Source: Sandaracinus amylolyticus
GTDB taxonomy: Bacteria; Myxococcota_A; Polyangia; Polyangiales; Sandaracinaceae
Length of the DNA: 64,000 nucleotides
Assembly (NCBI RefSeq): GCF_000737325.1
Contig: NZ_CP011125.1
Span: 2,232,001-2,296,000 of the forward strand
Reading direction: 5' to 3'
How positions within the stretch are numbered: the first letter of the stretch is position 1; every line of letters starts with the position of its first letter. Of this stretch, positions 1 to 64,000 are shown piece after piece. Position numbers and translations under genes: made by a program. Under the pieces are notes generated by a model. That model was not told where the DNA came from. It searched no databases and saw nothing but the letters and a program-made list of their open reading frames with translations.

Positions 1-1
1 C

Positions 2-295
2 GGTGAGATCGCCACCGCGGCCGCCTCGCAGGTCATCCGCGAGCACAACGCGCAGATCCGCAACTGCTACGAGCGCCAGCTCAAGCAGAACCCGATGCTC
101 GAGGGCAACATGACGCTCGCGGTGCGCATCGCGCCGAACGGAAGCGTGGACGGCACGCAGGTGACGGGCTCGCTGCGCGATCGCGACGTGTTCGCGTGCG
201 TGCGCAGCGTCGCGTCGCACATGCGGTTCCCGCCGCCCGGCGGGCGAGACTGCGCGGTCGTGCAGGTGCCCTTCCAGTTCACGCCGCGGCAGTGA
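2..295 (+). CDS. AgmX/PglI C-terminal domain protein (5' truncated by window edge)
   Basis: Only the last 97 residues are inside the window; the gene begins upstream. The reading frame is open from base 2 and reads a helix with QIRNCYERQLKQNP, then LEGNMTLAVRIAPNGSVDG, a paired-cysteine segment (FACVRSVASHMRFPPP) and a final FQFTPRQ. This order matches the conserved C-terminal domain of myxobacterial AgmX/PglI-type proteins, a TonB-C-like fold implicated in gliding motility and envelope-spanning complexes. The usual N-terminal zinc-ribbon/FHA and transmembrane parts would lie outside the window, so the architecture cannot be judged. A GC-rich hairpin follows the stop codon. Confidence 0.8.
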   Translation, partial: GEIATAAASQVIREHNAQIRNCYERQLKQNPMLEGNMTLAVRIAPNGSVDGTQVTGSLRDRDVFACVRSVASHMRFPPPGGRDCAVVQVPFQFTPRQ

Positions 296-302
296 TGTCC
301 CG

Positions 303-323
303 GGGGAGGCTGCGCGCCTCCCC
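303..323 (+). terminator. Hairpin after the AgmX-like gene
   Basis: A perfect 8-bp inverted repeat (GGGGAGGC / GCCTCCCC) with a 5-nt loop starts 8 bp after the preceding stop codon. It has no T-run, only TCTCG after it, so it is a plausible but not classical intrinsic terminator. Confidence 0.5.
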
Positions 324-423
324 TCTCGACCCTCGCGCTGCGCGCGTCCTGGGGGGCGGCGGGGTGAGATGAGTCCGAACGTGCGCTCGATCGACGCGAG
401 CGCGCGTGTCACTCCTTCGCGCG

Positions 424-1194
424 ATGGACTACCTCCGCGGCCTGCGCCGACTCCGTGAAGATCCCGATTGGCTCTCGAAGATCGGCGTCGGATCGCTGCT
501 GCTGTTGAGCGCGTCGATCATCCCGTTCCTCGGGCAGATCGTGCTCGCGGGGTGGGGCGCGGTGATGGTGCGCCGCTCGGTGTCGGGCACCGAGACGCCG
601 ATGCCGCGCCTCGATCTCGACTTCGACTACCTCGGCAAGCTGCTCTCGACCGGGTTCAAGGCGTTCCTCGCGATGATGATCTGGGGCCTGCCCGCGGGGA
701 TCCTGATCGGCACCGGCGTGATCTGCCTGTACGTGGGCGCGGTCGCGAGCTTCATCAGCAGCGCGTCGGCGGGCGGCGACGGCGGCATGGGCGGGCTCGG
801 CGCGCTCTGCATGTTCGGCGTGGGATTCCCGCTGCTGATCGCGGTGTCGATCGTCCTGCAGCTCCCGGCGCAGATGGCCGGCATCCGCGCGGAGCTCGCC
901 GACGATCTGAACGCGGCGCTCCAGTTCCGCGAGGTGCTCGACATGACGAAGCTCGTGCTGCGCGAGCTCGTGATCGGCTCGCTCGTGCTCGCGTTCGTGC
1001 AGTGGCTGATGATGGTCGGCTCGATGCTGCTCTGCGGGCTGCCGCTCATCCCGTGCATGGTCGCGATGGTCGTCGCGCGCGCGCACTTCGCGGCGCAGCT
1101 CTACCAGAAGTACGTCGAGCGCGGCGGCGCGCCGCTCCAGGTCGCGCATCCGCCGTCGGACGGTCCGGTCGCGCCCGCACCGTCGACGTTCTGA
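424..1194 (+). CDS. DUF4013 domain membrane protein
   Basis: About 256 residues with at least four long hydrophobic segments. The start MDYLRGLRRLREDPDWLSKI followed by GVGSLLLLSASIIPFLGQIVLAGWG matches the DUF4013 pattern of an amphipathic helix with an invariant DPDW followed by membrane helices. I chose ATG 424 because this motif normally sits at the N-terminus; an in-frame GTG at 406 would add six residues. A glycine-rich loop (SAGGDGGMGGLG) separates two membrane segments, and the last 25 residues are Pro/Ala-rich and probably cytoplasmic. Function is unknown. It converges on the kinase gene with a 4-bp gap between stop codons. Confidence 0.75.
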   Translation: MDYLRGLRRLREDPDWLSKIGVGSLLLLSASIIPFLGQIVLAGWGAVMVRRSVSGTETPMPRLDLDFDYLGKLLSTGFKAFLAMMIWGLPAGILIGTGVICLYVGAVASFISSASAGGDGGMGGLGALCMFGVGFPLLIAVSIVLQLPAQMAGIRAELADDLNAALQFREVLDMTKLVLRELVIGSLVLAFVQWLMMVGSMLLCGLPLIPCMVAMVVARAHFAAQLYQKYVERGGAPLQVAHPPSDGPVAPAPSTF

Positions 1195-1198
1195 TCGA

Positions 1199-2860
1199 TC
1201 ACTGCGCGTCGACGGAGATCCGCGGAGGCGTCGCGCGGAAGTCGACGACGGCGCGCAGTCGCGTTCCCGGCTCGGCGCGGAACGAGGCGCTCGCGCGGAG
1301 GCCGAGCGGCGCGTTCTCCGCGACGATCGTGTGCGCGCCCGGCGCGAGCGCGGCGCGACGGATCGGGGTCGTGCCGAGGCGTCGGCCGTCGACGCTGATC
1401 TCCGCCCAGTCGCGCGACGAGACGGCGATCGACGCAGCGCGGGCGCGCGCGGGGTCCTCGGTCGCCGGGGTGCTCGAGGTCGCGGGCTCGGTCTCGGGCG
1501 GGGCGGGCGTGGTGACCGGCGTCGCGATCGGGTCGGGCTCGGGCGGCGGAGGAGGCGCGACGCGCGGCGGCTCGGGGGCTGCGACGACCGGGCGATCGGG
1601 GATGGGCGCATCGTCGATCTCGCGCGGCGCGCCCGCCGCGAGCGCGAGGACCAGCGCCCCCGCGACCGCGAGACCTCCGACGACGACCGGGCCGACCCAG
1701 CTCCGCGCGCGCGGCGCGACGGGGAGGCGGGTGCGCTCGGTGCGCTCGACGGGCTCCGGCGCCGGCGCGGCGCTCGGTCGCGGGCGATCGAGGGGCTTCG
1801 TCGCGGGCTCGAGGCCCGAGGGAACGCTGGCGCGCGGCAGCGGCGCGGTGCCCGCGATGATCTCCTCGAGCGCGCGGCTCTGCGCGAGCGTGCGCACCTT
1901 GCCGGTCGGCTCGCGCCGCGCGGTGCTGGTGCCGGTGGTCGGCGCGGGCGGACGCTCCGAGGCACGCCGTCGCTCGCGGCGCGTGCGAGCGCGCTCGGCG
2001 CGCGCACCGAGCTCGTGCGCGACCCCCTCGGGGCTCCTCGCGGCGAGCCATCCGCGCAGCGCGCGCGCGAGCGCGGCGGCCGACGGCGGGCGCTCCTTCG
2101 GATCGAGCGCGAGCGCGCGATCGACGATCGCGGCGAGCTCGGGATCCACGCCGCGCGTTGCGACGCTCGCGATCGGATCGCGCCGCGCGCGCAGCGCATC
2201 GACGTCGTGGGGATCGACCGGCGGCTCGCCGAGTAGCGCGTGGTGCAGCACCGCCCCGAGCGCGAAGAGATCGGTCGCGGGCCCGATGGTCTCGCCGCGC
2301 GCCTGCTCCGGCGCGAGATAGCCCGGCGTGCCGAAGAGCGCGCCCTCGGCGTCGTCCTCCGCGGGGGCCGCGATGCCGAAGTCGAGCAAGCGGCAGTGCC
2401 CCGCTGCGTCGACCATCACGTTCCGCGGCGTCACGTCGCGATGCACGACCGAGAAGCGCTCGTGCGCGTACGAGAGCGCATCCGCGGTCTGCGCGCCGAC
2501 GTGCGCGACCTGCGCCGGATCGAGCGGGCCCTCCTCGAGCACGTCCGCGAGCGTCGCGCCCTCGACGTACTCCATCGCGAGGAAGTACACGCCGTCGACG
2601 ACGCCCAGCTCGTACACCGGCACGACGTGCGGGTGGCTCATCTGCACGAGCGTCTTCGCCTCTTCCACGAACATCGAGACGAAGCGCGGATCGAGCGCGA
2701 GGTGCGGCAGGATCTGCTTTACCACGAGGCGCTTCTCGAACCCGCCGAGCCCGCGCAGTCGCGCGAGATGCACGCGCGCCATCCCGCCGCGGGCGATCTC
2801 GCGATCGAGCAGGTACTTGCCGAAGGGCTCGGGGCCCGCCGCCGGTTCGGACGCGATCAC
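1199..2860 (-). CDS. Transmembrane Ser/Thr protein kinase with C-terminal PEGA domain
   Basis: A 553-residue Hanks-type kinase of the PknB kind. Visible elements: glycine loop IARGGMARV (22-30), catalytic Lys48, helix-C Glu at 66/67, HRDVTPRN with Asp142 and Asn147, FDFG-type Asp160, and APE at 184-186. The catalytic loop has Thr where most kinases have Lys (HRDVTP); such HRDVxP variants are common in myxobacterial kinases. A Pro/Arg-rich linker leads to one membrane helix at about 388-410, then a Pro/Thr stretch and a PEGA domain (about 485-550, ISVDGRRLGTTP) expected outside the membrane. A GTG start at 2860 places the Gly-rich loop at the normal distance. The gene is divergent from the Kelch-like lipoprotein, with 46 bp between starts. 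Confidence 0.9.
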   Translation of the reverse strand: MIASEPAAGPEPFGKYLLDREIARGGMARVHLARLRGLGGFEKRLVVKQILPHLALDPRFVSMFVEEAKTLVQMSHPHVVPVYELGVVDGVYFLAMEYVEGATLADVLEEGPLDPAQVAHVGAQTADALSYAHERFSVVHRDVTPRNVMVDAAGHCRLLDFGIAAPAEDDAEGALFGTPGYLAPEQARGETIGPATDLFALGAVLHHALLGEPPVDPHDVDALRARRDPIASVATRGVDPELAAIVDRALALDPKERPPSAAALARALRGWLAARSPEGVAHELGARAERARTRRERRRASERPPAPTTGTSTARREPTGKVRTLAQSRALEEIIAGTAPLPRASVPSGLEPATKPLDRPRPSAAPAPEPVERTERTRLPVAPRARSWVGPVVVGGLAVAGALVLALAAGAPREIDDAPIPDRPVVAAPEPPRVAPPPPPEPDPIATPVTTPAPPETEPATSSTPATEDPARARAASIAVSSRDWAEISVDGRRLGTTPIRRAALAPGAHTIVAENAPLGLRASASFRAEPGTRLRAVVDFRATPPRISVDAQ

Positions 2861-2906
2861 GGTGAGCGAGGATCGAAGAGGCCGACTAGGATGCGCGGAC
2901 GAGGCG

Positions 2907-4682
2907 ATGCCCGCGACGCGATCATACCGGAGCCAGTCGCCGCGAGCTGGGATCGCGCTGCTCGTCGCGCTCGCGCTGGGGTGCGAGGGCGAGCGCGTCG
3001 TCGAGCGCTCGGTCGTGCTCCGCCTGCCCGATGCGACGAGCTGCGCGCCGGCTTCGTCGCTCGCATCCCTGCGGGTGCGCGTGCTCGGCGACGGACCGGG
3101 CGAGCCATCGTCGATCGTGTCGCTCGCGCCCGACGCGCCGATCCGCGCGTTGCCCTCGCTGCCCTATCCGACGCGCGTCGTGCTCGCGATCGCCGAGGCG
3201 CCCGGGTGGCGCGGCGTGGGCTGGCGCGCGCTGGGCAGCGCGGGCGAGGAGATCGCGCTGCTCCCGCCGGGGCTGTCGTGCCCGATCGGCGACCCCGATG
3301 CGCGTGCGCCCGAGGGCGCGCAGCTCGCGGTGCTCGCCGACGGGACGCTGCTCCTCGCCGGAGGGCTCGACGACGGTGGCCGCGCTACGGGGCGCGTCGT
3401 GCTCCTGCCGCCGGGCGCGCAGGTCGGCGAGACCACGCCGGCGCGCCTCGGGTTCCCCACCGCGTTCGGCACCGCGACGGCGATCGACGCGGCGCGCGTG
3501 GTGATCGCGGGCGGAGCGATCGCGGCGAGCGCGCCGGCCTACGATCAGTTCGAGATCCTCGATCCGCGGGTGGACGCGGCGCGCGTGATCGAGCCGCTCT
3601 CGCGGCCGCGTCGTGATCACGCGGCGCTCCGTTTGCGCGACGGGCGCGTGGTGCTGATCGGTGGGCGCACGTCGAGCGACGGCGAGGGCATCGACGCGAT
3701 CGAGGTGATCGATCCGGAGCGCCCCGAGAGCGCCGTGCTGGACGCGCGCCTCGCGGCGGCGCGCGTCGCGCCGTGGGTCGCGCTCGCGGAGGACGGCCGG
3801 GTGTGGATCGCGGGGGGCGCGCTGCGCGACGAGGATGCGGGCGTGATCGAGCGGCTCGACGTCGAGGGCGACGTGATCGAGCGATTCGAGATCGTCGCGC
3901 CGGCGCCGCTCGCGCTCGCGTGGGTACGCGAGCGCCTGGTGTGGGTCGCGCGCGACGAGGTCCACGTGATCGCGCTCCACGGTGACGCGCCGGTCGCGTC
4001 GCGCGCGCTCGACGCGATGCCGCTCGAGACTGCGCGCGCGGTGAGCACGGCGGGGCGCGCGCTCGTCGTGGGCAGCGAGGGCGAGTCGCGCGCGGCGTAC
4101 GTGCTCGACCTCGGGACCGGTCGCGTCTCCACCCGCGCAGCGTCGCGGGTGCCCTCGGCGCTCGTCGCGATGATCGACGAGAGCGTGGTCGAGCTCGCCG
4201 CGACCGGCGCTTCGTTGCGCCGCGAGGAGGGGCCCACGCCGTTCGACGAGCCACCCGCGACGCTGCTCTTCGCGTCCGACGAGACGTGGTGGACCAGCGA
4301 TCCGGTCGGCGACGAGCGGTGGACCGCGCCGCGCTTCGAGGTGCGCGGCGGCGCGCTGGTCGCGCTCGAGGCCGGTGCGCGCGTCGACGTGCGCGCGCTC
4401 CGCGGGACGCGCTGGGACGTGGGGCTCGTCGCGCGCGGCGCGGTCGAGCTGCGCGTGATCGGCGACGCGGGCACGATCGGGATCACGATCGACGACGACG
4501 AGATGGCGATCGACGGGTGCCGCGCGGTGCGCGAAGGCGACGCCGTGATCGCGATCGCGCCCGGTGTGATCACGCTCGGGGAGCGCCGATGCGCGGTCGA
4601 GGATCTGGGCGAGGTCGGGCTCGCGTTCGTCGCGCGCGAGCCGAGCGCGGAGCTGGTGAGCCTGCGCCTGACGCGGCGTTGA
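2907..4682 (+). CDS. Kelch-like beta-propeller lipoprotein
   Basis: About 591 residues. The frame stays open further upstream, but that part overlaps the kinase gene and has no protein-like character. ATG 2907 gives an N-terminal signal with lipobox LALGC near residue 25, so the product should be a lipid-anchored envelope protein. The body holds repeated units of the form LLAGGLDDGG, VVIAGGAIA, VVLIGGRTSS and VWIAGGALRD, each a Gly-Gly-ended strand as in Kelch or galactose-oxidase propeller blades. Substrate or partner is unknown. The next gene downstream, a dehydratase, would have started about 21 bp after this stop codon before the group II intron inserted between them. Confidence 0.75.
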   Translation: MPATRSYRSQSPRAGIALLVALALGCEGERVVERSVVLRLPDATSCAPASSLASLRVRVLGDGPGEPSSIVSLAPDAPIRALPSLPYPTRVVLAIAEAPGWRGVGWRALGSAGEEIALLPPGLSCPIGDPDARAPEGAQLAVLADGTLLLAGGLDDGGRATGRVVLLPPGAQVGETTPARLGFPTAFGTATAIDAARVVIAGGAIAASAPAYDQFEILDPRVDAARVIEPLSRPRRDHAALRLRDGRVVLIGGRTSSDGEGIDAIEVIDPERPESAVLDARLAAARVAPWVALAEDGRVWIAGGALRDEDAGVIERLDVEGDVIERFEIVAPAPLALAWVRERLVWVARDEVHVIALHGDAPVASRALDAMPLETARAVSTAGRALVVGSEGESRAAYVLDLGTGRVSTRAASRVPSALVAMIDESVVELAATGASLRREEGPTPFDEPPATLLFASDETWWTSDPVGDERWTAPRFEVRGGALVALEAGARVDVRALRGTRWDVGLVARGAVELRVIGDAGTIGITIDDDEMAIDGCRAVREGDAVIAIAPGVITLGERRCAVEDLGEVGLAFVAREPSAELVSLRLTRR

Positions 4683-5190
4683 GGTACCGTCGCGCGCGAT
4701 GGTGCGTCGTGACGCAGACGAAGGTCGAGCCGTAGGGCCGACGTCTGCGCGCTGCGCTTCTCCTGCGGGTGAGAGTCCCGCCTCGGTAGGCACCGGAGCG
4801 CCGAGTAGCAGGCCCCGGGCGTCGGGAGAGATCCCGTCGTCCCGAGCGGGGCGTCGAAAGCCCGTCAGGCAGCGAGAGCTGTGCAGCGGGGAGCAAGATT
4901 GCGGGCCGCAACATGAAGTGAAGCCTGCAGCCTCGTCAGATGAACAATCCGAGAGCCGAGCCGCTCATTTCACGGCGAAGGCCACGCTCGAAGCGTCTGT
5001 TCCGGAGCGCGCATCGAGTCTCGGCGGGGTATGGGGCGCAGCACGCGATCACGGAGAAGCGCGGAACACGAGAGGCCCGTCTGCGCAGCCCTCGTCGGGG
5101 CGAAGCGCGCCGTATAAGCCGAAGGCGAAATCGGCCGCCGCGCAGCGGGAGTCCGAGGGGATCGTAGTACCGCACGGCATCGCGTCGGCG

Positions 5191-6642
5191 ATGTCGACGA
5201 ACGTCGTGCAGAACAACGCGACGGGAGGGAAGGGTCCCTGGGGCAGTCACGTCGAGGAAGCAGGTAAGCGCGAGGGAATGGCCGGCAGGACCGGACCTAA
5301 CGACCCCGTCGGCCGTAGGCCGCGCGAAGAAGTGCGACAACTGCAGAGGCGACTGTGGGTCGCGGCCAAGCGAGCACCTGGGAGACGTTTTCACGCTCTT
5401 CATGACCACATCTGGAGGAGTGACGTCCTTCGGGAAGCGTGGAAGCGAGTCGAGGCGAACAAGGGCGCGGCGGGCGTCGATGGCCAGACGATCGCCGAGG
5501 TGAAGCAGTACGGAGTCGAGCGCTTCCTCGAAGAGCTCGGCGACGCACTGCGGAGCAAGACGTACCGGCCCGAGGTGGTGCTGCGCCGGTACATCCCGAA
5601 GGCAGATGGAAGGAAGCGGCCGCTCGGGATTCCGACGGTCCGGGATCGAGTGGTCCAGATGGCGGCGAAGCTGGTGCTGGAGCCGATCTTCGAGGCGGAC
5701 TTTCTTCCGTGCTCGTGGGGCTTCCGGCCGAAGCGGGGCGCGCTGGGTGCGCTGGAGACGCTGAGGAAGCTCGGCGCGAAAGGGCATCATCACGTGCTCG
5801 ACGCCGACATCCGCGACTACTTCGGGAGCATCGATCACGACAAGCTGATGAAGCTCGTCGCTCGACGCATCTCGGATCGGCGGATGCTCAAGCTGGTGCG
5901 GCAGTGGCTCGAAGCGGGCGTGATGGACGGGGGCGTCGTGACTCGCAACATCGCGGGAACGCCGCAGGGCGGAGTCATCTCTCCGCTGCTCTCGAACATC
6001 TACCTGCACGTGCTCGACGTGACGTGGATGCGTAAGAGCGCCCCGCTCGGGACGCTGGTGCGCTACGCGGACGACTTCGTCGTGATGTGCACGACGAAGC
6101 GCGAGTGCGAAGAGGCAGAGAGGCGCATTCGAGTCATCCTCGGGCGCCTCGGTCTCGAGCTGCATCCGGACAAGACGAGGCGAGTCGAGCTCTACGATGG
6201 CAAGCAGGGCTTCGATTTTCTCGGACATCACCTGCACAAACGCATGAGCGGAGCGCTGTGGGAGAAGAAAGGCAGACGCCTCTATTTCCTGCATCGCTGG
6301 CCGTCCGCGCGCGCGATGAAGCGGGTGAGACAGCGCGTGAAGGAGCTGACCCCGAGGAGGCGGTGCCACGCGGATGTTCGCGAGGTGATCGCCGATCTCA
6401 ACCCCGTGCTGCGGGGCTGGGGCAACTACTTCCGCACCGGAAATGCCGCCAAGAAATTCAACCAACTCGACAGCTACGTCTGGCGTCGGCTGCGGGACCT
6501 GCGCGTGGAGCGCAAGGGCCGGCATCTGAAGCCGGGGGAGTCGAGCAGGTGGACGCGCGAGTACTTCTGGAGCCTCGGACTTCATCGCCTGCGAGGGACC
6601 GTGCAGTACCCCGAGCGAGCCTTCTTCCGGGAGGTCGCGTAA
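5191..6642 (+). CDS. ltrA: Group II intron reverse transcriptase/maturase (no endonuclease domain)
   Basis: The intron-encoded protein supports splicing and target-primed reverse transcription. RT motifs in order: PLGIPTVRDRVVQMA (RT2/3), PCSWGFRP, DADIRDYFGSIDHD with the first catalytic Asp, AGTPQGGVISPLLSNIYL (about 255-270), and YADD at about 292. The maturase/thumb domain follows (GFDFLGHHLHKR, VLRGWGNYFRTGNAAKKF), ending with LHRLRGTV. No HNH Cys pairs follow, so the endonuclease is absent. The frame is open back to 4699, but that part is intron RNA. I used ATG 5191; ATG 5278, giving MAGRTGPN, is an equally likely start. The frame is intact, so the element looks functional. Confidence 0.92.
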   Translation: MSTNVVQNNATGGKGPWGSHVEEAGKREGMAGRTGPNDPVGRRPREEVRQLQRRLWVAAKRAPGRRFHALHDHIWRSDVLREAWKRVEANKGAAGVDGQTIAEVKQYGVERFLEELGDALRSKTYRPEVVLRRYIPKADGRKRPLGIPTVRDRVVQMAAKLVLEPIFEADFLPCSWGFRPKRGALGALETLRKLGAKGHHHVLDADIRDYFGSIDHDKLMKLVARRISDRRMLKLVRQWLEAGVMDGGVVTRNIAGTPQGGVISPLLSNIYLHVLDVTWMRKSAPLGTLVRYADDFVVMCTTKRECEEAERRIRVILGRLGLELHPDKTRRVELYDGKQGFDFLGHHLHKRMSGALWEKKGRRLYFLHRWPSARAMKRVRQRVKELTPRRRCHADVREVIADLNPVLRGWGNYFRTGNAAKKFNQLDSYVWRRLRDLRVERKGRHLKPGESSRWTREYFWSLGLHRLRGTVQYPERAFFREVA

Positions 6643-6667
6643 TGCAGCGACTCGAGAGACTGCCCGT

Positions 6668-6754
6668 AAGCCGTGTGCGGGAAATCCGCACGCACGGTTT
6701 GAACGGGGGTCTTGACCAACCGCCGGCGCAGGCCGGTAGCAGGTAAGGATCTAC
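6668..6754 (+). ncRNA. Group II intron domains V and VI
   Basis: Domain V (6668-6700): an 8-bp lower stem containing the AGC catalytic triad (6669-6671), a two-base CG bulge (6691-6692), a 5-bp upper stem and a GAAA-type loop. Every lower-stem pair forms, with one G-T wobble. Domain VI: 6708-6717 pairs with 6742-6751, interrupted only opposite G6714, leaving the A6745/A6746 bulge expected for the branch point, 8 nt from the 3' splice site. The pairing was done by hand. Confidence 0.88.
6744..6749 (+). promoter_or_regulatory. Shine-Dalgarno-like site supplied by the intron 3' end
   Basis: TAAGGA lies 7 nt before the dehydratase ATG (6757) and is part of the 3' strand of intron domain VI. It exists next to the start codon only in unspliced RNA. 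After splicing, the nearest purine-rich sequence is GAGG at 4681-4684, about 19 nt from the ATG, which is too far for good initiation. Confidence 0.5.
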
Positions 6755-6756
6755 CA

Positions 6757-7116
6757 ATGAGCGACGACTTCGTGGTGCGCGAGGTGGAGCGGACGCCCGA
6801 GCGCGCGGTGCTGCGCGCGAGCGTGCCCGTCGATCTGCGCTTCTTCGAGGGCCACTTCGAGGGCAACCCGATGCTGCCCGGGGTCGCGCAGCTGGTCGCG
6901 CTCGCACATCGTCGGGCGCGCGAGGTGTTCGCCGCGCTGGGCCGCGAGAAGCGCATCGTGCGCGTGAAGTTCGAGGCCGTGATCCACCCGGGCGACGAGC
7001 TCGACGTCACGCTCGAGCGCAGCGCAGGCGGCGCGCCCGGCGAGACGCAGGTGCGCTTCGACGTCTCGCGCGACGGAACGCGCTGCGCATCGGGCGCGAT
7101 CGTCTATCAGGCGTGA
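6757..7116 (+). CDS. Hotdog-fold (3R)-hydroxyacyl-ACP dehydratase-like protein (ApeI/FabZ type)
   Basis: 119 residues. The segment FFEGHFEGNPMLPGVAQL matches the FabZ/ApeI signature GHFxGxPxxPGVxQ with its active-site His. The acidic residue that normally follows in the central helix (IEA or IDW in relatives) is replaced by VAL, so dehydration by the standard His/acid pair is doubtful. The rest (VKFEAVIHPGDELDV) is typical hotdog. It probably acts on acyl-ACP intermediates together with the nearby ApeP-like dehydratase and FabG-like reductase. The group II intron ends 2 bp before its ATG. A thioesterase-like role is the main alternative. Confidence 0.75.
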   Translation: MSDDFVVREVERTPERAVLRASVPVDLRFFEGHFEGNPMLPGVAQLVALAHRRAREVFAALGREKRIVRVKFEAVIHPGDELDVTLERSAGGAPGETQVRFDVSRDGTRCASGAIVYQA

Positions 7117-7120
7117 GCGC

Positions 7121-7531
7121 TCACGGGCGCTCGCCGAACGCCCAGCGCAGCGCGAGCGGGACACCGAGGAACGGCCACGCGACGAGCAGGACGAGCATCG
7201 GGATCGCGGTGTCCTCGTCGCCCCAGCCCACGATCCCCCACGCGATCCACACGCCGATCGGCGCGAGCAGCGACGACATCCACGCACGACCGTTCGTCGG
7301 CAGGCGACGCATCTGCGCGCGCAGCAGCAGCAGATCCGCGCTGAGCAGGCCGACGACGATCATGGCGGCGTAGAAGCTCGTCGAGAGCAGCACGAGCAGC
7401 CACGCGTCGAGGCGCTCGCCGTTCGGCAGCACGAGCGCCGATTGCGCGAGCTGCAGGAGCGACACGATGGTCCACGTCGTCGCGAACGGACCGACGAGCG
7501 TGGGGCGGAGCCAGGGCGTGAAGTCGTTCAT
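7121..7531 (-). CDS. Small four-helix membrane protein of unknown function
   Basis: 136 residues with about four hydrophobic segments (LVGPFATTWTIVSLLQLAQ, WLLVLLSTSFYAAMIVVGLL, LLAPIGVWIAWGIVGW, IPMLVLLVAWPFLGVPLAL). A GAGGAG Shine-Dalgarno sequence lies about 7 nt before the ATG on the minus strand, which supports the start. No family was recognised. It lies antisense between two hotdog dehydratase genes, so it separates them transcriptionally. Confidence 0.65.
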   Translation of the reverse strand: MNDFTPWLRPTLVGPFATTWTIVSLLQLAQSALVLPNGERLDAWLLVLLSTSFYAAMIVVGLLSADLLLLRAQMRRLPTNGRAWMSSLLAPIGVWIAWGIVGWGDEDTAIPMLVLLVAWPFLGVPLALRWAFGERP

Positions 7532-7640
7532 GCGTCTCTCCTCGCGTCGACGGAGAGTCTACGCCCCGTCGGCCGCGGATCTTGCTCGGGTCCGGCTCGG
7601 GGGTCGAACCCGGCGCTCGCTGCGTGGTACACCGCGCGCG

Positions 7641-8090
7641 ATGTCCGCCGCGTTCCCGCCGCTCACCGCGTTCATGCCGCATCGCGCACCGATGTTGATG
7701 CTCGACGCGCTCGTCGCGTGCACCGACACCGAGGCGGTGTGCACCAAGACGTTCCGGCAGGGCGATCTCTTCGTCGAGCCGAGCGGCGAGGTGAGCGCGC
7801 TCGTGACGCTCGAGCTCTTCGCGCAGGCCGCGGCCGCGCACTTCGGGTATCTCGGGATGACGCGCGGCTCGGGCATGTCGTCGGGCGCGCTGCTCGGCAC
7901 GCGCAAGCTCGAGATGAGCGAGAGCACGCTGCGCGTCGGTGAGCTGCTCGAGGTGCGCGTCACCCAGGTGATGTTCATGCCGCCCGCCGCGCAGTACGAG
8001 TGCGCGCTCGTGCGCGCGGGCGCGACCATCGCGAAGGGCACGATCAACGTCGCGATGGGGATCGCGACCGGAGCGGGGGAGCAGCGATGA
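7641..8090 (+). CDS. ApeP-like beta-hydroxyacyl-ACP dehydratase (hotdog fold)
   Basis: 149 residues. FMPHRAPMLMLDAL is the N-terminal signature of the ApeP/FabZ-like subfamily (PHRxPMLLLD), and TLELFAQAAAAHFGY supplies the acid-containing central helix, so catalytic residues are present here, unlike in the upstream dehydratase. In aryl-polyene clusters such enzymes dehydrate the growing polyene on its carrier protein. The stop overlaps the start of the FabG-like gene (ATGA), so the two are translationally coupled; ApeP next to ApeQ/FabG is the order known from aryl-polyene clusters. Confidence 0.82.
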   Translation: MSAAFPPLTAFMPHRAPMLMLDALVACTDTEAVCTKTFRQGDLFVEPSGEVSALVTLELFAQAAAAHFGYLGMTRGSGMSSGALLGTRKLEMSESTLRVGELLEVRVTQVMFMPPAAQYECALVRAGATIAKGTINVAMGIATGAGEQR

Positions 8091-8842
8091 GGGACCGCAG
8101 CCCGAAGGAGAAGCCCAGGGCGCTCGTCACCGGCGCGAGCCGCGGCATCGGCGCGGCAATCGCGGTGTCGCTCGCGCGCGCGGGCTACCCCGTGATCGTG
8201 CAGTACCGATCGAACGACGACGCGGCGCAGGCGGTGAAGGAGTCGATCGAGAAGGAGGGCGGGCGCGCCGAGCTCTCGCGCTTCGACGTGGCGGACGCGG
8301 AGCGCGCGAGCGCGGCGATGGCGAAGCTGCTCGAGGGCGCGCCGATCGGCGTGCTCGTCAACAACGCGGGCGTGACCGCGGACGCGCCGTTCCCCGCGAT
8401 GGATCTCGCGCAATGGCAGACGGTCACGCGCACCACGCTCGACGGCTTCTACAACGTGACGCAGCCGCTCGTGATGCCGATGGTGCGCGCGCGCTGGGGC
8501 CGCATCGTGAACATCGCGAGCGTGTCGGGCGTGATCGGCAACCGCGGTCAGGTGAACTACTCGGCCGCGAAGGCGGGCCTGATCGGCGCGACCAAGGCGC
8601 TCGCGCAGGAGATGGCGAAGCGCAACGTCACCGTGAACGCAGTCGCGCCGGGCCCGGTCGAGACCGACATGTTCCAGGGCGCGCTCGCGCAGGGCACGCC
8701 GCTCGACGAGGTGCTCAAGCACATCCCGATGCGCCGCATCGGCAAGCCCGACGACGTCGCCGCGATCGTGGCGTTCCTGTGCAGCGATGCGGCGGGATAC
8801 ATCACCGGCCAGGTCATCGGGGTCAACGGCGGGATGTGCTGA
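8087..8842 (+). CDS. fabG: 3-oxoacyl-ACP reductase, FabG/ApeQ type SDR
   Basis: 251-residue classical short-chain dehydrogenase. It has the NADP-binding TGASRGIG near 15-22, NNAG, the catalytic Ser in IASVSG, and the YxxxK pair Tyr158/Lys162, followed by PGPVETDM and a C-terminal ITGQVIGVNGGM typical of FabG. Expected reaction: NADPH-dependent reduction of 3-oxoacyl-ACP to 3-hydroxyacyl-ACP, the step before the dehydratase encoded just upstream. The start ATG overlaps the upstream stop by 4 bases. No ketosynthase or acyl carrier protein is encoded in the window. Confidence 0.93.
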   Translation: MRDRSPKEKPRALVTGASRGIGAAIAVSLARAGYPVIVQYRSNDDAAQAVKESIEKEGGRAELSRFDVADAERASAAMAKLLEGAPIGVLVNNAGVTADAPFPAMDLAQWQTVTRTTLDGFYNVTQPLVMPMVRARWGRIVNIASVSGVIGNRGQVNYSAAKAGLIGATKALAQEMAKRNVTVNAVAPGPVETDMFQGALAQGTPLDEVLKHIPMRRIGKPDDVAAIVAFLCSDAAGYITGQVIGVNGGMC

Positions 8843-8890
8843 CGCGCGCGCTGCAGCGGTGGAACGCGGCGTGGTAGGAGATCGACCGTC

Positions 8891-9697
8891 ATGGCCGACG
8901 AGCGCGAGACGCCGCGCTACACGCGCGAGGAGGTCGAGGAGATCCTGCGGCGCGCCGCGGAGCGCACGCACGATCGCGGCGATGCGCTGCGCCACGACGA
9001 GCTCGTCGCGGCCGCGCGCGAGGCGGGCATCGACGTCTCGGCGGTCGAGAGCGCGGCGGGCGAGCTCGCGGAGCGACGCGAGGATCGGCTCGCGGTCGAG
9101 TCGTGGAAGGCCGCGCGTCGGCGCCGGTTCGCGTCGCACTTCCTGACGTGGCTCGTCGTCAACGCAGGGCTCTTCCTGCTCGATCTGCTCGGTGGGCCGG
9201 GATGGTGGTTCTTCTATCCGCTCCTCGGGTGGGGCATCGCGGTCGCGCTCCAGGGCGTGGGCGCGCTCCGCGAGCCGACGCCCGCGCAGGTCGAGCGCGT
9301 GACGCGCAAGGATCGACGCAGGCGCGAGGCGGAGCGCAAGCGCGAGGCGCGTCGGCTGGAGCGCGAGGCGCGACGCCATCGCGACCGCGGCGACCGGGAT
9401 CGCCGCAAGCGCATCGAGAAGGAGTTCGAGCGCGCGGTCGAGAGCGGCGTGAGCGCGCTGCTCCAGGCCGCGACGAAGCACCTCGACAAGGCGACGCGTC
9501 GCGACGAGGGCCCGCTGCCCGACACCGAGTTCAATCGCTACGTCGCGCGCAAGAAGGGCGGGCCCACCGGCGCGCGCGTGGGCGACGTGGGCGACGGCGA
9601 CGGGCGCGGTCCGCGCGTGCGCGTCGATCACGACGAGGACTTCGACGACGAGGACGAGCGCGAGCGGCGCGGCTCGTCGCGCAAGCTCCGCCGGTGA
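8891..9697 (+). CDS. 2TM-domain protein with charged coiled C-terminal tail
   Basis: 268 residues. The N-terminal 85 residues are helical and charged (YTREEVEEILRRAAER, with a DUF1707/SHOCT-like look). Two membrane helices follow (FASHFLTWLVVNAGLFLLDLL and WWFFYPLLGWGIAVALQG), matching the bacterial 2TM domain. A long Arg/Glu/Lys-rich, probably coiled-coil segment comes next, then an Asp/Glu-rich end. TAGGAG lies about 10 nt before the ATG. Related 2TM modules are often attached to histidine kinases or DNA-binding proteins, but none is present here. Function is unknown. Confidence 0.72.
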   Translation: MADERETPRYTREEVEEILRRAAERTHDRGDALRHDELVAAAREAGIDVSAVESAAGELAERREDRLAVESWKAARRRRFASHFLTWLVVNAGLFLLDLLGGPGWWFFYPLLGWGIAVALQGVGALREPTPAQVERVTRKDRRRREAERKREARRLEREARRHRDRGDRDRRKRIEKEFERAVESGVSALLQAATKHLDKATRRDEGPLPDTEFNRYVARKKGGPTGARVGDVGDGDGRGPRVRVDHDEDFDDEDERERRGSSRKLRR

Positions 9698-9742
9698 ATC
9701 GGTGGGCGCCAGGCCCGTCGTAGCGATACTCTCATTCTCTCT

Positions 9743-11530
9743 ATGAGCGCTTCGTTCGATGGGGCGATGTTCGACGTGGTCATCTGCGGGGGAGGGCTCG
9801 CGGGCCTGACGCTCGCGCGGCAGCTGCGCCGCGAGGTGCCGAGCGCGAAGGTCGCGGTGGTGGAGCGCCAGCGTCGTCCGCTTCCCGACGCAGCGCACAA
9901 GGTCGGCGAGTCGAGCGTCGAGCTCTCGTCGCACTACTTCGGCGTCGTGCTCGGGCTCGGCGACTACCTCCGCAAGAACCACCTGATCAAGAACGGGCTG
10001 CGCTTCTTCCCGGGCGGCGGGCGCACCCACAGGCTCGAGGAGCGCACCGAGATCGGGCCGCCGCAGATGCCGAAGGTGCCCTCGTTCCAGCTCGATCGCG
10101 GGCGCCTCGAGAACGATCTGCGCGCGATGGTCGAGGCCGACGGCGTGACGTTGATCGAGGGCTTCTCGGTGCGCGACATCCACTTCGGCGAGCGCGACGC
10201 GCCGCACGAGGTCGTGATCAGCGAGGGCTCGCAGGGCGAGCGCGTCACGCTGCGCGCGCGCTGGGTCGTCGACGCCGCGGGACGCGCCGCCCTCATCCGC
10301 AAGAAGCTCGATCTCACGCGCCCGAGCGGCCATCTCGCGAACAGCTCGTGGTACCGCGTGAAGGGCAAGCTCGACGTCGGCGACTTCGTGCCCGAGAGCG
10401 AGCGCGGCTGGCACGCGCGCGACGGCGAGCGCATCCGCTGGCTCTCCACGGTGCACTTCATGGGCACCGGCTACTGGCTCTGGCTCATCCCGCTCTCGAC
10501 CGGGCACACCAGCGTCGGCGTCGTGGTGCACGACGAGGTGCATCCCTTCGACACGATCCGCACGCTCGAGAAGACGAAGCAGTGGATCGCGCACCACGAG
10601 CCGCGCATCTGGGAGCAGATCGGCCACCACGAGGCCGAGGACTTCCTCTGCCTGCGCCACTACTCGCACGGCAGCGCGCAGGTCTACTCGAAGGATCGCT
10701 GGTCGTGCGTGGGCGAGGCCGGTCCCTTCGCCGATCCGTTCTACTCGCCGGGCTCCGACTTCATCGCGCTCGGCAACTGCTTCACGACCGAGCTCGTCCG
10801 CATGGACCTCGCGGGCGACGCGTCGTGGCAGGCGCGCGCCGAGGAATACGACGGGTTCTACCTGCGCTTCTTCGACGTCGCGTGCGAGACCTACCGCAAG
10901 GCCGCGCCCTGCTACGGCCAGCCGCGCGCGATGGCCGCGAAGATCTACTGGGACGACTTCAACTACTGGGCGTTCGTCTGCCAGTACTTCTTCAAGGAGC
11001 TCTGGAAGCTGCCGCCCGCCGATCACGCGCGCTTCGTGGAGATCGCGAAGGGCTTCGCGACGCTGAGCTTCCGCGCGCAGAAGCTGGTCTCGGAGTGGGC
11101 CAAGCGCGCGCACGACGAGCCGCGCGCGGTGCACGTGACGCTGCCGCCGATTCCGTCGCTGCTCGCGAACCTGCACCTCGATCTCGAGAAGGCGATGACG
11201 CCCGACGAGACGCACGTGTACATGACGGAGAAGCTCGCGCTCGCCGACGAGCTGCTGCACGAGATGGTGCTGCGCGCGCTGGTGTCGCTCGGGCCGACGA
11301 ACGGCGTGGAGCTCGCGCGGGAGGTCGATCTCGCGACCTGGGGCTCGCGCGTCTCGGACGCGCGGCTCGACGCGGAGGAGGCCGAAGGCGGCGCGCGTCG
11401 TCGCGCGCTCTCGCTCGTGGCGCGCGACTTCGAGCGCTGCGTCGGTCGCGCCGACAAGCACCCCGAGGTCGTGTCGGTGCGCGCGCTGGTCGACCACGTC
11501 TACGCGCAGATCGCGGAGGCTGCCGAGTGA
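9743..11530 (+). CDS. FAD-dependent halogenase-like oxidoreductase
   Basis: 595 residues. The N-terminal dinucleotide fold is GGGLAGLTLARQL (GxGxxG at 16-21), then VGESSVELSSHYF and DRGRLENDL, the flavin-halogenase/geranylgeranyl-reductase-like FAD domain. GYWLWLIP at about 243-250 resembles the GWxWxIP motif of flavin halogenases, with Tyr for the first Trp, and FYSPGSDFIALGN is the expected C-terminal FAD contact. It is longer than tryptophan halogenases (about 500-540). Homologues occur beside polyene/resorcinol-type clusters, which fits the dehydratase/reductase genes upstream, but the substrate is unknown and halogenation is not assured. The 3' end overlaps the thioredoxin-fold gene by 4 bases. 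Confidence 0.78.
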   Translation: MSASFDGAMFDVVICGGGLAGLTLARQLRREVPSAKVAVVERQRRPLPDAAHKVGESSVELSSHYFGVVLGLGDYLRKNHLIKNGLRFFPGGGRTHRLEERTEIGPPQMPKVPSFQLDRGRLENDLRAMVEADGVTLIEGFSVRDIHFGERDAPHEVVISEGSQGERVTLRARWVVDAAGRAALIRKKLDLTRPSGHLANSSWYRVKGKLDVGDFVPESERGWHARDGERIRWLSTVHFMGTGYWLWLIPLSTGHTSVGVVVHDEVHPFDTIRTLEKTKQWIAHHEPRIWEQIGHHEAEDFLCLRHYSHGSAQVYSKDRWSCVGEAGPFADPFYSPGSDFIALGNCFTTELVRMDLAGDASWQARAEEYDGFYLRFFDVACETYRKAAPCYGQPRAMAAKIYWDDFNYWAFVCQYFFKELWKLPPADHARFVEIAKGFATLSFRAQKLVSEWAKRAHDEPRAVHVTLPPIPSLLANLHLDLEKAMTPDETHVYMTEKLALADELLHEMVLRALVSLGPTNGVELAREVDLATWGSRVSDARLDAEEAEGGARRRALSLVARDFERCVGRADKHPEVVSVRALVDHVYAQIAEAAE

Positions 11531-12087
11531 CGCGCCGGGCTGCGCTGCTCGCGGTGATCGTCGCCCTCTCGGCGGCGACCCTCGCGCATGCGCAGCTCGT
11601 CGAGCCGCCGAGCGAGGCGGGCGACTTCTCGCTCGAGGAGACCTCGGGCCAGACGCGCACGCTGTCGTCGGTGCGTGGTCGCGTCGTGATCGTCTTCTAC
11701 GAGGATCGCGATCACACGTCGGTGAACCACGCGTTCAAGGAGACGCTGCACCGCTTCGTGATCGACAACCACCTGCAGCAGCAGACGACGACCTACGCGA
11801 TCGCCGACGTGCACGGGATCGACGGCATCGTGCGCGACATGGCGCGCGGCGCCATCCGCACGATCGCGTCGCGCTATGGGATCCAGATCCTGCTCGACTG
11901 GGACGGCGTGATGCGGCGCGCGCCGTTCTCGCTGCGCGGCAGCGAGGCGAACGTCGCGCTGATCGATCGTCAGGGGCGCATGCGATGGCGCCATGCGGGC
12001 GCGGTCGGAGAGGCGGAGCGCACGTCCTTCTTCCGCACGTTCCGCCAGCTCCTGCGCGAGCCCGCCCCCGCGCCCGCCGCGCCCTGA
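11527..12087 (+). CDS. Exported thioredoxin-fold protein without cysteines
   Basis: 186 residues starting at a GTG that overlaps the previous stop (GTGA). A signal peptide (LLAVIVALSAATLAHAQ) precedes a redoxin/YtfJ-like domain: FSLEETSGQTRTLSSVRGRVVIVFYEDRD, then IRTIASRYGIQILLDWDG and VALIDRQGRMRWRHAG. There is no cysteine anywhere, so it cannot be a thiol peroxidase or disulfide reductase. A binding or chaperone role is more likely. Translational coupling to the halogenase-like enzyme suggests a joint function; the signal peptide would place this protein in the periplasm while the FAD enzyme is cytoplasmic. Confidence 0.72.
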   Translation: MTRRAALLAVIVALSAATLAHAQLVEPPSEAGDFSLEETSGQTRTLSSVRGRVVIVFYEDRDHTSVNHAFKETLHRFVIDNHLQQQTTTYAIADVHGIDGIVRDMARGAIRTIASRYGIQILLDWDGVMRRAPFSLRGSEANVALIDRQGRMRWRHAGAVGEAERTSFFRTFRQLLREPAPAPAAP

Positions 12088-15000
12088 TCAGTCGGGATAG
12101 CGCGCGACGTACGGGTGCTCGCGCACCGCGCTCGGGCCGCATCCGTCGAGCAGCACCGGCGACACGACGCCGGTGATCGTGCACTCCTCCTCGAGGACCG
12201 AGAGCCGCACGCGACCGAGCCCGCCGTTGCCGCCGCGCTGCGGGCTCCCGCCGCCTCCGCCGACGCCGCCGACGGCGCTCACCGTGCCGTCGATCTGCAT
12301 CGACGGCGCGACGAGGTACACGACGCCGCCCGAGCCACCACCCCCGCCGTTGCCACCGCCGCTCGGCCCGGTGCCGCCCGCGCCGCCGTCCGCGCGCACC
12401 GCACCCGTCGACGTGATCTCGATCCGCGTCGCGCTCGCGATCCGCACCGCGCCACCCGCGCCACCGCCGCCGCCCGAGCCGTTGAGGTACGAGCCTCCGG
12501 CGCCACCGCCGCCGCTGCCCGGACGGAACGTCGTCGCGACCCGCAGATCCGCGACGGCGAGCGCGCCGATCGATCCCCCCGCGCCGCCGTGGCACCCGGG
12601 CGAGCTCGTGCCCGCGTAGCGGCCGTGTGCTTGTCCGCCCTGCGCCGGCGTGCACGGCGTCGTGTCGCTCGCGCCCGCGCCGCCCGAGTTGCCCGCAGCG
12701 GACGCGCCCGCACCGCCGGCACGACCCTGGTAGTCCATCCCGCCGCCGCCGCCCGCGTAGCCGCCGCCACCACCGCCCGCACCGGTGGCGAGGCCGCCCG
12801 CGCCGCCACCGAACGCGCCGCCGAGCGAGCATCCCGCGCTCGACGTCGTCACGCCGTTCCCGCCCGTCGCGCCGGTGCCGCCGCTGCCCGCGGGCCCGCA
12901 CTCCGCGGTCATCTCGTCGAAGTCGACGCCGGGCGCGAGCGGCGTGCCGGTGGTGCCGCCTCCGCCCGAGTCGGACTGCGGATATGCCGCGCTGCCGTGC
13001 CCTCCGCGCGAGCCCGTCACGTCGACGCGCCCCGCGATCCGCACGTCACCGGTCGCGCGGAGCTCGAGCACGCCGCTGCCCGACGTCGTGACCACCACGC
13101 CCTCGGGGATCGTGATCGTCGTGAAGTGGTGCACGCCCGGCGAGAGCACCACGTCCGCGGTGGGCGCGAACGCACCTTCGGACCCGCTGCTCGCGAAGGC
13201 CGGCGTCTCGCACGAGCGATCGATGCAGATCTCGCCCGCGGTGCCGCAGCTCGCGCCGCACGCGCCGCAGCTCGTCGCGTCGCGCGCGATCTCGACCTCG
13301 CATCCGTCGGCGAGGTCACCGTCGCAGTTCTCGTAGCCCGTCGCGCAGTCCGCGACGCACGCGCCGAGGCGACAGTCGCGCGTCGCGTTCGGACGGTTCG
13401 AGCACACGCGGCCGCAGACGCCGCAGTTCAGCACGTCGGAGTAGACGTCGGCCTCGCAGCCGTTGCGCGGGTCGCCGTCGCAGTCGCCGTAGCCGTCGTC
13501 GCAGTCGAAGCCGCAGCGGCCCATCGTGCACGCGGCCATCGCGTGATCGCCGCCCGCGCACTCGGTGCCGCACGCGCCGCAGTTCGCGGCGTCGGTCGCG
13601 ATCGAGATCTCGCAGCCGTCGTCGGTCTCGCCGTCGCAGTCTCGCCACCCGCGGCCGCAGCGATCGATCGTGCACGCGCCCGCGTCGCACGCGCCGAGCG
13701 CGTGCGCGAGGAAGCACAGCGAGCCGGCGCTCTCGTCGGTCTCGCCGTCGCAGTCGTCGTCCTCGCCGTCGCAGACCTCGCGCTGCGCGGGGTTGCGCTC
13801 GGGCGCGGCCTCGTCGCAGTCGCCGTCGCGCGGCGCGTGTCCCGCGATCGGCTCGCACCCGCGCATCGGCTCGCTCGCGCCGTCGCCGAATCCGTCGCCG
13901 TCGCCGTCGACGTACCAGCTCGTCGCGCGGCACACGTCGTCCGCGGCCTCGTCGCAGTCGTTGTCGACTCCGTCGAGGAGCTCGGGCGCGCCGGGGCGCA
14001 CGTCGGGGTTCCGATCGTCGCAGTCCGCGACGCCCTCGTCCTCGCTGCACGACGCGTCGGGACGGAGGTCGTGATCGTCGTCCTCGTAGTCGCCGCGCGC
14101 GACGCGGAAGTCCGCGCGGCCGTTGCAGTCGTCGTCCTCGCCGTTGCAGCGCTCGGCCGCCGCGGGGTGCACGTCGGGATCTCCGTCGTCGCAGTCGAGC
14201 GCGATCAGCACGTGGCCCGCCGGCGGCGCGCACGCGCGCGAGGTCGCGTTCGGGTCGCCGAAGCCGTCGCCGTCGGCGTCGCGGTACCACGTGAGCGTCG
14301 ACGTCGCCTCGTCGATCGTTCCGTCGCAATCGTCGTCGCGCGCGTTGCACGCCTCGGACTGCGAGCCGTGCCGCTGCGCGTCCGCGTCGTCGCAGTCGTC
14401 GTCGACCGCCGAGAAGCGCGTCTCGCCGGGGCACGCCATGCGAGGCGAAGCGGGATCGCCGTGCAGGTCGCCATCCGCGTCGAGGAAGCCGGAGGCCAGC
14501 ACCCGCTCGTCGATGGTGCCGTCGCAGTCGTTGTCGAAGCCATCGCACACCTCGCTCGACGTCGGCGTCGCGGTGCGCTCGAGGTCGTTGCAGTCGTCGC
14601 CGCACGCGAGCACGCCGTCGCCGCGGTCGTTGCAGCAGGCTTCGTCGGCGTATCCGTCGGCGTCGCGATCGAGCGCGCCGAGCGTCGTGGGGTCGCAGTC
14701 CTCGTCGACGTGCTCGGGGTCGCAGATCTCGATCGCGCCCGGGAACACGCGCCGCTCGGAGTCGTCGCAGTCGTCGCCGCCGCAGTCGATCGCGATCGCG
14801 CCGTCTCCGTCGGCGTCCTCGGTCACCGCGCACACCGTCGCGCAGCGATCGGCCGCCTCGTCGCAGGACTGCCCCGTGACGCACGCGGGCTCGGCGAGGA
14901 CGCAGCCGCGCGCGTCGGCGTCGGCGCTCGTCGGCGCGCAGCGCTCGGCGCCGTTGCAGTAGAGCTGGTCGCTGCAGTCGGCGTCGCTCGCGCAGAGCAC

Positions 15001-15129
15001 GCTCGCGTCGCCGTCGTCGGTGGTCGCGTCGAGCGCGTCGTCGGGCGCCGGCTCGCTGCACGCCAGCGCCAGCACGGCGCACATCATCCGCCACGCGCCC
15101 CCGCGCGTGCCGTGGTGATCCTTCCCCAT
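12088..15129 (-). CDS. Large MopE-like Asp/Cys-repeat lipoprotein with glycine-rich C-terminus
   Basis: 1013 residues. An N-terminal lipoprotein signal (MMCAVLALAC) is followed by about ten MopE/putative-metal-binding repeats, each with DADGDGFGD, DCDD..P..HP.A.E.C.G.DDDCDG, to about residue 470. Next come several Cys-rich units of the form CGxCGxxC (NCGACGTECAGG), then a domain with FAPTADVVLSPGVHHFTTITIP and long Gly-Gly-X runs with interspersed short strands, reminiscent of a right-handed beta-helix. MopE-family repeats bind Ca2+ or copper; here the role is probably a cell-surface matrix or adhesion protein. The many GTCGCCGTC-like DNA repeats simply encode the Asp-rich units. A phased repeat array lies just upstream. 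Confidence 0.82.
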   Translation of the reverse strand: MGKDHHGTRGGAWRMMCAVLALACSEPAPDDALDATTDDGDASVLCASDADCSDQLYCNGAERCAPTSADADARGCVLAEPACVTGQSCDEAADRCATVCAVTEDADGDGAIAIDCGGDDCDDSERRVFPGAIEICDPEHVDEDCDPTTLGALDRDADGYADEACCNDRGDGVLACGDDCNDLERTATPTSSEVCDGFDNDCDGTIDERVLASGFLDADGDLHGDPASPRMACPGETRFSAVDDDCDDADAQRHGSQSEACNARDDDCDGTIDEATSTLTWYRDADGDGFGDPNATSRACAPPAGHVLIALDCDDGDPDVHPAAAERCNGEDDDCNGRADFRVARGDYEDDDHDLRPDASCSEDEGVADCDDRNPDVRPGAPELLDGVDNDCDEAADDVCRATSWYVDGDGDGFGDGASEPMRGCEPIAGHAPRDGDCDEAAPERNPAQREVCDGEDDDCDGETDESAGSLCFLAHALGACDAGACTIDRCGRGWRDCDGETDDGCEISIATDAANCGACGTECAGGDHAMAACTMGRCGFDCDDGYGDCDGDPRNGCEADVYSDVLNCGVCGRVCSNRPNATRDCRLGACVADCATGYENCDGDLADGCEVEIARDATSCGACGASCGTAGEICIDRSCETPAFASSGSEGAFAPTADVVLSPGVHHFTTITIPEGVVVTTSGSGVLELRATGDVRIAGRVDVTGSRGGHGSAAYPQSDSGGGGTTGTPLAPGVDFDEMTAECGPAGSGGTGATGGNGVTTSSAGCSLGGAFGGGAGGLATGAGGGGGGYAGGGGGMDYQGRAGGAGASAAGNSGGAGASDTTPCTPAQGGQAHGRYAGTSSPGCHGGAGGSIGALAVADLRVATTFRPGSGGGGAGGSYLNGSGGGGGAGGAVRIASATRIEITSTGAVRADGGAGGTGPSGGGNGGGGGSGGVVYLVAPSMQIDGTVSAVGGVGGGGGSPQRGGNGGLGRVRLSVLEEECTITGVVSPVLLDGCGPSAVREHPYVARYPD

Positions 15130-15179
15130 GGCCCGACTCTCGCGTGACTCGACGGGCGCGTCTCGCGCAGAGCCGCGAA

Positions 15180-15217
15180 TTTCAGGGCATTTCAGGCGCT
15201 TTCAGGCCGCTCTCAGG
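15180..15217 (-). promoter_or_regulatory. Helically phased direct-repeat operator upstream of the MopE-like gene
   Basis: On the plus strand TTTCAGG recurs at 15180, 15190 and 15200, and TCTCAGG ends at 15217. The TCAGG cores are 10, 10 and 11 bp apart. On the minus strand, in the direction of the MopE-like gene, they read CCTGAAA and sit 51-88 bp before its ATG. Direct repeats on one face of the helix are typical of tandemly binding response regulators of the OmpR/PhoB type. The outermost copy overlaps the end of the neighbouring M16 gene. Confidence 0.5.
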
Positions 15218-16664
15218 GCGGGAGGATCAGCCCGAACCGCCCCGGGCGCGCGCGGGCGAGCGCCGGCGCGAGCTCCCGCGGCCCGATCATCACCACCGGT
15301 GCCGCGCCCAGCCGGAACGACGCCGCGGCGCGCGCCACGTCGTCGCTCCGGAGCGACGCGAGCGCCGCGTCGAGGCGCGCATGATCCGCGAGCGTTCGCC
15401 CGTGGAGGAACGCGCGCGCCAGCGCGTACGCGACGCTGGTGCGCGCCTCGAGCTGCGTGCGCAGCGTCGCGCGCTCCATGCTCACGGCGGTCGCGAGCTC
15501 GTCGGCCTCGATGCGAGCCGGCTCGCGCAGACGCCAGAGCTCGTGCTCGAACACCTGCAGCGTGTCGAGCAGTCGATCGCCGCGCACCGTGCACTCGACG
15601 CGCACGGTCGAGTGATCCGCCGCGACACCGAGCTCGGCCGACACGCCGTACGCCCAGCCGCGGCGCTCGCGCACCTCGATGTTCATGCGCGCCGCGAACA
15701 TGCCGCCGAGCATCCGCGTGAGCACCGCGAACGCCGGGAACCCGGGCTCGTCGGGGCCCGGGCCGCGCTCGACGATCATCAGCGAGCCTTCCTCGGAGCG
15801 CACCGGCACGAGCAGCAGGTTGCGCTCCGACTGCGGGAACGTCGGTGGCGGCGCGGGCGGCACCGCCGCGCCGGTGCGCGCCCACGCGCCGAGCGTGCCC
15901 TGCACGTGCGCGAAGGCCTCCTCGGGCGTGATGTCGCCCGCGATCGCGATCGTCGTCGACGCCGGCAGGAGCCCGCGGCGGCGCTGCGCGATGCAGTGGG
16001 CCCGCTGGAGGCGCTCGACGTGGAGCGCGCTGCCGTACGACGGCGCGGAGCGCGGATCTTCCGGGCCGTAGAGCGACACGAGCGCGCCGAGGCTCGCGAG
16101 CCGACCGACGGTCTGCGCGCGCGCGACGAGCTCGCGATGCGCCACGCGCGCGAGCTCCACGTCGGCGGCGAAACAGTCTTCGGCGCGCAGCACCGCCGAG
16201 AGCATCGTCAGCGCGGGCACGACCTCCGTGCTCGGCACCTGCATCGCGATGAGCAAGCCGTCGCCGCCCGCCGTGACGTCGGGGGCCGCGAGCTCACGCC
16301 CGCGCGCCGCGAGCGCCATCCGCCCGAGCTCGCGCTCCATCACGCGCGCCGTCAGCGACGCCGCGCCGCGCGGCGAGCCCGGGTCGTGGATGTGGAACGC
16401 GCGCGACGCGACGACGATCGCGACCAGCGGCAGCTCGGTGCGCGGCACGACCTGCACGTCGAGGCCGGTCGCGAGCGTCGTCCGGTGCACCTCGGGCACC
16501 TCGAGCAGCGGGAGCGTCGCGAGCGGCGGAGGCGCGCGCGATGCGTCGTCGCGCGTGCGCACCAGCGGACGATGCGGCGCGGGCAACGTCGCGCGCGATG
16601 CGCCTCCGCATCCGGCGTGCATCACGGCGAGCGCGACACAGAGGGCGAGCCACGTGGACCTCAT
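15213..16664 (-). CDS. M16 family peptidase-like subunit lacking the zinc motif
   Basis: About 483 residues. The frame continues upstream, but ATG 16664 gives a lipoprotein signal (LALCVALAVMHAGC) and overlaps the upstream M16 stop by 4 bases. The N-terminal domain has TTLATGLDVQVVPRTELPLVAIVV as in M16B proteins, but the region expected to hold HxxEH reads GAASLTARVMEREL, so it has no zinc-binding motif. The C-terminal half has the R/Y pair region NIEVRERRGWAYGVSAE that contacts substrate in M16 peptidases. It is therefore probably the non-catalytic partner of a heterodimer with the gene immediately upstream. Confidence 0.85.
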   Translation of the reverse strand: MRSTWLALCVALAVMHAGCGGASRATLPAPHRPLVRTRDDASRAPPPLATLPLLEVPEVHRTTLATGLDVQVVPRTELPLVAIVVASRAFHIHDPGSPRGAASLTARVMERELGRMALAARGRELAAPDVTAGGDGLLIAMQVPSTEVVPALTMLSAVLRAEDCFAADVELARVAHRELVARAQTVGRLASLGALVSLYGPEDPRSAPSYGSALHVERLQRAHCIAQRRRGLLPASTTIAIAGDITPEEAFAHVQGTLGAWARTGAAVPPAPPPTFPQSERNLLLVPVRSEEGSLMIVERGPGPDEPGFPAFAVLTRMLGGMFAARMNIEVRERRGWAYGVSAELGVAADHSTVRVECTVRGDRLLDTLQVFEHELWRLREPARIEADELATAVSMERATLRTQLEARTSVAYALARAFLHGRTLADHARLDAALASLRSDDVARAAASFRLGAAPVVMIGPRELAPALARARPGRFGLILPP

Positions 16665-18079
16665 CGCGACCTCTGCACGCGCTGCGTCGTGACCACGCGA
16701 CCGCCCTCGCGCACGCCCGGCGTCGCGTCGAGCGACACCACGATCCGCCGGTCGAGCGGCAGGAACGCTCGCACCGCGCGGGCCGTGCGCTCCGCGTCGA
16801 CCTGCGCGTAGCGGCGTGCGTCCGCTGCGACCGTGTACGGCGTGCCGTCGTGCCAGCGCATCGAGAGCAGCTGCGCGCGCGCCGACGTGCGCTCCATCCG
16901 CTCCACGAGCCGGTCGAACCACACCTGATCGACACGCCGCACGAGCGCGGGATCGACACCTCCGCGCATGCGCTCGAGCTCCGCGTCGATCGCCGAGAGC
17001 GCCTCGGCGGTGCCGCGATCACGCGGGAGCACGACGCCCGCGGTGAACTCCGAGCCGCGCTCGCGGCTGAGCTGGTACGCCCACACGCCGATCGCGAGCC
17101 CACGCTCGACGAGCGCGAGGCGCAGCCGCTCCTCGAGGATGTGCGCGACGACGTCGAGCTCGGCGTCGCCGGGCGCGCCGTACGCCGGCGTCGGCCAGAC
17201 GACGCGCAGCTCGTCGTTCGTGTGATCGGCCTCGACCACGATGCGCGTCTCGTCCTCGAGCCGCACCCGCGGTGGCGTCACGCGCGGCGGCACGCGACCC
17301 GAGCGACGGATGCTCCCGAACCAGCGCTCGATCTGCGCGCGCGCCGAGGCGGGCTCGAACCCGCCGGACACGATCAGCGTCGCGTTCGCGGGCTGGTAGT
17401 ACGACTGCACGAACCACTGCACGTGCGCGAGGCGGATCGCCTCGAGATCGGCCGGGCGCTCGTCGACCTCGCGATACGGGTGCCCCTCGGGATACAGCGC
17501 GCGCGCGGTCACGCCCGGCAACAGGCCGTGCGCGCTCAGCGCGTAGTGCTCGATGCGCTCGCGCGCGACGATCCGCCGTTGCTCGTCGACGTTCGCCTCG
17601 TCGAGCACCGAGAGCAGGTACGCCATGCGATCGCTCTCGAGGAACAGCGCGGTCTCGAGCCGCTCGGAGGGCAACGTCTGGTGGTACTCGGTGCGATCGA
17701 GCGACGTCGTGGCGTTGCGATCGAGGCTCCCCGCGCGCTCGAGCCACGGGATGTACGAGTCGTTCGGCACGTGCAGCGAGCCCTCGAACATCAGGTGCTC
17801 GGCGAGATGCGCGAGGCCGGTCCAGCCGGGGCGCTGATCCGCCGCGCCCACGTGGTAGGTGACCTGCACCGTGACCTCGCGCCGTCCGGGCAGCGGATCG
17901 AGGATCACCTCGAGCCCGTTCTCGAGGACGTAGCGCTCGGGGTCGGGCATCTCGAGCGCGAAGCGCTCCGGGGCGCGCGCAGTCTGGGCGTGCGCGTGTC
18001 GCGCCGACAGCGTGGTCGTGAGGAGCAGGATCGCGCACGCGAGAGCAATCGCGGCGTGCGCGATGGATGGGTGCTTCAT
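16661..18079 (-). CDS. M16 family zinc metallopeptidase (catalytic subunit)
   Basis: 472 residues with a signal peptide (IALACAILLLTTTLSARHAHAQ). The inverted zinc motif HxxEH is present as His91-Leu-Ala-Glu94-His95 in GLAHLAEHLMFEGS, and ARERIE around 172-177 offers the third zinc ligand Glu. DNATTSLDRTEYHQTLP-like text (RNATTSLDRTEYHQTLP) is also typical of M16B. Expected role: periplasmic degradation of peptides. The downstream overlapping gene supplies the R/Y-type partner without a zinc site, the usual two-gene arrangement in bacteria. Confidence 0.92.
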   Translation of the reverse strand: MKHPSIAHAAIALACAILLLTTTLSARHAHAQTARAPERFALEMPDPERYVLENGLEVILDPLPGRREVTVQVTYHVGAADQRPGWTGLAHLAEHLMFEGSLHVPNDSYIPWLERAGSLDRNATTSLDRTEYHQTLPSERLETALFLESDRMAYLLSVLDEANVDEQRRIVARERIEHYALSAHGLLPGVTARALYPEGHPYREVDERPADLEAIRLAHVQWFVQSYYQPANATLIVSGGFEPASARAQIERWFGSIRRSGRVPPRVTPPRVRLEDETRIVVEADHTNDELRVVWPTPAYGAPGDAELDVVAHILEERLRLALVERGLAIGVWAYQLSRERGSEFTAGVVLPRDRGTAEALSAIDAELERMRGGVDPALVRRVDQVWFDRLVERMERTSARAQLLSMRWHDGTPYTVAADARRYAQVDAERTARAVRAFLPLDRRIVVSLDATPGVREGGRVVTTQRVQRSR

Positions 18080-18127
18080 GACCGCGCGTGTGTAGCAGCG
18101 ATCACGCGCGCGATGGAAGGCGCTCGA

Positions 18128-18847
18128 TCACGTCGCGCGCGGGCCGAACACCTCGACGTCGACGCCCGGGCTCCAGTGCAGGATCTCGGGCGCGCGCTGC
18201 AGCGCGGGGAGGCCGGCCGCCGCGGTGAGCGTCTGCTCGAGCCGCAGCACGCGCGCCCGATGTGCGGGGTAGGGCGCATGGTGCACCTGCCCCTCGAGGA
18301 TCCGCCCGCGGTGCGCGGCGAAGAGCAGGTAGCGCTCGAGCAGGAAGTGCTCGAACGTGCCCGGCGCCGACGCGCCGAGCGCATCGCCGATCTCGTAGTC
18401 GACGTCGAACCGCGCATCGTGCCCACGCCGCGACGACGCGTACAGCACGCGCGCGCCGTCGCGCTCGGTGCGCATGCGCGCGTGCCAGTAGGGCAGCGAC
18501 CATCCGACGCGCGCCGCGCGCACCGCGAGCCACGAGCTCGCCTCGAGCGAGAAGAACCACACGCCGGGGCGGCCGCGGTGGTGCACGTACGTGCGCAGGT
18601 TCAGCTCGAGGAAGTCGAGCGCCAGCGCGCCGGGCAGCCACGAAGGGCGGATCTGCTCCATGCGGAACGGCACCGCGCCGATCCACGCGCGGCCCTCCCA
18701 CGCGTCGAGCTCGAGCGCCGCCGGCACGAGCGCGCGCACCTCGTCGAGCGAGACGCTCCAGTGCACGAAGAGCAGCTCGCGCCACCGCTGCGTGCCGGCG
18801 TTCGCGCCCTCGGGTCGTCGCGTCGGCGCGATGCGATCGAGCGTCAT
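18128..18847 (-). CDS. DUF2071 (YqjF-like) family protein
   Basis: 239 residues. LLFVHWSVSLDEVRALVPAALELDAWEGRAWIGAVPFRM is the characteristic start of DUF2071/YqjF proteins, followed by FLELNLRTYV and GVWFFSLEASSWLAV. The fold is related to acetoacetate decarboxylase; biological role unknown. I used ATG 18847, where the motif sits at the expected distance; the open frame upstream overlaps the neighbouring gene. Its start is 7 bp after the stop of the PARG-like gene, so the two are probably co-transcribed from the palindrome-flanked promoter. Confidence 0.82.
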   Translation of the reverse strand: MTLDRIAPTRRPEGANAGTQRWRELLFVHWSVSLDEVRALVPAALELDAWEGRAWIGAVPFRMEQIRPSWLPGALALDFLELNLRTYVHHRGRPGVWFFSLEASSWLAVRAARVGWSLPYWHARMRTERDGARVLYASSRRGHDARFDVDYEIGDALGASAPGTFEHFLLERYLLFAAHRGRILEGQVHHAPYPAHRARVLRLEQTLTAAAGLPALQRAPEILHWSPGVDVEVFGPRAT

Positions 18848-18854
18848 CGCGCCA

Positions 18855-19670
18855 TCATGCGCGATCGAAGCGCGCTGCGAACGCGCGGAACGTCGCGCCC
18901 TCCTCCGACGTGTCGAGCACGCTGAAGCGCACGACGTCGAACACGCCGGCGTGGCTGCCCTCGAGCGCCGACGCGAAGAGCCCCGCGACCTCGATCGGAT
19001 CGTTGCGGAACACACCGCACCCGAACGCGCCGAGCACCAGCGCGCGATGCTCGTGCGCAGCCGCGACGTCGAGGATGCGCGCGATGCGCTCCGCCATGAC
19101 CGGCGCGGTGTCCTCGTCGGGATCGAGCTCGCGGCGGTTCGGCGCCGCCGCGACGAGGAACGAGCAGGGCCACGGCGCCTCGAGCAGCGTGCCCGCGTCG
19201 TCGCGTAGCACCGGCACGTCGGGCGCGTGGATCACGTGGTGCGAGTACGACGGATCACGCCGCGCGCGGTGGTGCTGGTAGAACGGCGAGCCCTCCTCGC
19301 ACGCGTAGAGCGCGGACGCGCGCGCGAGGCTCTCTTCCTGCGCCTCCGAGCCGCCGAGGAACCCGCCGCCAGGGTTGCGCGCGGAGCCGAACACGAGCGC
19401 GGCGACGCGTCGTCCCTCGTCGTGCAGGCGTCGTGCGCCGGCGAGCGTGGTCTCGTTCGCGACGGTGATGATCGTGGGGCGCGCGCTCGGGATCGCGCGC
19501 GGCGGTGGGCGCTCGGGCGTGTGCAGCGTGGTGCCCGCGATCGCGTCGCCGATCGCGCGCTCGACGTCGACCTCGCGCCCGCTCGGCGCGACGTAGCGAC
19601 CGGCGCGGAGGATCGCGACGGTCTCCTCCGCGATCTCCTGGCGGCGCTTGCGGTTGAGCTTGTTGGTCAT
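18855..19670 (-). CDS. Bacterial poly(ADP-ribose) glycohydrolase-like macrodomain protein (TIGR02452/DUF2263)
   Basis: 271 residues. NPGGGFLGGSEAQEESLARAS carries the GGG-X-QEE catalytic signature of PARG-type macrodomains, with the paired Glu that hydrolyses O-glycosidic ADP-ribose linkages. VLGAFGCGVFRNDP is the second conserved ADP-ribose-binding loop of the family. The N-terminal RKRRQEIAEETVAIL helix is typical of TIGR02452 proteins. The ATG at 19670 begins 2 bp from twin palindromes; the frame is open through them, so GTG/ATG starts inside (for example 19682) are possible. Role: removal of ADP-ribose from a protein or metabolite; the cognate transferase is not in the window. Confidence 0.87.
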   Translation of the reverse strand: MTNKLNRKRRQEIAEETVAILRAGRYVAPSGREVDVERAIGDAIAGTTLHTPERPPPRAIPSARPTIITVANETTLAGARRLHDEGRRVAALVFGSARNPGGGFLGGSEAQEESLARASALYACEEGSPFYQHHRARRDPSYSHHVIHAPDVPVLRDDAGTLLEAPWPCSFLVAAAPNRRELDPDEDTAPVMAERIARILDVAAAHEHRALVLGAFGCGVFRNDPIEVAGLFASALEGSHAGVFDVVRFSVLDTSEEGATFRAFAARFDRA

Positions 19671-19671
19671 G

Positions 19672-19718
19672 CTTCGATGCATGACGCATCGAAGACTTCG
19701 ATGCAAGTTGCATCGAAG
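19672..19718 (-). promoter_or_regulatory. Twin 23-bp palindromes (tandem operator) before the PARG-like gene
   Basis: Two near-identical palindromes stand side by side with one base between them. At 19672-19694, arms CTTCGATGC and GCATCGAAG are separated by 5 nt; at 19696-19718, arms CTTCGATGCA and TGCATCGAAG are separated by 3 nt. Their centres are 24 bp apart and the array ends 2 bp before the ATG. They look like a pair of homodimer operator sites; if transcribed they would also form two stable hairpins covering the ribosome-binding region. Confidence 0.7.
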
Positions 19719-19734
19719 ATCGGCGGAAGCACGA

Positions 19735-19766
19735 ACGCCGGTGACCTCGTGCGAGATCACCGGCGT
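19735..19766 (-). terminator. Hairpin between the PPC-like lipoprotein and PARG-like genes
   Basis: A perfect 10-bp inverted repeat (ACGCCGGTGA / TCACCGGCGT) with a 12-nt loop lies 17 bp beyond the lipoprotein stop and upstream of the twin palindromes. It has no T-run. It probably ends the lipoprotein transcript, leaving the PARG-like gene with its own promoter. Confidence 0.5.
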
Positions 19767-19783
19767 CCGTGGGGGTCAGTCGA

Positions 19784-20389
19784 TCACTGCGCCTGCGCGA
19801 GCGTGGTGGTCGGCGTCGCCGCTTCCTGCGTCGTGATGCCGAGGCGGTACGCCCGGCGACGGCCCTGCTCGTAGCTGCCGACGAAGACCTCGTAGCGGCC
19901 CGCGGGCATCTCGCCTTCGACGACCGGGTGGAAGCCGTCGCTGTCGTCGTTGCAGAGGTACGTGCCGTCGGGCTTGCGCACGACGAGCGTGACGTCCGAG
20001 TCCGCCTCGGTGCCGAACGCCATGATCTTCAGGCGCGGCATCGCGGCCTGGAGATCGATCACGTGATCGGGGCTCGAGCTCACCCAGCCCGCGCATTCGG
20101 AGTTGAGCGTGGAGGCCTCGACCGCGCCGCCCGACGTGCCCGTCGTGATCGTGGGATCGGTGAAGCCGGTCGCGATCGTGATGGTCGCGCCGCCGCCGGC
20201 GGCCGCCGCGCCGGGCGCGGCCGTGGTGCCCTCGGCGGGCGTGGGCGTGGTGGGCGGAGGCGTCGGCGTCGGCGTCGTGGTGGTCGCCGGCGCGGTGCCG
20301 GTCGTCTCCGTCGTCGACGCTTCTTCGTTGCTTCCACACGCGGCGAGACCGCACAGCGCGACGACGGCGATCAGGAACGAACGGATCAT
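19784..20389 (-). CDS. Lipoprotein with Thr/Pro linker and PPC-like domain
   Basis: 201 residues. Signal and lipobox are clear (LIAVVALCGLAAC), and the start at 20389 has GGGGGTAG just upstream. A Thr/Pro-rich spacer of about 45 residues precedes a beta-sandwich region: SECAGWVSSSPDHVIDL, then SDVTLVVRKPDGTYLCNDD and AGRYEVFVGSYEQG. This DTTLVVxxPDGxxxCNDD...GxYxVxVGSY pattern is that of pre-peptidase C-terminal-like domains of myxobacterial and cyanobacterial exported proteins. No enzyme domain is attached, so it is likely an envelope or surface binding protein. Confidence 0.75.
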   Translation of the reverse strand: MIRSFLIAVVALCGLAACGSNEEASTTETTGTAPATTTTPTPTPPPTTPTPAEGTTAAPGAAAAGGGATITIATGFTDPTITTGTSGGAVEASTLNSECAGWVSSSPDHVIDLQAAMPRLKIMAFGTEADSDVTLVVRKPDGTYLCNDDSDGFHPVVEGEMPAGRYEVFVGSYEQGRRRAYRLGITTQEAATPTTTLAQAQ

Positions 20390-20554
20390 GTCTACCCCCG
20401 GAATCCTGAGTGGGTCATGGACAGGACCGCGCTCGGCTCGCATCCGACATCCCCCTGCGAGCGTCACCGAGTGAGCAGTCCGCCCTCGTGTGGGCAGCGA
20501 CGTGGGCACCACGCCGCGCGCGACAACGGCCACGCGCGCGGACTGCGCGCGTGA

Positions 20555-21067
20555 TCAGAGCCGCGTGATCGCGGCGAGCAGCGCGCCGACGTCGTCGCTC
20601 GCGTGCACGACGAGCTCGGGCGCGCTCGGCGCCTCGTACGCGACGCCGACGCCGGGCATCGTGCTCGACTGCGCGGCGTGGGCGCGCGCGTAGAAGCCCT
20701 TGTCGTCGCGAGCCTCGGCGGTCGCGAGCGGCACGTCGACGTGAACCTCGACGAAGCGCGGCGCGAGCGCGCGCGCACGATCGCGGAACGCGCGGCGGTG
20801 CGCCGTCGCGGGCACGAGCACGACGAGCCCTTGTGACGCGGCGAGCGCTGCCAGCCGCGCGAGCGTCTCGTAGAAGGCGTCGCGCGCGTCGTCGTCGTAG
20901 CCGGGCCGCGGGCGCAGCGCTTCGCGCACGTCGTCGCCGTCGAGCACGAGCGTCGCGACGTTCGTGCTGCGCAGTCGCTCCGCGGCGCGTCGCGCGAGCG
21001 TCGACTTGCCCGACGAGGGAAGCCCGGTGAGCCACACGACGACGCCGCTCGATGCAGTGTCGCTCAC
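20555..21067 (-). CDS. APS-kinase-like P-loop kinase (CysC-like)
   Basis: 170 residues from a GTG that overlaps the upstream gene stop by 4 bases. Walker A is GLPSSGKS (15-22), followed by LDGDDVREALRP, and RDDKGFYARAH corresponds to the RDxKGLYxxA of adenylylsulfate kinases; YEAPSAPELVV matches the C-terminal substrate region. However, the FISPYRxDR and FTGIDxPYE motifs of true CysC are changed (PATAHRRAFRDRAR; PGVGVAYEAP), so the substrate may not be adenylyl sulfate. No sulfate-assimilation genes are nearby. It is the last gene of a compact operon with an APH-fold kinase, a MoxR ATPase and a giant VWA protein. Confidence 0.75.
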   Translation of the reverse strand: MSDTASSGVVVWLTGLPSSGKSTLARRAAERLRSTNVATLVLDGDDVREALRPRPGYDDDARDAFYETLARLAALAASQGLVVLVPATAHRRAFRDRARALAPRFVEVHVDVPLATAEARDDKGFYARAHAAQSSTMPGVGVAYEAPSAPELVVHASDDVGALLAAITRL

Positions 21068-22164
21068 GTCATCGCCTCGATGCCGATCGCGGGATCGAAG
21101 CGCGGCGCAGCGAGGACGCGCTCGACGAAGCGCAGCAGGCGATCGCGATCCTCGCCGCGCAGGTGCGGGTACCAGCGCGGGCTCGACACGACGAGCGCGC
21201 GCCACGCGAAGAACGGCGCGATCGCCTCGAGCACGCCGTCGTCGCCGCTCGCGCGCAGATAGCGATCGAACGTGCGCGACCACAACGCGCCGAGCCCGTC
21301 CTTCCACACGTCGCGGTGCTCGAGCCCGAAGAAGAGATGGTTGATCGTGAGCGACGCGAGATCGTCGGCGGGGTCGCCCTGCGCGCCGCGGCTCGCGTCG
21401 AGCGCCGTGAGCGCCTCGCCATCGAAGAGCAGGTTGAACGGGTGGAAGTCGCCGTGGGTGCGTCGCAGTCGATCGGTGCGACGGCGCAGGCGCAGGCGAT
21501 GCTCGAGGCACGCGCGCTCGATCGCGTCGAGCCGCGCGCGCGGCGCGCCCGGCGTGTCGTCGGGGTACGCGTCGACGATCCCCGCGATGCCCTCGCCCGC
21601 GCCGACGAGGTCGCGGATCGCGCGCACGTACGCGCCCTCGTGGGTGCCCGGCGTGCGGTGCAGCGCGACGAGGTAGCGGACGAGCGCGTCGGCGCGCGCG
21701 ACGTCGAGCTCGCGCACGATGCCGTCGCGCGCGATGCGGCGGAGATCGTCGGCGTAGAGCTCGCCCTCGGCCCACTCGGTGATCAGGTACGCCTCGCCGG
21801 TCGCGCGCAGCGACACGAGCGTCCCGTCGTCGCGCAGCGCGCCCACGTCGATCGCGCGCACGTGCTGCGGGAAGAGCCCGAACGTGTCGTACGCGAGGAC
21901 CTGTGCGGCGACACGATCCGCGCGGCGATCGTGGCCGTACTCGTCGCTGCCCGCGGTGTGGAGCACCACGTCGCGCGTCGTCCCGCTCTCGGTCGCGAGC
22001 GTGACGCGCAGCGGATGTCCGTACCCGAGCTCCTTCTCCGTCTCGTCGCTCGGCGGATGCGCATCGGGCCCGAGCGCGCACGCCCGCACGACGCGCGCGC
22101 CCGGGAACAGCGACGCGAGATGCGCGCGCAGTCCGGCGGGCAGCTTGTCCGATCGATCCGGCAC
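21064..22164 (-). CDS. Aminoglycoside-phosphotransferase-fold kinase
   Basis: 366 residues. The catalytic loop THGDFHPFNLLF (His about 237) has the HGDxxxxN Brenner motif, and ALDASRG supplies the metal-binding Asp; YLITEWAEGE is the hinge. It belongs to the APH/choline-kinase superfamily, which phosphorylates small molecules; an antibiotic-resistance role cannot be assumed. It overlaps the APS-kinase-like gene by 4 bases and starts 26 bp after the MoxR stop. APH-fold proteins fused or paired with P-loop kinases occur in many bacteria, suggesting sequential action on one substrate. Confidence 0.8.
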   Translation of the reverse strand: MPDRSDKLPAGLRAHLASLFPGARVVRACALGPDAHPPSDETEKELGYGHPLRVTLATESGTTRDVVLHTAGSDEYGHDRRADRVAAQVLAYDTFGLFPQHVRAIDVGALRDDGTLVSLRATGEAYLITEWAEGELYADDLRRIARDGIVRELDVARADALVRYLVALHRTPGTHEGAYVRAIRDLVGAGEGIAGIVDAYPDDTPGAPRARLDAIERACLEHRLRLRRRTDRLRRTHGDFHPFNLLFDGEALTALDASRGAQGDPADDLASLTINHLFFGLEHRDVWKDGLGALWSRTFDRYLRASGDDGVLEAIAPFFAWRALVVSSPRWYPHLRGEDRDRLLRFVERVLAAPRFDPAIGIEAMT

Positions 22165-22190
22165 CCCGGCGATCTAGACGCGCGCCCCGA

Positions 22191-23312
22191 TCACGCCACC
22201 GGCTCTCCGCGCTCGCGCAGCACGCGCGTCACGGTCGCCCAGACCGCGCCCGCGTCGCTGCCGGGATCGTCCCAGCGGCCCGAGAAGCGCCCGCAGAAGC
22301 TCGACTTGAGCACCTCGGGCAGGTTCGCGCGCGGCTCCTCGCTCATCAGCGGATGCTCGAGGTACACGCACGCTTCGTCGGTCGCGCGCACCGAGAGGCT
22401 CTGTCCGAGCTCGGGCGCGTGGCGCACCGCATCGGCGATCGCGACGAGCGTCTCGACCAGCTCCTTGCCGAGCGAGGGATGGCGCGCGCGCAGCAGCTTC
22501 ACCTCTTCGGGCGGCGGCGGATAACGCATCTGCAGCGGCGCGAAGCGATCGAGCTGCGCGGCGTCGATCCCGAACGTGCCGGAGAACTCGCGACCGCGGT
22601 TCACCGCGGCGACGAACTGCACGTGATCGGGGATCTTCACGAAGCGGTTCTCGACCGGATGGAACACGCGGCGCGTCGCGTCGAGCGCGGGCATCAGCGC
22701 GTTGCGCGCGCTCTCGGGGCAGCGATTGAGCTCGTCGAGGAAGACGAGCCAGCGCTTGTCCTTCGACTCGTTGGCCTGCTCGATGGCGAGGAGCACGTCG
22801 GTCTTCACGAAGTCGGTGACCGGCGCGCCCGACGCGCTCGCGCGCACCTGGATGGTCGCGAGGAAATCGCTCGCCTCGACCACTGCGCCGCAGTTGAAGA
22901 AGACGAACTCCATGCCGAGCGACTCCGCGATCGCGCGCGCGAGCGTCGTCTTGCCGCAGCCCTGCGGACCGTCGAGCAGGATGTTGAGCCCGCTCTCGAG
23001 CAGGATCTGCAGCTTCTTCGCGACCGACGGATCGATCCACACGCCCTCGATGCGGAACGGCGCGGGGCGCTCCCACTTCGCCTCGATGAAGCCGTGGTCG
23101 GCGCGCTCCGGCTTGTGGATCGCCTCGATGCGCACGAGGCACGGCACGCCGGGCTGGATGCGCACGTCGTCGCTGAGCACGACCTTCGGCGCGCGTCGCC
23201 CGTCGAGGTGCGTCGCGCGGTACTTGAAGCGCGAGTCCTCGACGGGGTTCGCCCAGAACGTCGCCTCCATCACCGCGCCCACGCGGATCTCGTCGATCTC
23301 CAGCTTCGTCAT
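22191..23312 (-). CDS. MoxR-type AAA+ ATPase with a distinct N-terminal domain
   Basis: 373 residues. The AAA+ core has Walker A GPQGCGKT (115-122), Walker B LVFLDELNR (Asp193, Glu194), sensor-1 VAAVNRG and the C-terminal lid. Before it lies a strand-rich domain of about 80 residues (IDEIRVGAVMEATFW...HGFIEAKWE) not usual in MoxR proteins; I do not recognise it. MoxR ATPases act with VWA proteins as chaperones that remodel or activate client proteins, and the VWA partner is encoded directly upstream with a 2-bp gap. ATG 23312 was chosen because the longer frame runs into the giant gene. Confidence 0.88.
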   Translation of the reverse strand: MTKLEIDEIRVGAVMEATFWANPVEDSRFKYRATHLDGRRAPKVVLSDDVRIQPGVPCLVRIEAIHKPERADHGFIEAKWERPAPFRIEGVWIDPSVAKKLQILLESGLNILLDGPQGCGKTTLARAIAESLGMEFVFFNCGAVVEASDFLATIQVRASASGAPVTDFVKTDVLLAIEQANESKDKRWLVFLDELNRCPESARNALMPALDATRRVFHPVENRFVKIPDHVQFVAAVNRGREFSGTFGIDAAQLDRFAPLQMRYPPPPEEVKLLRARHPSLGKELVETLVAIADAVRHAPELGQSLSVRATDEACVYLEHPLMSEEPRANLPEVLKSSFCGRFSGRWDDPGSDAGAVWATVTRVLRERGEPVA

Positions 23313-23314
23313 GA

Positions 23315-26300
23315 TCAACCCCTCATCACCTGGCGCACCAGCTTCGTGATCACCTCGCCGAAGCGCGCGACCGCTCCGTCGAGCTCGCCGCCTTCGATCA
23401 CCACGTAGTGCGGGAAGCACACTTCCTCGAGCGGTCGCACCGCGACCTGCGCGCACGCGATGCCGCGACGCGTGGTGCGGCGCACGCACGTGCGAAGCGC
23501 GTCGACCGAGCACTCGGTCGGGAGCCCGTCGCTGATCATCACGATCAGCTTCGCGCGGCGGGTCGAGCGCGCGGCGACGTGCGCCACGTGGTCGAGCGCG
23601 GCCGCGTCGTTGTTCCCGTCGGTCGCGCGCAGCGACGTGATCGCGCTGCGGCGCGCATCGCCCGCGTCGTAGATGCAGCGGTCGGTGAACCCGAACGCAC
23701 GCAGATCGACGCCGCGCAGATCGCGCGCCGCTTCCGCGAGCAGCACGCCGAACGCGTGGGCGCGCTCCATCGAGGTGCCCTGCATCGAGCCCGAGCAGTC
23801 GATCAGCACGCCGAGGAACAGATCGGTGCGGTGGCGCAGCTCGCGCGCGATCAGCACGCGCGGATCGCCGCGGGTCACGAGCGCGCGCAGGCGCGCGACG
23901 TCGAGGCGACGTCCTTGGAGGCGCATCCGCTGCGGCTCCCAGCGCAGGCCGAGCTCTTCGAGGTGACGGCGCATGCGATCGGCGTGGCGACGCACCGTGC
24001 TCGCGACCTGCTCGTGCTTGCCGGGATCGGGCGCGAGCACCTCGACGCGCGTGATCGGCGCCCAGTCCTGGCTCGCGCCGACGTTGATCGCGAGCGGCTG
24101 GTCGCGCCCGGCGGGCGGTGCGCCGGGCGTGCTGCGAGGCGCCTCGAGCACGCGCTGCACCTCGCGCTGCACCTCGCCGTCGGTGATGCCCTCGTCGCAG
24201 TCGACGAGCTCGCCCGGGCGCGACACCGACTCCGCGCCGCCGAAGCCGAGCGCGACGTCGATCTCCTGTCCGAAGATGCGATGCAGCGCCTGCGCGATCT
24301 CCCAGAGCCGCGGCACGTCGGCGTGGCGGAACTTGCGATCGAACAGCGCGAGCGCCTCGCGCACCTTGGGGTCGCCTGAGCGATCACCGAGGCCCATGCG
24401 CAGCGCGCGCACGAAGCGCGCGAACGAGTGACCACGCGCCTCGAGCGCACCGAGCACCGCGCCGCTCTCCACCGTGATCGCGGCGCGATCGCGCGCGACG
24501 CCGAGCTTCGTCGCGCTCAGCACGTCGAACGCGTGCGCGCCGAGGATCGAGAGCAGGAGATCGAGCTTCACGTCGTTGCGCGAGTGCCGGAAGGCCCACG
24601 CCGCGAGCGTCTTCAGGCGATCGCCCCACTCCGCCTCCATCGCGCGCAGGTTGCGCTCGAGGTGCTCGTCCATGACGAGGTTGAGCAGGCGCACGAGGCC
24701 CATCTCGTCGGCCTTCTCCCAGATCGCGATCGCCTCGTCGGAGCCGTGGAACACGTGATGCCCGATCTCGTGCAGCACGAGGGCCTCCACGATCGTCCGC
24801 CCGTCGCGCTCGCGCTGGAAGATCGGCAGCGGCGTCACGTGGACGTCACCCGAGCGCATCGTCGTGTAGCCGAGCTGCGAGACGTCGCTGATGTGGAAGC
24901 GCAGGACGCGCCCGGTGAGCTCGCGCGCGCGGCGCGTGCCCCACGCGAACACGTCGGCGACCTCGCGCAGCTTCGCGTCGCGGGCGCGCGCCGGCGCCAT
25001 CAGCAAGCGCGCACGACGCCGCGCGACCTCGTAGATGCCGTCCTCCAGCACGCGGCGGAGCGCGGACTCTCGAGCGCTCGGTCGCGTGCGCAACCGTTCG
25101 AGCAGATCGACGATCCGCGGCTCGAGCACGTGCTCGTGCCCGACGGTGAGGCCGCCCTCCGCGAGCGCCATCACCATGCCCTCGCTGATGCGCCGGATCA
25201 GGTCGATCGGGAGCGGCTGCTCGGCGCGCAGCGCGCTCTGGAGGAGGAGCGGCGCGCCGAGGCGATCCTCTTCCGCGATCAGCCACTGCGCGACCTCTCT
25301 GCGCAGCGCCGCGTGACGCTCGGGCCCCGCGATCAGGAACGCGCGCAGGCCCTCGAGGCAGCGCTCTCGCTCCGCGGGCCGCCAGACGTGCGTGCGCAGC
25401 GTGCGGACCGCGCGCGTGTACGCGTGCGGATGCGGCGACCGCGCGAGCGTGCAGGCGACGACGACGAGCGGGCGCAGCGCCTCGAGCCGCTCGACGTCGC
25501 TCTCGCGCATCCACCCGATCGGCGGCGTGGGATCGCACGCCGCCTCGAGCGCGACGTCGGCGAGGTCGGTGCGACCCAGCCGCGCCAGCGACACCGCGAG
25601 CCGGAACCGCAGCTCCGCGTCGGCGCCCGCGCCGCGACGCGCGCGCACCATCGCCTCGATCACGTCGAGCGCCGGCTGCGACTCGAAGAAGTCCACCGCG
25701 CCCGCGAGCGCGCTCGCGCAGGGCACACCGGGCTCGCGCTCGAGCAGCTGCGCGATCCGTCGCTCGCCCGCGGCCGCGCCGCGCAGGAGCAGCGCGAGCG
25801 CGGCCTCCTGAACGAGCGGCTCGATCGTGCCCTCGCACTCGCGGGCGAGCGCATCGAGATCGGCGAGGCTCTTGATGCGGTCGATCGCATCGAGCTCGTC
25901 CGACGTGATGCGCGCGCGCGGAGGTCGCCGCGCCGGCGCGAGCCCGCGCGCGCTCGCGATCGGGGCGAGCCGCTCGCGCGTGCGCTCCGGCAGATCGGGG
26001 AGCCGCGCGACGATCGCGGGCGTGCGCTCCGCGAGCAGCGTCGGCGCGACCACGCCGCACGACACGAGCAGGCGCGCCGCCATGTCGCCGAGATCGGTGT
26101 CGAGCTCGGCGAGCGCGAGATCGAAGAGCGCGGGCGTCGCGAGCTCTTCGAGGCGCGCGCGATCGCGCCACCGCCACATCTCCGCGACGGTCGCGACGCC
26201 CGCCCAGATCTGTTGCGCGAGGATCGGCGCCGGGAGCGATCGCGCCGCCGCGAGCGCGCCGAGCGCACCGTCGCTCCCCGCGGCGAGCCGCTCGATCAGC

Positions 26301-28318
26301 GCGAACGCGTGCGCCTCGAAGAGGTGCAGCCACGCGTTCGCGAGCACCGGGAGCACGTCCTGACGACCGCGCCAGCGGCGCACCATCTCGGCGTCGAGCT
26401 CGGTGCGGAACGCAGCGGTCGGCGCGGACCAGCGCGCCAGCTCGCGTGCGACCGCGACGGGATCGTCGTGCGAGGCGAGCAGCGCCGCGCACACCACGGG
26501 CGACACGATCGGTCGGCGCGCCGCGAGCACCGCGACGAGCCCACGCCGCGGCGCGGTCAGCGCGGGCCGCAGCGCGTCGAGCAGATCGCCCGCCGTGGTC
26601 GCGCCCGCGATGCGCGCGACCTGGTGCTCGTCGAGCGTCGTCACCGTGAGCGACGTGGGATCTTCGAGCGCAGGGCGGGGCACGCGGCTCGTCGCCCAGC
26701 CGCGGAGCGCGGGGTGCTCGTGCTCGGCGAGCGCGTGCGCGAGCGCCAGCTCCTTCGCGAACGGGAGGCTCGTGACGTGGCCGAGCAGCGTCACCAGCGC
26801 GACGAGCCGCTCGAGATCGAGCGAGCGCGCGGCGTCCACCCACGCGTCGGCGCCGACGCGGCGCGCGACGTCGCCGAGGAGATCGAGCAGGAGCGGCGAG
26901 CCCTTCGCGTCGTCGTGATCGACGAGCGCGATCATCAGCGCGCGAAGCGCCTCGGGCACGGCGGCGATGCACGCTCCGAGCACCTCGACGGAGCGACCGA
27001 TCTTCGCCGAGGTCAGGCGCGCCTCCTCGGACGCGCGGAGCACGTCGAGCGCGAGCGCGACGTCGATCGCGAGCGCTGCGTCGACCCCGGCGGGAAGCGC
27101 GACGTCGTCGGTCGGGGTCGCGGTGATCGCGAGGGCGACGAGGAGCGCGCGCCGATCCGGCATCGCGCTCAGCAGCGCCGGCAGGAGCGAGGGAGCGCGC
27201 GCGATCAGCGGCGCCGCGCGGTGCGCATCGGCCCGGAACGCCTCGATGATCTCGCGCTCGCCGAGGCGCGCGATCACCGTCGCGGCATCGACGCCGCGGG
27301 CGACCGTGAAGACCGCGGCGAGCGCTCGCAGGTCGAGCGTGCCCTCCGGCGTGCGCACGAGATCGCCGCCGAGCAGCGCGTCGACGGTCTCCGCCGCGAG
27401 CGCGGGCACTGCATCACCGCACTGCAGCGGGCCCTCGAGAGCGTCGACGCGCACCGCGCGCGACAGGCGAACGTCGGCGAGCGCGGCGGGATACACCGCG
27501 CCGAGCAGCGCGCACGCAGGCGCGGGCAGCTCGCCGCGCCGACGCAGCAGCGCATAGAGCGCAGCCGCCGCGCGACGATGTGTGTCGGGGCGCCCGAGCA
27601 GGAGCGCGCGCACCGTGCGCAGCACGCTCGCGCAGCGCGAGGGCTCGACGTCGGGCGCGAGGAAGAGCTCGATCATCTCTTCGAGCGTGTCGTCGAGCGC
27701 GACGCCGGGATCGTCGCCGTCGAGGATCGGATCGATCTCCGCCGGCGTGCGGTACCGGATCACGAGCAGCTCGTTCAGGAGCTGCACGCCGAGGTTCGAC
27801 TCGATCCACGCCCGCGCGCGCTCGGCGCTCATCACGCCGGTCCGGACGTGCGCGAGGATCGGTCCGATCGCGCGCGGCTGCGCCGGCAGTGTGACGCGAT
27901 CGGCGCACGCCGGATCGGGCAGCAGGTGCAGCGCGAGCGACTCACAGCCGAGCGGCGCCGTGCCCTCGACCGCAGCGCGACGCACCGCGGGATCGCGATG
28001 GAAGATCGCGAGCGCCCATGCGGCGGGCAGCCCCGCGCTCGACGCGCGCAGCGACTCGACGGCCGCGATGCGCACCTCCTGGTCACGATCGTCGAGCGAC
28101 TCGGAGATGCGCAGGAGCCCGACGCGCCCGCGCGCGCCGGCGAGCGCGCGCACCGCCGCGACACGCACGTCGACGTCGTCGTGCGAGAGCGCGGGCGCGA
28201 GCGCGCCGAGCCAGGGCGCACGCTCTGGGATCGGCAGGGACGCGAGCGTGCGCAGCGCCGGCAGATCGTCGCGATCGACCGAGCGCGTGAGCAGGCGTTG
28301 GAAGAGGAGGACGGGCAC
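23315..28318 (-). CDS. Giant HEAT-like / zincin-like / VWA-domain protein
   Basis: About 1667 residues. The N-terminal two thirds is Leu/Ala-rich helical repeat sequence in HEAT style (VDVRVAAVRALAGARG, RDQEVRIAAVESLRAS, DPAVRRAAVEG). Around residue 1183 LHEIGHHVFH gives a zincin HExxH with a possible further ligand in NLVMDEHLERNL. The C-terminus is a VWA domain with MIDAS DCSGSM at about 1507 and IVMISDGLPTE. No signal peptide, so cytoplasmic. GTG 28318 starts the recognisable sequence but lacks a Shine-Dalgarno; GTG 28388 has GGGGGA before it and is an alternative. It heads the operon with MoxR; the VWA normally couples to the ATPase, and the repeats probably hold the client. Confidence 0.82.
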   Translation of the reverse strand: MPVLLFQRLLTRSVDRDDLPALRTLASLPIPERAPWLGALAPALSHDDVDVRVAAVRALAGARGRVGLLRISESLDDRDQEVRIAAVESLRASSAGLPAAWALAIFHRDPAVRRAAVEGTAPLGCESLALHLLPDPACADRVTLPAQPRAIGPILAHVRTGVMSAERARAWIESNLGVQLLNELLVIRYRTPAEIDPILDGDDPGVALDDTLEEMIELFLAPDVEPSRCASVLRTVRALLLGRPDTHRRAAAALYALLRRRGELPAPACALLGAVYPAALADVRLSRAVRVDALEGPLQCGDAVPALAAETVDALLGGDLVRTPEGTLDLRALAAVFTVARGVDAATVIARLGEREIIEAFRADAHRAAPLIARAPSLLPALLSAMPDRRALLVALAITATPTDDVALPAGVDAALAIDVALALDVLRASEEARLTSAKIGRSVEVLGACIAAVPEALRALMIALVDHDDAKGSPLLLDLLGDVARRVGADAWVDAARSLDLERLVALVTLLGHVTSLPFAKELALAHALAEHEHPALRGWATSRVPRPALEDPTSLTVTTLDEHQVARIAGATTAGDLLDALRPALTAPRRGLVAVLAARRPIVSPVVCAALLASHDDPVAVARELARWSAPTAAFRTELDAEMVRRWRGRQDVLPVLANAWLHLFEAHAFALIERLAAGSDGALGALAAARSLPAPILAQQIWAGVATVAEMWRWRDRARLEELATPALFDLALAELDTDLGDMAARLLVSCGVVAPTLLAERTPAIVARLPDLPERTRERLAPIASARGLAPARRPPRARITSDELDAIDRIKSLADLDALARECEGTIEPLVQEAALALLLRGAAAGERRIAQLLEREPGVPCASALAGAVDFFESQPALDVIEAMVRARRGAGADAELRFRLAVSLARLGRTDLADVALEAACDPTPPIGWMRESDVERLEALRPLVVVACTLARSPHPHAYTRAVRTLRTHVWRPAERERCLEGLRAFLIAGPERHAALRREVAQWLIAEEDRLGAPLLLQSALRAEQPLPIDLIRRISEGMVMALAEGGLTVGHEHVLEPRIVDLLERLRTRPSARESALRRVLEDGIYEVARRRARLLMAPARARDAKLREVADVFAWGTRRARELTGRVLRFHISDVSQLGYTTMRSGDVHVTPLPIFQRERDGRTIVEALVLHEIGHHVFHGSDEAIAIWEKADEMGLVRLLNLVMDEHLERNLRAMEAEWGDRLKTLAAWAFRHSRNDVKLDLLLSILGAHAFDVLSATKLGVARDRAAITVESGAVLGALEARGHSFARFVRALRMGLGDRSGDPKVREALALFDRKFRHADVPRLWEIAQALHRIFGQEIDVALGFGGAESVSRPGELVDCDEGITDGEVQREVQRVLEAPRSTPGAPPAGRDQPLAINVGASQDWAPITRVEVLAPDPGKHEQVASTVRRHADRMRRHLEELGLRWEPQRMRLQGRRLDVARLRALVTRGDPRVLIARELRHRTDLFLGVLIDCSGSMQGTSMERAHAFGVLLAEAARDLRGVDLRAFGFTDRCIYDAGDARRSAITSLRATDGNNDAAALDHVAHVAARSTRRAKLIVMISDGLPTECSVDALRTCVRRTTRRGIACAQVAVRPLEEVCFPHYVVIEGGELDGAVARFGEVITKLVRQVMRG

Positions 28319-28878
28319 GACGAGGCCGTTGTGGGTGCGAGGAGTGTGCGGGTCGCAGCGGGGTCGTACGCAAGCATCGAGTGTCACGTCCCCCGCGGAG
28401 AGCGTGAGAGTCCGACTGCGATGCTCGACGTTCGTTCGGTGAGCCGCGGCTCGGAGCGCATGACGCTCGTCGCCGAGGGGGCGCGCACGCCGTGTGCTGG
28501 ACACACGACGACCTCGAGCCGCGCGGACAGCGGGATCGTCCGCACGGCTGCATCGCGCGCCGGGAGCGCGGCGGGCACGAGCGCGCCTGGATCCGTGGGC
28601 CACGAAGACACTGCGCCGGCTCGATCGCTCGAGCCGACGCGCCCGAAGGTCTCCGCGGCGCGCAGGCGAGAATGCCCACGCACCGGGTGGCTCGACGGAG
28701 ACCGGGCGCCGCGTCCGACCGCTCCCACCGGAGGGGTCGCTTCGACGACGCGGTGCCGCGCTCGCCGCGCCTCACGAGCGCGCGAGCGCGATCGGAAGGC
28801 GCTCAGACGAGCGCGAGAGCCAGGGGATCCAGGTGCAGCACGAGCTCCGCGACGCGGCTCACCGCACGAGCACGCGGT
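28319..28878. other. 560-bp intergenic stretch, no convincing gene
   Basis: Frames here have no recognisable motifs, abnormal composition for a protein and no good ribosome-binding sites. It should contain the promoter of the giant HEAT/VWA operon, but no clear -35/-10 pair was found. Confidence 0.5.
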
Positions 28879-29022
28879 TCACCACACGAACGCCGCCGGC
28901 ATCGGCAGCGCTCGGGGACCGGTGCACCCGATCACCTCGAGGGCTTCCTCTCCTCGGAGCGAGAGCTCTCGTCCGAGAAAGAGACAGTCTTCGCAGGCGT
29001 ATGTGCGGGAGTGAGGGCTCAT
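28879..29022 (-). CDS. Small 47-residue CxxC protein
   Basis: A short frame (MSPHSRTYACEDCLFLG...) with one CxxC pair and a later Cys in EVIGCTGP. A perfect Shine-Dalgarno GGAGGT stands 7 nt before the ATG on the minus strand, and base composition is less GC-extreme than the surroundings, which is why I think it is real. The product could bind a metal through its cysteines, but two more ligands would be needed. It is divergent from the AI-2E family permease gene. No family recognised. Confidence 0.55.
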   Translation of the reverse strand: MSPHSRTYACEDCLFLGRELSLRGEEALEVIGCTGPRALPMPAAFVW

Positions 29023-29195
29023 GCAGTGGACCTCCGTCGCGTCGGGTGAGCAGAACGGAGCGAGTCGCAGAGTTAGCAGAGTGCCTATCGACGTGCCAGT
29101 GCGAGAATCGATCTCACGATATCCGACTGCCATCCTCCGACTGGCACTCTCGCATCAGTCCCTCACGGCACGCTTCGCGCTTGGTGCTCTCCGCG

Positions 29196-30311
29196 ATGAC
29201 CGACGACACGCGTGAGGGCGCCGTCCGCGCGGCGAAGATCATCGTGATCGGCCTCGGCGGGGTGGCGCTCGCGTACGTCCTCGGCGCCCCGCTGGTGCAC
29301 TACGCCGCAGTGCTCGCGTGCGCGCTGCTGCTCGGCATCGCGATGTGGGCAATCGCGAGCGCGGTCTCGCGCCGTCTGCACCTCCCGTATCGCGCGTCGC
29401 TCGCGCTCACGCTGCTCGCGCTGGTCGGCCTCGTCGTCGCGTTCTCGATGTGGACGGGGCCGCAGATCGCGGCGCAGGTCGACGACCTCGAGATCGCCGT
29501 GCGCGACGGTGTCGAGCGCGCGCGCACGTGGGTCGAGGAGACGCCGCTTGCGCGGCGCATCCGCGAGCGCGTCGGGGGCATGGACGATCAGCTCGCCGCG
29601 CGCTCCGGCGAGATGCTCGGCTCCGTGCAGCGCAGCGTCGCCAGCGGGCTCGGCGCGCTCGCCGACACGGTCATCGTGATCTTCCTGGCCGTCTTCTTCG
29701 CGGCGACGCCGCGTCGCTACGTGGACGGCTTGCTGATGCTCGCTCCGCGTCCGCGGCGTGATCGCCTGCGCGAGGTGATCCACGCGACCGTCGGCACGCT
29801 GCGCTCGTGGTTCGCGGCGCGCCTCTTCCTCATGACGGTGATCGGCGTCGCGTTCGGCGTCGGGCTCGCGCTGCTCGGCGTGCCGCTCGCGCTGCCCATC
29901 GGCGTGATCACCGGGGCGCTCGCGTTCATCCCGTTCATCGGCGCGATCCTCGCGCTCGTGCCCGCCGTGGCCGTCGCGTTCCTGCAGGGGCCCGAGAAGG
30001 CGCTGCAGGTCTTGGTGCTCTATCTCGTGATCCAGTTCCTCGAGACGAACCTGCTCGACCCCGTCGTCGAGTCGCGCGCCGTGAACCTGCCGCCCGCGCT
30101 CGTGGTGCTCGCGCAGCTCGTCACGGTCGTGTACCTCGGGCCGGTCGGCGTGCTCGTCGCGACGCCGCTGCTCGTCGTCGTCGTCGTCGCGGTCCGGATG
30201 CTCTACGTGGAGGACGTGCTCGGCGAGCCCGCGGCGCCGCATGGCGAGCGACGCGGGCTCTTCCGTTGGAGGCCGAGACGCGCCCACCGCGAGGCGAGCG
30301 CCGCGACGTGA
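29196..30311 (+). CDS. AI-2E/PerM family membrane permease
   Basis: 371 residues with about eight membrane helices. The family-specific region is visible: a soluble amphipathic segment after helix 3 (QVDDLEIAVRDGVERARTWVEE), then FLAVFFAATPRRYVDGLL, PLALPIGVITGALAFIPFIGAILALVPAVAVAF and LVIQFLETNLLDPVVESRAVNLPPALVVLAQL (the conserved ExNxxxP-type signature). Members export small molecules such as autoinducer-2 or act as Na+/H+ antiporters; the substrate here is unknown. ATG 29196 begins a charged N-terminus just before helix 1. A 10-bp inverted repeat follows the stop codon at once. Confidence 0.88.
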   Translation: MTDDTREGAVRAAKIIVIGLGGVALAYVLGAPLVHYAAVLACALLLGIAMWAIASAVSRRLHLPYRASLALTLLALVGLVVAFSMWTGPQIAAQVDDLEIAVRDGVERARTWVEETPLARRIRERVGGMDDQLAARSGEMLGSVQRSVASGLGALADTVIVIFLAVFFAATPRRYVDGLLMLAPRPRRDRLREVIHATVGTLRSWFAARLFLMTVIGVAFGVGLALLGVPLALPIGVITGALAFIPFIGAILALVPAVAVAFLQGPEKALQVLVLYLVIQFLETNLLDPVVESRAVNLPPALVVLAQLVTVVYLGPVGVLVATPLLVVVVVAVRMLYVEDVLGEPAAPHGERRGLFRWRPRRAHREASAAT

Positions 30312-30379
30312 GTCCCTACCGGAGTGCTCGTCCCGCCGGTCCCGGAGGGGAGCGCGCGAAGCGCGCGGACGGTAGGGAC
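30312..30379. repeat. Large inverted repeat between convergent genes
   Basis: GTCCCTACCG (30312-30321) and CGGTAGGGAC (30370-30379) form a perfect 10-bp outer stem; inside, GCGCGC / GCGCGC around GAA forms a second hairpin. It starts within the stop codon of the permease gene and ends 30 bp before the stop of the DUF1552 gene on the other strand, so it probably acts as a bidirectional terminator. There is no T-run. Confidence 0.55.
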
Positions 30380-30408
30380 CCGCGGGCGAGCCGATCTTCG
30401 TCTTTGGA

Positions 30409-31758
30409 TCAGATCGTCAGCGGACCGGTGCCGTCGTCGCCGAAGCGCTCCGACGGGACACCGACCGCGTTGAGCAGCGTCGTGAAGAGATTCGCGACCG
30501 GCGGGCGCCCGTCGTACACGACGTGACGCCCCGTCTCCCACGCGCCGTTCGCGGTGCCGGCGACGAGGATCGGCATGTCGTCGTGGTTGTGGCGATCGCC
30601 GTCCGAGATCTCGCTCGAGAGGAAGACCGCGCACGTGTCGAGCAGCGTGCCGCCGCCGGGCTCCTCGATGGAGTCGAGCTTCTGCAGGAAGTACGAGAAG
30701 CGCTCCATCTCCCAGCGATCGATCAGCGTGAGCTTGCGGTGGTTCTCCGCGTTGCCCTGGTGGTGCGAGAGGCTGTGGTGCCCGTCGCTGATGCCGAGGA
30801 ACGGATAGCTCCGGTTGCTGCCCGCGTTCGCCATCATGAACGTGATGACGCGCGTGAGATCGCACTGCATCGCGATCGCCTGGAGGTCGCTCATCACGTC
30901 GATGCGCGCGGTGAGATCGAGATCCGTCGCGGGGCGGCCCGGGATCTCGCACACCAGCGTCTCCTCCGACGAGATGCGCAGCTCCACCTCGCGCACCGCC
31001 GTGAGGTACTCGTCGAGCTTGCGCTGATCGGTCGTGCCGAGGCGCGGGCGCAGCGAGTTCGCGTCCTCGAGCGCGACGTCGAGCACGCTCGTGCGGTACG
31101 CGCGACGACGCTCGATCTCCGCGAGCGACGCGGTGGGATCGAAGCCCTCGAACAGGCGATCGAACACCGCGCGCACGTCGGTCATCTTCGGCATCGGCGT
31201 CTGCGGGCCGCTCCAGCTCACGTTGCGCGCGTACGCGCACGAGTAGCCGGAGTCGCAGCCGCCCGCGGGGCCACCGCCGTCGATGCCGAGCTCGAGCGAC
31301 GCGAAGCGCGTGCACGACCCGATGTGCATCGCCGCGACCTGGTCCATCGAGACGCCGTTGCGGATGTCGGATCCCTCGGTCTTCACCACGTGCGTCGCGG
31401 TGATGAACGAGCCGGTGCCCGCGGCGTGATCACCCGGGCCGTCGGGCCGCGCCGGCATGTTCGCGATGCCGGTGAGCACGTTGATCTTCGCGCGCACCGG
31501 CTCGAGCGGCTGGAGGATCTCCGGCAGCGCGAAGTCGCGCCCCGTCGACGTCGGGCGCCACGCCGCCATGTGGATGCCGCAGGGCACGTACCACGCGAGC
31601 AGCCGCTTCGGGTCCTCGCACGACGCGTGATCCGCGTGCGCCGTGCTGCGCCCTTCGATCATCCGCGCCGCTGAGGGCAGGAACGGAAGCGCGATCGCCG
31701 CGCCCGCGCCGCCGAGGAAGAACCGGCGCCCCAGCTTCTTCTTGCTCCACGCCGACAT
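30409..31758 (-). CDS. DUF1552 domain protein with Tat signal
   Basis: 449 residues. The N-terminus KKLGRRFFLGGAGAAIALPFLP is a twin-arginine signal, indicating export of a folded protein. RLLAWYVPCGIHMAAWRP and later FLSSEISDGDRHNHDDMPILVAG are the hallmark segments of DUF1552 proteins, which have an alkaline-phosphatase/sulfatase-like (DUF1501-related) organisation. It overlaps the DUF1592-type gene by one base (TGATG) and follows it in the same transcript, the standard pairing in myxobacteria and planctomycetes. Function is not established; the pair is presumed to act on a polymer outside the cytoplasm. Confidence 0.88.
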   Translation of the reverse strand: MSAWSKKKLGRRFFLGGAGAAIALPFLPSAARMIEGRSTAHADHASCEDPKRLLAWYVPCGIHMAAWRPTSTGRDFALPEILQPLEPVRAKINVLTGIANMPARPDGPGDHAAGTGSFITATHVVKTEGSDIRNGVSMDQVAAMHIGSCTRFASLELGIDGGGPAGGCDSGYSCAYARNVSWSGPQTPMPKMTDVRAVFDRLFEGFDPTASLAEIERRRAYRTSVLDVALEDANSLRPRLGTTDQRKLDEYLTAVREVELRISSEETLVCEIPGRPATDLDLTARIDVMSDLQAIAMQCDLTRVITFMMANAGSNRSYPFLGISDGHHSLSHHQGNAENHRKLTLIDRWEMERFSYFLQKLDSIEEPGGGTLLDTCAVFLSSEISDGDRHNHDDMPILVAGTANGAWETGRHVVYDGRPPVANLFTTLLNAVGVPSERFGDDGTGPLTI

Positions 31759-33455
31759 CACTCGTCCTCCGCGCCGTGATCGGCGCCGCGCATGCGGAAC
31801 GGGGGGCTGGTCACGATCTCGAGGATCAGCGCGCGCAGCGTCCCGCCGTTCGCGAGCATGTCCTCGGTGAGCATGTCGACCCACGCTTCGTCGCTGCGGT
31901 GCTCGACACCGCGGCCGAGCGCGTAGGTCATCATCTGGCGCGTGACGCAGCGCGGGAAGCGCGGGTCGCTCGAGATCATCGCGCCGAGCTCGCTCGCGCC
32001 CGTGAACTCGCCGAACCCGGGGAGCAGCCCGCTGTCGTCGATCGTGCCGTCGTTGTCGGTCTCGCGATAACGACCGATCGCGTCGTAGCGCTCGAGGCCG
32101 AAGCCGATCGGATCCATCACCGAGTGGCACGACGCGCAGACCGGATCACTGCGGTGCCGCTCGAAGCGCTCGCGCAGCGTCTCGCCCTCGCGCGGCTCGG
32201 TCGCCTCGAGGCCTTCGACGCCGGGCGGCGGCGGAGGCGGCGGCGAGCAGAGGATCTGCTCGAGCACCCACACGCCGCGCTTCACCGGCGACGTGCGGTT
32301 CGGCTGCGACGTGACCGCGAGCACGCCGGCGCGCGAGAGCAGGCCCGCGCTGCGCGTGTCGGGCAGCATGACCCGCGCGAAGCCCTGCTCGTCGCGCGTC
32401 GTGCCTTCCGGAATCTCGACGCCGTAGTGCGCCGCGAGGCGATCGTCGACGAAGCCGAAGCTCGCGGTGAGCATGTCCTCGACCGGCCGATCCTCCTCGA
32501 GGAACGCGGCGAAGAAGCGCTCCATCTCGCCCTGCGCCGAGCGCGCGAGCTCCGGCGTCCAGTCGGGGAACGTGCCGTCGTCGGCGTCGTGATCGGGGAT
32601 GAGGCGCGTGTAGAGCCACTGGCCCGCGAAGTCGTCGACGAGCGAGCGGGCGCGCGCGTCGTCGAGCATGCGCTCGGCCTGCGCGCGCAGCGTCGCTTCG
32701 TCGTGGAGCACGCCGTCTGCCGCGAGGTCGAGCAGCTCGTCGTCGGGCGCGCTCGCCCAGAGGAAATAGGAGAGGCGCGACGCGAGCTCGTAGTCCGACA
32801 CGCGCTCGGGCCCGTCGACCGCGGGATCGTCGAGCTCGACGCGGTAGAGGAAGTGCGGCGAGATCAGCGTCGCGATCAGCGCGAGGCGCACGCCCTCGGG
32901 CCAGCCGTCGCCGTGCATCTGCGCGATCTCGTGCACCGAGAGCAGGCGCGTGATCTCCGCGTCGGTCGCGGGGCGGCGCCACGCGCGGCGCGTGAACGTG
33001 GTGAGGATCGTGCGCGCGCACGACTCGCCGCCGGTCGCGACGTCGCAAGTCAGCATGCGCTCGCGGCCGGGCCCGGGCGCTTCGGCGGTGCCGAGCGCCT
33101 CGTCGATCCACTCCTCCGCGCTGCTCGCGAGCAGCTCCACGTGGAGCGCCGAGGTCGAGAGCACGTCGCCGTTGTTGTCGTAGCCGTAGCCGCGATCGTC
33201 GGCGGGGAAGTCGGTGCTGACCTGGCGCTCGATGCCGAGCAGGTCGCGCACCGTGTGGTCGAGCTCGCTCCGGTTGAGCCGGCGCATCGTCACGCGGCCG
33301 GGCTCGGCCGGGACGGTGGGGCCACCGGGACCGCTCGGGCCTTCTGGACCCCAGCCGTCGACCGTGCCGGGACCGCTGCCGCGTGGATCGAGCAGCGACC
33401 CGTCGCACGCGGCGAGCGAGAGCACCGCGAGCGCGGTGAGGGAGCGAAAGCGCAT
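31758..33455 (-). CDS. DUF1592/DUF1588/DUF1595 (planctomycete cytochrome-C-like) lipoprotein
   Basis: 565 residues. A lipobox (LAVLSLAAC) anchors it in the envelope. RRLNRSELDHTVRDLLGI is DUF1587, RRAWRRPATDAEITRLL is DUF1595, FLYRVELDD...YELASRLSYFLWASAPDDELL is DUF1592, the FQPNRTSPVKRGVWVLEQILCSPPPPPPP region plus SDPVCASCHSVMDPIGFGLE is DUF1588, and the last 70 residues are DUF1585. CASCH is a c-type haem-binding motif, so it may carry one covalently bound haem. No separate N-terminal cytochrome domain is present. It is the first gene of a two-gene operon with DUF1552. Confidence 0.9.
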   Translation of the reverse strand: MRFRSLTALAVLSLAACDGSLLDPRGSGPGTVDGWGPEGPSGPGGPTVPAEPGRVTMRRLNRSELDHTVRDLLGIERQVSTDFPADDRGYGYDNNGDVLSTSALHVELLASSAEEWIDEALGTAEAPGPGRERMLTCDVATGGESCARTILTTFTRRAWRRPATDAEITRLLSVHEIAQMHGDGWPEGVRLALIATLISPHFLYRVELDDPAVDGPERVSDYELASRLSYFLWASAPDDELLDLAADGVLHDEATLRAQAERMLDDARARSLVDDFAGQWLYTRLIPDHDADDGTFPDWTPELARSAQGEMERFFAAFLEEDRPVEDMLTASFGFVDDRLAAHYGVEIPEGTTRDEQGFARVMLPDTRSAGLLSRAGVLAVTSQPNRTSPVKRGVWVLEQILCSPPPPPPPGVEGLEATEPREGETLRERFERHRSDPVCASCHSVMDPIGFGLERYDAIGRYRETDNDGTIDDSGLLPGFGEFTGASELGAMISSDPRFPRCVTRQMMTYALGRGVEHRSDEAWVDMLTEDMLANGGTLRALILEIVTSPPFRMRGADHGAEDE

Positions 33456-33860
33456 GTGCACGCGCCTTCGCAAGGGAAGTGCCGTAACGGAACATCGCGA
33501 ATTCCGCGGATCGCGGCGCGCGGGAACAGAACGCGCTCCGCTCCGGTGGGGTCTGGTGCGACCGGCCGGTCGCGGATCCACCCCCCGGGGTGATGGTCGG
33601 TCGGCCCCGGCGGGCCGCATCGTCCAGGAGTCGCCGTATCGACAGTTGATGTCCCGAGCCGAGCGGCGTCGCGGCCCGTCGACCCCCCGTCGACGGGCCG
33701 ATTTGTTTGGGCGGCCGAAGAATCGTTGGTGGTCCAACGATCGGCCGTTCCTTGACACGCTGCGTCAAGCGTTTTACGCCGTCGCGGTCGTGCGCTGAAC
33801 CGCGATTCATTCGCCGTCTCGGGTTCGGGCGCGCGCTCCTTTCTCATCGGTGGAGGACGC
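33456..33860. other. 405-bp intergenic region between divergent operons
   Basis: It contains the divergent promoters of the DUF1592 gene and fadI. It is less GC-rich in its right half, and no protein-like frame is seen. GGAGGA ends 4 nt before the fadI ATG. The promoter/operator elements are listed separately. Confidence 0.6.
33723..33774 (+). promoter_or_regulatory. Candidate promoter and operator of fadIJ
   Basis: An 18-bp palindrome (TCGTTGG-TGGT-CCAACGA, 33723-33740) lies 11 bp before a perfect -35 hexamer TTGACA (33752-33757). That hexamer is itself part of a second inverted repeat, TTGAC-N7-GTCAA. An AT-richer TTTTAC-like -10 lies about 16-17 bp on. The arrangement suits control by a regulator overlapping the promoter. 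Confidence 0.5.
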
Positions 33861-35168
33861 ATGGCCAGGGGAACGAACGGAAACGGCACGCGCGTGGCGG
33901 TCGTCGCGGGGCTGCGCACCCCGTTCGCGAAGCAGAGCTCGGCGTACAAGAACATGTCCGCGCTCGAGCTCGGGCAGGCGGTCGTGAACGAGCTGCTGGT
34001 GCGCACCGGCGTGTCGCCGAGCGAGATCGAGCAGGTCGTGTACGGGCAGGTGCTGCCCTCGATCGCCGCGCCGAACATCGCGCGCGAGATCGTGCTCGGC
34101 ACCGGGATGCCGCGGAACATCGAGGCCTTCAGCGTCAGCCGCGCGTGCGCGACCAGCTACCAGAGCACCGTGAGCATCGCGGAGGCGATCCTCACCGGCG
34201 CGATCGACTGCGGCCTCAGCGGCGGCGCGGACAGCTCGACCGACGTGCCGATCACGGTGAGCAAGAAGCTCAGCGCGGCGCTGCTCGACGCGAGCAAGGC
34301 GAAGACGCTGGGCGAGCGCCTCAAGGCGTTCAGCAAGCTCTCGCCGAAGGATCTCGTCCCGGTGCCGCCCGCGATCGTCGAGTACTCGACGGGCCTCTCG
34401 ATGGGCGAGAGCGCGGAGAAGATGGCGAAGGAGAACCACATCTCGCGCGCCGCGCAGGACGAGCTCGCGCACCAGTCGCACACCAAGGCCGCGAACGCCT
34501 GGAAGCAGGGCTGGCTCGCGGACGAGGTGATGACCGTCTACGTGCAGAACGGGAAGGGCCTCGAGCCGTACGCGAAGGACAACCTCGTGCGCGACGAGAG
34601 CAAGCTCGAGAGCTACACGAAGCTGAAGCCCGCGTTCGACCGCAAGTACGGCACGATCACCGCGGGCAACGCGTCGCCGCTCACCGACGGCGCGAGCGCG
34701 CTGCTGCTGATGCGCGAGGACAAGGCGAAGGCGCTCGGCCTCACGCCGCTCGGCTACATCAAGAGCTACGCGTTCGCGGCGCTCGATCCGCGCGGGCAGA
34801 TGCTGATGGGCCCGAGCTACGCGACGCCGATCGCGCTCGATCGCGCGGGCGTGAAGCTGAAGGACCTCGACGTGATCGACATGCACGAGGCCTTCGCGGC
34901 GCAGGTGCTCTCGAACACGCAGGCGTTCGCGAGCAAGAAGTTCGCGGAGGAGAAGCTCGGGCGCAGCGAGGCGATCGGCGAGATCGACCCCGCGAAGTTC
35001 AACCCGACGGGCGGCTCGATCGCGATCGGTCATCCGTTCGCCGCGACGGGCGCGCGGCAGATCACCCAGACGCTGCGCGAGCTCAAGCGGCGCGGCGGCA
35101 ATCTCGGCCTCGTCACGGCGTGTGCGGCGGGCGGCATCGGCGCGGCGATGATCCTGGAGGTCAACTGA
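33861..35168 (+). CDS. fadI: 3-ketoacyl-CoA thiolase, FadI type
   Basis: 435 residues, the length of FadI rather than the shorter FadA (about 390). Catalytic Cys96 is in [10 protein letters not shown], His391 in [11 protein letters not shown] and Cys421 in [11 protein letters not shown]. It cleaves 3-ketoacyl-CoA with CoA to acetyl-CoA and a shortened acyl-CoA in the last step of beta-oxidation. The fadJ gene follows after one base, so both are co-translated from one mRNA and should form the FadIJ complex. GGAGGA precedes ATG 33861. Confidence 0.95.
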
Positions 35169-35169
35169 C

Positions 35170-37425
35170 ATGGCGAGCATCCAGCCCACGGGAGCGGAGG
35201 CGCTCTCGATCGAGAAGCGCGACGGCGGTGTGGTCGTGCTGCGCATGGACGTCCCGGGCGAGCCGGTGAACACGCTCAAGGCGTCGTTCGCCGAGGACTT
35301 CGCGCGGGTGTTCGACGAGCTCGAGCGCGACACGAGCGTGAAGGCGATCGTGCTCACGTCGGGCAAGAAGAGCGGCTTCATCGCGGGCGCCGACATCACG
35401 ATGCTGCAGAAGGCGAAGACCGATCGCGAGGCGGCGGAGCTCTCGCGCGCCGGTCAGCGCGCCCTCGATCGCATCGCGAAGCTCCGTGCGCCGGTGGTCG
35501 CGGCGATCCACGGCGCGGCGCTCGGCGGCGGGCTCGAGGTCGCGATGGCGTGCCACGCGCGCATCGCGAGCGACGACCCGAAGACGAAGCTCGGCCTGCC
35601 CGAGGTGCAGCTCGGTCTGCTGCCCGGCGCGGGCGGGACGCAGCGCCTGCCGCGCCTCGTGCCGATCCAGACCGCGCTCGACATGCTGCTCACCGGCAAG
35701 CAGCTCGACGCGAAGAAGGCGAAGAAGGTCGGGCTCGTCGACGAGGTGGTGCCCGAGGCGATCCTGCTCGAGGTCGCGGTGCAGCGCGCCGCGGCGCTCG
35801 CCGAGAAGAGCAGCGGTCCGCGCAGCGCGGCGCCGAAGGGCCCGAAGCTCGAGGGCGCGGAGAAGCTGCAGGAGGCCGCGCTCACGAAGACGCCGCTCGG
35901 CCGTCGCTTCCTCTTCGATCAGGCGAAGAAGCAGCTGCTGAGCAAGACGCGCGGCAACTATCCGGGCCCGGAGCGCATCCTCGAGGTCGTCGAGAAGGGC
36001 CTCGAGAAGGGCTTCGAGGCGGGGCTCGAGGCGGAGGCGGTCGCGTTCGGCGAGCTCGTGGTCTCGCCGCAGGCCGCGCAGCTGATGAGCATCTTCTTCG
36101 CGACGAACGCGCTGAAGAAGGACACCGGCGTCGACGATCCGAGCGTGCAGCCGCGCGAGGTGCACAAGGTCGGGATGCTCGGCGCGGGCCTCATGGGCGC
36201 GGGCATCGCGTACGTGACGGCGAACAGCGCGAAGATCCCGGTGCGCCTGAAGGACAAGGACGCGGAGGGCGTCGCGCGCGGCCTCTCGTACGTGAAGAAC
36301 CTCGTCGACCAGAAGGTGAAGCGGAAGCGCCTCACCGTGCGCGAGGCGGGCGAGCAGCTCTCGTACGTCACCGGCACGACGGGCTACGACGGCCTGCGCG
36401 GCGCCGAGGTGGTGGTCGAGGCGGTGTTCGAGGATCTCGCGCTCAAGCACCGCGTGCTGATGGACGTGGAGCGCGAGTGCGGGCCGCAGGCGATCTTCGC
36501 GTCGAACACGTCGTCGATCCCGATCGGCGAGATCGCGAAGGCGAGCACGCACCCCGAGACCGTGATCGGCATGCACTACTTCTCGCCGGTCGAGAAGATG
36601 CCGCTGCTCGAGATCATCGTGACGCCGAAGACCGCGCCGTGGGTGACCGCGACCTGCGTCGAGCTCGGCAAGAAGCAGGGCAAGACCGTCATCGTGGTGA
36701 ACGACGGAGTCGGCTTCTACACGTCGCGCATCCTCGGGCCGATGATGAACGAGGCCGCGTTCATCCTCGCGGAGGGCGTGAAGGTCGAGGACATCGACGA
36801 CGCGCTGATGGACTTCGGGTTCCCGGTCGGTCCGATCACGCTGCTCGACGAGGTCGGCATCGACGTCGGCGAGAAGGTCGGGCACATCATGCACGCCGCG
36901 TTCGGCGATCGCATGAAGCCGCCCGCGGGCTTCGAGAAGCTGCTCGCGGACAAGCGCTTCGGGCGCAAGAACGGGCGCGGCTTCTACCTCTACGGCGACA
37001 AGAAGAAGAAGGGGAAGAAGCAGGTCGACGCGACCGTGTACGGCGTGCTCGGTCTGTCGCCCGGCAAGCAGCTGCCGAAGGACGAGATCGCGCAGCGCTG
37101 CGCGCTGCAGTTCGTGAACGAGGCGTGCCTCTGCTACGGCGAGGGCATCCTCCGCAGCGCGCGCGACGGAGACATCGGCGCGATCTTCGGGCTCGGGTTC
37201 CCGCCGTTCCGCGGTGGGCCGTTCCGCTACGTCGACACGGTGGGCGCGAAGGAGATCGTGCGGCGCCTCGAGCGCTTCCGCGATCGCCTGGGCAATCGGT
37301 TCGCGCCGGCGCCGGTGCTCGTCGAGATGGCGAAGACGGGCAAGACGTTCCACGGCGAGAGCACGATCGCCCCCGGGCAGCACAAGGTCGCGGCGCAGGG
37401 CGCGGGGCTCGGCGCGGTCGCCTGA
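35170..37425 (+). CDS. fadJ: Fatty acid oxidation complex alpha subunit (enoyl-CoA hydratase / 3-hydroxyacyl-CoA dehydrogenase)
   Basis: 751 residues. The N-terminal crotonase domain has the oxyanion/acid residues Glu123 (GGGLEVAMAC) and Glu145 (GLPEVQLGL). A Rossmann domain follows with GMLGAGLMGAGI at about 334-345, SNTSSIP and GMHYFSPVEKMPLLEI with the dehydrogenase His near 468; the C-terminal 3HCDH domain carries GFVNEA-like FVNEACLC and GLGFPPFRGGP. It hydrates 2-enoyl-CoA and oxidises the product with NAD+. Its partner thiolase is immediately upstream, and a strong intrinsic terminator follows. Confidence 0.95.
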   Translation: MASIQPTGAEALSIEKRDGGVVVLRMDVPGEPVNTLKASFAEDFARVFDELERDTSVKAIVLTSGKKSGFIAGADITMLQKAKTDREAAELSRAGQRALDRIAKLRAPVVAAIHGAALGGGLEVAMACHARIASDDPKTKLGLPEVQLGLLPGAGGTQRLPRLVPIQTALDMLLTGKQLDAKKAKKVGLVDEVVPEAILLEVAVQRAAALAEKSSGPRSAAPKGPKLEGAEKLQEAALTKTPLGRRFLFDQAKKQLLSKTRGNYPGPERILEVVEKGLEKGFEAGLEAEAVAFGELVVSPQAAQLMSIFFATNALKKDTGVDDPSVQPREVHKVGMLGAGLMGAGIAYVTANSAKIPVRLKDKDAEGVARGLSYVKNLVDQKVKRKRLTVREAGEQLSYVTGTTGYDGLRGAEVVVEAVFEDLALKHRVLMDVERECGPQAIFASNTSSIPIGEIAKASTHPETVIGMHYFSPVEKMPLLEIIVTPKTAPWVTATCVELGKKQGKTVIVVNDGVGFYTSRILGPMMNEAAFILAEGVKVEDIDDALMDFGFPVGPITLLDEVGIDVGEKVGHIMHAAFGDRMKPPAGFEKLLADKRFGRKNGRGFYLYGDKKKKGKKQVDATVYGVLGLSPGKQLPKDEIAQRCALQFVNEACLCYGEGILRSARDGDIGAIFGLGFPPFRGGPFRYVDTVGAKEIVRRLERFRDRLGNRFAPAPVLVEMAKTGKTFHGESTIAPGQHKVAAQGAGLGAVA

Positions 37426-37450
37426 GCGCGTGAGGTGAGCCGTACCGCGG

Positions 37451-37492
37451 GCGCCGCATCTCCGGGAGGAGGTGCGGCGCTCGTTCGTTTTT
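37451..37492 (+). terminator. Rho-independent terminator of fadIJ
   Basis: A perfect 8-bp stem (GCGCCGCA / TGCGGCGC, loop 14 nt) ends at 37480 and is followed by TCGTTCGTTTTT. It is the best classical terminator in the window, 25 bp after the fadJ stop. Confidence 0.85.
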
Positions 37493-37536
37493 CACGTCGC
37501 GTCACGGGTCGGGCGGGGTGCGGCCAATAAGCATGC

Positions 37537-38838
37537 ATGAGGGCTTCGTCCGTCTTCGCGCTCGCTTGCCTCGTCCTGCTCTCGGCGTGCTCGTCACGGC
37601 CCGTCACGACCACCGACGCGGGGAACGAGGACGGCGGACCTCCGGCCGACGGCGGGCCTCGCGCGTGCGACGTCGACTCCGATTGCGACGACGGCGTCGC
37701 GTGCAGCGTCGAGATCTGCGCAGAAGGCGTGTGCCGCTGGCATCTCGATCACGCGTCGTGCGCCGACGACGTGTTCTGCGACGGCGCCGAGCGCTGCGAT
37801 CCCGTCGACGGATGCATCGAAGGGCGCCGCGAGAGCTGCGACGACGGCGACGTGTGCACGGTCGATCGCTGCGTCGAGAGCGAGGCGAGCTGCACACACG
37901 CGGCGCGCGATCTCGACGACGACGGCGACGTCGACATGTTCTGCGACGGCGGCAACGACTGCGACGACGCCGATCCCACCGTGTCCTCGGGCACCGACGA
38001 GCGCTGCGGCAACCGTCGCGACGACGACTGCGACGGAGACGTCGACGAGGACGCGTGCGCGACCGCGCCCCACGACACCTGCGACGATCCGCTCGACGTG
38101 TCGGCGGGTGGATCGTTCGTGATCGAGGCGCGCGAGCTGCGTGGCGACTATCTCGGCTGCGGCATCCTCGAGTGCCGCGACTTCGTCGCGCGGTTCACGA
38201 TCGACGAAGCGCAGGACGTCGAGATCATCGCGGCGGATCCCGGCGACGACTGGGCGTACACCGAGGTCGCGCTGCGCCGCGGGTGCGACGACGCGACGAC
38301 CGAGATCGACGACGTGACCGGGTTTCCCGCGACGCTGCGATATCGCGCGCTCGAGCCCGGCACGTACTTCGTGCTCGCGGGCGCGGAGCGGAACTTCGGA
38401 TCGGGGGCGACCGACCAGCTCACGCTCGACGTGACGTTCTCGCCCGACACCACGCCGCCGACGAACGAGACGTGCGCGAGCGCGCTCGACGTGGGCGCGG
38501 GCGGGACGTTCACCGCGGACTTCATCGACACGCGCGACGACCTCGCGCTCGAGTGCGGCGAGGACGACTGGCCCGAGCTCGTCTACGCGATCACGACGAG
38601 CGCGCGCGCGGATCTGCGCGTCACGCTCGACGGCTTCGCGCGCCTCGGGCTCTCCGTGCGCAGCGCGTGCGGCGACGCGACGTCGGCGCTCGGCTGCGTC
38701 GTGCTCGAGCCCCACGAGGATCGCGTGCGGGTGTTCCCCGACGTGCCCGCGGGCACGCACTACTTCGTGCTCGAGCTGCGGAGCATCCCCGAGGCGATCG
38801 CGCAGATCACGATCGAGGCGCTTCCCGCCGCGCCCTGA
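37537..38838 (+). CDS. MopE-like calcium/metal-binding motif lipoprotein
   Basis: 433 residues. A lipobox (LVLLSAC) precedes Asp/Cys-rich repeats: CDVDSDCDDGVACSVEIC, DDVFCDGAERCDPVDGC, DGDVDMFCDGGNDCDDADP and RRDDDCDGDVDEDAC, ending near residue 180. Two beta-rich domains of about 120 residues follow, each opening with CDDPLDVSAGGSF or CASALDVGAGGTF, which suggests a tandem duplication of a PPC-like domain. It resembles the large MopE-like protein elsewhere in the window but lacks the glycine-rich part. Probably a surface-exposed lipoprotein of unknown function. Confidence 0.8.
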   Translation: MRASSVFALACLVLLSACSSRPVTTTDAGNEDGGPPADGGPRACDVDSDCDDGVACSVEICAEGVCRWHLDHASCADDVFCDGAERCDPVDGCIEGRRESCDDGDVCTVDRCVESEASCTHAARDLDDDGDVDMFCDGGNDCDDADPTVSSGTDERCGNRRDDDCDGDVDEDACATAPHDTCDDPLDVSAGGSFVIEARELRGDYLGCGILECRDFVARFTIDEAQDVEIIAADPGDDWAYTEVALRRGCDDATTEIDDVTGFPATLRYRALEPGTYFVLAGAERNFGSGATDQLTLDVTFSPDTTPPTNETCASALDVGAGGTFTADFIDTRDDLALECGEDDWPELVYAITTSARADLRVTLDGFARLGLSVRSACGDATSALGCVVLEPHEDRVRVFPDVPAGTHYFVLELRSIPEAIAQITIEALPAAP

Positions 38839-38886
38839 GCGATCGCGCACACGGATGAGGTACCTTCGCGCGCGTCGGAGGAGCGC

Positions 38887-40431
38887 ATGCCGGTGAGCGA
38901 TGGGGAGTGGAGCGACTGGCTCGGACAGCAACGCGTCGCGTGCGAAGTGCGGCGCCCGGCGAAGGTCGATGCGGCCTTCGAGGCGGTCGAGGAAGCGGTG
39001 CGCACGAGCCGTCGCATCCGCGCCGCGGGCTCGGGCCACTCCACGTCGGACGTGGCGCGCCCCTCGAAGGACGCGATCCTCCTCTCGCTCGAGCACCTCG
39101 CGCTCGACGACGCCGACTGGAAGACGTGGCTCAAGGGCGATCTCGCGCTCGTCGAGCCGCGGGTGCGGCCCGGCGAGCAGCTCGTGCGCGTCGCGGCGGG
39201 CCAGACGATCCGCGCGCTCAACCTCGATCTCGCGAAGCGCCGCCTCGCGATGCCGAACCTCGGCTCGTACGACGGACAGTCGATCTACGGCGCGATCGCG
39301 ACCGGCACCCACGGCACCGGGCTCGGCTTCGGACCGCTCGCGGACCAGGTCGCGTCGATCGAGATGATCGGCGTCGAGGACGCGGGGCGACCGGTCGTGC
39401 GCCACTGGCGCATCGAGCCGACGAACGGGATCACCGATCGCGATCGCTTCTACGGCTCGAGCCAGCGCGGTCGCATGTCGCTCGTGCAGGACGACGAGGT
39501 GTTCCGAAGCGTCGTGGTCGGGCTCGGCTGCTTCGGGATCGTCACCGCGCTCACGCTGCGCGTGGTGCCTGCGTTCCAGCTGCGCGAGACGTGCGAGGTG
39601 ATGCCCTGGTCGTCGCTCAAGACGACGCTCGTCACGCGGGCGCGCTCGGCGCAGTGGCTCGACGTGACGATGCTGCCCGAGCGGCTCGACGGTGAGCACT
39701 GGTGCCAGGTGACCGTGCGCGAGAAGCGCGCGGCGCTCCCGCATCACGTGCCGCTCACCGAGCTGACGCCGCGCGGAGATGCGCGGATCCGCGAGGCGAG
39801 CTCGCGCGAAGGGAAGGACCCGAAGGAGCTGGTGCGCTGTGCGCTCGCCGCGGGATCGCACGGCGCGCGCATCGCGACGCACCGCGTGCGCGAGCTCTTC
39901 CGCGAGGACGCGACGCGCACGATCGAGAGCGAGAGCTACGTCGTCTTCCGCACCAGCGTGGGCGACTGGATCCCCGCGACGTCGAGCGAGATCGGCGTGG
40001 ACGTCGACCGCAGCGTGGAGGCGATCGACGCGACGATCACGCACCTCGACGCGATGGCGAAGCGCGGCTTCTTCCACGTCTCGCCGATCGGGATCCGCTT
40101 CTCGCGCGCGTCGTCGCACTACCTCGCGATGCAGCACGGTCGCGACACGTGCACGATCGAGGCGCCGATCCCGGTGGGCAACGTGAACGTGCACGCGATC
40201 GGCTCGCCGAGCGCCGCCGATGCGGCGCCGATCCTGCTCGGCGCGTTCGAGCGCACCTTGATCGATGCGCGCTTCGACGGACGGCCACACTGGGGACAGC
40301 GTCACACCGTGTCGGGTGGATTCCTGCTCCGGTATCCGAAAGGGCCGATCTGGGCGCGACAGGTCGCGCGGTTCAACCGCTTCGGGCTCTTCGACAACGC
40401 GTTCACCGGACGCATGGCGCTGCGACGCTGA
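38887..40431 (+). CDS. FAD-linked aldonolactone-oxidase-like protein (ALO/GULO family)
   Basis: 514 residues. The FAD-binding PCMH domain shows RIRAAGSGHSTSD, where the His in GSGHS is the usual site of covalent FAD attachment, and YGAIATGTHGTGLGFG. The C-terminus RPHWGQRHTV corresponds to the HWGK-type segment of D-arabinono-1,4-lactone/L-gulonolactone oxidases. It probably oxidises a sugar lactone or alditol with O2 or a dehydrogenase-type acceptor. It is longer than most family members (about 430-460), with an insertion around residues 280-330. No sugar-metabolism neighbours help to fix the substrate. Confidence 0.83.
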   Translation: MPVSDGEWSDWLGQQRVACEVRRPAKVDAAFEAVEEAVRTSRRIRAAGSGHSTSDVARPSKDAILLSLEHLALDDADWKTWLKGDLALVEPRVRPGEQLVRVAAGQTIRALNLDLAKRRLAMPNLGSYDGQSIYGAIATGTHGTGLGFGPLADQVASIEMIGVEDAGRPVVRHWRIEPTNGITDRDRFYGSSQRGRMSLVQDDEVFRSVVVGLGCFGIVTALTLRVVPAFQLRETCEVMPWSSLKTTLVTRARSAQWLDVTMLPERLDGEHWCQVTVREKRAALPHHVPLTELTPRGDARIREASSREGKDPKELVRCALAAGSHGARIATHRVRELFREDATRTIESESYVVFRTSVGDWIPATSSEIGVDVDRSVEAIDATITHLDAMAKRGFFHVSPIGIRFSRASSHYLAMQHGRDTCTIEAPIPVGNVNVHAIGSPSAADAAPILLGAFERTLIDARFDGRPHWGQRHTVSGGFLLRYPKGPIWARQVARFNRFGLFDNAFTGRMALRR

Positions 40432-40527
40432 CTCACGTTCGCTCCATGCGCGCGCAAACGATCGACCGTTGCCGCGTATCGTGTATCTTCGCCGCGGGGA
40501 CGGAAGCAGAGCGACAGAGGGAGATCG

Positions 40528-41031
40528 ATGAGCGACGGAGTACAGACGAGGACACTCGACGCCGATCACTGCCTCGCGACGTGGGATCGCGTGCTGATCC
40601 AGGTGTGGCGCGGCCCGATGACGATGGAGAACCTGGCCGGCCTCGAGCGCGTCGCGCGCAGCTTCTTGGCCGAGCAGCCCGCCGGCGCGAAGGTCTCGAC
40701 GATCTCGATCATCGAGCGCACGTCCCCGCCCCCGACCGACGAGGTCCGCAAGGGCATGTCGCGCGTCTACCGCGACCTCACGAGCTCGATGGATCACGCG
40801 ATCATCGTCCCCGAAGGCGGCGGCTTCCGCGCCGCGATCGTGCGCGGCGTCGGCGTCGCGCTCTCGTCGCTCTCGCCCAAGGCGCTCCCGTTCAAGTTCG
40901 TCGACACGATCCGCTCGGCCGCCGTGATGGTCGCGCCGCAGCTCACGCCCGGCGCGGGCGGCGCGGGCGAGCTCGAGGCGGCGATCGAGCGCGTTCGCGC
41001 GAAGGTCGCGGGCGTCGGCACGCACCGCTGA
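40528..41031 (+). CDS. Protein of unknown function (167 aa)
   Basis: A soluble alpha/beta-looking protein of 167 residues with no signal peptide. Segments such as RVLIQVWRGPMTMENLAGLERVARSFL and DHAIIVPEGGGFRAAIVRGVGVALSSLSP resemble small myxobacterial proteins with a STAS/SpoIIAA-like alternation of strands and helices, but I cannot assign a family. GGGAGA stands 4 nt before the ATG, and a 9-bp hairpin follows the stop, so it forms its own transcription unit. Confidence 0.65.
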   Translation: MSDGVQTRTLDADHCLATWDRVLIQVWRGPMTMENLAGLERVARSFLAEQPAGAKVSTISIIERTSPPPTDEVRKGMSRVYRDLTSSMDHAIIVPEGGGFRAAIVRGVGVALSSLSPKALPFKFVDTIRSAAVMVAPQLTPGAGGAGELEAAIERVRAKVAGVGTHR

Positions 41032-41040
41032 GGCCGTGCT

Positions 41041-41072
41041 GACGAGAGGGGCCTCGGAGGGCTCCTCTCGTC
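41041..41072 (+). terminator. Hairpin after the 167-aa gene
   Basis: A perfect 9-bp inverted repeat (GACGAGAGG / CCTCTCGTC) with a 14-nt loop begins 10 bp after the stop codon. There is no T-run, as with most hairpins in this GC-rich window. Confidence 0.6.
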
Positions 41073-41131
41073 ACGCTGCCGCGCGCGATCTCCCGGCCGC
41101 GTGAGCGCGTCGACTGCGCTATGACGCGCTC

Positions 41132-43438
41132 GTGTCGGATGTTCGCGAGCTCGATGCGTTCCTCCTCTCGCGCGAGTGGCGGGACGGGCCGGGCGGCGTC
41201 GAGATCACGCTCTGGGCCGTCTCGTCCGAGCACGGCGCGATCAAGGCGACGCTGCGCGATCAGGAGGCCGTGCTCTTCGTGCCGCGCGACGTCGCGACCG
41301 AAGCGGGGCGGCGCGATCCGCGCCCGCTGCGGACGCGCGAGGGGCTCGACGTCGACGCGGTCTACTTCCGATCCCAGCGCGCGCTGATCGCGGAGCGCGA
41401 GCGGCTCCGCAATCGTCTGCAGGTCGCGCTCGAGTCCGACGTGAAGCCCTCCGATCGCTTCTTGATGGAGCGCTTCGTCACGAGCGGGATCACGCTGCGC
41501 GGTCCTGCGCGCGCCAAGGACGGCGTGCTGCACGTGCGCGATCCCCAGGTGCGCGCCGCCGACGTGACCCCTCGGCTGCGAGCGCTCTCGCTCGACATCG
41601 AGACCGACGGGTGGGACGGCCCCGTGCTCTCCATCGCGCTCGCGGCCGAGGGCCTCGAGCGCGTGCTCATCCGGCGTGCGCGAGAGACCGATCGCGATCA
41701 CGACGCGATCACGTTCCACGACGACGAGCGCGCGCTGCTCGAAGCCGCGTTCGGCGTGATCCGTCGCGCCGATCCCGATCTGATCGTCGGATGGAACGTC
41801 GTCGAATTCGATCTGCGCGCGCTCCAGGCGCGCTGCGCGACGCTGCGCATCCCGTTCGCGATCGGGCGCGCAGGCGAGCGCGCGCGCGTGCTCGAGGGCG
41901 CGACCGCGAGCCAGGTGTCGATCGCGCGTGTTCCGGGGCGCGTGGTGCTCGACGGCATCGCGACGCTGAAGAACGCGACGTGGTCGTTCGAGCGCTACAC
42001 GCTCGATCACGTCGCGCGCGCGCTCGTCGGGCGCGGCAAGCGCATCGACGCGGGCGGCGACGCGCTCGCGGAGATCCGCCGCATGCACGCGGAGGATCCC
42101 GATGCGCTCGCGGCTTACAACCTCGAGGACGCGCGGCTCGTGCTCGACGTGTTCCGCGCGGCCGATCTCGTCGGGTTCGCGGTCGAGCGCGCGCGCCTGA
42201 CCGGGCTGCCCCTCGATCGCCAGGGCGGCGCGGTCGCGGCGTTCGATCACCTCTACCTGCCGCGCCTGCATCGCCGCGGGTACGTCGCGCCCGACGTGGG
42301 CGTGGAGGTCGATGCGATCCCCTCGCCCGGCGGGCACGTGCTCGAGAGCGTGCCGGGGCTCTACCGCAACGTGCTCTCGTTCGACTTCCGCTCGCTGTAC
42401 CCGAGCATCATCCGCACGTTCCACGTCGATCCGCTCGGGCTCTGGGCGCCGGGCGACGATCCGATCCCGGGCTTCGAGGGCGCGTCGTTCCCGCGCGAAG
42501 GCGCGATCCTGCCCGACATCGTCGCGCACCTCGCCGAGGCGCGCGGGCGCGCGCAGGCCGCGCAGAACGAGGCGCTCTCGCGCGCGATCAAGATCCTGAT
42601 GAACTCGTTCTACGGCGTGCTCGGGACGCCGGGGTGCCGCTTCTTCGATCCGCGCCTCGCGTCGTCGATCACCCGGCGCGGTCACGAGATCATCGATCGC
42701 AGCCGCGCGTTCTTCGAGGAGCGCGGTCACGCGGTGATCTACGGCGACACCGACTCGCTCTTCGTGCGCCTGCCCGAGTCGCTCGCCGAGGCCGAGTGCC
42801 GCGCGGAAGGCTCGCGCCTCGCGCGCGAGATCACGGCGTACTGGCGCGACGCGCTGGCGCGCGAGATGCGCGTCGAGAGCTTCCTCGAGATGCGCTTCGA
42901 GTCGCACTACCTGCGCTTCCTGATGCCGACGATGCGCCACTCCGATCGCGGCTCGAAGAAGCGGTACGCGGGGCTCGTGCGCCGCGGCGACGGCGCGGTG
43001 GAGCTGGTGATCCGAGGGCTCGAGGCGATCCGGAGCGACTGGACGCCGCTCGCGCGCGAGGTGCAGCGCGAGCTGCTGCGCCGCGTGTTCGTCGACGAGC
43101 CGTGGGAGGACTGGCTGCGCGGCGTGCGCGCCGATCTCGTCGGCGGAAAGCTCGATCACGAGCTCGTCTATCGGCGCCGGCTGCGCCGCGAGATCGAGGA
43201 CTACGGCGGCTCGCCGCCGCACGTGCGCGCCGCGCGTCTGCTCGACGACGATCTCGACGGCGACGAGATCGAGTACGTCATCACGACGCGCGGCCCCGAG
43301 CCCGCATCGCGCCGCACGTCGCCGATCGATCACGCGCACTACGTCGACAAGCAGCTCGCGCCCGCGGCCGACGTCGTGCTGCCGCTGCTCGGCACGTCGT
43401 TCGACCGGGTGGCGGGAGCGCAGCTGCGTTTGTTCTGA
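41132..43438 (+). CDS. polB: DNA polymerase II (family B)
   Basis: 768 residues, close to E. coli Pol II (783). The 3'-5' exonuclease has ExoI DIETDG (about 155), ExoII GWNVVEFD and ExoIII YNLEDARLV. The polymerase has motif A DFRSLYPSII (about 418), motif B with KILMNSFYGVLG and motif C YGDTDS (about 537), followed by KKRYAGL. All catalytic acids are present. Pol II restarts stalled forks and takes part in translesion synthesis, usually as part of the SOS response, but no LexA box was recognised upstream. GTG 41132 is the first start in frame with family-like sequence; no other replication gene is near. Confidence 0.94.
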   Translation: MSDVRELDAFLLSREWRDGPGGVEITLWAVSSEHGAIKATLRDQEAVLFVPRDVATEAGRRDPRPLRTREGLDVDAVYFRSQRALIAERERLRNRLQVALESDVKPSDRFLMERFVTSGITLRGPARAKDGVLHVRDPQVRAADVTPRLRALSLDIETDGWDGPVLSIALAAEGLERVLIRRARETDRDHDAITFHDDERALLEAAFGVIRRADPDLIVGWNVVEFDLRALQARCATLRIPFAIGRAGERARVLEGATASQVSIARVPGRVVLDGIATLKNATWSFERYTLDHVARALVGRGKRIDAGGDALAEIRRMHAEDPDALAAYNLEDARLVLDVFRAADLVGFAVERARLTGLPLDRQGGAVAAFDHLYLPRLHRRGYVAPDVGVEVDAIPSPGGHVLESVPGLYRNVLSFDFRSLYPSIIRTFHVDPLGLWAPGDDPIPGFEGASFPREGAILPDIVAHLAEARGRAQAAQNEALSRAIKILMNSFYGVLGTPGCRFFDPRLASSITRRGHEIIDRSRAFFEERGHAVIYGDTDSLFVRLPESLAEAECRAEGSRLAREITAYWRDALAREMRVESFLEMRFESHYLRFLMPTMRHSDRGSKKRYAGLVRRGDGAVELVIRGLEAIRSDWTPLAREVQRELLRRVFVDEPWEDWLRGVRADLVGGKLDHELVYRRRLRREIEDYGGSPPHVRAARLLDDDLDGDEIEYVITTRGPEPASRRTSPIDHAHYVDKQLAPAADVVLPLLGTSFDRVAGAQLRLF

Positions 43439-43467
43439 CCGCGCGTGCCGAGGCATCCTGGAGACGG

Positions 43468-44220
43468 ATGCTGCGGAGCTCGCAGGCGCTCGCGATGGTG
43501 CTGCTCCTGGGGTGCGGCCGCGTCGGCTACGACCCGGGATCGAGCGACGGAGGCAGCGCGGACCTCGACGCCGCGGCGCAGGTCGACGAGTGCGCGGCGC
43601 GACACGCAGGCGCGCGCGTGTGCTCGGGCTTCGAGGGCGACGTCGGCACGTACTGGTCGCTCACCACGCGCGACGGCGGGACGATCGCGACGACGACGAC
43701 GGTCGCGCACCGCGGCGCGCGCGCGCTCCGCGCCGAGGTGGGCGGCAGCGGGTCCACGGCGTTCGCGCACCATCGGTTCGTGCCGATCGCGTCGGGTGAT
43801 CTGTGGCTGCGCGCCTTCGTGCGCGTGCCCGCGCCGAGCGGCAGCGTCGGCGTGAACCTGCTCGCGGTCGAGCACGAGGGCAGCGACGTGTTCGGGATCG
43901 ACGTGAACGTCGGCGTCGACGGACGCCTGCTCGTGTACGGCGTCGAGGCCGGCACGTTCGACGCGCCCGACGACGTGCGGCTGCGCGCGGACGAGTGGGC
44001 GTGCGTGGAGCTGCGGATCGGCGTGTCGGACGCGGACGGCGAGCTCGAGCTCTTCGTCGACGGAGCGCGCGCGGTGTCGGCGACCGGGATCGACTCGTAC
44101 CCCGAGGGCGACTACGACCGGCTCCTCGTGGGCGTCGCGTGGTCCGACGCGAGCCAGGCGCCCTTCGAGGTGCTGATCGACGACGTGGTGCTCGACGTGC
44201 AACCCATTGGTTGCGATTAG
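43468..44220 (+). CDS. Lipoprotein with LamG/concanavalin-like domain
   Basis: 250 residues. MLRSSQALAMVLLLGC is a short lipoprotein signal. After an Asp/Gly spacer, SGFEGDVGTYWSLTTRDGG, HRGARALRAEVGGSGS, LRAFVRVPAP, CVELRIGVSDADGELELFVDG and EVLIDDVVLD follow the strand order of polysaccharide-lyase/LamG-like jelly rolls found in many myxobacterial lipoproteins. Probably binds a glycan or surface component. It starts 29 bp after the polymerase stop, but a shared function is unlikely. Confidence 0.7.
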   Translation: MLRSSQALAMVLLLGCGRVGYDPGSSDGGSADLDAAAQVDECAARHAGARVCSGFEGDVGTYWSLTTRDGGTIATTTTVAHRGARALRAEVGGSGSTAFAHHRFVPIASGDLWLRAFVRVPAPSGSVGVNLLAVEHEGSDVFGIDVNVGVDGRLLVYGVEAGTFDAPDDVRLRADEWACVELRIGVSDADGELELFVDGARAVSATGIDSYPEGDYDRLLVGVAWSDASQAPFEVLIDDVVLDVQPIGCD

Positions 44221-44263
44221 AAAGCACGGAACCGCCACGCGCTGCGGTGGTCGAACGAGCCGC

Positions 44264-45040
44264 ATGTCCACGACCTTCTACTTCGGCGTCGCGTTCGCGC
44301 TCACGTGGCTCTCGCTCCTGCCGCCCTCGCTCGCGGCGCTCGGCGTGTTGTCCGGCGCGCCGGAGACGTACATGGCGGCCGCGCCGCTCGCGGTGTTCTC
44401 GCCCGCGATCGCGGCGATCCTCGCGGCGCGTCGCGAAGGTGGATGGGCGTCGGTGCACACGATGCTGCGCGGGCTCGGCGCGTGGCGCGTCGGCCCGACG
44501 TGGCTCGTGCTCGCGCTCATGCTCCCCGGGCTGCTCTACGTCGCCGGGCGCGCGGTCTACGCGCTCGTGCCGGGGTCCGACGGAGGGCCGTGGGTCTACC
44601 TGCCCGAGCGACCCGAGCACTTCGGCGCGATCCTGTTCGTGCCGCTCTGCGAGGAGATCGGCTGGCGCGGCTACGCGCTCCCGCGTCTGATCGCGCGCCA
44701 CGGGGCACGGCGCGCGACGGCGATCCTCGGCGTGCTCTGGGGCGTGTGGCACTTGCCGATGTTCGTCAGCGTCGGGATGACGACGACGCAGGTGCTCGCC
44801 GGCGTCGTGCTCATCGTCGTCGGCAACGTCGCGTACACGTGGTTCTTCCGTCGCACCGGCGGGAGCCTGCTGGTCGCGGTGCTGCTCCATCTCGGCTCGC
44901 ACCTCGACAACCCGAGTCACGCGCTGCCCGCGGACTCGACGCCGCTCTTCATCCTGACCGCGGCGTGGACCGTTCTCGCGATCGCGCTCCTCGCGCTCGA
45001 CCGCCGCGCGTTCGAGGGCACGACCGTCGCGCTCGCGTGA
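44264..45040 (+). CDS. CPBP family intramembrane metalloprotease
   Basis: 258 residues with about seven membrane helices. The CPBP/Rce1 motifs are present: EExxxR as CEEIGWRGYALP, the second as GVWHLPMF and the third His region as LLVAVLLHLGSH. Prokaryotic members process or bind peptides, often in bacteriocin immunity or envelope signalling; no bacteriocin genes are near. It converges on the GNAT gene with no gap between the stops. Confidence 0.88.
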   Translation: MSTTFYFGVAFALTWLSLLPPSLAALGVLSGAPETYMAAAPLAVFSPAIAAILAARREGGWASVHTMLRGLGAWRVGPTWLVLALMLPGLLYVAGRAVYALVPGSDGGPWVYLPERPEHFGAILFVPLCEEIGWRGYALPRLIARHGARRATAILGVLWGVWHLPMFVSVGMTTTQVLAGVVLIVVGNVAYTWFFRRTGGSLLVAVLLHLGSHLDNPSHALPADSTPLFILTAAWTVLAIALLALDRRAFEGTTVALA

Positions 45041-46141
45041 TCACACGATCGCGGGATCGAAGTACGACGGCGCGTCGCGCAGCACCGGCGGCGAGCGCGT
45101 TCCCCACGTGAGCGTCGCGAGCCGGAACGGGACGCCGGTCTTCCAGAATCCGTCGAGCGCGCGCGCCATCGGATCGCGCACGTCGAACGCGATGTCGAAG
45201 TACACGTGCTCGCGCCCCGCGTGCGCGTCGTGGATCGTCGCGAGCACTGCGCGTAGATCCTCCGCGCGCTCCGCGCACCACGTCGTCGCGTAGAGGAAGC
45301 GCAGGTGCTCTCCGTCGCGCGGGAGCCGCGGCCGCCGCGCGATGCGCGCGATTGTGTCGTATCCGACGCGCACCAGCTGCATCCCGCGCGAGAGGGCGAG
45401 GAGACGCGCGCGCTTGATCGCGAACGCGTCCCACACGCCGCAGAACGCGACGATGCGCCCGGCGCGCTCGCGCACGTAGTAGTCCTCGATGCGCATGCCG
45501 GGAAAGCGCGTGAGCGCGCGGAGCGGATCGTCGCGATCGAGCGCGGGCGCGAGCTGCCTCTCGCGATGCACCGCGTGGAAGAGCTCGACCATCTGCGCCG
45601 CGTCCTCGGGCCTCGCGCGCCGCGCCTCGACGCGTCCTCGACGCGCGCCGAAGAACACGTTCCACATCGTCACGTCGCTGCGCGGCTGGAGCCGCACGAG
45701 CTCGGTCGTGCGCCCGAAGAAGCGCTCGACCGCGCGGTTGCTCGCGAGCACCACGCCCCACGCGAGGTCGTGTCCCTCGCGCTCGAATTGCGCGACGCTC
45801 GCCGCCGCGACGCGCTCGGCGACGCCCTTCGCGCGGTGCGCGGGATGCACCTTGAGATCGCCGGTGTAGAGCGTCCGCCGCGCGCGTCCGTCGAGATACA
45901 CGTCCATCGGCGCGCTCATCGCCGACGCGACGATCTCGCCGCTCTCCTCGTGCTCGATCACCACGACGCGACCGCCTTCGCCCTGCGCGCGCGTCATCGC
46001 GAGGAAGCTGGGATCGCGCTCGAGGACGTAGCTGACGTCGCCGCGCATCACGACGCTGCGCGCGAGCGCGCAGAGCCGCGGGTCGTCGCGCTCGTCGGCG
46101 ATGCGCGGCGCGCGGTATCCGTCAGAGGCGGTACTCGACAT
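45041..46141 (-). CDS. Two-domain GNAT family N-acetyltransferase
   Basis: 366 residues. The N-terminal GNAT domain has LYTGDLKVHPAHRAKGVAERV, matching the acetyl-CoA pyrophosphate loop (R/QxxGxG/A), then LAWGVVLASNRAVERFF. The second half (ARRARPEDAAQMVELFHAVHRE...) looks like a degenerate second GNAT repeat. It overlaps the Rieske oxygenase gene by 20 bp and is the last gene of a three-gene operon. The acceptor is unknown; the operon context suggests a small molecule or lipid that is also oxidised. Confidence 0.78.
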   Translation of the reverse strand: MSSTASDGYRAPRIADERDDPRLCALARSVVMRGDVSYVLERDPSFLAMTRAQGEGGRVVVIEHEESGEIVASAMSAPMDVYLDGRARRTLYTGDLKVHPAHRAKGVAERVAAASVAQFEREGHDLAWGVVLASNRAVERFFGRTTELVRLQPRSDVTMWNVFFGARRGRVEARRARPEDAAQMVELFHAVHRERQLAPALDRDDPLRALTRFPGMRIEDYYVRERAGRIVAFCGVWDAFAIKRARLLALSRGMQLVRVGYDTIARIARRPRLPRDGEHLRFLYATTWCAERAEDLRAVLATIHDAHAGREHVYFDIAFDVRDPMARALDGFWKTGVPFRLATLTWGTRSPPVLRDAPSYFDPAIV

Positions 46142-47159
46142 CGCGGGTCCGCAATTCGCGCGCGTCCATGCGGTGCTCGCAGTACGCCTCGAACGCGCGC
46201 GTCACCGCGAGCGTCGGCGCATCGGCGATCGTCGACGCGCGGAACGTCGCGCCGTGCTTCGCGAGCTGCGCGGCCTGGTCCTCGAGCACGTCCTTGTCCT
46301 GCGCGAGCACGCGCTCGGTGAGCGGGACGAGCGCGCGCGCGAGCATCGCGGACGCGCGGCCGAAGCGCACCGACACGCGCGTGAACACGCGCGTGCGGGT
46401 CTCGGTCTCGGGCGTGCAGATCGACGTCGTGAGCACGTGCCGCGACGCCCCCCACCGATAGTCGACGCGCACCGTGTACGGGAGGATCACCTCGTCGAAG
46501 TGCTCGATGCGCTCGCCGCCGGTGAGCCGCCCCGCGACGCTGTCGGGATCGCTCTCGCCGAGCGTCTCGATGCGCACGCCGGTCCGCAGCTCCTCGATGC
46601 GCGCGCGCACGGGCTTGCTCGGCGGTCCGCGGAAGAGCCCGCGGTGCACGATCCCCGTGTGCGCGGTGTCGACGAAGTTGTCGAGGATCGGCAGCAGCGC
46701 GCACTCGATCACGGTGACTGCTTCGTGCGTCGCGCAGCCTGCGATCTCGGTGTGCGGCCAGCGCGGTGGCTCGCGCGTCGGTGCGCCCGCGCCGATCCAC
46801 ACCCAGACGCTCTCGTCCTGCTCGCGCACCGCGAACGTCGCGACCGCGGCCTTCGGCAGCTTCTCGCCGTCGAGCGCGCTCGGCACGTGCACGCACGCGC
46901 CGCGTCCGTCGAAGCGCCAGCCGTGGTACGGGCACGCGATCGTCCCGCGCTGCACGCATCCCTTCGAGAGCGAGACGTGACGGTGCGCGCAGCGATCCTC
47001 GAGCGCGACCGCCGCGCCCGACGCATCGCGGAAGAGCACGATCGATCGCCCGAGCACGGTCCGACCGAGCGGCGCGTCGTCGAGCTCGCGGCTCGACGCG
47101 GCGAGGAACCAGTGCTCCTCGAGCGCGCCCAGCGGCGTGCGCACGTGCAGCTCGCTCAT
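46122..47159 (-). CDS. Rieske non-haem iron oxygenase
   Basis: 345 residues. The Rieske [2Fe-2S] motif is CAH-X16-CPYH (CxH-X16-CxxH), and the mononuclear iron site is DNFVDTAHTGIVH (D-x3-D-x2-H-x4-H). This is the alpha-subunit type used for hydroxylation, demethylation or desaturation, similar in layout to VanA/PaO-type single-component oxygenases that need an external reductase, which is not encoded here. It overlaps the genes on both sides (4 bp and 20 bp), so all three are translationally coupled. Substrate unknown. Confidence 0.9.
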   Translation of the reverse strand: MSELHVRTPLGALEEHWFLAASSRELDDAPLGRTVLGRSIVLFRDASGAAVALEDRCAHRHVSLSKGCVQRGTIACPYHGWRFDGRGACVHVPSALDGEKLPKAAVATFAVREQDESVWVWIGAGAPTREPPRWPHTEIAGCATHEAVTVIECALLPILDNFVDTAHTGIVHRGLFRGPPSKPVRARIEELRTGVRIETLGESDPDSVAGRLTGGERIEHFDEVILPYTVRVDYRWGASRHVLTTSICTPETETRTRVFTRVSVRFGRASAMLARALVPLTERVLAQDKDVLEDQAAQLAKHGATFRASTIADAPTLAVTRAFEAYCEHRMDARELRTRDVEYRL

Positions 47160-47956
47160 CGGCGCTTCTCGAGCATCGGCGCGCGGAGGCGCGACGAGAG
47201 GACGCGCGCGCTGCGCGACACGACGTAGCGCACCGGCGTGAGCCACGTGACCGGCGCGATGCAGCAGAGCTCGTGCGCGTCGACGTAGCCCGGGTTGATC
47301 TTCGCGAAGAAGCGGATGTCGGGATCCGCCATCAGCCCGTCGTGGATGGGCGCGACGTCATCGCGCAGGCGCCCTTCCGCGGAGGGCACGCGGACGACGC
47401 CGCTGCGCGCGTCGTAGAGCTCGCCGAACTTCTCGCGCGAGAGCGTGTCGAGGATCGCGCGGACGTGCGCGGGCGTCGCGCGATCGTGGCGTGGCCAGTG
47501 CTCCGGGTACGAGCGCGTGAGCAGGAGATACGTCTTGTAGCCCTTGCTCAGCAGGAAGTAGTAGAGCGGCTCGCTCGGCCGCTCGAGCTTCACCTTCAGG
47601 AAGAGCGCGGCGTACGCGCGCTGCACGACGCCTTGCCCCCAGTACGCGCGCTCGATGACGGTGTCGCCGGAGAACACGACCTGCACGGCGCGCCCGTCGA
47701 TCACGCGACGGTAGACCTGCACGGTCGAGAAGCCCTGCACGCTCTCGTCGCCCTCGTCGAGCAGCAGGATCACGTACTGCTTGCTCGACAGATCGCGCTC
47801 GAACACGTCGCGCCGCACGTCCGCGTAGTAGCGCTCGAAGAGCGCCCACATCGCGTCGCGCGTGCGCGCGTCGATCTCGCTCGTGCGGCGCGTCTCACTG
47901 CGCAGCGTGAGCGAGCGACCCCCCTCCTGCATGCTGCGTCGCTCCCGAGCCGGCAC
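47156..47956 (-). CDS. GNAT-like protein, first gene of the Rieske operon
   Basis: 266 residues. VVFSGDTVIERAYWGQGVVQRAYAALFL resembles the beta4-alphaA loop of GNAT acetyltransferases (a GQGxxQ pyrophosphate loop), followed by YYFLLSKGYKTYLLLTRSYPEHWPR. The remainder does not match a family I know. An alternative start (MQEGGRSL, 8 residues in) is possible. It overlaps the Rieske gene by 4 bp, implying a shared pathway. The acetyltransferase reading is tentative. Confidence 0.7.
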   Translation of the reverse strand: MPARERRSMQEGGRSLTLRSETRRTSEIDARTRDAMWALFERYYADVRRDVFERDLSSKQYVILLLDEGDESVQGFSTVQVYRRVIDGRAVQVVFSGDTVIERAYWGQGVVQRAYAALFLKVKLERPSEPLYYFLLSKGYKTYLLLTRSYPEHWPRHDRATPAHVRAILDTLSREKFGELYDARSGVVRVPSAEGRLRDDVAPIHDGLMADPDIRFFAKINPGYVDAHELCCIAPVTWLTPVRYVVSRSARVLSSRLRAPMLEKRR

Positions 47957-48075
47957 GTCACCGACTCGGGCGCGCTCTCTAGCAAACGCGCTGGATCGCG
48001 GCCATCGCGCGGCGCGGAAAGCGTGTGAGCGTTCGCGTCACGGATCGCGGCGCGACCGCCCAACGCGCGCGCGGC

Positions 48076-49398
<1,323 letters not shown>

Positions 49399-49812
49399 GC
49401 GCCGTCGGGTTTGCAGCGCGCGTGCCCGGCTCGCCGGAAACGAGGGTCCGTGGCGTGAGGCCTCGGTGCGTCGTCGTGCCTCGACGCGAGGTCGCTCGCC
49501 TGGGCATCCACCACCTGCTCCGAGGTGCACGCGCCGGAGCGCCTTCCCACCGCGCGAGACGCAGGATCCTCGCTCGTCGGAGACGCGGCGCCGCGCGACG
49601 CGCGGCCGGGCGAGCACCGCGGGGCCACGCGCGAGGCGCACGTGCGACGTGAGGCACTCGACGCGACGCACGCCGCGCGGACGCGCCACCCCGCACCAGC
49701 GCGAGCCGCGCGACGCTCGCGAACGCGGGCAGCGGGGCGCGCGCGCGGCGCGACGCCGGAGCGCGGGTGCGGCGCGCGTGCCGTCTCGCACGATCGTGTC
49801 CGGACGATGTCG
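49399..49812. other. 414-bp intergenic stretch, nothing recognised
   Basis: Between two minus-strand genes and extremely GC-rich. The frames on both strands are Arg/Ala-rich and look like non-coding translation, and no hairpin terminator or clear promoter was identified. Confidence 0.5.
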
Positions 49813-50460
49813 TCAGCCCCGCAGGACGCGCAGCCGCGTGGGCTCGGTCCGCGGCACGTGCGAGGCCTCGAGCGCGTCGAGCTCGGCGATCAGCGCCTCG
49901 CCGAAGTAGAAGCGCAGCTCGTCGCGCACGCCGCGATAGAGCGTGGGGCTCGGCGGGCGCGTCTCGGGCGCGTCGAGGCAGACGAGCGTGTGGTCGTGCA
50001 CCTCGTCGCTCGCGTGGAGGAGCCCTTCGTCGAACGTGAGCGGGAAGAGCGTCGACACGATCGGCTTGAGCGCGTGGTAGTCGTGCCCGGCCGCGACGCA
50101 GAACGCGTGGATGCGGCAGCCGCGCGAGGTGCGATCGAGGAACACGCACGCGCCGTCCTCCACGCGCGTGCGGCGGTACGCGCCCGACGGGAACTCGGCG
50201 TCGTGCGTGACGTCGTCGCGGAACCAGCGAGCGCGATCGATGCCGGTGAAGCGCTCGATCACGTCGGCGTGCTCGAGCAGGCGCGCGACGTTCGCCTCGT
50301 CCACGTCGACGCCGTGCGAGCAACACCAGTCGCGGCAGGTCGGGTGCGCGAGACAGCGCGTGAAGTAGCGCGCGCCGAAGATCGCGGTGTCGACGTGGGT
50401 GAGGACGGGCGCGTGATCGCGCGAAGGGTAGGGGCGGGAGAGGGCGCGCACGTCGGGCAT
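49813..50460 (-). CDS. Cysteine-cluster protein (DUF3109/YkgJ-like)
   Basis: 215 residues. CLAHPTCRDWCCSHGVDVDEANV and CVFLDRTSRGCRIHAFCVAAGHDYHALKPIVSTLFPL follow the pattern of the YkgJ/DUF3109 cysteine-cluster family, in which conserved cysteines bind iron or zinc. Cytoplasmic, with no signal. It stands alone between the intergenic stretch and the multicopper oxidase gene; a metal link with the latter is conceivable, but the genes are 41 bp apart and the oxidase has its own start region. Confidence 0.75.
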   Translation of the reverse strand: MPDVRALSRPYPSRDHAPVLTHVDTAIFGARYFTRCLAHPTCRDWCCSHGVDVDEANVARLLEHADVIERFTGIDRARWFRDDVTHDAEFPSGAYRRTRVEDGACVFLDRTSRGCRIHAFCVAAGHDYHALKPIVSTLFPLTFDEGLLHASDEVHDHTLVCLDAPETRPPSPTLYRGVRDELRFYFGEALIAELDALEASHVPRTEPTRLRVLRG

Positions 50461-50501
50461 GGACGCCGCGACGGTAGCCGATATCGATCACCCGCGTCGC
50501 G

Positions 50502-52403
50502 TCACGGGGTGATCACGAGCGGGCGCATCATGTCGTTGTCCTCGTGCTCGAGGATGTGGCAGTGCCACACGTACTCGCCCGCGCGATCGAACGTCGCGAC
50601 GAAGCGCGTGATCGTGCCCGGCCAGACCATCACCGTGTCCTTCGGCCCTCGCTCCTGCGGCAACGCGGGGATCGCCGCGCCGGTCACGAAGTCCTCGAGG
50701 ACCGGCTGCGCGCCCTCGCCGTCGAGCCATCGCTCCTGCGCGGTGGAGAACGCGTCGGCGTCGAACGGGATGCGATCGAGCACACGGAATTGCACGAGGT
50801 GCAGGTGGATCGGGTGCGCGTCGTCGGTGGTGTTCGCGACGCGCCAGACCTCCGTGTCGCCGAGCTGCACGACCTCGGTCGCCGGCGCGTCCCACATCAG
50901 CGCGCCTTCCTCGAGCGTCCCGAGCATCACGTGGAGCGGCGCGTCCGTGCCCTCGACGTCCTCCTCGATCAGCACGAGGTCGCGCGGCGCGAGCGCCGTC
51001 GTCGGCACCTCGGACACCGGCAGCGTGTCCGGCACCGCGCCCTCGGTCCCTGCGTCGCTGCGCGCGATCACGCGCAGCTGCATCACGCGCCCGGTCGTCG
51101 TCGGATCCGCGGGATCCTGGGGCGGCATCGCGTGCGGACCGCCCCACGCCTCGTCGGGCCCGCGGTTGAGCAGCGTGATCGTGTCTCCCTCCGCGAAGCG
51201 CGAGAGATCGACCAGCACGTCGTAGCGCTCGGCCGGTCCGACCACGAGCTCCTCGTGCGTCACCGGCGCTTCCGAGAGCAGCCCACCGTCGCCGCCGATT
51301 TGCACGAAGCGCGCGCGATCGTCGCTGAAGTGGAGGATCAACGTGCGCGAGTCCGACGCGTTCAGGATCCGGAAGCGATAGAGGCGCGGCTCGACCTCGA
51401 GGTACGGCCACGCGGCGCCGTTGACGACCATCACGTCGCCGAACACCTCGGGGTTCCAGATCGGCGGCACGTCGGAGTCGGGCGCGTACGGACCGTCGTA
51501 GTCGCCGAACTCGGTGCGCGACGTCGGGTACGCGAGCGCGCCTTCGTTCGTGAAGCTGCGATCCTGGATGACGAGCGGGATCTCGAAGTAGCGCGTGCCC
51601 TCCGCATCACCGATGCGCGGCGCGGGCCCGGGCAGACCGAGCGCGTCCTCGACGTCGTCGCGCAGGATCCACATGCCCGCGAGCCCGGCGTACACGTTGA
51701 CGCGCGTCATGCCGAGCGAGTGATCGTGGTACCAGAGCGTGGTCGCCGGCTCGTCGTGCGGATACTCGAACACCGCTGCGCCCTCGCCCGCGTCGCCCTG
51801 CGTGCGATACGTCGGTCCGCGTCGACGGAAGCCCTCGGGGATGTCGCGCGCGTCGGGCAGGAACCACGCCTCGGGATGACCGTCGCTGTGATCGAACGAG
51901 TGCGCGCCGTGGACGTGCGTGACCGTCGGCACCGGGCCCGTGTAGCGCACCGCGTCGGCGTCGACGTGATGGCCGTGCCCGCCGGGATCGGCCCAGTGCA
52001 GCGTCGCGTCGACGGGCAAGAGGTGCGGTAGGAAGTCGCCGTCGTCGTCGACCAGCGCGTTGATCCACGTGACGCGCACCGGCTCGCCGCTGCGCGCCTC
52101 GATCGTGCGCGACGGCGAGTGGAACGACGACGGATCGCCCTCGCGCCCGTAGCCCCACACCGTCGTCGTCGGCAGCGGCGGCGGCAGGATCTGCTGCTCG
52201 AATTGGCGCGCCTCGATGCGGTACTCGACCACGTCTCCATCGCGACCCGTCGGCTCCATCGGCGCGGGGATCGGCAGCGGCTGCACGAACTGCGGGATGC
52301 GCGTGGCATCGAGCGTCGCGGATGCCGGCGGCGACACGTTCGTGCAGGCGAGCGTGGAGAGCGACGCGACGCCGATCGCGAGCATCGAGGTGGAACGTCG
52401 CAT
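50502..52403 (-). CDS. Multicopper oxidase (CotA/bilirubin-oxidase-like)
   Basis: 633 residues with a lipobox-like signal (SLSTLAC). All copper ligands are visible: HVHGAH and WYHDHS in the N-terminal cupredoxin, HPIHLHLVQF and HCHILEHEDNDMM near the C-terminus, the last containing the type-1 HCHxxxHxxxxM. It should oxidise phenols, bilirubin-like compounds or metals with four-electron reduction of O2 to water. The NPEVFGDVMVVNGAAWPYLEVEPRLYRFRILN segment places it in the CotA group. Located outside the cytoplasm. Followed in the same direction by no close partner. Confidence 0.92.
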   Translation of the reverse strand: MRRSTSMLAIGVASLSTLACTNVSPPASATLDATRIPQFVQPLPIPAPMEPTGRDGDVVEYRIEARQFEQQILPPPLPTTTVWGYGREGDPSSFHSPSRTIEARSGEPVRVTWINALVDDDGDFLPHLLPVDATLHWADPGGHGHHVDADAVRYTGPVPTVTHVHGAHSFDHSDGHPEAWFLPDARDIPEGFRRRGPTYRTQGDAGEGAAVFEYPHDEPATTLWYHDHSLGMTRVNVYAGLAGMWILRDDVEDALGLPGPAPRIGDAEGTRYFEIPLVIQDRSFTNEGALAYPTSRTEFGDYDGPYAPDSDVPPIWNPEVFGDVMVVNGAAWPYLEVEPRLYRFRILNASDSRTLILHFSDDRARFVQIGGDGGLLSEAPVTHEELVVGPAERYDVLVDLSRFAEGDTITLLNRGPDEAWGGPHAMPPQDPADPTTTGRVMQLRVIARSDAGTEGAVPDTLPVSEVPTTALAPRDLVLIEEDVEGTDAPLHVMLGTLEEGALMWDAPATEVVQLGDTEVWRVANTTDDAHPIHLHLVQFRVLDRIPFDADAFSTAQERWLDGEGAQPVLEDFVTGAAIPALPQERGPKDTVMVWPGTITRFVATFDRAGEYVWHCHILEHEDNDMMRPLVITP

Positions 52404-52485
52404 CGCTGACCTCCCGGGCGCGCATCGAGCGCGCGTTCGTGAGGTAGGAACGCGATCCAGCCCGGAAATCCGCGCTGCGTGAGGC

Positions 52486-53910
52486 CTAACGGAGTACGCC
52501 GCGCAGCGCGCGCTGCGCCGCGTGCCAGCCGCACATGCCGTGCACTCCGCCGCCCGGCGGCGTGCTCGACGAGCAGAGGAAGAGCGACGGGTTCGGCGTC
52601 GTGTACGGATCCCAGCGCACCATCGGTCGCCACACGAGCTGCCAGAGATCGTTCGCGCCGCCGCCGATGTCGCCGCCGATCATGTTCTCGTCGTGCGCCT
52701 CGAGCGCGCGCGCATCGATCACGTGGCGCGCGCGGACGACGTCGCGGAAGCCCGGCGCGAAGCGCTCGATCTGCGACTCGATGCGCTCGGTCGCGTCGAT
52801 CGTGCTGCCGTGCGGCACGTGGATGTACGCCCAGCCCGTGTGCTTGCCCTTCGGCGCGCGGGTGTCGTCGAAGAGGCTCTGCTGCGCGACGAGCACGAAG
52901 GGCCGCTCGCTCACCTCGCCGCGCGACACCGCGCGCTCGGTCTCCGCGAGCTCCTCCCACGTGTTCGCGAGGTGCACCGTGCCGGCGCGCCGACACGCCT
53001 CGTTCTTCCACGGGATCGGCTCGTCGAGCGCCCAGTCGACCTTGAACACGCCGGGGCCGTAGCGCCAGCGCAAGAGGGCATTGCGATAACGCAACGGCAG
53101 CGCGTCGGCCGCGACCCGCGCGACCTGGTGCGGCCCGAGATCGAAGAGCACGGCCTTGCTCTCCGGCAGCTCGCGGAGTGACGTGACGCGATGCTCGGTG
53201 CGCACCTCGCAGCCGCGCTCGCGCAGGTACGCGATCATCGCGTCGGAGATCGCGATCGATCCGCCGCGCGCCGCGGGCCAGCCCGCCTTGTGCCCCGCGA
53301 GGATCAGCATCAGACCGAACGACGCGGTGCCGAACGAGTGCAGCGGCACCAGCGCGTGCGCGGAGATCCCGCCGAACATGGCGCGCGTCTTCGGGTTCCC
53401 GAACATCGCGCGGGTGAGGCCCTCCGCGGAGCGCAGCGCGCGCAGCCCGAAGCGCGCCATGAGCATCATGCGCCGCGGGATGCGCAGCGGGCCGAGCGTC
53501 TCGTCGAGCAGCGCGTCGGTGTGATCGAGGAAGGGCTGGAACAGTCGCCGCCAGTGCTTCCCGTCGTCGCCCATCGCGTCGACGGTCGCGTCGAGCGAGT
53601 GGTGCAGCTGCATCGCGCTCCCGTCGTCGAACGGATGCGCGAGCGCGAGCTCGGGGTGCACCCACTCGAGGCCGTAGGGACGCAGATCGATGGTGCGGAA
53701 GAACGGAGAGGCCGCGCCCATCGGGTGGATCGCGGAGCAGATGTCGTGCTTGAAGCCGCGCTCGGTGATCTCCTCGGTGCGCGTGCCGCCGCCGGGGCGC
53801 GCGGCCGCTTCGAGCACGAGCACCGAGCGCCCCGCGTGCGCGAGCGTGCACGCGGCGGCGAGCCCGTTCGGGCCTGCGCCCACCACGATCGCGTCCCAGC
53901 GCTCCGGCAT
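52486..53910 (-). CDS. Phytoene-desaturase-like NAD(P)/FAD-dependent oxidoreductase
   Basis: 474 residues. The dinucleotide fold VVGAGPNGLAAACTLAHAGRSVLVLEAAARPGGGTRT matches the CrtI/amine-oxidase group, and GGDIGGGANDLWQLVWRP plus a C-terminal FLCSSSTPPGGGVHGMCGWHAA is the FAD-contacting end typical of PNGLAA-type proteins. These are usually annotated as pyridine-nucleotide-disulphide oxidoreductase domain 2-like (PYROXD2) or carotenoid-related enzymes. No other carotenoid genes occur here, so desaturation of a polyene is only one possibility. ATG 53910 is chosen because the dinucleotide motif begins 9 residues later. Confidence 0.85.
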   Translation of the reverse strand: MPERWDAIVVGAGPNGLAAACTLAHAGRSVLVLEAAARPGGGTRTEEITERGFKHDICSAIHPMGAASPFFRTIDLRPYGLEWVHPELALAHPFDDGSAMQLHHSLDATVDAMGDDGKHWRRLFQPFLDHTDALLDETLGPLRIPRRMMLMARFGLRALRSAEGLTRAMFGNPKTRAMFGGISAHALVPLHSFGTASFGLMLILAGHKAGWPAARGGSIAISDAMIAYLRERGCEVRTEHRVTSLRELPESKAVLFDLGPHQVARVAADALPLRYRNALLRWRYGPGVFKVDWALDEPIPWKNEACRRAGTVHLANTWEELAETERAVSRGEVSERPFVLVAQQSLFDDTRAPKGKHTGWAYIHVPHGSTIDATERIESQIERFAPGFRDVVRARHVIDARALEAHDENMIGGDIGGGANDLWQLVWRPMVRWDPYTTPNPSLFLCSSSTPPGGGVHGMCGWHAAQRALRGVLR

Positions 53911-53953
53911 CCTCCGACGGACGTGGGCTCGAGGCGCGAGCCCACAAGGGCGC

Positions 53954-54904
53954 TCACCGCTTGCGCCTGCGAGCGGGCCGCGCGCTGAGCGCGCCGAGCG
54001 CGGCGGCGTCGTAGCCCGCCTCGAGCACGTCCAGCATCGCGCGGAGCGCCGGCGAGATCCCGCGCGCGCTCGGATACACAGCGAAGACCTGCACCGGCGG
54101 CGCCGCGTACCCGGCGAGCACCTCCACGAGCTCGCCCGACGCGACCGCGGCGTTCGCATAAGGCGACGGCATGCGCGCGATCCCCGCGCCCGCGATCGCG
54201 AGCGTGCGCAGCACGTGGAAGCTGTTCACCGCGAGGTGCGGCGCGATCGCGACCGAGCGCGCCTTGCGCTCGCCGCGGAACACCCAGCTCGTCGCGGTGC
54301 GCGCGCCGTGCATGACCAGGCAGCGATGGCGCGCGAGCTCGCGCGGGTGCGCCGGCGTGCCGGCGCGCCGGAGGTACTCGGGGCTCGCGAACAGCGCGAT
54401 GTGCTGCGGCTCGCCCAGGCGTCGCGCGACGAGGCTCGAGTCCGCGAGCGGGCCCACGCGGATCGCGAGGTCGAAGCCCTCTTCGATCAGGCTCACCTGT
54501 CGATCGAGCAGATCGACCTCGACCGTGACCTCGGGATAGCGCTGCGTGTACGTCGCGATCAGCGGGCCCAGCACGTCCTGCCCGAGCTCGAACGGCGCGG
54601 TCATGCGCAGCCGTCCGCTCGGGTGCGCCTGCAGCGAGCCCACGAGGCTCTCCGCGGCGCGCAGCGCGGCGATCGCGGGCGCGACCTCGCGGTGATAGCT
54701 CGCGCCGATGTCGGTGAGCTGCACGCTCCGCGTGGTGCGCACGAGCAGGCGCGCGCCGAGGTGCTCCTCGAGCGCGGCGACGCGCTGGCTGAGCGTGGAC
54801 TTGGGGACGCCGAGCGCGCGCGCCGCGCCGCGGAAGCTCTGACGCTCCACGACCTCGACGAACGCCACGACGGCGTTGGGATCGGCTGCGCGCGTCGTCC
54901 GCAT
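53954..54904 (-). CDS. LysR family transcriptional regulator
   Basis: 316 residues. N-terminal helix-turn-helix [37 protein letters not shown] and a periplasmic-binding-like effector domain ([43 protein letters not shown]) as in CrgA/DsdC-like LTTRs. The C-terminus is basic. It is divergent from the Old Yellow Enzyme gene with inverted repeats in between, so it most likely regulates that gene and itself, perhaps sensing an electrophile or quinone. Confidence 0.92.
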
Positions 54905-54908
54905 GGCC

Positions 54909-54940
54909 GGACAATCTGTCCAATCCGCGCGCCATTGTCC
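54909..54940 (+). promoter_or_regulatory. Operator/promoter region between lysR and the OYE gene
   Basis: GGACA-ATC-TGTCC (54909-54921) is a perfect 5-bp palindrome; a wider inverted repeat is GGACAAT (54909-54915) with ATTGTCC (54934-54940). This suits a LysR tetramer site lying directly upstream of its own start codon and 54 bp before the divergent ATG. AGGAGG at about 54982 is the Shine-Dalgarno of the oxidoreductase gene. Confidence 0.6.
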
Positions 54941-54993
54941 ACGTGGTGGCCGCTCTCCAGAGTGAGCGCGTGACGAACACCAGGAGGACGTCG

Positions 54994-56046
54994 ATGCCGC
55001 TCTTCACTCCCTATCGCCTCGGCTCGCTCGAGCTCGCCAACCGCGTCGTGATGGCGCCGATGACCCGTAGCCGCGCGATCGGCGCGCTGCCCAACGAGCT
55101 GATGCGCGACTACTACGCGCAGCGCGCGACGGCCGGGCTGATCATCACCGAGGGCATCGCGCCTTCGGCGAACGGGCTCGGCTACGCGCGCGTCCCCGGG
55201 CTCTTCTCGCGCGAGCAGGTACGCGGATGGCGCGCCGTCACCGACGGGGTGCACGCGCGCGGCGGTCGGATCTTCGCGCAGCTGATGCACGTCGGACGCA
55301 TCGCGCACCCGCACAACCTGCCCGTGGGCGCGCGGATCGTGGCGCCGAGCGCGGTGCGCGCGAGCGGGACGATGTGGACCGATCAGGAGGGTCTGCTGCC
55401 CAAGGCCGAGCCCGAGGCGATGAGCGCGGACGACGTGCGCGAGGCGCGCGATCAGTTCGTGCACGCCGCGCGAAACGCGATCGAAGCGGGGTTCGACGGA
55501 GTCGAGCTGCACGGGGCGAACGGCTATCTGCTCGAGCAGTTCCTCCACCCGCACACCAACCGCCGCACCGACGAGTACGGCGGCAGCGTGGAGAACCGCG
55601 CGCGCTTCGTCGCGGAGGTCGGCGCCGCGAGCGCCGAGGCGATCGGCGCGGAGAAGGTCGGCATCCGCCTGTCGCCGTTCAGCACGTTCAACGATCTGCC
55701 CGCGCACGACGAGGTCGAGGCGCAGTACACCGCGGTCGCCCGCTCGCTGCGTGGCCTGGCGTACGTGCACCTCGTCGAGAGCGCGCACGAGGGCTACGCC
55801 GCGACGGCCCGCGCGATCCGCGCGACCTACGAGGGCCCGATCATGATCAACGGCGGCTACGATCGCGCCCGCGCCGAGGCGGCGCTCGCCGAAGGTCGCG
55901 CCGAGCTCGTCTCGTTCGGTCGGCCCTTCGTCGCGAACCCCGATCTCGTCGCCCGCCTCGAGCGCGGCGCGCCGCTCGCGACGCCGGATCCCAGCACGTT
56001 CTACACGCCGGGCGAGAAGGGCTACCTCGACTACACGACGATGTGA
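54994..56046 (+). CDS. Old Yellow Enzyme family alkene reductase (NADH:flavin oxidoreductase)
   Basis: 350 residues. The FMN barrel begins [25 protein letters not shown] and contains [36 protein letters not shown], the OYE signature with the His/Asn pair that binds the substrate carbonyl and the downstream Tyr proton donor. MINGGYD and [11 protein letters not shown] contact FMN phosphate. It reduces activated C=C bonds of enals, enones, quinones or nitro compounds with NAD(P)H. ATG 54994 has an ideal AGGAGG before it. Control by the divergent LysR is likely. Confidence 0.94.
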
Positions 56047-56095
56047 CGCAGTCGATTCGACGACATCGCGCGCCGACTCCAGACTCGCGCGCGCG

Positions 56096-57463
56096 ATGCA
56101 GGCCTTCGGCTTCCTCGTCCGCGGCTCGTTCATCTGGCTCGTCGCGTGGTGGTCGCTCCTCCGCTACGCGATCCTGCGCGCCGGTCTCGCGCCCGTGCGC
56201 GACCCCGAGGCGAAGCGCGCGCGTGTCGCCGCGCTGCGCGGGCGTGTGCTGCGGAGCGCGATGGAGACGCTCGGGGCGACCTTCATCAAGCTCGGACAGG
56301 TGATGAGCACGCGGCCCGACCTCTTCGCGCCCGAGCTCATCGCCGAGCTGCGCCACCTGCAGGACAAGCTCCCCGCGTTCCCGAACGCGCGCGCGATCGT
56401 CGAGCGCGAGCTCGGCGCGCCGATCGGTGAGCTGTTCCGCGAGCTCGAGGAGGCGCCGATCGCCGCCGCGTCGGTCGCGCAGGTGCATCGCGGCGTGCTG
56501 CGCGCCGCTGGCCCCGAGGACGGGACCGAGGTCGCGGTGAAGGTGCTGCGGCCGGACGTGCGCACGAACGCCGAGCGCGACGGGCGCATCCTCCTGTTCT
56601 TCGCGCGTGTCCTCGAGCGCATCTCGGGTCGAGCGCGCCACGCCGAGCTCGCGCTGCACCTCGAGCACTTCGTCGAGGGCATCGTCCAGCAGACCGATCT
56701 GCGCATCGAGGCGCGCAACTACGAGCGCTTCCGCGAGAACTTCCGGCGCGTGAAGAAGGTGCGCTTCCCGAAGGTGTTCCCGGATCGCTCGGGCGAGCGC
56801 GTGATGACGATGGAGTTCGTGCGGGGCGAGAAGGTCGACGCGATCCCGCGCGCCGAGCTGCCCGAGGGCTTCGCGCGGCACCTGCGCGAGGTGTTCCTCA
56901 AGATGTGCTTCGACGACGGGTTCCTCCACGCCGACCTGCATCCGGGCAACTTCGTCGTGTCGCCCGACGGCACGGTGACGATCTTCGACGTCGGCCTCGT
57001 GAAGCAGCTCTCGGAGCAGCTGCTCGAGCACTACATCGACTTCAATCGCTGCCTCGTGATGGGCGACGTCGACGACTTCATGCGCCACCTGCGCTCGTAC
57101 CACTCGTACGTCGAGGGCACGGTCGACTGGGCGGAGCTCGAGAAGGACGTCGCGACGTTCAGCGCGGAGTGGCGCACCCGCAGCACGCGCGATCTCGAGT
57201 TCGGTCAGCTGATCGACAAGATCTTCGCCGTGGGCCGGAAGCACGGCGTGCGGCCGGTGCCGGACATGACGCTCATGATGGTCGGGCTCGTCACGGCCGA
57301 GGGGATCGGCAAGCAGCTCGACCCCGACGTGAACAGCTTCCAGGAGGTCGCGAACTACCTCGTCCCGGTGCTCGCGCGGCGGAACATGCTCTCGGCCTCG
57401 GTGATGGAAGCCGCCGCGAAGATGAGCGAGCGCATGCTGCGCGACGAGGCGCCTCCGGCCTGA
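56096..57463 (+). CDS. AarF/UbiB (ABC1) family kinase-like protein
   Basis: 455 residues. The ABC1 signature is complete: FIKLGQVMSTRPDLFAPELIAELRHLQDKLP (KxGQ domain, about 60-95), IAAASVAQVHRG (Ala-rich nucleotide loop), AVKVLRP, FLHADLHPGNFVV (HADxHxxN) and FDVGLVKQL (metal Asp). Members support ubiquinone synthesis or lipid homeostasis at the membrane through ATPase activity. The N-terminus has a hydrophobic stretch (FIWLVAWWSLLRYAIL). It begins about 50 bp after the OYE stop, possibly in the same transcript. Confidence 0.92.
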   Translation: MQAFGFLVRGSFIWLVAWWSLLRYAILRAGLAPVRDPEAKRARVAALRGRVLRSAMETLGATFIKLGQVMSTRPDLFAPELIAELRHLQDKLPAFPNARAIVERELGAPIGELFRELEEAPIAAASVAQVHRGVLRAAGPEDGTEVAVKVLRPDVRTNAERDGRILLFFARVLERISGRARHAELALHLEHFVEGIVQQTDLRIEARNYERFRENFRRVKKVRFPKVFPDRSGERVMTMEFVRGEKVDAIPRAELPEGFARHLREVFLKMCFDDGFLHADLHPGNFVVSPDGTVTIFDVGLVKQLSEQLLEHYIDFNRCLVMGDVDDFMRHLRSYHSYVEGTVDWAELEKDVATFSAEWRTRSTRDLEFGQLIDKIFAVGRKHGVRPVPDMTLMMVGLVTAEGIGKQLDPDVNSFQEVANYLVPVLARRNMLSASVMEAAAKMSERMLRDEAPPA

Positions 57464-57467
57464 GCGC

Positions 57468-58679
57468 TCATCGCATCACGCTCTCGACGCCGGCGCGCAG
57501 CGAGCGTCGCAGCGTCTCGCCGAGCCCGCGCCCCGGGCGAGGGCGCAGTCGGCCCGCGATCACGCCCGCGATCGAGCTCCAGAGCTCGCGGTGCTCGGCG
57601 TGGCCGAAGCCGGACCCGCTGTGGAGGAACCCGACCTCCGACTGGAGCAGCGCGGGCTCACCCTGCGCGCGCGGCGCGCCTCCGTCGCGGTAGTGCCCGA
57701 CCACGTCGAGGTGATCCGCGATCACGACGCCGTGCAGATCCTCGGTGCGCACGATCTGGAGCGCCGAGTCGACGACGCCGTCGGAGGCGACGTCGCTCAC
57801 GCCATCGAGCCGGCTGCGTCCCTCCGCGCTCGCGATGATCTCGCCCGATCGGATGCGCGACGCGATCGCCGGCCAGCGCGCCGCGCGCCTCGCGAGAGAG
57901 AGGTCGCGCTGACCGTCCTGCACGAGCGCGATGAACGCCTCGTAGAGCGTCCCGTGGCCGTCCTCGCGCTCGAGGATCGACGGCGGGCACCACGAGCCCG
58001 CGGCGAGGGTGACGTAGTGCGCGACCGCGAGCCCTTCGCGGTGGGGCGGGCACACCCAGTCGCTCGTGTCGGGATCGAGATGGTCGAGCAGCGCGTCGTC
58101 GGTCGCGAGCTCGTGGAGATAGCGGAGCGCGTGCCACGGGCGGCGCGCGAGGTCGAGCGCGATGGCGCGCATCAGGGGGTCGGTGATCACGGCGTGCCGC
58201 GCGTCGCGCGGGAACGACGCGAGCATGCGCAGCGCGAACCACGGTCCACGCGCCTCGCGCACTGCGCGCGCCCTCACGATCGACGTGCCGCACATCGGCG
58301 CGCCGAGCGTGACGACGGTGCGGATGTGCTCGCGGATCGCGGGCTCGTCGGGCGCGTCGCTCGGGTGGAGGCCGGTCGCGAGCGCGTACGCGTCGAGCCC
58401 TCCGGTGCTGTGCCCGACGAGGTGGATGCGCGGCGTCCTGCGCCGCCCGCGCAGATATGCACGCAGCGACGAGACGAGCCGCTCCCGGCGCCGATCGAGG
58501 CGCGCCGCGGGCAGCGTCCGCGAGACCTGGACCTCGGTCGCGATGCCGTGCTCGTCGCGGAGCGTGTCCGCGAGCTGCTTCGCGACGAGCTCGGCGAAGT
58601 AGTGCACGTTGAAGATCGACTCGAACCCGAGGAAGCCCGGGACGAGCACGATCAGATCGTCGGGCGTCTGGCACTGCAT
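57468..58679 (-). CDS. Alpha/beta hydrolase (lipase/esterase-like)
   Basis: 403 residues. LIVLVPGFLGFES is the oxyanion strand and IHLVGHSTGGLDA carries the nucleophile Ser in GHSTGG, as in PGAP1/lecithin-acyltransferase-like lipases; DLHGVVIADHLDVVGHY offers the catalytic His region. No signal peptide, so cytoplasmic or peripheral. It ends 4 bp from the convergent AarF-like gene. Substrate unknown; the large C-terminal part after the nucleophile is typical of hydrolases acting on long-chain esters. Confidence 0.82.
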   Translation of the reverse strand: MQCQTPDDLIVLVPGFLGFESIFNVHYFAELVAKQLADTLRDEHGIATEVQVSRTLPAARLDRRRERLVSSLRAYLRGRRRTPRIHLVGHSTGGLDAYALATGLHPSDAPDEPAIREHIRTVVTLGAPMCGTSIVRARAVREARGPWFALRMLASFPRDARHAVITDPLMRAIALDLARRPWHALRYLHELATDDALLDHLDPDTSDWVCPPHREGLAVAHYVTLAAGSWCPPSILEREDGHGTLYEAFIALVQDGQRDLSLARRAARWPAIASRIRSGEIIASAEGRSRLDGVSDVASDGVVDSALQIVRTEDLHGVVIADHLDVVGHYRDGGAPRAQGEPALLQSEVGFLHSGSGFGHAEHRELWSSIAGVIAGRLRPRPGRGLGETLRRSLRAGVESVMR

Positions 58680-58748
58680 CGCGGAGCACGTAGCGACATC
58701 GAGCGTTCGTCGCGCCTCCCAGCGCGGCGTCGCCGCACGAGGCGAGCC

Positions 58749-59951
58749 TCAGGCGCGTGTCGCGTGCTTCGGCATCACCGGCGCGCTCACGAAGCCGGGC
58801 ATCGGCTTCACCTTCATCACCGCGGCGAGGATCGTGAACATCACGTGCTGCACCGCGAGCCGCTTCTGGACCATCCCGTACGCGCGCAGCTGGCCGGCCT
58901 GCGCGGCCTCGATCTCGGGCCTGCGCTCGGCCTCGATCGCGGCGAGCAGCGTGTCGTCGACCGCGCGTCCCTCCGCGATCGCGTCGAGCACGTGGTTCGC
59001 CGCGACGATGCTGTCTCGGATCGCGAGGTTCAGGCCCTGCGCGCCGGCGGGGCCCATCGTGTGCGCCGCGTCGCCGAGGAACATCAGCCCCGGGACGTGC
59101 CAGCGCGCGAGGCGATCGATCGCGACGCGCAGCACCTGCGACTCGGTGTGCTCGTCGAGCTTCGCCGCGAGGATCGAGCGCAGCGGCTCCGCGATGCGCG
59201 GCAGCAGCGCGTCGCGCAGGCGCGGCAGGTCCTTGCGCAGCGCGCCCACGTCCCCGGGCGCGCTGTACGCGACCTGCAGGCGCGAGCGCGTCGTCGCGCT
59301 GAGCACGACGACCACGCCGCCGCCGAACATGTGGACCTCGACCGCGCTCGGCAGCGCGTGCGGCGCGTCGGAGAGATCGAAGCGCAGCCACAGCGTGTCG
59401 TCGGGCTTCTCGTCGAGCTCGAGCGTCACGAGGTCCTTGCGCACCTTGCTCTGACGACCGCTGCACACGAAGAAGAGATCGCCGTCGACGCGATCGGTCG
59501 CGCCCTCGCGCCGCGTCTCGAGCGCCACGACGCGCTCGCCCTCGCGGATCGCGCGCATCGCGGTGGTGCGGAAATCGAGGCGGTAGTGCGGATGGCGGCT
59601 GCACCGCTCGTGCAGCAGCGCGAGGAAGCCCGGCTGGGAGATCACGGCGCCGCGCTCGGTCCCACCGGGGAGCGTCACGCGCCTCGAGAGCCCCACGAAC
59701 ATCTGGCGCTCCACGTCCGTGCGCGCGAGGCCGCGCTCGACGAGCGTGCCCACGAGATCGAGCTGCTCGAGCGCGGGCAGCACCGACGGGCCGATCAGCT
59801 CGCCGCGGAACTCGCGCTCGAAGTCGGGGTGTTGCTCGAGCACGCGCACCGGGACGCCGCGGCCGACGAGCTGGTACGCGAGCACCATCCCGGCGGGGCC
59901 CGCGCCGGCGATCACGACCGAGGGAGGTGTGGGCATCGGAGGTCTGCGCAT
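58749..59951 (-). CDS. FAD-dependent monooxygenase (UbiH/PHBH-like)
   Basis: 400 residues. VVIAGAGPAGMVLAYQLVGRGVPVRVLEQ is the FAD-binding GxGxxG, and MFLGDAAHTMGPAGAQGLNLAIRDS is the second FAD motif GD with the GQGLN-type loop of aromatic hydroxylases. The internal DG motif is less clear (RVDGDLFFVCSGRQSKVRK). It probably hydroxylates an aromatic or quinone-like substrate with NAD(P)H and O2. MPTPPSV five residues in is an alternative start. It is divergent from the histidine kinase gene with 71 bp between starts. Confidence 0.87.
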   Translation of the reverse strand: MRRPPMPTPPSVVIAGAGPAGMVLAYQLVGRGVPVRVLEQHPDFEREFRGELIGPSVLPALEQLDLVGTLVERGLARTDVERQMFVGLSRRVTLPGGTERGAVISQPGFLALLHERCSRHPHYRLDFRTTAMRAIREGERVVALETRREGATDRVDGDLFFVCSGRQSKVRKDLVTLELDEKPDDTLWLRFDLSDAPHALPSAVEVHMFGGGVVVVLSATTRSRLQVAYSAPGDVGALRKDLPRLRDALLPRIAEPLRSILAAKLDEHTESQVLRVAIDRLARWHVPGLMFLGDAAHTMGPAGAQGLNLAIRDSIVAANHVLDAIAEGRAVDDTLLAAIEAERRPEIEAAQAGQLRAYGMVQKRLAVQHVMFTILAAVMKVKPMPGFVSAPVMPKHATRA

Positions 59952-60022
59952 CGTGCGCTCGATCGCGCGCCGGTGGGAGGGCCGTCGTTCGGGGCCGCCG
60001 CTCGCGGGCTTAGATCGCGATC

Positions 60023-61375
60023 GTGGGTCGCGACCACGCGCACCACGGTCCCGCGACGCCGGGCGCGCGACCGGATCGTCTCGCCGAGCCCGAGCAGGTC
60101 GCGGTGCGGCTCTCGCGGTGGCTCGCGCTGATCACCACCGTGCCGGCGGGCGCGCTCGCGCTCGTGCAGGGCATGCGCGACGGCACGATGTCGGGGTGGC
60201 TCGTCGGGCTGGCGAGCGCGGTCCTGCTCGCGACCGTGCTCCTCCTCGCGCTGTGGCGCGCGTCCACGCGGCTGCAGGCCGCGGTCCTCGCGATGGCGCT
60301 GACGGCGACGGCGTGGCTCGCGCTGGTGCACTACGGGCCGATCCTCGGCGTGGGCACGCTGATCGCGGCGTCGTGTGTGTGCTGGACGTTCTTCTTCGGC
60401 GCGGCGGGGATGATCGGCGGCGTGGGCGCGACGCTGATCGTGCTCGCGCTCGTGGCGTGGCGGAGCCTCGACGGACCGCTCGGGCCGGGGTGGCACTTCA
60501 TCACGCCGCCGACCGTGCTCGTCTGGCTGCGCACCTGGCTCACCGTCGCGGGCAGCACGATCTTCCTCTCCGGCGTGATCCACGCCGTGCAGGGCCGCTA
60601 TCGCAAGCTGCTCGAGGCCGAGATCGAGGCGCGCCACGCCGCGGAGGAAGCCACACGCGCGCGCGACGAGTTCCTCTCGCTCGCGTCGCACGAGCTGCGC
60701 ACGCCGCTCACGTCGCTGAAGCTGCAGGTCCAGGCGCTCGGGGCCGAGCACCGCGCCGAGGATCGCGTCGTCCAGAGCCTCGATCGACAGGTGCGCCGGC
60801 TCGAGCGGCTCGTCTCGTCGTTCCTCGACGTCACGAGCCTCGACGTCGGGCGCGCGCTGGTGCGTGACACGGTCGATCTCGGCGCGCTCGCGAACGACGT
60901 GATCGCGGCGCACGACCTCGAGCTGCGCCGATCGGGCTCGACGGTCGCGCTGCACGTGCCGCGCGCGGTGATCGGGCGCTGGGATCGCGCGCTGCTCGAG
61001 CAGGTGCTCGTGCAGCTCGTCGGCAACGCGATCAAGTTCGGCGCGGGCCGGCCGATCGACGTGACGATCGACGGAGACGATCGCGGGGCGCGCGTCGTGG
61101 TGCGCGATCACGGCGACGGCATCGTCGCGTCGGAGAGGGAGCGGATCTTCGAGCGCTTCCACCGCGGTGTCTCGTGGAAGCACCACGGCGGGCTCGGCCT
61201 CGGGCTGCACCTCGCGCAGCGCATCGCGCGGATGCACGCGGGCACGCTGCGCGTCGACTCGGAGCCGGGCGCGGGGTCGACGTTCACGCTGGTCCTGCCG
61301 CGCGCCGGCGACGAGCGCGAGGCGCGCGTGCAGCCGGTGCTCGCGGGCGCCCCGGCGGTCCCCACGCCGACGTGA
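60023..61375 (+). CDS. Membrane sensor histidine kinase
   Basis: 450 residues. Five to six hydrophobic segments (about 30-190) form a membrane sensor without an extracellular loop domain. The HisKA region reads ASHELRTPLTSLKLQV with the phosphorylated His near 222; the ATPase shows QLVGNAIKFG (N box), VVVRDHGDGI (G1), IFERFHRG (F) and GGLGLGLHLA (G2). Start at GTG 60023. No response regulator is adjacent, so it is an orphan kinase here; the signal is unknown and could be membrane state or a quinone. Confidence 0.92.
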   Translation: MGRDHAHHGPATPGARPDRLAEPEQVAVRLSRWLALITTVPAGALALVQGMRDGTMSGWLVGLASAVLLATVLLLALWRASTRLQAAVLAMALTATAWLALVHYGPILGVGTLIAASCVCWTFFFGAAGMIGGVGATLIVLALVAWRSLDGPLGPGWHFITPPTVLVWLRTWLTVAGSTIFLSGVIHAVQGRYRKLLEAEIEARHAAEEATRARDEFLSLASHELRTPLTSLKLQVQALGAEHRAEDRVVQSLDRQVRRLERLVSSFLDVTSLDVGRALVRDTVDLGALANDVIAAHDLELRRSGSTVALHVPRAVIGRWDRALLEQVLVQLVGNAIKFGAGRPIDVTIDGDDRGARVVVRDHGDGIVASERERIFERFHRGVSWKHHGGLGLGLHLAQRIARMHAGTLRVDSEPGAGSTFTLVLPRAGDEREARVQPVLAGAPAVPTPT

Positions 61376-61702
61376 TCACGTGAAGCGCAGCACGCGCACG
61401 CCTTCGCTCGATCGTGCGAGCTCGACGCGCCGGATCGCCTCGAGGTACGCCGAGCGCGCGAGCCCGCGCGCGTCGGCCGCGTGCGCGTAGCGATCGCGCT
61501 CGTCGCTCGCGAGCTCGGCGAGGCTGGTGCAGGTCGCGACTCCGTCGAGCAGCCCGAAGAGGTCCTCGGCTTCGCGCAGCAGCGAGCGCGCGCCCGCGGA
61601 GGAGATGCAGGGGAGGGACGCGCGCACGTGCTCGATCGCGCGCACCGCGTCGAGCTTCGCGAGGGCGAGGAGCTGATCCGCGTCGTTCGTCGTGCTCGTC
61701 AT
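61376..61702 (-). CDS. Small helical protein of unknown function
   Basis: 108 residues, mostly helical (LLALAKLDAVRAIEHVRASL, SLLREAEDLFGLLDGVATCTSLAELA). Two Cys residues are present but not in a motif. It abuts the stop codon of the histidine kinase gene on the other strand. ATG 61702 is preferred; the longer frame overlaps the promoter region of the MBL-fold gene. No family recognised. Confidence 0.5.
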   Translation of the reverse strand: MTSTTNDADQLLALAKLDAVRAIEHVRASLPCISSAGARSLLREAEDLFGLLDGVATCTSLAELASDERDRYAHAADARGLARSAYLEAIRRVELARSSEGVRVLRFT

Positions 61703-61829
61703 GCGCTGCACCCTGACACCGACGCACCGTGTCGGATCCAACGTCGCGGTGACGGTCTCGTGCGCGCCCGCCACCGAGGTGGCCGTTCCGTCCAATGGCG
61801 CCGCGACTCCGCGCCCCAAGCTCGCGAGC

Positions 61830-62651
61830 ATGCGAGTCCACCACCTGAACTGCGGGACGCTCTGCCCCGCGAGCGCACGATTCGTCACGGGCGAAGGCAG
61901 CTTCTTCGCGCGCGCTCGACTGGTCTGTCACTGCCTGTTGATCGAAACCGATCGCGACGGGCTCGTGCTCGTCGACACCGGGCTCGGCACCCACGATCTC
62001 CGCGATCCCCGCACGCGCCTCGGCCGCACCTTCCTGCGCCGCAACACGCCGCGCCTCGATCCGCAGGAGACCGCGCTCGCGCACGTCGAGCGGCTCGGCT
62101 TCCGGCGCGAGGACGTGCGGCACGTCATCCCCACGCATCTCGATCTCGATCACGTCGGCGGGCTCGGCGACTTCCCGGACGCGCAGGTGCACGTGCTCGG
62201 CGACGAGCACGACGCCGCGCTCGGCGCGAGGCGGCGCGCGGGCTACCGGCCGCTGCAGTGGGCGCACGGCCCGCGCTGGACGCGCTACGCCGTCGACGGC
62301 GATCGCTGGCGCGGGTTCGAGGCGGTGCGCGTCGTCCCGGGGCTCGATGCGGAGATCCTCCTCGTGCCGCTGGTCGGACACACCGAGGGTCACTGCGGTG
62401 TCGCGGTGAAGGACGGCGACGGATGGCTGCTCCACGCGGGCGACGCGTACTTCAGCCACCGCGAGATCGATCCCGTGGCGCCGCGCGCGCCCCTCGGGCT
62501 CGCGCTCTTCCAGAAGCTGAACTCCGCGGACGACGCGGCGCGCCGCGCGAACCAGGAGCGCCTCCGCGCGCTCGCTCGCGACCACGCGCGCGACGTGCGC
62601 GTGTTCTCCGCGCACTGCGCGGTGGAGATGGCGCGCTTCGGAGCGGTCTGA
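61830..62651 (+). CDS. MBL-fold metallohydrolase
   Basis: 273 residues. PTHLDLDHVGGLGDFP is the metallo-beta-lactamase metal motif with Asp in place of the second His (HLDLDH), as in some lactonase-like members. GHTEGHCGVAV, HAGDAYFSH and the final SAH add the other ligands. The N-terminal MRVHHLNCGTLCP strand and VDTGLG support the AHL-lactonase-like group, so hydrolysis of a lactone or thioester is plausible but unproved. ATG 61830 gives the family N-terminus. Confidence 0.86.
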   Translation: MRVHHLNCGTLCPASARFVTGEGSFFARARLVCHCLLIETDRDGLVLVDTGLGTHDLRDPRTRLGRTFLRRNTPRLDPQETALAHVERLGFRREDVRHVIPTHLDLDHVGGLGDFPDAQVHVLGDEHDAALGARRRAGYRPLQWAHGPRWTRYAVDGDRWRGFEAVRVVPGLDAEILLVPLVGHTEGHCGVAVKDGDGWLLHAGDAYFSHREIDPVAPRAPLGLALFQKLNSADDAARRANQERLRALARDHARDVRVFSAHCAVEMARFGAV

Positions 62652-62750
62652 GGTCGCGGCTGGCTCGGCCCTCCGGGGACCTGGGCGAACGTGCGACGCG
62701 CTCCGATCGTGGCGGTGTGAGCAGCAGGATCAGGGGTTATCTGCGCCGCC

Positions 62751-63467
62751 ATGCGCGTCCTCATGGTGCTCACGTCGCACGCCACGCTCGGGAACACTGG
62801 GAGACGGACGGGCTTCTGGCTCGAGGAGCTCGCCGCGCCGTACTACGTGTTCCGCGACGCGGGCGCGACGATCGATCTCGCGTCGCCGCAAGGGGGCGAG
62901 CCTCCGCTCGATCCGAAGAGCGACGCGCCCGACGCACAGACCGAGCACACGCGCCGGTTCCGCAACGATCCGGCCGCGCAGCGCGCGCTCGCGACGACCA
63001 AGAAGCTCGCGAGCGTCTCGGGCTCCGACTACGACGCCGTGTTCTATCCGGGCGGACACGGCCCGCTGTGGGATCTCGCGAAAGACCCCGCGTCGATCGA
63101 GCTGATCGAGAAGACGTTCGCCGCGGGCCGTCCGCTCGCGGCCGTGTGCCACGCGCCCGGCGCGCTGCGCGATGCGCGCGCGCCCGACGGCACGCCGCTG
63201 GTGCGCGGTCGTGAGGTCACGGGGTTCACCAACGAAGAGGAGGCCGCGGTCGGGCTCACCGACGTGGTTCCCTTCCTCCTCGAGGACGCGCTCCAGGACA
63301 AGGGCGCGCGCTTCTCGAAGGGCCCGATGTGGAAGCCCTACGTGTGCGTCGATCGTCACTTGATCACCGGGCAGAACCCGGCCTCGTCCGCCGATGCCGC
63401 GCGCGCGGTGCTCGCGCTGCTCACGAAGCGACGCCCCGAGGCCACGCGCGCGAGCGCGCCGACCTGA
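62751..63467 (+). CDS. DJ-1/PfpI (Hsp31-like) type 1 glutamine amidotransferase-like protein
   Basis: 238 residues. YDAVFYPGGHGPLWDL supplies the acidic and oxyanion region, and AAVCHAPGAL contains the nucleophilic elbow Cys with the following His, as in Hsp31/YajL-like proteins that act on glyoxal adducts or as redox chaperones. ASPQGGEPPLDPKSD and FTNEEE are typical of the Hsp31-like subgroup. Cytoplasmic. Next to it is a tiny basic gene with its own Shine-Dalgarno. Confidence 0.92.
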   Translation: MRVLMVLTSHATLGNTGRRTGFWLEELAAPYYVFRDAGATIDLASPQGGEPPLDPKSDAPDAQTEHTRRFRNDPAAQRALATTKKLASVSGSDYDAVFYPGGHGPLWDLAKDPASIELIEKTFAAGRPLAAVCHAPGALRDARAPDGTPLVRGREVTGFTNEEEAAVGLTDVVPFLLEDALQDKGARFSKGPMWKPYVCVDRHLITGQNPASSADAARAVLALLTKRRPEATRASAPT

Positions 63468-63527
63468 GAGCTTCACGCGCGTGGTGGGCAGTCCCGTCCG
63501 CCGCGCGCCAGGGAGGGGAGATCATCG

Positions 63528-63662
63528 ATGGGCGACAAGTCCCCGAAGCAGCAGAACCGGAACGCTCAGCAGAAGAAGAACGAGAAGACGGCGAAGGAGG
63601 AGGCGCGCAGGGCGCGCACGCCGCAGCCCACGGGCGACATGCAGGCGAAGCCGAAGAAGTGA
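63528..63662 (+). CDS. 44-residue lysine-rich protein of the MGDKSPK type
   Basis: A gene of 45 codons (MGDKSPKQQNRNAQQKKN...) ending in two Lys. GGGAGGGGAG lies about 9 nt before ATG 63528, and a terminator hairpin follows 10 bp after the stop, so it forms a compact transcription unit. Very small proteins beginning MGDKSPK and rich in Lys/Gln/Ala occur in many bacteria without known function; this match is from memory. The charge suggests nucleic-acid or ribosome binding. Confidence 0.75.
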   Translation: MGDKSPKQQNRNAQQKKNEKTAKEEARRARTPQPTGDMQAKPKK

Positions 63663-63672
63663 TCGTGGAGAG

Positions 63673-63705
63673 GCCGGCCCGCGCAACGCGGGTCGGCTTC
63701 TTCTC
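63673..63705 (+). terminator. Intrinsic terminator after the 44-residue gene
   Basis: An 11-bp stem (GCCGGCCCGCG / CGCGGGTCGGC, one G-T wobble), a 3-nt loop, and then TTCTTCTC. It may also help terminate the opposing TPR-like gene. Confidence 0.75.
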
Positions 63706-63731
63706 GCGTCGCCCGCGACGGCGCGAGCCGA

Positions 63732-64000
63732 TCAGCGACGCCGCCCCTCGAGCTCCGCGAGCGTGCGCGGCAGCGGGCCGCTCGGATCCGAGCGACGCGA
63801 GCCGCGCCTCGAGCGCGCGCGCGATCGGGTCGGCCGGATCGAGCCGACGGCTCTCCGCGACCGAGGCGCGTGCACCACGCAGATCACCGGCCAGCACCTC
63901 GCACACTGCGCGGTTGCACCAGAGCTTCGAGTCAGCCGGCAAGCGCGCCGTCGCGTCACGGTTCACCGCGAGCGCCTCGTCGACGAGGTCGCGCTCCAGT
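63732..64000 (-). pseudogene. End of a TPR-like gene, 5' part outside window, probable frameshift
   Basis: From the window edge, one frame reads a TPR-like segment: ERDLVDEALAV, SKLWCNRAVCEVLAGDLRGARASVAESRRLDPADPIARALEARLASLG. It then runs on without protein character through the neighbouring small gene. A shift of one frame at about 63780-63790 reads SDPSGPLPRTLAELEGRRR followed by a stop at 63732, a natural-looking end. Either a frameshift mutation or a sequencing error is likely. TPR units mediate protein interactions; the rest of the protein is not in the window. Confidence 0.55.

Follow-up and report, generated by a model that had tools for sequence, protein, structure and literature searches.

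Two gene modules side by side in Sandaracinus amylolyticus: a giant HEAT-zincin-VWA protein conserved with a MoxR ATPase, and a separate pair of kinase-like genes

Do four closely packed genes on one strand make up one functional system? The question is raised by a cluster in the window (the whole 64,000-nucleotide stretch of DNA analysed here), which encodes a giant protein, a MoxR-type ATPase and two kinase-like proteins. The giant and MoxR genes are called module 1, and the two kinase-like genes module 2:

23315..28318, minus strand: giant with a HEAT-like solenoid, a zincin-like and a VWA domain, 1667 aa (module 1)
22191..23312, minus strand: MoxR-type AAA+ ATPase, 373 aa, AAA_5 at 57.8 bits (module 1)
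21064..22164, minus strand: APH-fold phosphotransferase-like protein, 366 aa, PF01636 at 36.1 bits (module 2)
20555..21067, minus strand: APS-kinase-like P-loop kinase, 170 aa, PF01583 at 123.4 bits (module 2)

The cluster and its surroundings

The giant and MoxR genes are separated by 2 bp and the MoxR and APH-like genes by 26 bp, while the APS-kinase-like (APSK-like) gene starts within the stop of the APH-like gene, a 4-bp overlap (GTGA). An independent gene caller that uses codon usage reproduces the coordinates of the giant, MoxR and APH-like genes, and puts the APSK-like start 30 bp further in. The strand, spacings and domains are as a first-pass annotation of this DNA had read them. Scans of the cluster for terminators and promoters, which say little at this G+C, find nothing between the genes, and because no terminator is found there, co-transcription of the four genes in the window genome (a single contig of 10,327,335 bp) stays possible.

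Several other features of the window are recorded here in their own right. Just downstream of the cluster, a microbial PARG catalytic domain (18855-19670, minus strand; PF10021, 8.6e-44) adjoins a DUF2071 protein (18128-18847, minus strand). ARAGORN calls a tRNA-Ala(cgc) at 18817-18912 on the minus strand, where it overlaps the DUF2071 gene at its start, and this call is probably a false positive. Further away lies a group II intron (4763-6725, plus strand), with Rfam matches to RF02003 at 4763-4916 and to RF00029 at 6666-6725; the open reading frame between the two matches (5500-6642) is probably its reverse transcriptase/maturase.

The two proteins of module 2 pass the Pfam cut-offs of PF01583 (APSK-like) and PF01636 (APH-like), and they are probably small-molecule kinases. 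The more specific models are not reached: the APSK-like protein scores 126.3 against a cut-off of 138.7 for the NCBIfam apsK equivalog (TIGR00455), and the APH-like protein, at 12.7 against a cut-off of 205, is far under the APH(3') model. A relative of the APH-like protein is found in 39 of the 192 genomes of the class that were searched, the 38 others being at 45-62% identity. Of 20 loci checked, 19 have the APSK-like gene next to the APH-like one, as do all 12 of the larger regions. This pair (L140-L159, L189-L200) is a conserved unit of the class, for which no described function is found.

Is module 2 then coupled to module 1, as the first-pass annotation had proposed? Six of the 39 genomes with the APH-like gene are among the 31 genomes with module 1, which is about what chance would give, and most of the 39 lack the giant and MoxR. 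The five other genomes that contain both modules (G033, G043, G179, G186 and G197) have the APH-like gene on a different contig from the MoxR and giant genes. All four genes stand in a row only in the window genome and in a congener (L039; 97, 90, 93 and 86% protein identity), so the gene order does not extend beyond close relatives, and module 2 is never found beside module 1 in the genera examined outside this one. That the four genes work as one system, with the kinases acting together with the giant and MoxR, would suit their tight spacing on a single strand and the order shared with the congener. Nevertheless, either pair is conserved in the absence of its neighbour here and the modules are apart in the other genera examined, and we therefore reject the four-gene coupling, which we regard as highly improbable. 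Of the two observations that the first-pass annotation had named as able to overturn the coupling, the kinases are indeed unlinked from MoxR and the VWA protein outside the genus, while the scans give no terminator between the genes. The cluster consists of two modules of two genes each, which are conserved independently and joined only in this genus, and it illustrates how an operon that looks plausible can arise from modules brought together by chance or by recent history.

The giant and MoxR as a conserved pair

We turn to module 1. The genome samples are partial and many of them are fragmented metagenome bins, and the counts that follow are to be read with this in mind. Among 289 genomes of the class, both genes are found in 30, MoxR without the giant in one, the giant without MoxR in none, and neither in 258 (Fisher p 5.8e-40, a statistic that ignores shared ancestry). 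The lone genome with MoxR only (G183) is 72% complete and its match is partial. Thus all 30 genomes of the class with a giant carry the MoxR, whose relatives in the class are at 66-97% identity, and the association of these two proteins that the first-pass annotation had pointed out holds as a conserved pair.

Of the 46 named loci, 27 have MoxR immediately after the giant on the same strand, and four have one or two genes in between. Where the two genes are apart, the partner is still present: all seven genomes whose MoxR stands apart carry the giant at another place, and MoxR is elsewhere in all ten cases of a giant without an adjoining MoxR. We considered whether the orphan MoxR loci count against the pairing and rejected this, as the same genomes carry the giant elsewhere. 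In one metagenome-assembled genome (L124) the giant and MoxR form a single frame of 2167 codons, where a sequencing error that removes the stop is possible.

Genomes labelled Sandaracinaceae, Nannocystaceae, Kofleriaceae and Polyangiaceae (Minicystis rosea and Plesiocystis pacifica, for example) carry the pair, as do other classes of this phylum and Planctomycetota. The MoxR tree places the Planctomycetota sequences among some from Myxococcota in a ten-member group that has support, most inner forks being unresolved. A related MoxR is also encoded in the genomes of three of the divergent giants (1149-1838 aa). The exceptions are VWA-type matches only, in genomes without a MoxR of this family (G381, G610 and the genome of L138); the L138 protein is from Chloroflexi and has a long SESGEQ-type repeat ahead of a related VWA. 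The giant and MoxR are a real, conserved pair across many families and two phyla, beyond chance. As a separate observation, one Myxococcota genome has two giants flanking a single MoxR gene (L130 and L172), an arrangement that suggests one ATPase serving both; its second giant is without the third histidine of HExxHxxxH.

Would such a pair serve in a conflict with invaders, as the MoxR-vWA systems of Kaur et al. 2020 are described to do? It has the MoxR and the VWA, and it is patchy in myxobacteria and planctomycetes, lineages that are favoured by such systems (PMC7159879). We nonetheless consider this quite unlikely. The loci examined around the giant and MoxR contain no third gene, no variable effector and no conserved neighbour that would point to a client; the zincin and the MIDAS are both kept, not swapped; and PADLOC gives no match for the giant and weak generic AAA matches only for MoxR. 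The giant is accordingly not assigned to a known defence system. In addition, no relative is found in plasmids at 1e-30 and none in viral contigs, a result on which a mobile origin of module 1 was also rejected.

Architecture of the giant and of its ATPase

The domains of the two module 1 proteins are as follows, in the order in which they are translated:

25139..28318, minus strand: N-terminal HEAT-like alpha-solenoid of the giant, aa 1-1060, helical throughout in the AlphaFold2 model
24449..24991, minus strand: zincin-like domain, about aa 1110-1290, with approximate limits
24758..24772, minus strand: HExxH site, aa 1183-1187, invariant in aligned giants
23822..23950, minus strand: stretch ahead of the VWA, about aa 1457-1499, with GRRLD and RGDPR motifs, at the position of the NorD finger
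23318..23821, minus strand: VWA domain, to the C terminus, with the MIDAS motifs DCSGSM (aa 1507), GNND (aa 1568) and SDG (aa 1596)
23028..23312, minus strand: N-terminal extension of MoxR, about 95 aa ahead of the AAA domain, highly conserved

The giant is modelled with AlphaFold2 using an alignment of relatives fetched from the named genomes. Residues 1-1060 (mean pLDDT 90.5) and 1030-1667 (mean pLDDT 84) support the order HEAT, zincin-like, VWA, in agreement with what the first-pass annotation had read from the sequence. The best Foldseek matches of the solenoid model are the HEAT proteins CAND1, mTOR and the karyopherins, with full-length superpositions that are loose, as is usual for solenoids; on the whole giant, HEAT is marginally under its Pfam cut-off (PF13646, 27.6 bits against 27.7). 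The solenoid is the fastest-evolving part, with a mean column identity of 27% against 54% for the zincin-VWA part and 75% for MoxR, and because of this it is probably the specificity arm. Such a gradient, from MoxR through zincin-VWA to the solenoid, is in keeping with a motor that stays constant and a client arm that diverges. One giant (L052) appeared in BLAST to be without its C-terminal half; this was rejected, since a profile search recovers the protein at full length.

The assignment of the next domain as zincin-like is made on a motif, the model layout and a profile match. The motif is HEIGHHVFH, beginning at aa 1183, and its HExxH is kept by all 37 aligned giants as well as by three divergent ones. 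In the model, three strands are followed by the helix bearing HExxH and then by a helix with a second conserved motif, N-x3-DEHLER, the D of which is aa 1217; D1217 or E1218 is our guess for the third metal ligand. Against the DUF2201 zincin, hhalign gives a probability of 87% (P 3.9e-6). A fold search with the model of aa 1030-1667 returns essentially VWA matches, and the zincin-like domain is without a fold match there.

The VWA on the whole giant is below the Pfam cut-off (PF00092, 18.7 against 23.8), and the C-terminal fragment alone is above those of VWA_CoxE (29.2 against 26.4) and CobT_C (21.4 against 21). All aligned giants with a complete VWA keep DCSGSM, GNND and SDG. The best structural match of the domain is the MIDAS of Rea1/Mdn1 (Z 21.8, 194 residues, 2.2 A), the NorD fold matches with Z 17.6 over 230 residues at 5.0 A, and the sequence profile matches CobT chains at 9.4e-6 and 2.3e-5. 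Both of these fold matches, Rea1/Mdn1 and NorD, are VWAs that partner AAA+ rings. VIA-align pairs residues 385-633 of the C-terminal model with NorD 352-638. Since this span includes the NorD finger that enters the NorQ pore (residues 403-448; PMC13036017), we place its counterpart in the giant at about aa 1457-1499, a segment conserved in sequence and low in pLDDT.

The MoxR protein matches AAA_5 well above the cut-off (57.8 bits against 22), and it has a Walker A at aa 115 (GPQGCGKT) and a Walker B at about aa 190 (LVFLDEL). Its N-terminal extension is without a Pfam match. The top PDB profile match is midasin (2.3e-19), and NorQ is lower in the list.

A possible mechanism

How would the giant and MoxR act together? 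Seen directly are the strict pairing of the two genes, the order of the domains, and the conservation of MIDAS and HExxH. In NorQD, the finger contacts the ATPase in its pore, the VWA is rotated by ATP hydrolysis, and specificity lies with the variable N-terminal region (PMC13036017, PMC9976466). By analogy, MoxR may form a hexamer that holds the pre-VWA segment and the giant's C terminus in the way that NorQ holds NorD, and ATP hydrolysis would turn the VWA relative to a client that the HEAT solenoid is presumed to hold. The remodelled client would then be brought to the zincin, where it would most likely be cut, for maturation or removal. Our favoured reading of the locus, of two unrelated modules side by side with module 1 as a NorQD-like MoxR/VWA remodelling machine that has a zincin built in, is one in which we place evenly balanced confidence.

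The HExxH site, and that site only, suggests proteolysis by the zincin-like domain. We tentatively put forward, as an idea with a modest chance of being right, that the pair constitutes a new kind of proteolytic machine powered by ATP: the MoxR ring would turn a VWA rotor and, with no threading of the substrate, the client held by the HEAT arm would be presented to the built-in zincin. If true, a rotor-driven protease of this kind would differ in architecture from Clp, Lon, FtsH and the proteasome.

The main rival to proteolysis is metal insertion as by NorQD and CobT, in which MoxR and the VWA would open a target enzyme and HExxH would carry a metal for delivery instead of cutting. The NorD (Z 17.6) and CobT matches of the VWA favour it, and NorQD does insert iron (PMC13036017). 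On the other hand, an HExxH on a helix that follows a strand layer is typical of peptidases, and no conserved metalloenzyme gene is near the loci examined. We regard metal insertion as conceivable and somewhat doubtful.

MoxR/VWA machines are widespread, with known clients for few only. The pair described here is together in nearly every genome examined, even with its genes separated, and it combines a conserved peptidase-like site with a huge scaffold. It offers a clean setting in which to ask if proteolysis can be powered by MoxR rings.

Comparison with known systems

Module 2 resembles APS kinases and APH phosphotransferases in its folds, and differs in that the pair is its own conserved unit. 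For module 1, we find the architecture not described in open-access papers on MoxR with zincin or HEAT, or on DUF2201 with MoxR.

The MoxR-vWA systems with VMAP, iSTAND, FtsH or beta-propeller components share the MoxR and vWA core, and HEAT repeats or a metallopeptidase are occasionally among the effector domains of the ternary conflict systems (PMC7159879). However, effectors are not swapped here, and the VMAP ternary systems have the order VMAP, MoxR, vWA with a conserved third protein, whereas here the giant is followed by MoxR and the loci examined have no third gene. The MoxR also does not reach the cut-off of bpMoxR (PF20030, 15.3 bits against 27).

For the VWA by fold, and for the ATPase by PDB profile, the best match is midasin (Rea1/Mdn1). 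It carries its AAA modules and MIDAS on a single polypeptide and works on ribosome precursors, while the ring subunit here is a separate gene.

DUF2201 proteins (PF13203) likewise have a zincin and then a VWA in one protein, with a MoxR-like gene adjoining, and the zincin profiles align. They differ in being about 400 aa, without a solenoid, and in having MoxR first in gene order, and the PF13203 model has no match in the window giant or in 14 members scanned. This shorter, uncharacterised zincin-VWA-MoxR pair is also present in the window genome (L186:2190-4741, C1 about 320190-322741), where a DUF2201-type protein of about 400 aa overlaps a MoxR-like gene as a compact version of the plan.

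With NorQ/NorD and CbbQ/CbbO, module 1 shares a MoxR AAA+ ATPase paired with a protein that bears a C-terminal MIDAS VWA. The fold match to NorD takes in the stretch ahead of the VWA where NorD has its finger, and a variable N-terminal region is common to both (PMC9976466). NorD, of about 640 aa, consists of an N-terminal domain of about 225 aa, a linker and the VWA (PMC9976466); the giant, of 1667 aa with a 1060-aa HEAT solenoid and a zincin-like domain ahead of its VWA, is not NorD by architecture, and its MoxR, unlike NorQ and CbbQ, has the 95-aa N-terminal extension. Judged by sequence and predicted structure, the giant and MoxR look like an undescribed variant of the MoxR/VWA remodelling pairs of the RavA-ViaA, NorQD and CbbQO class.
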